Virus record (IMG/VR): IMGVR_UViG_3300023297_000104
Span: 1 to 21,507 of that record
Reading direction: 5' to 3' (one strand)
Length of the DNA: 21,507 nucleotides
Origin: a virus
Shown here: piece by piece, positions 1 to 21,507 of the stretch
Layout of the letters: each line of letters opens with the position of its first letter
How positions within the stretch are numbered: position 1 is the first letter of the stretch
The notes under the pieces: model-generated
Database searches by the model: none
What the model saw: the letters and a program-made list of their open reading frames with translations, nothing else
Told to the model about the DNA's origin: nothing
Translations under genes and position numbers: made by a program

Positions 1-46
1 CTGGTGTATCTGGTGTTGCCTGTTCTTCTAAGATTATTTTTGCCAT
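1..46 (-). CDS. Start of an unknown phage protein (truncated by window edge)
   Basis: Only the first 15 codons are in the window; the visible peptide is MAKIILEEQATPDTP. It begins one base after the stop codon of the fibre-like gene on the same strand, with a weak purine-rich ribosome site (TAGGGA) before it. This placement continues the leftward late operon. The function cannot be judged from so few residues; a virion protein is the contextual guess. Confidence 0.55.
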   Translation of the reverse strand, partial: MAKIILEEQATPDTP

Positions 47-47
47 G

Positions 48-827
48 TTATATCCCTACGTTTAGAAAACCGTTGTCGTTTATTGTGAGTGTTCCTGTAC
101 CTTCTATGATATATTCTTCAACTAATTTAATATCAAGATACTGATACGCTTCAATGGTAACACTTTTGCCTGTTTCTATTCTGTAATCTATAATATCCTG
201 TCCACCCCCGCCGCTATCAATCACTGTTTCAAGCGCAGCTTCCGTTATCTTGGTCGTCTGCCTGATGGCTTCCCCTGCAGCATCGGGTACGCTTAAACTT
301 ACTACCTGATGACTGTTCATATTGAGGTCTTCAGACTGCGCTCCAAGCGAAGTATCTCCACCAGAGGAATGTATTTTCGCTATTTCCGTATCTGCAACAA
401 GGGATTTTCCGGTTACTTTTTCTACGAACCCTGATAGGTCTTGGTCGTCTGAGCCAGAAGCGTGTTTCTTATCAACGGCATCTTCCAATGCTACTTCGGT
501 AATCTTCTCAGTTTGGCGTATGGCCTCACCAGCGGCGTCAGGAACGGAAAGAGCTACTACCTGGTGAGTGTTCATGTCCAAATCTTCAGACTGCGCTCCG
601 AGTGCCGTGTCAGTGTTTTGGGTATGCTTCTTCGCTATAGCATCTTCAAGTTCATCTTCAGTAACAGTTGCAGTTTGACGTATACCTTCGCCAGCAGTTG
701 AAGGAGCACTATCTAAGAGAATTTGGTCAACTCTTGCCCCACGCAAAGTTTCGCCATCTTCATATGTATCTTCATCATCATATAAAAGTGGGCCTACTGA
801 GCCATTCCAAAATTCCTTTAGAGCCAT
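48..827 (-). CDS. Fibre-like structural protein with internal repeats
   Basis: The 259-residue product is probably a tail-fibre or receptor-binding-type virion protein. Two closely related segments (about residues 74-122 and 149-194) share LGAQSEDL, the HQVV core and VPDAAGEAIRQT; a degenerate third copy covers residues 36-70. The linker FVEKVTGKSLV followed by DTEIAKIH resembles the low-complexity 'vtGksL..D.Ei.KIh' segments common in phage fibres. The C-terminus (about 205-259) is rich in predicted beta strands. No transmembrane segment or enzyme motif is seen. It lies in the leftward structural operon, 9 bases after the preceding gene. The fibre call rests on repeat style and context, not on a recognised domain. 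Confidence 0.6.
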   Translation of the reverse strand: MALKEFWNGSVGPLLYDDEDTYEDGETLRGARVDQILLDSAPSTAGEGIRQTATVTEDELEDAIAKKHTQNTDTALGAQSEDLDMNTHQVVALSVPDAAGEAIRQTEKITEVALEDAVDKKHASGSDDQDLSGFVEKVTGKSLVADTEIAKIHSSGGDTSLGAQSEDLNMNSHQVVSLSVPDAAGEAIRQTTKITEAALETVIDSGGGGQDIIDYRIETGKSVTIEAYQYLDIKLVEEYIIEGTGTLTINDNGFLNVGI

Positions 828-836
828 CCTAACACC

Positions 837-1157
837 CTATGAATATTTACCTGGTTCATAAATAGGAGTAATCATCAGCACTCCATCAGATTGGGCAGTA
901 TCATTTATTACTCTCATCTTCGCTGCTAAAGGACCGAAGAATTCTACAGGAATATCCTTCTTCAATACATGCCCAAATGAAGCAGTCGGATTAACACGGA
1001 AAGCGTATCTTATATCATTACTTTCACATGTGAGTAGTAAACCAATAGGAGGGTAGTCACCAAAATCTAGAGTAGCCACATCCTCCAAAATCTGTGCTGT
1101 ATCGGTTACTTCCAACGTCTGAGTTTTACCATATACTCCTTTAAATGTTTGTCTCAT
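837..1157 (-). CDS. Small probable virion protein, unknown
   Basis: The 106-residue protein has no motif I recognise. The sequence alternates short hydrophobic strands (IGLLLTCESND, AFRVNPTASFG, PVEFFGPLAAKMRVI, GVLMITPIY), which suggests a small all-beta fold like phage head-decoration or fibre-associated proteins. The start is well set by AGGAGG a few bases before the ATG. That ribosome site directly abuts a copy of the 23-bp palindrome described separately. Position between lysis genes and the fibre-like gene supports a structural role, but this is inference. Confidence 0.6.
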   Translation of the reverse strand: MRQTFKGVYGKTQTLEVTDTAQILEDVATLDFGDYPPIGLLLTCESNDIRYAFRVNPTASFGHVLKKDIPVEFFGPLAAKMRVINDTAQSDGVLMITPIYEPGKYS

Positions 1158-1168
1158 TTAATCCTCCT

Positions 1169-1191
1169 CTATGGTTAATTATTTACCATAG
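1169..1191. repeat. 23-bp palindrome, copy 1 of 6
   Basis: The copy has left arm CTATGGT, right arm ACCATAG and an AT-only centre, 23 bases in total. On the minus strand it lies just after the stop of the 33-residue gene and immediately before the AGGAGG of the 106-residue gene, so it would form a hairpin touching that ribosome-binding site. Other copies are at 2714, 3890, 6237, 9196 and 12784. Confidence 0.85.
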
Positions 1192-1293
1192 TTATTTTTT
1201 AACTGGTTTCTTTATACCTCTTTTATCTCCACCCTGTTTCCTACTTGGTTTAGGTGAACGTTCCCTCGGACCTTTCTTATCTCTATCTGGCAT
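1192..1293 (-). CDS. 33-residue basic micro-protein
   Basis: This short gene starts MPDRDKKGPRERSPKPSRKQ and ends KKPVKK; about 40% of residues are Lys or Arg and there is no hydrophobic core. A strong GGGAGGG ribosome site precedes the ATG at a sensible distance. It begins 4 bases after the holin stop and its stop codon touches palindrome copy 1. It could be a disordered nucleic-acid-binding or capsid-associated peptide. No family is recognised; the case for it being real is the ribosome site and tight packing in the operon. Confidence 0.55.
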   Translation of the reverse strand: MPDRDKKGPRERSPKPSRKQGGDKRGIKKPVKK

Positions 1294-1297
1294 TATC

Positions 1298-1693
1298 TTA
1301 CCCTCCCTTTTTTAGTGCCATAAAATCAGCTATTTTCTTATAACCAAAACTAGAAGCTACTGCAACCATGAAAGCCCACTTATACCATTCAGGACATTCA
1401 CTTAACGCAATAAATCCCTGGGTAACATACTCTGCCAAACCAGGGATAAAACACATAATTGCGGGAATAGAAAGAACAACAGTAAACCACTCATCCTTCC
1501 AACCTGAGTTTTTGATTGAAGTATTTTCCCATGCTATATCACCATTTAAACTCGTTTCTAATCGTTTAACCTTTGCTTCGGTAGATGCTCTTGATACAGC
1601 TAGTTCACCCTCAAGCTTAACCTTTTTACGCGATTGCCAACCCTTTACTATTTCTGTTACAGGAGATATTAAACTACTTAATATAGTCCACAT
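1298..1693 (-). CDS. Holin of the 3-TM GTA-holin type
   Basis: The 131-residue membrane protein is predicted to permeabilise the inner membrane and release the endolysin encoded just upstream. It matches the layout of the GTA_holin_3TM family: a short N-terminal hydrophobic stretch (TILSSLISPVTEIV), a charged linker rich in Lys/Glu, the 'DIAWE...KNSGWKDEW' region, then two membrane segments (about 69-90, FTVVLSIPAIMCFIPGLAEY, and about 104-122, WYKWAFMVAVASSFGY) and a basic tail. A GAGGA ribosome site precedes the ATG. Adjacency to the peptidase gene supports a lysis cassette. The family call is from remembered motifs; the membrane segments are seen directly. Confidence 0.75.
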   Translation of the reverse strand: MWTILSSLISPVTEIVKGWQSRKKVKLEGELAVSRASTEAKVKRLETSLNGDIAWENTSIKNSGWKDEWFTVVLSIPAIMCFIPGLAEYVTQGFIALSECPEWYKWAFMVAVASSFGYKKIADFMALKKGG

Positions 1694-1703
1694 AATTTAT
1701 TCC

Positions 1704-2072
1704 TCAGTACAACCAACAACTTGCTGGTCTGTCCATACTATCAACATGAATAAAGGTCTTTGATATTCCTATCCTGCGAAATCCCGCACCATATAATCCA
1801 CGTAAAATACGCCCTCTTACATAACCAGTTAGTGCACTTATATCAGCAGCTTTACTATCGAGGTGATTACGACTCGTCGAGCCGACTTCCTTATTATGCT
1901 TCTCACATCGCACGCCTGAGTTAATCTTATACGCAATACCAGATAAATTTCTAGCTTCATCAAGACGATTGACAAAATCCATATCTATATCATCTTTACC
2001 ACAACAAGGGCAGGCGAATTCTTCTTTATTAAAATGTCTAATGTCATCCCAACTACTATGTGATTGCTTCAC
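1704..2072 (-). CDS. Endolysin, M15-family D-Ala-D-Ala-type peptidase
   Basis: Predicted zinc peptidase that cleaves peptidoglycan stem peptides at lysis. The zinc-site motif SRNHLDSKAADI (the His-x6-Asp pair of SxHxxGxAxD) and the later FIHVDS (third zinc His) are present, as are NSGVRC and an N-terminal CPCCG typical of the Peptidase_M15_3 group. At 122 residues it is a single catalytic domain without a cell-wall-binding module or signal peptide, so it should need the neighbouring holin. I chose the GTG at 2072 because AGGAG lies 7 bases before it; an in-frame ATG at 2090 lacks a well-placed site and would lengthen the overlap with the terminase gene. Confidence 0.85.
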   Translation of the reverse strand: MKQSHSSWDDIRHFNKEEFACPCCGKDDIDMDFVNRLDEARNLSGIAYKINSGVRCEKHNKEVGSTSRNHLDSKAADISALTGYVRGRILRGLYGAGFRRIGISKTFIHVDSMDRPASCWLY

Positions 2073-2619
2073 AAGTAATCTCCTCTGCATCTATTACAAT
2101 ACCACTCTCCTTTGCACGCTTCTTAACTTCAATCAAATCTTGAGCATCAAAATGTGCATGGAGTTGAATACCAGTACCACTTCTTTGTGCAGGATAACCT
2201 GCTCTATCCATCCAATTCTCAGCCGTCTTAGCACGTAATGCAGGGGACGCTAGTTCACCCAATGTACCTGATTGACCATCAATAATTGTTTCAAGTAACT
2301 TTAGAGCTTTAGGTGCCTTCATCCTTATTTCTTTACTTAAATCAACCGTCTCTGCGTCACGTGCACCTTTCATTAAATCTAATTTATCCTTTACAATTTT
2401 AGAATTACGTGTATAATTAACCATCGCTTCTGAGATACCCATCCTCTCAGCGATCTCCACACCCGTCATACCAAGAAGTAACAGACGTGTAATTTCATGA
2501 TGCCTCTCCCACATCTTACTTACTTCAAACGTCCTACGTTCGCCCGGAGGAGTCATCCGCAAATCCGGTCCTCTATCACCATTGAAGTATTTCTCCTTTG
2601 CGGTACCCATCATATTCAT
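2056..2619 (-). CDS. terS: Putative terminase small subunit
   Basis: Likely DNA-recognition subunit of the packaging motor. The 187-residue product carries a helix-turn-helix segment (ITRLLLLGMTGVEIAERMGI followed by SEAMVNYTRNS) preceding a helical region, the usual small-terminase plan. An upstream in-frame ATG at 2655 exists, but it overlaps the -10 box of the promoter at 2646-2674, so those codons would not be transcribed. The ATG at 2619 has GGTGGGAG six bases before it and is preferred. It is the first gene of the leftward late operon and overlaps the endolysin start. The large subunit is not in the window. A generic HTH regulator is the main alternative. Confidence 0.65.
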   Translation of the reverse strand: MNMMGTAKEKYFNGDRGPDLRMTPPGERRTFEVSKMWERHHEITRLLLLGMTGVEIAERMGISEAMVNYTRNSKIVKDKLDLMKGARDAETVDLSKEIRMKAPKALKLLETIIDGQSGTLGELASPALRAKTAENWMDRAGYPAQRSGTGIQLHAHFDAQDLIEVKKRAKESGIVIDAEEITCEAIT

Positions 2620-2645
2620 CTCCATCTCCCACCTCTCTTGATTAT

Positions 2646-2674
2646 ATGATATCATAAATTTAAGTAGATGTCAA
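2646..2674 (-). promoter_or_regulatory. Sigma70-type promoter for the leftward late operon
   Basis: On the minus strand, TTGACA (2674-2669) is followed by a 17-base spacer and TATCAT (2651-2646, five of six consensus bases). Transcription would begin near 2639, about 20 bases before the terminase start at 2619. The first 11 bases, TTGACATCTAC, are identical to those of the rightward promoter at 7423. Confidence 0.7.
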
Positions 2675-2713
2675 CGATATAATTTGTGGAAATATCATAA
2701 GTAGAATATCCCT

Positions 2714-2736
2714 CTATGGTAAATAAATGACCACAG
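2714..2736. repeat. 23-bp palindrome, copy 2 of 6 (degenerate right arm)
   Basis: The left arm CTATGGTAAAT is intact; the right arm reads GACCACAG instead of TACCATAG. It is about 40 bp upstream of the -35 box of the leftward promoter, so an operator role is possible here. Confidence 0.75.
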
Positions 2737-2759
2737 TGACGTGGGTGACGAGGTGACCC

Positions 2760-2781
2760 AATACCACAATGTGGTGGTATT
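2760..2781. repeat. 8-bp perfect inverted repeat in control region
   Basis: AATACCAC and GTGGTATT flank a six-base centre. There is no T-run on either strand directly after the stem, so a terminator is unlikely and a protein-binding dyad is more plausible. GTGAC words sit immediately upstream. Confidence 0.5.
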
Positions 2782-2961
2782 AAATAAAAATCATACGCTT
2801 CTTATATATGGGAGTCTCTCTAGTCCCCACGTGATTACCCCCCTTCGGGTTTTCATATTCACATCACATGGAAATTCAGCATAGGCGGATGTCACGTTAT
2901 ATCACATGTTAAAAAGCGTAATGATATCACATGGTTACAGGTAAACCTTGCATATTTTGTA

Positions 2962-2970
2962 TGGTATGAT
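2962..2970 (+). promoter_or_regulatory. Possible extended -10 promoter for the inverted-repeat-flanked gene
   Basis: TATGAT is preceded by TGG, giving an extended -10 element. No good -35 box lies at 16-18 bases upstream. It is the best rightward promoter candidate before the gene at 3075 and would give a leader of about 100 bases containing the left inverted repeat. Confidence 0.35.
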
Positions 2971-3018
2971 AGGATGGAATCAACATATGAATAAATGCTC
3001 TTTTACAACTGAATAAGT

Positions 3019-3045
3019 ACCGAGTGATTCTTGACGCACCCGTTC
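3019..3045 (+). repeat. Left arm of a 27-bp inverted repeat flanking one gene
   Basis: The arm reads ACCGAGT, one base, ATTCT, three bases, CGCACCCGTTC. Its reverse complement recurs at 3389-3415 with 23 of 27 positions matching; the mismatches fall in the two short spacers. The arms bracket the gene at 3075-3380. Confidence 0.85.
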
Positions 3046-3074
3046 TCATTCAATGAAGGGAATAGGTGAATAAA

Positions 3075-3380
3075 ATGAATAAAACGAGAAGGATTACTAA
3101 TAAATCAGAAGACAAGTTCGTACTACAGGTGGAATGTGATATGTCATCACTTACGCCGGAACAGGTCGAGGAGTATGCCTTCGATGCAATCTGGATTAAG
3201 GAGCAGGCCAAACTTCGGGAGTCTTCTACCAAAACCTTAGAAGGTTATGAGGGAAGTTATACCTTCACGGCCGAGCCGAAGGGCACGAAGGGAGTGAAGG
3301 ACCCTGTAAAGGCAGCCATCACTTCAATCGGTAACATGACGGAAGAGCAGAAGCAAGAACTGCGAGACGCTCTTAAATAG
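3075..3380 (+). CDS. Unknown small phage protein inside inverted repeats (paralogue of 7587 gene)
   Basis: The 101-residue protein is of unknown function. Its C-terminus, DPVKAAITSIGNMTEEQKQE then LRDALK, parallels the C-terminus of the gene at 7587 (DPVAAILGKWGTMTEAEKKD then LLNKLKK), so the two are probably distant paralogues. It ends in a predicted amphipathic helix and is charged and cytosolic. ATG at 3075 has AGGTG six bases before it; GTG at 3066, with AAGGG before it, is the alternative. Codon choice is visibly richer in G and C (GCC, CGG, CAG, CTC) than in neighbouring genes. It stands alone between 27-bp inverted repeats, suggesting a transferable cassette or an RNA-looped transcript. 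Confidence 0.7.
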   Translation: MNKTRRITNKSEDKFVLQVECDMSSLTPEQVEEYAFDAIWIKEQAKLRESSTKTLEGYEGSYTFTAEPKGTKGVKDPVKAAITSIGNMTEEQKQELRDALK

Positions 3381-3388
3381 TTAATCTT

Positions 3389-3415
3389 GAACGGGTGCGG
3401 TGAGAATTACTCGGT
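3389..3415 (-). repeat. Right arm of the 27-bp inverted repeat
   Basis: It reads GAACGGGTGCG, three bases, AGAAT, one base, ACTCGGT: the inverse of the arm at 3019-3045. It starts 8 bases after the stop codon of the enclosed gene. No target-site duplication is visible outside the two arms, and there is no T-run, so it is not a simple terminator. Confidence 0.85.
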
Positions 3416-3449
3416 AAAATTAAATAATAAATGAAAGGAGGTGATACTT

Positions 3450-3659
3450 TTGCGTCAACTAATAATTGATAAGATTAGAAGGGACTACATTAATGGTCTA
3501 AAGGAGTTACCATTCTGGGTTCTGAAACTGGCTGGTATTAGACAGAATGTAGATGGGACATATGTTAGTCTTGAACAGTTAGACTACTTAGTTGCTAATG
3601 TAAGTGATGAAATTTTATTAGTAATCTTGGATTGGCAGGCCTGTAATAAATATAGATAG
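3450..3659 (+). CDS. Unknown 69-residue protein with TTG start
   Basis: The protein begins RQLIIDKIRRDYINGLKELP after the initiator and has a hydrophobic C-terminal stretch (SDEILLVILDW). No family is recognised. The start is assigned to TTG at 3450 because a near-perfect AAAGGAGGTGA lies directly before it with 8-base spacing; the in-frame GTG at 3441 is part of that ribosome site and is unlikely to be used. It follows the inverted-repeat cassette and precedes a strong terminator at 3794, so it ends a short rightward unit. Confidence 0.6.
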   Translation: MRQLIIDKIRRDYINGLKELPFWVLKLAGIRQNVDGTYVSLEQLDYLVANVSDEILLVILDWQACNKYR

Positions 3660-3689
3660 TATTATTACTTAATTGAAGGGAGGGTCAGG

Positions 3690-3758
3690 GTGCGATACTA
3701 CTGTTACTTAGTAATTGCAAGTTGTGTATGGTTAGTGTTACTACTACAAATCGTTTAG
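3690..3758 (+). CDS. 22-residue hydrophobic membrane micropeptide
   Basis: A GTG start follows GGGAGGG with 5-base spacing. The product MRYYCYLVIASCVWLVLLLQ then IV is almost entirely hydrophobic and long enough for one membrane helix. It is the last gene before the terminator at 3794-3824. Such peptides can modulate holins, ion flow or superinfection, but nothing in the sequence specifies which. Very short length keeps confidence moderate. Confidence 0.45.
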   Translation: MRYYCYLVIASCVWLVLLLQIV

Positions 3759-3793
3759 TTAAATAGTCCAGTTAAGATTACCCGTTTAAAAAG

Positions 3794-3824
3794 AGGAGTA
3801 TAGGAAACTATACTCCTTTTTTTT
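3794..3824 (+). terminator. Strong intrinsic terminator
   Basis: AGGAGTATAG (3794-3803), GAAA loop, CTATACTCCT (3808-3817), then eight T residues. The 10-bp perfect stem with a GNRA-type loop and T-tract is a textbook rho-independent terminator, closing the 3075-3758 unit. Confidence 0.93.
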
Positions 3825-3833
3825 ATTTATTAT

Positions 3834-3868
3834 AGTAATGAGTAATAAGTAATAAGTAATAAGTAAAT
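3834..3868 (+). repeat. Five 7-bp tandem repeats
   Basis: Units are AGTAATG, AGTAATA three times and AGTAAAT. They are entirely AT-rich and lie just downstream of the terminator, at the edge of the non-coding region. Confidence 0.8.
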
Positions 3869-3889
3869 AGTTAAGCTTACTATTGCGTG

Positions 3890-3912
3890 CTATGGTAAAT
3901 TAATTACCATAG
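3890..3912. repeat. 23-bp palindrome, copy 3 of 6 (best symmetry)
   Basis: Arms CTATGGTAA and TTACCATAG are perfect complements around a five-base AT centre. Unlike most copies it has no gene directly after it; it lies within the long non-coding region. Confidence 0.85.
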
Positions 3913-4337
3913 TGAGTAATATTACTATTACTGTTAAGTGCGTGGTGGGATTGTAATGTATGTTTGTATATATGTAACTCATGTATTCCATGTAACCGTT
4001 GTAACTGTATTCCACGTATGCTAGCCCATATCTCCCTCCATAATTAATTGATAATCCGTAGGGTTTGTACGTCTAAATGTACGTTCTAACGTAATTAAAC
4101 TGTAATGTATGCTTGTAGAAGTGTATATTAGTATGCTTAAACCTTAAAAAAAAAATTTTTTAAGAAGAGAAACAAGGAGAAGGAATACTACAAATACATA
4201 CACTACAACAATACAACACATACATATCTACATACGAGACCTACAGATTTATCAATTTTAAATGAATGGGATATGGGGTAGCATACAGGGAATACGGTTA
4301 CAATAAATACAAACATACATCGTAGTTCATTATTAAA

Positions 4338-4366
4338 TTGACAACTTCATTTAATTGTGGTATAAT
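4338..4366 (+). promoter_or_regulatory. Consensus sigma70 promoter with extended -10
   Basis: TTGACA (4338-4343), 17-base spacer and TATAAT (4361-4366) match consensus exactly; TGG before the -10 adds an extended element. Transcription should start near 4373 and run through the small-gene block beginning at 4412. It is the strongest promoter by consensus in the window. Confidence 0.92.
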
Positions 4367-4411
4367 ACAATCATAAACTAAATATAGAAAAGAATGAAGG
4401 AGGAGATTATT

Positions 4412-4582
4412 ATGAATGAAGAGTTAAGGACGAGACTTATGGAGTTACATCAGGAGAAATTAGAAGTTGCATTAGAGAATAAAGATGCTCCACTATCATT
4501 AGATCTTCAAGAGATAGGAGATTTATGTGAGTTCTTAAATGTGTTTCTTTATGAGTTCTTAAATGCGTTTCTTTATGATTAA
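4412..4582 (+). CDS. Unknown 56-residue acidic protein with duplicated tail
   Basis: First gene after the consensus promoter. It starts MNEELRTRLMELHQEKLEVA and is helical and acidic. The C-terminus is EFLNVFLY followed by EFLNAFLY and D, the result of a 24-bp tandem duplication at 4529-4576. ATG at 4412 is preferred: AAGGAGGAG lies before it, and an earlier in-frame ATG at 4394 is immediately upstream of that ribosome site. No family recognised. Confidence 0.65.
   Translation: MNEELRTRLMELHQEKLEVALENKDAPLSLDLQEIGDLCEFLNVFLYEFLNAFLYD
4529..4576 (+). repeat. 24-bp in-frame tandem duplication
   Basis: Two consecutive 24-base units beginning GAGTTCTTAAATG and ending TTTCTTTAT differ at a single base (T or C). 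The duplication keeps frame and adds eight residues to the host gene, so it looks recent. Confidence 0.9.
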
Positions 4583-4598
4583 CTAGGAGGTAGTAGTG

Positions 4599-4787
4599 AT
4601 GCACAGTACTATCAAGGAAGTCTTAATAGAGAGGGATGGAATGTCACCTAATAATGCTGATGAGTTAATTAATCAGGCAACACAAGATTTGAATGAACGT
4701 CTATTAAATGGTGAGATGCCATTTGATATATGTGAAGAGTGGTTTGGTTTAGAACCAGATTATATAGATGAATTACTACCAATTTAA
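4599..4787 (+). CDS. Conserved-looking small acidic protein, unknown
   Basis: 62 residues, starting MHSTIKEVLIERDGMSPNNA. The C-terminal half, GEMPFDICEEWFGLEPDYID, looks like a conserved small phage/bacterial protein I have seen without assigned function. AGGAGG lies 8 bases before the ATG; a GTG three bases earlier is less well spaced. Strongly acidic and helical. It follows the 56-residue gene by 16 bases in the same unit. Confidence 0.7.
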   Translation: MHSTIKEVLIERDGMSPNNADELINQATQDLNERLLNGEMPFDICEEWFGLEPDYIDELLPI

Positions 4788-4821
4788 CTATTAATATAAC
4801 TGTTAATATAACTGTTAATAT
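4786..4821 (+). repeat. Three 12-bp tandem repeats
   Basis: Unit AACTRTTAATAT is repeated three times without gaps (4786-4797, 4798-4809, 4810-4821); the first unit overlaps the stop codon of the preceding gene. The block leads directly into the hairpin at 4825. Confidence 0.85.
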
Positions 4822-4824
4822 GAG

Positions 4825-4856
4825 TGGGCAATCTCGCAGTGGGATTGCCATGCCCA
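4825..4856 (+). repeat. Hairpin element A (pair with 5095-5122)
   Basis: The inner stem pairs GGCAATC (4827-4833) with GATTGCC (4843-4849); an alternative outer stem pairs TGGGC with GCCCA at 4852-4856. The right side, TTGCCATGCCCA, is shared exactly with element B after the next gene. No T-run follows, so it is not a standard terminator. The two elements flank the 4888-5094 gene. Confidence 0.75.
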
Positions 4857-4887
4857 GAGTCGTAATAGTAGTAATATAAGGAGTAAT

Positions 4888-5094
4888 ATGAATTACGTTA
4901 AATTACTTTTAGTGGCAATTATACTATCAATACCTACTATTACGTCACTCCCTGGGCATCACCCTGTTTTTGATTCCTTTGAAGAGCAATGTAGGAGTAG
5001 TGAGATAAGATTGAAACATGGAGAGTGTGCTATATACTATGACTTCTCACACTTCATCCGTGCTAATAATGGTGAGAGGTGTAATCTTAAGTAA
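4888..5094 (+). CDS. Small secreted protein with signal peptide
   Basis: 68 residues. The N-terminus MNYVKLLLVAIILSIPTITS is a lysine-plus-hydrophobic signal peptide, with likely cleavage after about residue 20. The mature part of about 48 residues has three cysteines and several His/Glu residues. AAGGAG lies 4-5 bases before the ATG. No lipobox is present. An exported early phage protein could act in superinfection exclusion or envelope modification, but this is inference; no family is recognised. It is bracketed by the two related hairpins at 4825 and 5095. Confidence 0.6.
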   Translation: MNYVKLLLVAIILSIPTITSLPGHHPVFDSFEEQCRSSEIRLKHGECAIYYDFSHFIRANNGERCNLK

Positions 5095-5122
5095 TTGGGC
5101 AAACAGAGTTTGCCATGCCCAA
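5095..5122 (+). repeat. Hairpin element B (pair with 4825-4856)
   Basis: GGCAAAC (5098-5104), loop AGA, GTTTGCC (5108-5114), with an alternative outer stem TTGGGC/GCCCAA. Compared with element A, a T-A pair has become A-T in the stem, so pairing is conserved while sequence changed. It begins directly after the stop codon of the secreted-protein gene. Confidence 0.75.
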
Positions 5123-5162
5123 AGACAATACTTATTATAATAAGAAAGGGAGAATAAGTAAT

Positions 5163-5348
5163 ATGAACCAATCTAAACAGATAGCAACATTTAATCGTTC
5201 CTCGAGGAGAGTAGTGACAATATTCAACTTCGAGTGGGAAGAGTATCAATGTTTACTCTATATTGATGGTAACTTATATAATAAAGCAACTTATCATACG
5301 AGTGATAAGCGTGACGCATTACTAACGGCGAAAGAGATGGTTAAATAA
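5163..5348 (+). CDS. Unknown 61-residue protein
   Basis: Begins MNQSKQIATFNRSSRRVVTI, followed by beta-rich segments (FNFEWEEYQCLLYIDGNLYN) and a final helix (DKRDALLTAKEMVK). The ATG at 5163 follows AAAGGGAGA at about 10 bases; an earlier in-frame ATG at 5115 lies inside hairpin element B and is not used here. It is a small cytosolic protein with no recognised family. Confidence 0.6.
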   Translation: MNQSKQIATFNRSSRRVVTIFNFEWEEYQCLLYIDGNLYNKATYHTSDKRDALLTAKEMVK

Positions 5349-5373
5349 CTAATAAAATAAAGGAGTAAATAAA

Positions 5374-5853
5374 ATGAGTGACATAGGAACAACTATTAAA
5401 AATGACTCAATTGTACAAACTCGGTGTAAGCGTACTGACTTGGCGACTTTAGCTCTTTACTTTGAGAAAGGTCAACAACTACGAATAAGAACGTTGAGTG
5501 AGTTAGTACGTGAGACTATTCAAATGTTAGCTGTAATAGTAAGTAAGAATGGTTATGAAGTAGTTGAAGAAACAGCTCAGGCGACTCAAGTATTACTCGA
5601 TAGGGGATTGAGCACGCTTAATTCAAACTACCGTGGTAAACGTAACTTGTATAATAACTTACTATTTGAGGATAGGAAGTTAGAACATACGCATGATTCT
5701 GGAATAAGTGAGATGGATGAAGTAGTTAAAAATGCAATGAAGAACTTCAAACCAGAAGTACTTCAAAGTGAAGAAGATAAAGAGAGGATGAAGGAGGTTA
5801 AAAAGATTTTGGGTTTGGTACCTAATAATGTAAAAGGAGGAAAGAAGGAATGA
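5374..5853 (+). CDS. Possible ribbon-helix-helix-type DNA-binding protein
   Basis: 159 residues. The segment from about residue 13 to 55 (IVQTRCKRTDLATLALYFEK, then RIRTLSELVRETIQMLAVIV) has the strand-helix-turn-helix spacing and the 'SELVRE' second helix seen in Arc/CopG-like proteins. The rest is charged and mostly helical, with a Lys/Glu-rich C-terminus (EEDKERMKEVKKILGLVPNN). AAAGGAG precedes the ATG. It overlaps the following membrane peptide by ATGA. A regulatory role in the early region is plausible; the fold call is tentative. Confidence 0.6.
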   Translation: MSDIGTTIKNDSIVQTRCKRTDLATLALYFEKGQQLRIRTLSELVRETIQMLAVIVSKNGYEVVEETAQATQVLLDRGLSTLNSNYRGKRNLYNNLLFEDRKLEHTHDSGISEMDEVVKNAMKNFKPEVLQSEEDKERMKEVKKILGLVPNNVKGGKKE

Positions 5854-5984
5854 AATACTTAAATCGTGAAGAATTAACATTAAGTGATTGGTTAATAGTA
5901 ATTGGATTATGTATTGGAATGGTAGGTGCAACACTTGGAATTGGTACTATCGTATTCTATATTATACATTTGTTTAATAGTTAA
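5850..5984 (+). CDS. 44-residue single-pass membrane protein
   Basis: The start overlaps the preceding stop as ATGA, and AAAGGAGGAAAGAAGG precedes it. After a short soluble N-terminus (MKYLNREELTLSDW) come two adjoining hydrophobic stretches, LIVIGLCIGMVGATLGIG and TIVFYIIHLF, enough for one long or two short membrane helices. No family recognised. Translational coupling to the putative regulator supports it being real. Confidence 0.6.
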   Translation: MKYLNREELTLSDWLIVIGLCIGMVGATLGIGTIVFYIIHLFNS

Positions 5985-6012
5985 TTTAATGATTCCATAG
6001 TTAATCAAATTG

Positions 6013-6021
6013 TGTTACAAT
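6013..6021 (+). promoter_or_regulatory. Possible extended -10 promoter
   Basis: TGTTACAAT gives an extended -10; the -35 position is poor. The same TGTTACAATG word forms the -10 of the well-supported promoter at 7423-7451, and its upstream AAATTGTG resembles AAATTATG there, which is why it is listed. Confidence 0.4.
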
Positions 6022-6046
6022 GGGTTATCAAAATGAGGAAGGGATT

Positions 6047-6253
6047 ATGAATCATTTAACTTACAAAATAACTTTTAACTGGCACAATGAAGTTATTGAT
6101 TTCTTTCGTCACGCAAAGAATGAAGAACGAGCACTATATTACGGAATAAGTGCTCTCGCCGAAGAGGTGGGGTATAATCGCAAATTTGTAAGTGATTACA
6201 TCCTAGATAGTAAAGCCAATAGGTGGTCTGTTACACCTATGGTAAAAAAATAA
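6047..6253 (+). CDS. Unknown 68-residue protein, possible helix-turn-helix
   Basis: Begins MNHLTYKITFNWHNEVIDFF. The segment YGISALAEEVGYNRKFVSDY could be a helix-turn-helix, but the match is loose. The ATG at 6047 has GAGGAAGGG six bases upstream; an in-frame ATG at 6020 overlaps a -10-like element and lacks a ribosome site. Its last codons (PMVKK and stop) are encoded by palindrome copy 4, so the repeat has shaped the C-terminus. Confidence 0.6.
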   Translation: MNHLTYKITFNWHNEVIDFFRHAKNEERALYYGISALAEEVGYNRKFVSDYILDSKANRWSVTPMVKK

Positions 6254-6259
6254 CCATAG
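6237..6259. repeat. 23-bp palindrome, copy 4 of 6 (overlaps gene end)
   Basis: Arms CTATGGT and ACCATAG flank an A-rich centre. It supplies the final codons and TAA of the upstream gene and sits just before the GGAAGGGAG ribosome site of the gene starting at 6279. Confidence 0.85.
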
Positions 6260-6278
6260 TAACGGAAGGGAGAACGTT

Positions 6279-6611
6279 ATGAAACAACTTACACCATTAA
6301 GAAGTAGTGTTAGGGATTTAACACCACAAGAACGGATTGAAATAGCAAGAGTTAAACTACGTAAACTTCACCCAGTGTATAAGGAAGCAGAACAAAACTT
6401 ACGTAATATTCAGAGCGAAATTACTTATTGGGCAAACTTAAAATTTACCGAGGAATATAATCTTACTACGGTTACAAAGGTTCCATCATTAGAAAAGATT
6501 AAACGTAGAGTAAGTAATAAACGTATGCCTACATTAAATGAGTTACTTAAAAGTCTAACAAGTATGACCCAAATAGATAAGGATAAATTAAGAAGTGAAC
6601 TTCTCGGGTAG
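6279..6611 (+). CDS. Unknown 110-residue basic helical protein
   Basis: Begins MKQLTPLRSSVRDLTPQERI; mostly helical with a heptad-like middle (IARVKLRKLHPVYKEAEQNL) and a basic stretch (LEKIKRRVSNKRM), so a nucleic-acid-binding or coiled-coil role is possible. GGAAGGGAG precedes the ATG. No family recognised. A large hairpin at 6629 follows 18 bases after its stop. Confidence 0.6.
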   Translation: MKQLTPLRSSVRDLTPQERIEIARVKLRKLHPVYKEAEQNLRNIQSEITYWANLKFTEEYNLTTVTKVPSLEKIKRRVSNKRMPTLNELLKSLTSMTQIDKDKLRSELLG

Positions 6612-6628
6612 TAAGTGGTAATCCTGAG

Positions 6629-6664
6629 GTCTCGGTGGGAGTAATCCCTTCCTCCCATCGAGAC
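6629..6664 (+). repeat. Stable 13-bp hairpin without T-tract
   Basis: GTCTCGGTGGGAG (6629-6641) pairs with CTCCCATCGAGAC (6652-6664) over 13 pairs including one G-T wobble, with a 10-base loop. The following bases are A-rich, not T-rich, on the plus strand, so intrinsic termination is doubtful. It lies between AT-rich early genes and the GC-richer gene at 6722. Confidence 0.7.
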
Positions 6665-6721
6665 AATAATTAAAAAAATTAGTAGAAGGGTTAAAATTAA
6701 AGATGTGACTAGGAGGGCAGT

Positions 6722-7369
6722 ATGAAGACATTCAAGGTAGGTGACAGGGTAAGGGTGGATGAGGGGTTGTGGCGCGGGAAGGGGTCGGCAACCATTACTT
6801 CGGTAGCAAGAGAATATGATTTCATAGTCCATTACGATGACGGCGATGATTGGGCATACAACAAAGATGAACTAACCTTGTTGGAGGACACAATGGAATG
6901 TACAATAAACGAAGTAACGTACAGGCAGTTGAGGAATATCACGGTAAAGTCGCTGATACTGGCGGGGGCGAGGGATAACGATATTGACTTCTTTGCGTGG
7001 GTGTATGGCTATCTGCCTACTATCCCCATAAATGTTGCCCTCGATTACTGCACAAAAGGCCCACACGCCTGCAATGAAAAGCTCCAATGGCTCGTAGAAC
7101 AGGGATTCGTGGAGGTGGTGGAGGATGAGCAAGCCATACATGAACGAATCTATTACGACCCCGAAACCAACCGCTTCTTTAGGACAGAATTGTTCGGAAA
7201 ATTCGGACATGACTGTGAGTTTTATAAAGATGCCCACACAACGATTGGCACACAGGAGGGATCGGGAAGAAAGCTGTGGAGAAGCATACCAATAAAGTCA
7301 ATCGAAGATTTAAAGAAGTATGCTGAACTCTATAAAGATTATGGATTTAAGGTAAAAAACATGAAGTAA
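6722..7369 (+). CDS. Two-part protein with SH3/KOW-like N-terminus; foreign composition
   Basis: 215 residues. Residues about 5-55 (FKVGDRVRVDEGLWRGKGSA, ITSVAREYDFIVHYDDGDDW) resemble small SH3/KOW-like barrels that bind RNA, DNA or protein. The rest (about 58-215) has no recognised family and is mixed helix/strand, with LDYCTKGPHACNEKLQWLVE as its most distinctive stretch. An in-frame ATG at 6893 (residue 58) has GGAGG five bases before it, so a shorter C-terminal product may also be made, or two genes have fused. AGGAGGGCAGT precedes the main ATG. Codon use is clearly richer in G and C than in neighbours, suggesting recent acquisition. Confidence 0.7.
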   Translation: MKTFKVGDRVRVDEGLWRGKGSATITSVAREYDFIVHYDDGDDWAYNKDELTLLEDTMECTINEVTYRQLRNITVKSLILAGARDNDIDFFAWVYGYLPTIPINVALDYCTKGPHACNEKLQWLVEQGFVEVVEDEQAIHERIYYDPETNRFFRTELFGKFGHDCEFYKDAHTTIGTQEGSGRKLWRSIPIKSIEDLKKYAELYKDYGFKVKNMK

Positions 7370-7422
7370 CCTAAAGGTTTTGTTGTATAAGAAAGGTTTG
7401 TAATTTAAAGTTAATTATTTTA

Positions 7423-7451
7423 TTGACATCTACGATAAATTATGTTACAAT
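7423..7451 (+). promoter_or_regulatory. Strong sigma70 promoter for the 7587 gene
   Basis: TTGACA (7423-7428), 17-base spacer, TACAAT (7446-7451) with TGT before the -10. It drives a leader of about 130 bases with a two-codon minigene, then a single gene ending at the terminator at 7949-7992. Confidence 0.85.
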
Positions 7452-7509
7452 GTGCTTTATTTAAATGAGGGTTTACAACGGAAACATAAATAAAGGAGGT
7501 GAGAGGATA

Positions 7510-7518
7510 ATGAAGTAA
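7510..7518 (+). other. Two-codon minigene ATG-AAG-TAA in a leader
   Basis: ATG AAG TAA follows AAAGGAGGTGAG, one of the two best Shine-Dalgarno matches in the window, with about 10-base spacing. It encodes only Met-Lys. The region then holds AAGTAA/TTACTT and ATGGT/ACCAT short dyads before the real gene start at 7587. Two-codon minigenes with strong ribosome sites are known from the bar regions of phage lambda, where they sequester tRNA as peptidyl-tRNA. Whether this one is translated is unknown. Confidence 0.4.
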
Positions 7519-7586
7519 TTAAAGTTACTTATTTAAATGGTGTACCATACTACTAACAATTTAATTAGAAAAGGAGAACTAAGAAG

Positions 7587-7925
7587 ATGATAGAAATTAC
7601 CGCAAAGAAGGAAATAGAAGGAGTATCAAGAACCGCAACAATACTATTTAACGCTGGCGAGACCCTTGAGGAAGCAGTAGAGATGTTCACTGCTCCGGTA
7701 GTATTTACTAACGCTAAAGCGTCATTCAAGATTACCGCTCAGAGTGCCATAAGACGTTATATTACTATGGGCCTTGATGATGAAGCTATTCAGGCCAAGA
7801 TGGCTGCGTGGAAACCTGGCGTGGCAATGGAACGTAATGTTGACCCTGTTGCTGCAATACTTGGTAAATGGGGTACTATGACCGAAGCTGAGAAGAAAGA
7901 CCTTCTTAATAAACTTAAAAAGTAA
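7587..7925 (+). CDS. Unknown small phage protein, strongly expressed monocistronic unit
   Basis: 112 residues, starting MIEITAKKEIEGVSRTATIL. The C-terminal motif WKPGVAMERNVDPVAAILGK followed by MTEAEKKDLLNKLKK resembles the end of the gene at 3075, marking a paralogous pair; similar short proteins with a terminal 'DPVAAI...MTEAEK' helix occur in other phages without known function. It has its own consensus-like promoter (7423), a structured leader and a strong terminator (7949), so it is probably abundant early in infection. AAAGGAGAA precedes the ATG. Codon use is somewhat GC-richer than neighbours. Confidence 0.75.
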   Translation: MIEITAKKEIEGVSRTATILFNAGETLEEAVEMFTAPVVFTNAKASFKITAQSAIRRYITMGLDDEAIQAKMAAWKPGVAMERNVDPVAAILGKWGTMTEAEKKDLLNKLKK

Positions 7926-7948
7926 ACTTTCTCCCTGGTAAATGTGGA

Positions 7949-7992
7949 ATGTGGGAGGCTCCCGCGGATGTACGAGTCTCCCACATTTTTTT
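7949..7992 (+). terminator. Strong intrinsic terminator
   Basis: ATGTGGGAG (7949-7957) pairs with CTCCCACAT (7978-7986); CTC (7959-7961) and GAG (7974-7976) extend the stem past a one-base mismatch. Seven T residues follow, the first shared with the stem. It ends the unit started at 7423. Confidence 0.93.
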
Positions 7993-8053
7993 AACCTTTA
8001 GTAATACCACCAAATGTTACATTGAATTATAGAAGAAAGAGAAGGTAATAAGG

Positions 8054-8275
8054 ATGAGAATAACTAAAGCTATGTTGGAAGAAGAAATTAAGGAAGTAAG
8101 AAAACGTAACTCAACTTTAATAGATAGAGTAAGAATGTATGAAGATGAGTTGAATATGCTCAAAGGTGTCATTAACAACTACCAAAAAATGTCCTCCCTC
8201 ATAATCGCCACTGAGAGAATTGGTGATGCTCTAGCTCATACAGTTAGTGATATGAGAAAGAGGAATTTATCATGA
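8054..8275 (+). CDS. Coiled-coil small protein coupled to ligase
   Basis: 73 residues, starting MRITKAMLEEEIKEVRKRNS. Nearly the whole chain is charged helix with heptad-like hydrophobic spacing (LIDRVRMYEDELNMLKGVIN), so a coiled coil or dimer is expected. It overlaps the ligase start by ATGA, implying translational coupling. Function unknown; it could be a ligase partner, but only gene order suggests this. Confidence 0.65.
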   Translation: MRITKAMLEEEIKEVRKRNSTLIDRVRMYEDELNMLKGVINNYQKMSSLIIATERIGDALAHTVSDMRKRNLS

Positions 8276-9093
8276 GAAGTAATATTCAGTTGTGCTACCC
8301 ATTTGAAGAGAAACGTTTAAATAAGTGGAAACCTCCTTACATAATCCAACCTAAACTTGACGGAGAACGATGCCGTGCAATTTATGACGGGACGGAATGG
8401 CACTTATTAAGTAGTGAGTGTAATATAATTAACTCTGTCCCTCATATAAACGAGGCACTACTTCATTATCCTACTTATAACGAGTATGATGGTGAACTAT
8501 ATTGCCACGAACTTCCATTTGAAGAAATCCACTCACGGGTTGGTAGAACTACTAATCTCCACGAGGATTTTCATAAGATGGAATACCACATCTTTGATTT
8601 GATTAACGATGACCCTCAAGCAATGAGAACGATTCAACTTGGTAAATTAGGAAGCTTTGGCCCTATCAGATTGGTAACTCATAAACTTGCCGAGACGTTT
8701 GAGAGTGTGATAGAAGTTTATCACCAATTCCTAAGTGAAAATTATGAGGGAATGATAGTACGTAATTACATGGCATCTTACGTACGCAAGCGTTCAGTTT
8801 ATATGCTAAAATTTAAACCAAAGAAAAGTGACTTCTATAAAATCGTGGGATTTAATGAGGAAATGGATAAGAATGGTAATCCCAAGGGAACATTGGGTTC
8901 CTTTACATGTGTAAGTGAGGATGAAGCTACTTTATTTAACGTAGGAAGTGGGTTCACCAAACTCCAACGTGAAGAGTATTGGGAAATACGTCAGACGTTA
9001 ATAGGTGATTATTGTAACGTGGAATATCAGAATATAACATCAGGTAAAGGTGTTCCTCGTTTCCCTATATTTGTTGAAGTTCTTAAGATATGA
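8272..9093 (+). CDS. ATP-dependent DNA ligase
   Basis: Joins nicks in phage DNA using ATP. The 273-residue protein has the adenylation motif KLDGER with Lys28 as the expected AMP-accepting residue, motif III EYDGELY (71-77), HIFDL (106-110), motif IV EGMIVR (159-164) and motif V MLKFKP (178-183), followed by a short OB-type domain (about 187-273, KIVGFNEEMDKNGNPKGTLG, then FTCVSEDE). This is the minimal phage-type ligase with only nucleotidyltransferase and OB domains. It is coupled to the coiled-coil gene upstream and to a membrane micropeptide downstream through ATGA overlaps. Confidence 0.93.
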   Translation: MRSNIQLCYPFEEKRLNKWKPPYIIQPKLDGERCRAIYDGTEWHLLSSECNIINSVPHINEALLHYPTYNEYDGELYCHELPFEEIHSRVGRTTNLHEDFHKMEYHIFDLINDDPQAMRTIQLGKLGSFGPIRLVTHKLAETFESVIEVYHQFLSENYEGMIVRNYMASYVRKRSVYMLKFKPKKSDFYKIVGFNEEMDKNGNPKGTLGSFTCVSEDEATLFNVGSGFTKLQREEYWEIRQTLIGDYCNVEYQNITSGKGVPRFPIFVEVLKI

Positions 9094-9194
9094 AAGATTT
9101 TATAATGTTCTTACTTGCCGTAATGTGGACAGTTATGTTAGCATTTCTAATAGAAATAGATTGTTTCAATATAGATGTACCTTGGTGGCGATAA
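9090..9194 (+). CDS. 34-residue membrane micropeptide
   Basis: Starts within the ligase stop codon (ATGA). The first half, KDFIMFLLAVMWTVMLAFLI, is one membrane helix; the tail EIDCFNIDVPWWR is acidic then aromatic. No separate strong ribosome site is seen, so it would rely on termination-reinitiation from the ligase. It ends two bases before palindrome copy 5. No family recognised. Confidence 0.5.
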   Translation: MKDFIMFLLAVMWTVMLAFLIEIDCFNIDVPWWR

Positions 9195-9195
9195 C

Positions 9196-9218
9196 CTATG
9201 GTAATTTATTAACCATAG
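9196..9218. repeat. 23-bp palindrome, copy 5 of 6
   Basis: Arms CTATGGT and ACCATAG around an AT-only centre, placed between the micropeptide stop and the GGGAGG ribosome site of the gene at 9231. Confidence 0.85.
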
Positions 9219-9230
9219 AAGGGAGGTTAA

Positions 9231-9563
9231 ATGTGTAAAGTTTATGTAGTAAATAGAGGAGGACATGACCATAGTGATGCTGAAAGATTTGGAGAGTTAA
9301 CTTTCCTCTCTGAGGGAGCAATCAATCGCTATTCAACTGGTAGTATATACCGCAAGTTTGTAGCGAAGTTGAATGGTTCTCTTATAGAGGATTATATTCT
9401 AATTACAGGTTTGAGTGTAATGAGTAGTATTGCATGTAGTATTTTCGCCAGAAAACACGGACGTCTCAATTTACTATTATTTAAAACCTCGAGGGAGAAA
9501 GGTGTAAATAGTTACTACGTAGAACGTACTTTAATGTTAGACGAACTGATGAAAGGGGAATAA
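9231..9563 (+). CDS. Conserved-looking phage protein, unknown
   Basis: 110 residues, starting MCKVYVVNRGGHDHSDAERF; the segments GELTFLSEGAINRYSTGSIY and ITGLSVMSSIACSIFARKHG have the feel of a conserved phage protein, but I cannot name a family. The N-terminus and the 'YVVNRGGHD' stretch are distinctive. GGGAGG precedes the ATG directly after palindrome copy 5. Mixed alpha/beta, cytosolic. It leads a run of tightly spaced recombination genes. Confidence 0.7.
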   Translation: MCKVYVVNRGGHDHSDAERFGELTFLSEGAINRYSTGSIYRKFVAKLNGSLIEDYILITGLSVMSSIACSIFARKHGRLNLLLFKTSREKGVNSYYVERTLMLDELMKGE

Positions 9564-9565
9564 GA

Positions 9566-9754
9566 ATGAGACCAACTACTGATTATTTAAATGAGATATG
9601 TGGAAACTGTGGTTGTACCTTCGGTTCACATCATGGAGGTACAAGTCCATACCCTCTAAATTACTGCCCTGGTCATGAAGGTAGAATGGATTGGGATAAA
9701 GGACCTGGAACAACATTTAAACCTACTGGTGAATATAAGGAGGATAAAGAATGA
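9566..9754 (+). CDS. Small Cys/His-rich probable zinc-binding protein
   Basis: 62 residues. The pattern CGNCGC, GSHHGG, YCPGHEGRMDW and KGPGTTFKP suggests a small metal-binding fold with Cys12, Cys15, Cys17, His21/22, Cys34 and His37 as possible ligands. Similar short proteins are familiar from phage genomes without assigned function. It overlaps the nuclease gene by ATGA, and AAGGAGG inside its 3' end serves as the nuclease's ribosome site. Confidence 0.7.
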   Translation: MRPTTDYLNEICGNCGCTFGSHHGGTSPYPLNYCPGHEGRMDWDKGPGTTFKPTGEYKEDKE

Positions 9755-10692
9755 TAATACCAAGGGATAAAACGTGGGACATTCAGGATGCAAGTAAGAC
9801 TCAATGTTATTTAGAGTGTCCAAGGAAATACTTCTATAATTACGTACTGGGGTGGCAAAGTGATTCACCTAACAACCATTTAGTCTTCGGAAGTGCATGG
9901 CACGAAGCTATGGAGCATTTACTATTAAATGGATATGACCAAAATAGTATCTTAGGTGCTTATGATTTATTCTTGGAATATTATCGTAATGTATTCCCAG
10001 AATCAACTGACGAGTTATTTGGTGCCAAGACTCCCGAACGTGCTCTTCATGCGTTGATAGAATACGCACAGAAGTATCACAATGACCTCGGAGATTTTGA
10101 TGTACTTTATACCGAGGTAGCAGGGAGCGTCCCTCTTACAGAAGATAGGGTATTACATTTTCGTCAGGATGCTATATGTAAAGGTAGTCAGGGTTACTTC
10201 TCCTTGGAACATAAAACTGCCGGTTCATCTATAAGTCGTGCGTGGATGCAACAGTGGCCTTTAAGTATTCAAGTAGGTACTTACACTCACGTACTATATT
10301 GTTTATACCCTGAGAGTGAAGTTTATGGTGTAAGAATTAACGGTGTAGGTTTCCTCAAAACCAAATTCTCTATGGAACGTGTACCTGTAAAGAAAACGCG
10401 TGAGAGTATGCAATCATGGATGTGGAATACTCTTTACTGGTTAGACTCAATCCAGTGGGACTTTCAACGTCTTGAGATGTGTAAGGAAAGTGACCCCTTG
10501 ATGATGGCCTTCCCCATGAACCCAACTAACTGTAGTAAGTATTTCGGCTGTCCTTACCATGACTTCTGTACAGCGTGGGCGAATCCCTTACAACACATAG
10601 ACGAAGTTCCAATGGGGATGAAAATAGAGTTTTGGAATCCTATGGATAGACCTGCCAAACATAAGATGGAATATGGTAAGATGGTTGAATAA
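9751..10692 (+). CDS. PD-(D/E)XK nuclease, Cas4/AddB-like with Fe-S cysteines
   Basis: Predicted single-strand-specific exonuclease/recombination nuclease. In the 313-residue protein, His51 (GSAWHEAMEHLL), Asp140 (FRQDAICKG), Glu153-x-Lys155 (SLEHKTAG) and Gln174 (SIQVGTYTHVLY) form the RecB/Cas4-type active site. Cys23 near the N-terminus and Cys261, Cys267 and Cys273 near the C-terminus match the four-cysteine iron-sulphur arrangement of Cas4 and AddB nucleases. Its neighbours, a Sak4-like ATPase and an SSB-like protein, indicate end processing for annealing recombination. There is no CRISPR array in the window, so a role in spacer acquisition is not suggested. Confidence 0.88.
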   Translation: MIIPRDKTWDIQDASKTQCYLECPRKYFYNYVLGWQSDSPNNHLVFGSAWHEAMEHLLLNGYDQNSILGAYDLFLEYYRNVFPESTDELFGAKTPERALHALIEYAQKYHNDLGDFDVLYTEVAGSVPLTEDRVLHFRQDAICKGSQGYFSLEHKTAGSSISRAWMQQWPLSIQVGTYTHVLYCLYPESEVYGVRINGVGFLKTKFSMERVPVKKTRESMQSWMWNTLYWLDSIQWDFQRLEMCKESDPLMMAFPMNPTNCSKYFGCPYHDFCTAWANPLQHIDEVPMGMKIEFWNPMDRPAKHKMEYGKMVE

Positions 10693-10704
10693 AAGGAGAA
10701 TAAG

Positions 10705-10833
10705 ATGGGTAATACTACTTGTCCCGAATATACAGAGAAACAAGACGATGTAGCCTTTCGTATTTACATGGGTGAAACTAACCCAACAGATTATGATAAT
10801 GAGGAAGAGGAAGGAGGTAATGATGATAAGTGA
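10705..10833 (+). CDS. Unknown 42-residue acidic protein
   Basis: Begins MGNTTCPEYTEKQDDVAFRI and ends in a run of Glu, Gly and Asp. AAAAGGAG lies before the ATG. Its 3' end carries AAGGAGG, the ribosome site for the next gene, and the two reading frames overlap by 11 bases. Intrinsically disordered in appearance; no family recognised. Confidence 0.5.
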   Translation: MGNTTCPEYTEKQDDVAFRIYMGETNPTDYDNEEEEGGNDDK

Positions 10834-10975
10834 GAGAACACTTAGAAAGTGGAGAAAGGAAGCATTAACTTATGATTCAACTTACAGCACTTCAAAAGAT
10901 GATAAGGAACTTAAAAGTCGCATTTTACAATTAACCCAAATATTACTTGACCAATATTTAGTAAATAAACAATAA
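10823..10975 (+). CDS. Unknown 50-residue basic helical protein
   Basis: Begins MISERTLRKWRKEALTYDST and continues as a Lys/Arg-rich helix (DDKELKSRILQLTQILLDQY). ATG at 10823 is preferred over the one three bases earlier because AAGGAGG ends 5 bases before it. Could bind nucleic acid or a protein partner; no family recognised. Confidence 0.55.
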   Translation: MISERTLRKWRKEALTYDSTYSTSKDDKELKSRILQLTQILLDQYLVNKQ

Positions 10976-10996
10976 CTTAAAAAGGAGGAAGTAAAA

Positions 10997-11167
10997 ATGG
11001 AAGCATTATTTGTAGTAGAAAAGGAACTTAAGGGGTCACGTAGGTACATATGTAAGGATGATAAATTCCCTATTACCAACATCTATGTTAATCGTGAATA
11101 CTCAGATGGTTTAGATGAAATTACTATTGATGTAGTAGATACGAAATCAGCAGGGAGGAATAAATGA
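10997..11167 (+). CDS. Unknown 56-residue protein coupled to the Sak4-like ATPase
   Basis: Begins MEALFVVEKELKGSRRYICK; the rest (PITNIYVNREYSDGLDEITI) suggests a small beta-rich fold. AAAGGAGGAAG precedes the ATG, and the stop overlaps the ATPase start by ATGA. No family recognised. Coupling suggests it is made with the ATPase. Confidence 0.6.
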   Translation: MEALFVVEKELKGSRRYICKDDKFPITNIYVNREYSDGLDEITIDVVDTKSAGRNK

Positions 11168-12006
11168 GTAAAATGGATATAAAGATAGAAGCGGAGAAAC
11201 TAAAGAAAATGTACGATGACGACCCACGTAGTAATAGTTTCAATGCTATAATTTATGGGGGTACTGGCTCTGGTAAGACGTCACTTTTAAGAACGTGTCG
11301 ATTACCTCTCCATGTAGATTCCTTTGACCCTGGTGGAAGTAAGGTACTTCAAGGTGAGGCGATTCTAAACGATGTAAAATACCTAGATGAAATGAGTCGT
11401 GGGAATATAGTAGTCGACTCCCGCTTTGAAACTGAGGAACCTGCGCACCCTCAAGCTGCTAAACTATGGGACGATGAGTTTCATCGAAGAAAGAAGATGG
11501 GATACTTTGACCACATCGGTACTTATGTTATTGACTCTATGACAACATGGGCTCAAGATATTATGTATGAAATTATTAAGAAAGCAGGAAGAGGTGGTGG
11601 TCAACCTTTCCAAAATGATTGGCTACCTCAGATGACAGTAATTGAAAATGCTATACGAGATATAATCTCATTACCATGTGATTGCATACTGTTGGGACAT
11701 GATAGTTCTGATAAGGATGACGCCACAGGTAAAATGTTTATTTCCTTGATGATTACTGGTAAGTTAGTAAGAAGAGTCCCATTATTATTCGACGAAATGT
11801 ACGTCGCCATGACTAAAGAAACTAGTAAGGGAATTGAATACCAATTACTTACTCAAAAAACTGGTCTTTATCAGGCAAAAAGTAGACTTGCCAAGATGGG
11901 CGAACTTGAGACGTATGAAGTTCCAGATATTAAGGCTATATTAAGAAAAACAGGTCGTGATACTAACGATAAACCATCACTATTTGAAGGAGGAAATGAA
12001 GAATGA
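11164..12006 (+). CDS. sak4: Sak4-like RecA-fold ATPase (AAA_24 type)
   Basis: Predicted phage single-strand annealing/recombination ATPase. The 280-residue protein has Walker A GGTGSGKTS (about 32-40), a Walker B-like strand (TYVIDSMTTWA) and a following CDCILLGHDSSDKD strand that fits the RecA-fold sensor region. The N-terminal DPRSNSFNAIIYGGTGSGKT is typical of AAA_24/Sak4 proteins. Sak4 ATPases usually sit beside an SSB, and here an SSB-like gene follows at 12308, with a recombination nuclease upstream. The Walker motifs are seen directly; the annealing role is from family knowledge. Confidence 0.83.
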   Translation: MSKMDIKIEAEKLKKMYDDDPRSNSFNAIIYGGTGSGKTSLLRTCRLPLHVDSFDPGGSKVLQGEAILNDVKYLDEMSRGNIVVDSRFETEEPAHPQAAKLWDDEFHRRKKMGYFDHIGTYVIDSMTTWAQDIMYEIIKKAGRGGGQPFQNDWLPQMTVIENAIRDIISLPCDCILLGHDSSDKDDATGKMFISLMITGKLVRRVPLLFDEMYVAMTKETSKGIEYQLLTQKTGLYQAKSRLAKMGELETYEVPDIKAILRKTGRDTNDKPSLFEGGNEE

Positions 12007-12257
12007 TGTACCAACGGAGTAACAAACAGGGTAACATAACAGACCTAATTAACTTAGATAAAGTAACATCTATCAATATCAAAGTGGTAGATAATATCGG
12101 ACATGTAAAGGTGATGTTAGATTCAGGGGCATTAATTCACATGAATTTAACGAAAGAGGAATCAACTAACCTTCTCAATAAAATGAGTAGTATTGATTCA
12201 GATGATATAATAGACGATATAATAAATGGAAAGGAGGTTAAAAAAGAGAAGAAGTAA
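12003..12257 (+). CDS. Unknown 84-residue acidic protein
   Basis: Begins MMYQRSNKQGNITDLINLDK. The first half is beta-rich (VTSINIKVVDNIGHVKVMLD), and the C-terminus is very acidic then lysine-rich (SIDSDDIIDDIINGKEVKKE). It overlaps the ATPase stop by ATGA, with GGAGG upstream. Placed between the Sak4-like ATPase and the SSB-like protein, it may belong to the same complex; no family recognised. Confidence 0.6.
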   Translation: MMYQRSNKQGNITDLINLDKVTSINIKVVDNIGHVKVMLDSGALIHMNLTKEESTNLLNKMSSIDSDDIIDDIINGKEVKKEKK

Positions 12258-12307
12258 AAGGTAAGTAACTAAACATAGTTTAACTAAATTAGAAGGAGGA
12301 TTTAAGA

Positions 12308-12700
12308 ATGGGTTTTTTGGACATAGATGTTAAAGACGCAATTGAACCTAAAGCAGTAAGTGGTGATGCCGAGTATCAGTTGAGAATCGTGTCAATCGAA
12401 CAGAGGATTAACAAAGCTGGTAATCCCTTTATTTTCCCACGCTTCGATATTCCAAGTGAACCTGCTGCTAAGGACTTCTCCAAGTACCTTCCACTTCCGT
12501 GTGATAGTATGACGGAGAAACAAGTCAACAATGCCAAGTGGGGATTGAAGGCCTTCTTTGAGGCCTTTGATATTAACACAGGAAAAAAGATAGACCTGGA
12601 TGATTGTATAGGGCGTCAGGCATGGGCTATTCTTGGTGTGAGTGAAGATGAAGAGTATGGTGAGCAGAACTTCATCAAACGTTTTATCAAAGCTAAATGA
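12308..12700 (+). CDS. Probable single-stranded-DNA-binding protein (DUF669-like)
   Basis: 130 residues. The start (MGFLDIDVKDAIEPKAVSGD, then EYQLRIVS), the 'INKAGNPFIFPRFDIP' strand pair, the 'KWGLKAFFEAFDI' helix and the 'DDCIGRQAWAILGVSEDEEY' strand pair are the familiar order of phage DUF669-type proteins found next to Sak4 ATPases and used as SSBs. No acidic C-terminal tip like bacterial SSB is present; it ends basic (IKRFIKAK). AAGGAGGA precedes the ATG. The fold is from remembered family pattern. Confidence 0.7.
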   Translation: MGFLDIDVKDAIEPKAVSGDAEYQLRIVSIEQRINKAGNPFIFPRFDIPSEPAAKDFSKYLPLPCDSMTEKQVNNAKWGLKAFFEAFDINTGKKIDLDDCIGRQAWAILGVSEDEEYGEQNFIKRFIKAK

Positions 12701-12741
12701 TTAAGGGGGTTGAGATAGCAATCCATTTATTAACTATAACG

Positions 12742-12780
12742 TTGACATATTGTAGTGAAGGGTACTATCTTATCCTTCAC
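12742..12780 (+). promoter_or_regulatory. Promoter-like site overlapped by a dyad
   Basis: TTGACA (12742-12747) is followed at 18 bases by TATCTT (12766-12771). A perfect 7-bp dyad, GTGAAGG (12755-12761) and CCTTCAC (12774-12780), straddles the -10. Palindrome copy 6 follows at once. This looks like a regulated promoter for the operon starting with the ribbon-helix-helix gene. Confidence 0.5.
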
Positions 12781-12783
12781 ATT

Positions 12784-12806
12784 CTATGGTAAATTTATAA
12801 CCAAAG
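12784..12806. repeat. 23-bp palindrome, copy 6 of 6 (right arm merged with ribosome site)
   Basis: Left arm CTATGGTAAAT is intact; the right arm has become ACCAAAG, which runs into GGAG to form the AAAGGAG ribosome site of the gene at 12817. Confidence 0.75.
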
Positions 12807-12816
12807 GAGAATTAAA

Positions 12817-13053
12817 ATGGCTGGTGAAGTTAGGGAACACAGACCTAGACTCTCTATTGAGATTACTGAGGAACAAGCTTATGCGTTGAGTAAGTTAATC
12901 CCTTGGGGAGCAAAGAACGAACTATTTCGTACGATAATCGAGGACGTAATTACCCTTCTCGAAAAGCACGGCCCTATCATAATAGCCGCCATTTTAACTC
13001 GTCGGTTAACTATTAGGGATTTAGACCATGTAAAGGAGGTAATACCGAAATGA
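12817..13053 (+). CDS. Ribbon-helix-helix DNA-binding protein
   Basis: 78 residues. RPRLSIEITEEQAYALSKLI then PWGAKNELFRTIIEDVITLL fits the strand-helix-helix pattern of Arc/CopG-type dimeric regulators, the strand RLSIEI being the DNA-contacting part. The C-terminus (PIIIAAILTRRLTIRDLDHV) is helical. It is the first gene after a promoter overlapped by a dyad and palindrome copy 6, so autoregulation is plausible. It overlaps the next gene by ATGA. Confidence 0.65.
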   Translation: MAGEVREHRPRLSIEITEEQAYALSKLIPWGAKNELFRTIIEDVITLLEKHGPIIIAAILTRRLTIRDLDHVKEVIPK

Positions 13054-13250
13054 TAGCTAAATATGATGAAACTCATCAAGGTAAAAAGTTGCGGTTTATT
13101 ATAGGTAACATTACAACTAAAATTTCTGGTGCTCTTTATTTAGACCCTGGTATCCCATTAGATATTATTGAAATAGAACCTACTGTATTACCTTCTGAGT
13201 TACCTGGTTACTTAAGGAAGGGAGGGATTAAGGATGGCAACGATAGCTAA
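13050..13250 (+). CDS. Unknown 66-residue protein
   Basis: Begins MIAKYDETHQGKKLRFIIGN and is rich in short strands (TTKISGALYLDPGIPLDIIE). It overlaps the upstream regulator by ATGA, and its last 17 bases overlap the next gene. No family recognised. Confidence 0.6.
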   Translation: MIAKYDETHQGKKLRFIIGNITTKISGALYLDPGIPLDIIEIEPTVLPSELPGYLRKGGIKDGNDS

Positions 13251-13461
13251 TCTCGCCGTATCAGTTTTGGAACTCTCCATAGATGATTGTATAGATTTTA
13301 TAAAGGAACTTCGTGGGAAGAGGAGAATTCCCAAAGTAAAAAAGGTAACTAAAAAAGTAAGTGGTAAGAAACCAACTACCATGAGTATAGATGCTTTGGT
13401 ATCTAAGTTAAGTGAAAGTGACGTTGATGCTCTTATTAAAACTCTTGAGGAGGAAAGTTAA
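13234..13461 (+). CDS. Unknown 75-residue protein with basic centre
   Basis: Begins MATIANLAVSVLELSIDDCI; two short helical modules (SIDDCIDFIKEL and SESDVDALIKTL) flank a basic, threonine-rich linker (RIPKVKKVTKKVSGKKPTTM). The helical halves resemble each other in pattern. GGAAGGGAGGG precedes the ATG within the preceding gene. It lies directly before the ParB-methyltransferase gene with no gap. No family recognised. Confidence 0.6.
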   Translation: MATIANLAVSVLELSIDDCIDFIKELRGKRRIPKVKKVTKKVSGKKPTTMSIDALVSKLSESDVDALIKTLEEES

Positions 13462-14793
13462 ATGAAAGTTGGGATTGTAGATATTAAAAGCATCTGGACT
13501 AAAGAAAGATTTAGAACTGATTATGGAGAGTTAGACCATTTAGTAGATTCAATAAAACAGTATGGGATAATCCAACCTCTTGCTGTGTCGATTAAGAATG
13601 GTGAGAATGAAGGTGAACTTTATTTACTTCTTGCGGGCGGACGTAGGTATCAAGCAGCTACACTTGCTGGAATAAAGGAAGTACCTGTGAGGATTTATGA
13701 AGATGAATTAAATGACCTTCAATTACGTTCTATCGAACTCGAAGAAAATGTCAGGCGTAAGGACCTAACCTTTATTGAAGAATGTAACTTGAAACGTGAG
13801 ATACATAACATTCAAGTAGCATTACATGGTGAGAAAATTTCCACCTCACCTAACGCATCTGGTCACTCACTACGTGACACAGCTAAATTATTAGATAAAT
13901 CTCACGCATCGGTAGTACAGGATATCAAGTTAGCTAACGCAATGGAGAGCTTCCCTGACTTACAGTGGAATAAGTGTAAGAATAAAAGTGATGCGGCAAA
14001 GATGTTTAATAAGTTTGAGGAGAAAATCGTGCGGAGTGACTTAGCAGATAAGGCAGGTAAACTCCTTGGTAAAACCCCAAAGAAACTAATTGATTCTTAT
14101 ATCGTTGGAGATTTTTTTGAAAAGGTAAAAAGTATTCCTGATAATAGTATAGATTTAGTAGAGATAGACCCACCTTATTCAATTGACTTGCCAGGAAAGA
14201 AAGATAAGAATAACTATATAATAAACTATGGTGATGCATATAACGAAGTAGATAACGCTGACTATTTAGAATTTATGCAGAAAACTCTAAGTGAATCCTA
14301 TCGTATAATGAATGACCACTCATGGTTAATCTTATGGTTCGCTCCTGACCCATGGTTCGACATTATGTATCATATGTTAGTTAACGAAGGGTTTAAAACC
14401 AGAAGGTTGTGTGGAATATGGACTAAACCTAATGGTCAAACTCGTCACCCTGAAGTTTACCTCGGTAATAATTTTGAAATGTTCTATTACGCCCGTAAGG
14501 GTGATGCTAAAATCAATTTAGATAAGCGTGGGAGAAGTAACATCTTCGAATTTTCCCCTGTATTTCCAGCACATAAAATCCACCCTACTGAACGACCAGT
14601 AGAGTTGATAGAAGAACTCTTAAGTGTTTTCGCTTGGGAGGGGTCACGAGTGGTAGTACCATTCGCAGGGAGTGGCAATACTTTACGTGCTGCTCATAAT
14701 AAGAAGATGCATCCTATAGGATATGATTTATCTAAAGAATATAAGGATGCCTTCGTAAGTAGAATCATAACCCAAGAAGAAGGAGGAAAGTAA
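13462..14793 (+). CDS. ParB-like domain fused to a DNA methyltransferase
   Basis: 443 residues. Residues 1-120 are a ParB/Srx-type domain with AGGRRYQAATLAG (58-70) and IELEENVRRKDLTFIEE (91-107). About 133-165 looks like the ParB helix-turn-helix (GHSLRDTAKLLDKSHASVVQ). The C-terminal half is a DNA methyltransferase: catalytic DPPY (236-239), HPTERPVELI (374-383) and the SAM-binding FAGSGNT (401-407). Catalytic motif before SAM motif is the beta-class N4-cytosine/N6-adenine order. Such fusions are common in phages and are thought to modify phage DNA against restriction. Target sequence and ParB-domain activity are unknown. Confidence 0.9.
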   Translation: MKVGIVDIKSIWTKERFRTDYGELDHLVDSIKQYGIIQPLAVSIKNGENEGELYLLLAGGRRYQAATLAGIKEVPVRIYEDELNDLQLRSIELEENVRRKDLTFIEECNLKREIHNIQVALHGEKISTSPNASGHSLRDTAKLLDKSHASVVQDIKLANAMESFPDLQWNKCKNKSDAAKMFNKFEEKIVRSDLADKAGKLLGKTPKKLIDSYIVGDFFEKVKSIPDNSIDLVEIDPPYSIDLPGKKDKNNYIINYGDAYNEVDNADYLEFMQKTLSESYRIMNDHSWLILWFAPDPWFDIMYHMLVNEGFKTRRLCGIWTKPNGQTRHPEVYLGNNFEMFYYARKGDAKINLDKRGRSNIFEFSPVFPAHKIHPTERPVELIEELLSVFAWEGSRVVVPFAGSGNTLRAAHNKKMHPIGYDLSKEYKDAFVSRIITQEEGGK

Positions 14794-14794
14794 G

Positions 14795-15115
14795 ATGAAT
14801 AAAGATACGTTTGATGATGTAGTAGATGAGGTATATGATAAATGTGTAAATATCTTAAGTGCCAAAGGATTAATTTATGCTTCTGATGATGACAGGTTTG
14901 AGAACTTTAATACAACAGCTAAAGACCAAGAAATCTTACCAGAGGAAGCACTTCGTGGGATGTTAGGTAAACACGTCACTGCTGTTAACAAGTACATAAC
15001 CAAGCTTTCACAAGGTGAGAATACATCAAAGGAATTATGGGAAGCTTCCATATTTGATTGTATTAACTATTACCTCCTTCTTTATGGTATATTACGTAAC
15101 GAAGGTGATGTGTAA
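14795..15115 (+). CDS. DUF1599/Nmad1-like nucleotide-associated protein
   Basis: 106 residues, all-helical. The pattern CVNILSAKGLIYASDDDRFE then NFNTTAKD, a lone LGKHVTAVNKYI helix and the C-terminal DCINYYLLLYGIL fits the small DUF1599 (nucleotide-modification-associated) proteins found in phages, related in style to MazG-type folds. It lies one base after the methyltransferase and overlaps the dCMP deaminase start by TAATG, which supports a nucleotide-pool role. Family assignment is by remembered pattern. Confidence 0.6.
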   Translation: MNKDTFDDVVDEVYDKCVNILSAKGLIYASDDDRFENFNTTAKDQEILPEEALRGMLGKHVTAVNKYITKLSQGENTSKELWEASIFDCINYYLLLYGILRNEGDV

Positions 15116-15651
15116 TGAAGTGGGATGAATACTTTAAGAACCTAGCTTATGTCGTGGCGAGTAATTCAAAATGCTTGTCACGGCATATAGGTGCGGTGTT
15201 AGTGCAGAATAGAGCAGTTATATCAACTGGTTATAATGGTGCTCCGAGAGGGATACCTCATTGTGGTAAGGAGAGAATGTTAGAGGATAAAGCATTACAA
15301 ATACTAGCAGAATTTAGTACATTTCCGCACGTAGATAAGTATGACGAATTTGCAAGTATATGTCCCCGAACAGTCCTTGGTTATACTTCGGGTGAAGGAC
15401 TCCACTTATGCCCCGCCACTCATGCCGAAGCTAACTGTATCGCCCAAGCTGCTATGAATGGAGTAGTTACGAAAGGTGCTACTATGTATGTAACTTGTGG
15501 TGTGCCTTGTAAGAATTGCCTCGCGCTAATTATAAACGCTGGGATTAAAGAAGTAGTATGTACCTCATTAGAATGGTATGACTCTCTTTCCCCATTTATA
15601 GTTGAGCATTCTAACTTAATCATTAGAGAATATGAAAAGGAGAATAAATAA
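15115..15651 (+). CDS. Deoxycytidylate (dCMP) deaminase
   Basis: Predicted to convert dCMP to dUMP, feeding dTMP synthesis. The 178-residue protein has the zinc/catalytic motif HAEAN (His103, Glu105) and PCKNC (Cys132, Cys135), the N-terminal KCLSRHIGAVLVQNRAVIST and STGYNGAPRG of ComEB-type dCMP deaminases. The longer stretch between GAPRG and HAE (about 46-102) carries additional Cys/His residues, as in T4-type enzymes. No thymidylate synthase gene is in the window. It overlaps both neighbours by one base. Confidence 0.9.
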   Translation: MKWDEYFKNLAYVVASNSKCLSRHIGAVLVQNRAVISTGYNGAPRGIPHCGKERMLEDKALQILAEFSTFPHVDKYDEFASICPRTVLGYTSGEGLHLCPATHAEANCIAQAAMNGVVTKGATMYVTCGVPCKNCLALIINAGIKEVVCTSLEWYDSLSPFIVEHSNLIIREYEKENK

Positions 15652-15815
15652 TGGACGTAACTATGGATGTTGATGTTGTATGTGCAGTATGTGGTGAAAT
15701 TCTAAGCGGTGAAATGGGTAGAAGTGGTTCACTTAGAATAGACCCATGTGAAAAATGCCTAAATGATGCATATGAAGAAGGAGAAGAAGAAGCTAATGGA
15801 AAAGGAGATAAATAA
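15651..15815 (+). CDS. 54-residue zinc-ribbon protein
   Basis: Two knuckles, CAVC (11-14) and CEKC (33-36), form a likely four-cysteine zinc site; the tail YEEGEEEANGKGDK is acidic. Start and stop both overlap neighbouring genes as TAATG. The last codons KGDK-stop contain the AAAGGAGATAAATAATG junction that serves as the next gene's ribosome site. Confidence 0.7.
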   Translation: MDVTMDVDVVCAVCGEILSGEMGRSGSLRIDPCEKCLNDAYEEGEEEANGKGDK

Positions 15816-16021
15816 TGAATGGCTTACCAACAATGTCAGGATTTTGGCCAGATATTTATATGTGTCGTGAAGATAACATAGTAGAAACTATAAATAAAAT
15901 GTTATCAGAACATGCAGACGATTTTCCTAACACAGCATGTGTAGGATTTACAGTATCAAAACCTGACAAGAATCAAATTGTAACAATACATCCTAAAATA
16001 AAACATAAAGGAGATAAATAA
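15815..16021 (+). CDS. Unknown 68-residue protein
   Basis: Begins MNGLPTMSGFWPDIYMCRED and ends IHPKIKHKGDK. Mixed helix/strand with no recognised motif. The gene lies between one-base TAATG overlaps, and its last codons repeat the 17-base ribosome-site/stop/start junction seen at 15801, which sets the exonuclease start. Confidence 0.65.
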   Translation: MNGLPTMSGFWPDIYMCREDNIVETINKMLSEHADDFPNTACVGFTVSKPDKNQIVTIHPKIKHKGDK

Positions 16022-16584
16022 TGGAACTATTTTTTGACACTGAAACATCTGATATGTATAAGTTTAAGAAACCTTACAGTGACTTTACTCAACCATGGAT
16101 AGTACAACTGGGGTTCATTCTTTCTGAACGTGACTCAATTTTTCAAGAAGGAAACCTCCTCATTAGTGCAGGAGAAAGGAAGATTTCATCTGGTGCTGAA
16201 GCAGTACATTGCATCTCGGTTGAAAGTACTAACAAAGGTGGACTTAAGCAGGATGAAGTACTGAAGTTATTTGAATCCTTAATATTAAGAGCAGACATAT
16301 TAGTCTGCCATAACACTGCGTTTGATATGAAAGTAGTATTATCAAATGCTTATAATCTTTATAGTGATGAAGCCATGCTTAAACTCTCAGACCCACATTA
16401 TCAGTATTGTACTATGCTTAATGGTACTCACGTATGTAAACTCCCTGGAAGATATGGGAAATACAAGTGGCCTAAACTTCAGGAACTTCATAAGTTTCTA
16501 TTTGGTGAAGAATTCAAAGATGCTCATGATGCATTAGCTGACGTAAGAGCTTGTCGAAGATGCTACTATGAAATGAATAAATAG
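16021..16584 (+). CDS. DEDDh-family 3'-5' exonuclease (DnaQ-like)
   Basis: 187 residues. Motif I FFDTET (Asp6, Glu8), motif II HNTAFDMKV (Asp102) and motif III HDALADV (His169, Asp174) give a complete DEDDh active site. It may proofread, trim DNA ends or degrade RNA as DnaQ or RNase T relatives do. The polymerase encoded downstream already has its own DEDDy proofreading domain, so this is a second, separate exonuclease. Confidence 0.87.
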   Translation: MELFFDTETSDMYKFKKPYSDFTQPWIVQLGFILSERDSIFQEGNLLISAGERKISSGAEAVHCISVESTNKGGLKQDEVLKLFESLILRADILVCHNTAFDMKVVLSNAYNLYSDEAMLKLSDPHYQYCTMLNGTHVCKLPGRYGKYKWPKLQELHKFLFGEEFKDAHDALADVRACRRCYYEMNK

Positions 16585-16597
16585 AAAGGAAAGTGAA

Positions 16598-16888
16598 ATG
16601 AGAACTACAACTTACAAGTGTGATAAATGCGGTAAAGAAGATACAAGCAATGAGACTTTACAATTAGAGAAAGTAGGTGTTCATGTAGGAGAATACATTG
16701 TACAGTATTCTTATTCAGTAAAACCTAAGTTTGAACTCAATCAAGAATGGTGTAAAGATTGTAGAGTAAAAGCTGGTCTAGCAATACCTCCAAAGAATAA
16801 GATAGTAGAAGTAACACCTATGACTCTTGAAGATTTAGTACATGATATAGCTTACGAAGCAGCTAGTGAAGCTATACAGAATAGTTAA
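16598..16888 (+). CDS. Small zinc-ribbon protein
   Basis: 96 residues. CDKC (8-11) and CKDC (52-55) are likely metal ligands of a zinc ribbon; between them is a beta-rich stretch (LEKVGVHVGEYIVQYSYSV). The C-terminus is an acidic helix (LEDLVHDIAYEAASEAIQNS). AAAGGAAAG precedes the ATG. Found between the exonuclease and polymerase genes; no specific family. Confidence 0.7.
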   Translation: MRTTTYKCDKCGKEDTSNETLQLEKVGVHVGEYIVQYSYSVKPKFELNQEWCKDCRVKAGLAIPPKNKIVEVTPMTLEDLVHDIAYEAASEAIQNS

Positions 16889-16904
16889 ATAGAAAGGAAG
16901 TAAG

Positions 16905-19358
16905 ATGATTAAAAAAGCTACGTCCGTCCCACCTGAGGGAAATAAACTAAGTTGCTCACTTGCTTTGGTAGGTGAACAACCAGGGAGGTACGAAGTATAT
17001 GCTCGTAAACCTTTCGTAGGGCCTTCTGGAAAGGAATTAAACTCATGTTTATCTTCCGCAGGTATTTCAAGGTATGAGTGTTACCTTACAAATGTAGTAA
17101 AAGATTTAGACCATCCAATTAGTGAGTATGTAAAGTTTAATAGTAAGGGTGAGGGAATCTATTCAGCAGATGGGTTGGAATACTTGGAAATCCTAAAGAA
17201 AGAATTAAGTGATTGTAATGCTAATGTAATTGTAGTAATTGGTAACGTAGCATTATACGCACTTACAATGCGTTATGGGATTACCAAGTGGCGTGGCTCG
17301 TTACTTGAATCAACATTACTTCCTGGCCGAAAGGTAATTCCCATAATACATCCAGCTACTATACTTCAACCTAAAAATGTTTACTTAAATCGCCGTCTAA
17401 TTATTAACGATTTAATTAAAGCAGATGAGGAAAGTAAAACAAAGGAGTTTAGTGGAACTAAAAGGAATATCAAAATCTCCCCTTCATTTCATGAGTCACT
17501 AGCATTTCTAAATTTATGTTACGACTTGGGAAAGAAGGGGACGATGATAGACTTTGATATTGAAGTTTATAACAACTATGTATCCTGTATAAGTTTTGCT
17601 CATTCACCTATTGATGCCATTAGTATACCCTTCCTTGATTCCCACGGTGATTACTTTACTGTAGAACAAGAGAGTGAAATCTGGCGGGCGATTGCTCTAA
17701 TTTTGGAAGACCCTACAATTATTAAACGTGGTCAGAACTTGGGATTCGATGCTACTGTCATGCTCTCTCAGTTTGGTATCAAGACTTACAACATTGCAGA
17801 CACAATGGTAGCACAGAAAATCCTCTCCCCTGATTACCCTGCGGGATTAGACTTCATCGCATCAGTTCACACCGACATACCATACTACAAAGCAGATGGA
17901 AAGAGGTGGTTTAAAGTAGGTGGATTATGGGAGACGTTGTGGCACTATAATGCAATGGATAGTATTACATGTGCCGATGCTTATCCATCACAGTTGAAGG
18001 ACTTAGAAAAGCAAGGTAACTATGATACTTTCGTTGAACAATGTAGAATAATCGAACCCTTAGTTTACATGATGAAGCGTGGGATTAGAGTTGACACAGT
18101 AGGAATGGTCAATGCTAAAGTAGGATTAGATGCAAGGGTAGTAGAACGACAAGCTAAACTAGACTTACTTGCTGGTCAACCTATTAATCCCAACTCCCCC
18201 GCTCAGATGATATGGTATTTCTATGACCACTTAGGTCACAAACCATATTATAAGAAGGGGAAGATAACTACAGATGAAACTGCCCTCACTCGGTTGTACC
18301 GAAAGGGGGTTGAAGAAGCTGGACTGGTTAAGGACATTCGCTCCCTCCGTAAACTATCCTCAACATACACTAATTTAGATAAGGTAGATGATGACGGAAG
18401 GATTCGATGTTCTTACAATCCAGTAGGTACCGTGAATGGTAGGATAAGTTCGAGTGAGAATATCTTTGGTACGGGAATGAACTTACAAAATTGGCCACAT
18501 GAGATGTTACGTTACTTACTTGCCGACTTAGGTTACGTTTTTTACAGCCTCGACCTTTCGCAGGTGGAGAATAGAATAGTTGCTTATGTAGGACATGTGC
18601 CACGAATGATGAAGGCCTTTGAAGATGGTAAGGATGTTCACACGCTCACCGCATCTCTCATCTTTGATAAATCTATGGATGAAATTTCTAATGAGGATGG
18701 TAGTTCCCCATTAGGTACTGGTAAACAAAGCGAGAGATTTTGGGGAAAGAAAACTAATCATGAATTAAACTATGACATGGGTTATAAGTCATTTTCCCTT
18801 CTTATGGAAATGGACGAGAAACAGGGGAAGTGGATTGTTGAGAAGTATTTCAAAGCTTACCCCGAAATTAGAGGTTACTACCATCCCATGATTAGAATGC
18901 AGTTGGGTAAAGATAGAACATTGACTAACTTGTTCAACCGCAAGAGAGTATTCCTAGGGAAATGGGAAGATATGATGTTCAAGAAAGCATACAACTTTAT
19001 ACCTCAATCTACCACAGCTGATATAATAAACCGTCATGGGTTATCTTACATCTATTACAATCAAGATAAATTTGGTTCCCTTGAGTTATTAAATCAGGTA
19101 CATGATAGTATAGGTTTCCAATTACCCTTGAGTATCCCGTGGATTAAGCATGCTGAGATATTATTAGATATTAAACGTTCAATGGAAGTACCTTTAACAA
19201 CTGGACCTTATACATTCACAGTTCCAGTTGATATTCAGATGGGTTTAACTCTATCGAAAGCAAATGGTGTAGAGTTTAAACATGCTAAAATGCCTTCCAC
19301 AGTCCAGGAGTTTGCAAAGGAATTAGAAGGAGCTTATGATGGATTTGATAAGGAATAA
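16905..19358 (+). CDS. polA: DNA polymerase I with N-terminal uracil-DNA-glycosylase-like domain
   Basis: Predicted phage replicative polymerase, 817 residues. Residues about 17-175 resemble family-4/5 uracil-DNA glycosylases: GEQPG (23-27), RKPFVGPSGKEL (35-46), TNVV (62-65) and HPATIL (149-154). The four Fe-S cysteines of family 4 are not evident. Residues about 210-370 form a complete DEDDy 3'-5' exonuclease: Asp218/Glu220, Asn278/Asp282, Tyr348/Asp352. Residues about 390-817 are the family A polymerase: motif A SLDLSQVENR (catalytic Asp550), motif B KKTNHELNYDMGY (615-627) and motif C QVHDS (Asp734). Motif C has Ser where HDE is usual. Phage SPO1 polymerase is a known case of a glycosylase-like N-terminus. 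Confidence 0.92.
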   Translation: MIKKATSVPPEGNKLSCSLALVGEQPGRYEVYARKPFVGPSGKELNSCLSSAGISRYECYLTNVVKDLDHPISEYVKFNSKGEGIYSADGLEYLEILKKELSDCNANVIVVIGNVALYALTMRYGITKWRGSLLESTLLPGRKVIPIIHPATILQPKNVYLNRRLIINDLIKADEESKTKEFSGTKRNIKISPSFHESLAFLNLCYDLGKKGTMIDFDIEVYNNYVSCISFAHSPIDAISIPFLDSHGDYFTVEQESEIWRAIALILEDPTIIKRGQNLGFDATVMLSQFGIKTYNIADTMVAQKILSPDYPAGLDFIASVHTDIPYYKADGKRWFKVGGLWETLWHYNAMDSITCADAYPSQLKDLEKQGNYDTFVEQCRIIEPLVYMMKRGIRVDTVGMVNAKVGLDARVVERQAKLDLLAGQPINPNSPAQMIWYFYDHLGHKPYYKKGKITTDETALTRLYRKGVEEAGLVKDIRSLRKLSSTYTNLDKVDDDGRIRCSYNPVGTVNGRISSSENIFGTGMNLQNWPHEMLRYLLADLGYVFYSLDLSQVENRIVAYVGHVPRMMKAFEDGKDVHTLTASLIFDKSMDEISNEDGSSPLGTGKQSERFWGKKTNHELNYDMGYKSFSLLMEMDEKQGKWIVEKYFKAYPEIRGYYHPMIRMQLGKDRTLTNLFNRKRVFLGKWEDMMFKKAYNFIPQSTTADIINRHGLSYIYYNQDKFGSLELLNQVHDSIGFQLPLSIPWIKHAEILLDIKRSMEVPLTTGPYTFTVPVDIQMGLTLSKANGVEFKHAKMPSTVQEFAKELEGAYDGFDKE

Positions 19359-19360
19359 AA

Positions 19361-20563
19361 ATGCCTACACGAAACCTAGACGATTGGTTAGAGAGTTACT
19401 TACAGTTCACGGACAATTCGGAGCCTCCTATACTCTTTCACACGTGGACGGCTCTTAGTGTATTAGCAGCTGCGTTACAACGCAAGTGTTCCTTACCTTG
19501 GGGAACGCTAAGGTTCTTTCCTAATATGTATGTAGTACTTGTCGCCCCATCTGGGAAAGCAAGAAAGGGTACAGCTATGGGACCTGGGATGGACTTCTTA
19601 GAGGATTTAGGAATCAACATGGCTGCCGAATCAACTACAAGGGAATCACTAATAAGGGAAATTAAGAATTCAAATGATACTATAATCCACGAAGATGGAA
19701 CGACAGAGTTTCATTCATCACTTACTATTTATTCCCAAGAACTTACTGTATTCTTAGGATATCAAAATCGCCAGCTAATGAGCGACCTTACTGATTGGTA
19801 TGATTGTAGGAAACGTTGGACTTATCGTACGAAGAACATGGGCACGGATGATATTATAGGTTTGTGGGTAAACTTAATCGGCGCTACGACTCCAGAGTTA
19901 ATCCAAACCTCGATGCCTTTAGATGCAATTGGAGGTGGGTTAACTAGTCGTATGATATTCGTGTTTGAACATAAGAAGAAGAAGATAACTCCTGTCCCAT
20001 TCCTATCGAAGGAAGAATTAGATTTGCGTGAGAAACTTCTAATGGATTTAGAACAAATTCATATGATACAAGGGGAGTTTAAAGTAACAGATGACTTCCT
20101 TAATTTGTGGATAAGTTGGTACACCGCACAGGAGGGTAATCCTCCGTTTGTTGATGATAGGTTTAATGGTTACTTTGAAAGACGACCTTCTCATGCGATG
20201 AAACTTAGTATGATTAGTAGTGTCTCACGCTCAAGTAGTTTACTATTGAAACAGGAGGATTTGGAAAGGGCTATAAGAATCCTAGAATCTACAGAGGTAA
20301 AAATGAGGTATACATTTAGTGGTGTTGGTAAGAGTGATAATGCAGACGTGGTAAATAGAGTTATGGTTGAGATAGGAATTCAAAAGACCTGTACCTTTGC
20401 TCACTTGATGGGTAGGTTCTATCGAGATGTAGATAAAATTATGCTTGGGAATATACTACAGTCATTAGAAGCAATGAAGTATATTACTATTGGTTTTGCA
20501 GATGGTCAGCAAGTGATTGAATGTTGTAGGGATACTGACTATGTTAAAGACTTGGATTTGTAA
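19361..20563 (+). CDS. DUF3987-type helicase-like ATPase
   Basis: 400 residues. Starts with a LESYLQFTDNSEPPILFHTW region typical of DUF3987 proteins, then a P-loop-like VAPSGKARKGTA (61-72), an acidic strand LTIYSQELTVFLG (121-133), a sensor-like NLIGATTPELI (171-181) and an arginine-finger-like GGGLTSRMIFVF (191-202). The P-loop is non-canonical: a GK pair is present but not the usual GxxxxGK[ST]. This family often replaces or joins replicative helicase-primase functions in phages and plasmids. It directly follows the polymerase, supporting a replication role. ATPase activity is inferred. Confidence 0.75.
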   Translation: MPTRNLDDWLESYLQFTDNSEPPILFHTWTALSVLAAALQRKCSLPWGTLRFFPNMYVVLVAPSGKARKGTAMGPGMDFLEDLGINMAAESTTRESLIREIKNSNDTIIHEDGTTEFHSSLTIYSQELTVFLGYQNRQLMSDLTDWYDCRKRWTYRTKNMGTDDIIGLWVNLIGATTPELIQTSMPLDAIGGGLTSRMIFVFEHKKKKITPVPFLSKEELDLREKLLMDLEQIHMIQGEFKVTDDFLNLWISWYTAQEGNPPFVDDRFNGYFERRPSHAMKLSMISSVSRSSSLLLKQEDLERAIRILESTEVKMRYTFSGVGKSDNADVVNRVMVEIGIQKTCTFAHLMGRFYRDVDKIMLGNILQSLEAMKYITIGFADGQQVIECCRDTDYVKDLDL

Positions 20564-20578
20564 TTAAGGAGGTATGAG

Positions 20579-20752
20579 ATGACAAATCAATTATCAGATA
20601 AAGACAAAGCCAAGCTATATAAAGCTATGCATCAGACCCCTACAGAAGCAATGACACAGCTTCAAAGTGACATGGACACAATATTACGGGGTGAAAGGCT
20701 TGAGCCTAAATGGGAGACTAGAGAGTACAGCAGAAGGGAAGTGAAGAGATGA
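20579..20752 (+). CDS. Unknown 57-residue protein
   Basis: Begins MTNQLSDKDKAKLYKAMHQT and is charged and helical, ending REYSRREVKR. AAGGAGG lies 6 bases before the ATG at 20579; a closer ATG at 20574 gives only ATG-AGA-TGA. Its stop overlaps the next gene by ATGA. No family recognised. It marks the junction to the compositionally different right end. Confidence 0.6.
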   Translation: MTNQLSDKDKAKLYKAMHQTPTEAMTQLQSDMDTILRGERLEPKWETREYSRREVKR

Positions 20753-20982
20753 TGAAACAACCGGAAAAATGTTGTGAGATCGGTTCCTATGAATGTCAAG
20801 TTCCCATGGCGATCAATGGGCGGCGTGTAGATATAGATTTCTGTATTGCTGATATTGTTGCGGCCCTGAATGCGGCAAATATCGTTACGGTTGCAAGCTG
20901 TTGTGGGCATGGAAAACAGGAGGGCTCGATTGTTCTGGCAGACAGCAGGGTCTTAACAATTAAGAGGGAATTCAACCGATGA
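20749..20982 (+). CDS. Conserved phage Cys-rich protein with CCGHGK motif
   Basis: 77 residues. The core IDFCIADIVAALNAANIVTV, SCCGHGKQEGSIVLADSRVL has the pattern of a small protein seen in many phages; its function is unknown. Cys8, Cys9, Cys16, Cys32, Cys52, Cys53 and His55 could bind metal. Codon use is markedly more GC-rich than in the replication genes. It is coupled by ATGA both to the gene before and to the gene after, which also has a familiar phage motif, suggesting a two-gene cassette acquired together. Confidence 0.75.
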   Translation: MMKQPEKCCEIGSYECQVPMAINGRRVDIDFCIADIVAALNAANIVTVASCCGHGKQEGSIVLADSRVLTIKREFNR

Positions 20983-21365
20983 GCAAACCCTTTGCCCTCT
21001 ATCATTGGTCACTCGTAGCAAGACGAAAAGGGATTTTAAAATATGGTCTTTGCCCCGGTAAAAAATCAAGGTGTGGCTATTGGAATCCACCGTATGTGTG
21101 CTTTTCAAAGTCACCTTCTCAGGCGTGGGGATTGTCTGCAAGGTGTAGTTATGATTATGGTGAATGGGATTTATGGATGGTTTGGTCGAATTCTCTTGAT
21201 GGATATGAAAAACTTTCAACAGACGGGACGGGGGTATCAACTGAGTATAGAGTATATCACAGAATTAAAAAGTCTTGTATTTGGTATGTCGGCACACGAA
21301 TTTATAAAGAACGGAAAAAAACGACACGACAAGCGGGAATTCAACCAACGATAACGAGAACATAG
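20979..21365 (+). CDS. Conserved phage protein, possible ADP-ribosyltransferase fold
   Basis: 128 residues. ALYHWSLVARRKGILKYGL (6-24), PPYVCFSKSPSQAWGLS (37-53), EWDLWMVWSN (62-71) and EYRVYHRI (89-96) then WYVGTR form a conserved phage pattern. The order His (9), then a strand ending in Phe-Ser (42-43), then a Glu (89) on a late strand, with an early 'I...GL' helix, recalls KptA/DarT-like ADP-ribosyltransferases; this is a pattern resemblance only. The 3' end holds an A7 run where a one-base shift would replace the C-terminus with RHDKREFNQR, similar to the KREFNR end of the gene before. Confidence 0.6.
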   Translation: MSKPFALYHWSLVARRKGILKYGLCPGKKSRCGYWNPPYVCFSKSPSQAWGLSARCSYDYGEWDLWMVWSNSLDGYEKLSTDGTGVSTEYRVYHRIKKSCIWYVGTRIYKERKKTTRQAGIQPTITRT

Positions 21366-21383
21366 CACTACTGGAGGTATGGG

Positions 21384-21507
21384 ATGGGAGAAACAGACGA
21401 ACAATATTATGCACGCAGAGAAGCCGAAGATAGAGCGCGTGTATTGAGAAGGGAATTGCGTAAGAAACAGCTACCACGCCGCCTTGAGATATTGGCAAAG
21501 GTGAAAA
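21384..21507 (+). CDS. Unknown basic helical protein (truncated by window edge)
   Basis: The first 41 codons are present, beginning MGETDEQYYARREAEDRARV and continuing as an Arg/Lys/Glu-rich helix. GGAGG lies 6 bases before the ATG at 21384; an ATG at 21379 is too close and gives a short frame. It follows the possible ADP-ribosyltransferase gene in the same GC-richer segment. No function can be inferred. Confidence 0.5.
   Translation, partial: MGETDEQYYARREAEDRARVLRRELRKKQLPRRLEILAKVK

Follow-up and report, generated by a model that had tools for sequence, protein, structure and literature searches.

Layout of the locus and the enclosed gene

The window, by which we denote the whole stretch of 21,507 nucleotides analysed (positions 1 to 21,507 of IMG/VR record IMGVR_UViG_3300023297_000104), carries on its + strand a small gene set between two complementary sequence arms. 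A promoter-like sequence, TTGCAT-16-TAGGAT (2948–2975, read from the sequence and with an equivalent at the same place in the related phage contig L004), is followed by the boxA-like motif TGCTCTTTTACAACTGAATA (2996–3015), the 5′ or leader strand of a long-range helix (3018–3045), the enclosed gene and, 8 nt past its stop codon, the 3′ or trailer strand (3389–3416). The enclosed gene runs from ATG 3075 or GTG 3066 to 3380, codes for an orphan protein of 101 or 104 amino acids, respectively, and is, as the sequence-only reading had stated, the sole gene within the repeat. The next small gene (3441–3659), an open frame with a probable start at TTG 3450 behind the ribosome-binding site AAAGGAGGTGA, lies outside the frame, with its ribosome-binding site after the trailer strand. 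A strong intrinsic terminator of 16 paired positions and a subsequent T run ends the group of leading genes at 3788–3823, 370 nt past the trailer strand. Its counterpart in L004 is located at 4069–4100, and new promoters are found downstream of the terminator in both phages. The framed gene is the first gene of the phage early operon.

With a GC content of 46% and a GC3 of 0.53 the enclosed gene does exceed most of its neighbours (GC3 0.22–0.38), as had been noticed from its codon use, but this property is not unique to it because the gene at 6722–7369 has the same GC3 of 0.53. A search of viral contigs with the enclosed protein yielded two diverged relatives, in L004 and L005, with sequence identities of 47% and 44%, respectively; beyond these no relatives were detected in viral or bacterial genome contigs, and a family-wide protein profile gave a single, weak match in 398 genomes. 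The protein has no Pfam, PHROG or convincing PDB match, and its moderately confident structure model (pLDDT 75) has no significant fold matches. Neither the enclosed nor the next protein matches a PHROG or Pfam family, so that neither is recognised as a phage N protein, although such proteins are short and diverse.

A second small gene (7587–7925; 7841–8188 in L004) shares the C-terminal motif DPVxAxxxxxGxMTE with the framed gene. In the window it possesses its own strong promoter, TTGACA-17-TACAAT (7423–7451), and its own terminator, and a boxA frame is absent around it in both phages. The window furthermore contains six copies of a CTATGGTAAWTTWWTTACCATAG-like palindrome (1169–1191, 2714–2736, 3890–3912, 6237–6259, 9196–9218 and 12784–12806), of which none would be expected by chance; they probably serve a phage regulator as operators dispersed across the genome.

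A long-range helix in the + strand transcript

The inverted repeat described from the sequence as 3019–3045 and 3389–3415 is real and extends by one base at each outer end. Its 28-nt arms contain 24 Watson-Crick matches (86% complementarity) and reach a best-duplex score of 61. The 200 dinucleotide shuffles of 2990–3440 averaged 24.6 (sd 3.3) and never exceeded 36, from which a p of about 3e-7 is extrapolated. Of the four mismatches one is A-G, and the other three pair as G-U on the + (coding) strand; the repeat is therefore regarded as an RNA element and not as the end of a mobile DNA. Counting G-U, 27 of 28 positions are paired, more than the >17 bp of the leader-trailer helix in an rrn-type element. 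Folding of the region gives z = -4.85 for the + strand and z = -4.20 for the - strand. No further copies of the arm pair exist within this record, and no near match of the element was found among GenBank phages; a 15-nt arm pattern retrieved 26 stretches of viral contigs without evident relation.

Comparison with the two related phages is most informative in this respect. In L004 and L005 the framed gene adjoins the same divergent gene, in the same place and orientation as in the window. An inverted repeat of unlike sequence is obvious around the gene in L005, and one becomes apparent in L004 when G-U pairs are counted. In a gapless alignment of the arms of the three phages, 15 of 27 pairs are changed on both sides with pairing kept, and 4 more differ via G-U. 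The duplex energy of each phage's own arms amounts to -43 to -46 kcal/mol, while arms exchanged between phages yield -9 to -33 kcal/mol, and the sense duplex is more stable than the antisense one in all three. Pairwise two-sided compensation is also present in L335/L339 and between the tandem units of L301. The long-range helix is thus well supported and exists as RNA on the + strand, in agreement with one of the options raised beforehand, a long-range RNA stem. The phage with the closest DNA polymerase, a Desulfofustis phage (46%), showed no such element in the same scan.

Recombinase sites and transposon ends are expected to conserve their sequence rather than their pairing. That inverted arms flank just one gene of slightly elevated GC had also suggested a DNA element, either a cassette bounded by terminal inverted repeats and mobilised in trans or a pair of recombinase sites inverting the gene. 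The arms, however, diverge between homologous phages while pairing persists, the G-U bias points to one strand, the gene occupies an identical place and orientation in three phages, and the record holds no second copy. Covariation and strand bias lead us to reject both the DNA cassette and the inversion, and we give a DNA element of either kind next to no chance.

boxA and recurrence of the element in viral contigs

The sequence-only reading had passed over the G-U nature of the mismatches on the + strand, the boxA-like motif, the promoter-like sequence and the likeness to the pre-rRNA helix. The block TGnTCTTTnAnAAnTGAATA, located directly upstream of the helix, is the most conserved part of the leader in the window, L004 and L005 and is more conserved than the helix itself; its first 15 bases stop 9–10 nt ahead of the helix CGAG common to the three phages. 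It fits the boxA form of rRNA operons, and shuffles of the window contain no match to the motif at ≤3 mismatches. When bacterial genomes were scanned with TGNTCTTTNACAACTGAATA, rRNA marks accompanied 17 of 116 matches, 15 of these lying 79–226 nt ahead of the point where a 16S or 23S begins, and a copy from a 16S-23S spacer, TGATCTTTTACAACTGAATA, differs from the window boxA in one position. The boxA motifs of L004 and L005 constitute an independent confirmation, both contigs having been retrieved through the protein without use of boxA. In L004 the motif is preceded by a promoter-like pair, TTGACA-17-TAGGAT. Judged by its sequence, assignment of the window motif as a boxA is well supported, and since boxA and pairing arms are present in all three phages, the gene is considered to reside in a pre-rRNA-like frame of boxA, leader strand, gene and trailer strand.

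The arrangement is not restricted to these phages. The pattern TGNTCTTTGACAANTGAATA occurs in 101 viral stretches and its reversed form in 2, an approximately 50-fold enrichment, and a long-range helix with a score ≥40 starts near boxA in 19 of the 98 matches with enough sequence, compared with 0 of 490 arm-shuffled controls, both counts including a few near-identical contigs. An earlier, looser match set had given the same outcome. No rRNA marks were found at the loci of the 98-match test. As exact patterns were used in the scans, the abundance represents a lower bound. Among 47 non-redundant elements, whose stems were picked by a score treating G-U and A-C alike, 74 G-U pairs face 28 A-C mismatches (p 6e-6), and it is therefore in the transcript preceded by boxA that the helix forms.

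The loop of 21 of 23 strong elements harbors an open reading frame whose stop lies ≤30 nt from the trailer strand, and just one of those 21 frames lacks a ribosome-binding site; the helices of strong ORF-framing elements measure 24–36 bp. A promoter-like sequence ≤80 nt upstream of boxA is present in 6 of the 23 strong elements vs 11 of 460 random positions. Frames follow one another in tandem in L301 (three) and L005 (two), every unit having a boxA and arms of its own. Several framed proteins (window, L306, L069, L141, L284) show a distant mutual resemblance and belong to no named family, and the framed proteins of the other elements have no GenBank phage match either. Neither the window nor the related phage loci have an Rfam match.

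Near-identical arms behind boxA, GTGAATATGACTCT / AGAGTCATATTC (in L032, L034, L125, L127 and L140) and GTGAATATGACCCT / AGGGTCATATTCA (in L045, L061 and L122), frame different genes in different contigs. Tandem boxA-helix elements at L165 3187 and at L340 3686 and 3986 have no clear ORF in the loop and contain a local terminator hairpin.

These data bear on the possibility that the helix is solely a device for mRNA stability or RNase III processing and that the boxA-like motif binds no Nus factors. A helix of the length observed would suffice for double-strand nucleases, and its sequence is free to drift, as such a role would allow. Against it, boxA is better conserved than the helix and strongly enriched over the reversed pattern in viral contigs. 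We hold this explanation to be improbable.

A second class of elements, referred to as Clostridia-type (e.g. L133, L120, L117, L051 and L326), differs from the window class in that the trailer strand doubles as the first half of an intrinsic terminator, an overlap not encountered in the window class, where the ribosome-binding site of the next gene comes after the trailer strand. The leader strand of these elements resembles the second half of the terminator and would therefore act as an antiterminator. Since the Clostridia-type helix competes with a terminator, the job of the helix may differ between the classes.

Long-range boxA-linked antiterminators, in which a segment after boxA imitates a terminator's second half located 200–800 nt away so that the same strand is contested, were seen in L133, L120, L117, L126, L091, L150, L033, L105, L046, L129, L138, L051, L322 and L326. 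In L117 an epsC (EAR) antiterminator RNA (6072–6182), the one exception to the negative Rfam result above, is located about 1.3 kb after the boxA-helix element of the same viral contig. Bacterial genomes (L183, L215, L158, L172, L230, L188, L235, L256 and others) likewise contain boxA followed by a covarying stem, which encloses a non-coding RNA of about 230–300 nt with the pemK RNA motif in several; small genes in the vicinity of these loci may belong to integrative elements.

A proposed function and its relation to known systems

The combination of boxA and a leader-trailer helix counts as a hallmark of rRNA synthesis. For the antitermination complex to assemble on E. coli rRNA, boxA is both required and sufficient; a leader-trailer helix of >17 bp is critical there as well, and it has been proposed that this helix is promoted when boxA is tethered to the polymerase (PMC10250234). 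We favour, as somewhat the more probable reading, that the window element is an mRNA version of the rRNA-precursor frame, with a Nus-bound boxA, a helix and probable release by a nuclease. Nus factor binding, tethering, cleavage and benefit are steps that we infer for the phage frame as follows. Transcription would start shortly upstream of boxA, and the host NusB-S10 (NusE) complex together with other Nus factors would bind the nascent boxA and remain on the polymerase. The leader strand would thereby be held at the polymerase and the growing transcript of the gene looped out, until the trailer strand, emerging past the stop codon, pairs with the leader strand to form the helix of about 28 bp. 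Both the entire reading frame and its ribosome-binding site would stay unpaired in the loop, and an RNase III-type enzyme would probably cut the helix to give a short separate message. The outcome would be rRNA-like transcription and an own stable, processed mRNA for the first early gene.

Alternatively, antitermination might be the main job, with the boxA-loaded polymerase passing the terminator at 3788–3823 into the early operon and the helix aiding assembly or release of the complex. The presence of boxA and of a strong terminator 370 nt past the trailer strand, likewise in L004, would fit this idea, as would the Clostridia-type elements, in which a terminator overlaps the trailer strand and the leader strand resembles the second half of that terminator. 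Yet read-through needs no helix around exactly one ORF, and since the terminator is followed by separate promoters in the window and in L004, read-through is not obviously needed. We therefore rate antitermination as the main job rather unlikely; as an added job, the window element may still allow read-through to later genes of the operon.

Returning to the mRNA version of the rRNA frame, the occurrence of such frames in many uncultivated phages suggests that host rRNA transcription machinery is used for selected phage mRNAs. We see an even chance that this constitutes a widespread, undescribed route by which single or tandem early genes are made and matured via the host rRNA antitermination and leader-trailer pathway, yielding individually framed mRNAs. 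If true, phages would be redirecting the rRNA transcription complex to particular mRNAs. The element offers a small, portable system of about 400 nt in which to ask if polymerase carrying boxA acts as a chaperone of long-range RNA pairing, and the boxA-helix frame is an easily searched signature of leading genes in phage operons.

With respect to known systems, the window lacks the conserved terminal repeats or crossover copies of a mobile or invertible segment. The pemK RNA (RF02913) loci of bacterial genomes share with the phage frame a boxA followed by a covarying long-range stem, but their stem encloses an RNA of about 230–300 nt, mostly without an ORF and with a known structured motif, whereas the phage frame encloses a gene. 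The suhB mRNA leader carries a boxA outside rRNA, which there lowers expression (PMC5725501); both cases thus involve boxA in an mRNA leader, while the parts of that paper considered here make no mention of a gene-enclosing helix. Lambdoid nut sites likewise place boxA close to where an early phage transcript begins. There a boxB hairpin adjoins boxA, whereas in the window only 7 nt and no boxB separate boxA from the helix, the partner strand is about 370 nt away, and no N-like protein was recognised. No description of a boxA-helix around a phage mRNA was found in the open-access literature searched. While boxA outside rRNA and in lambdoid nut sites is already known, the combination of boxA and a helix enclosing one gene appears to be new.

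The closest likeness is to the pre-rRNA frame. A protein gene without Rfam match and not rRNA was found inside the window frame, and the arms of the phages have nothing in common in sequence with rRNA or with each other. The boxA-helix gap of 7 nt is shorter than the 18–19 nt to boxC in Enterobacteriaceae (PMC10250234), which weighs against our favoured reading, as do the terminator and promoters beyond the frame and the terminator-competing helix of the Clostridia-type class. The phage frame encloses a protein gene with its own ribosome-binding site and the pre-rRNA frame an rRNA. In rRNA operons, 16S and 23S have one frame each. In both systems a long helix joins distant ends, each product in tandem has a frame of its own, and promoter, boxA, leader strand, enclosed RNA and trailer strand follow in the same order (PMC10250234).
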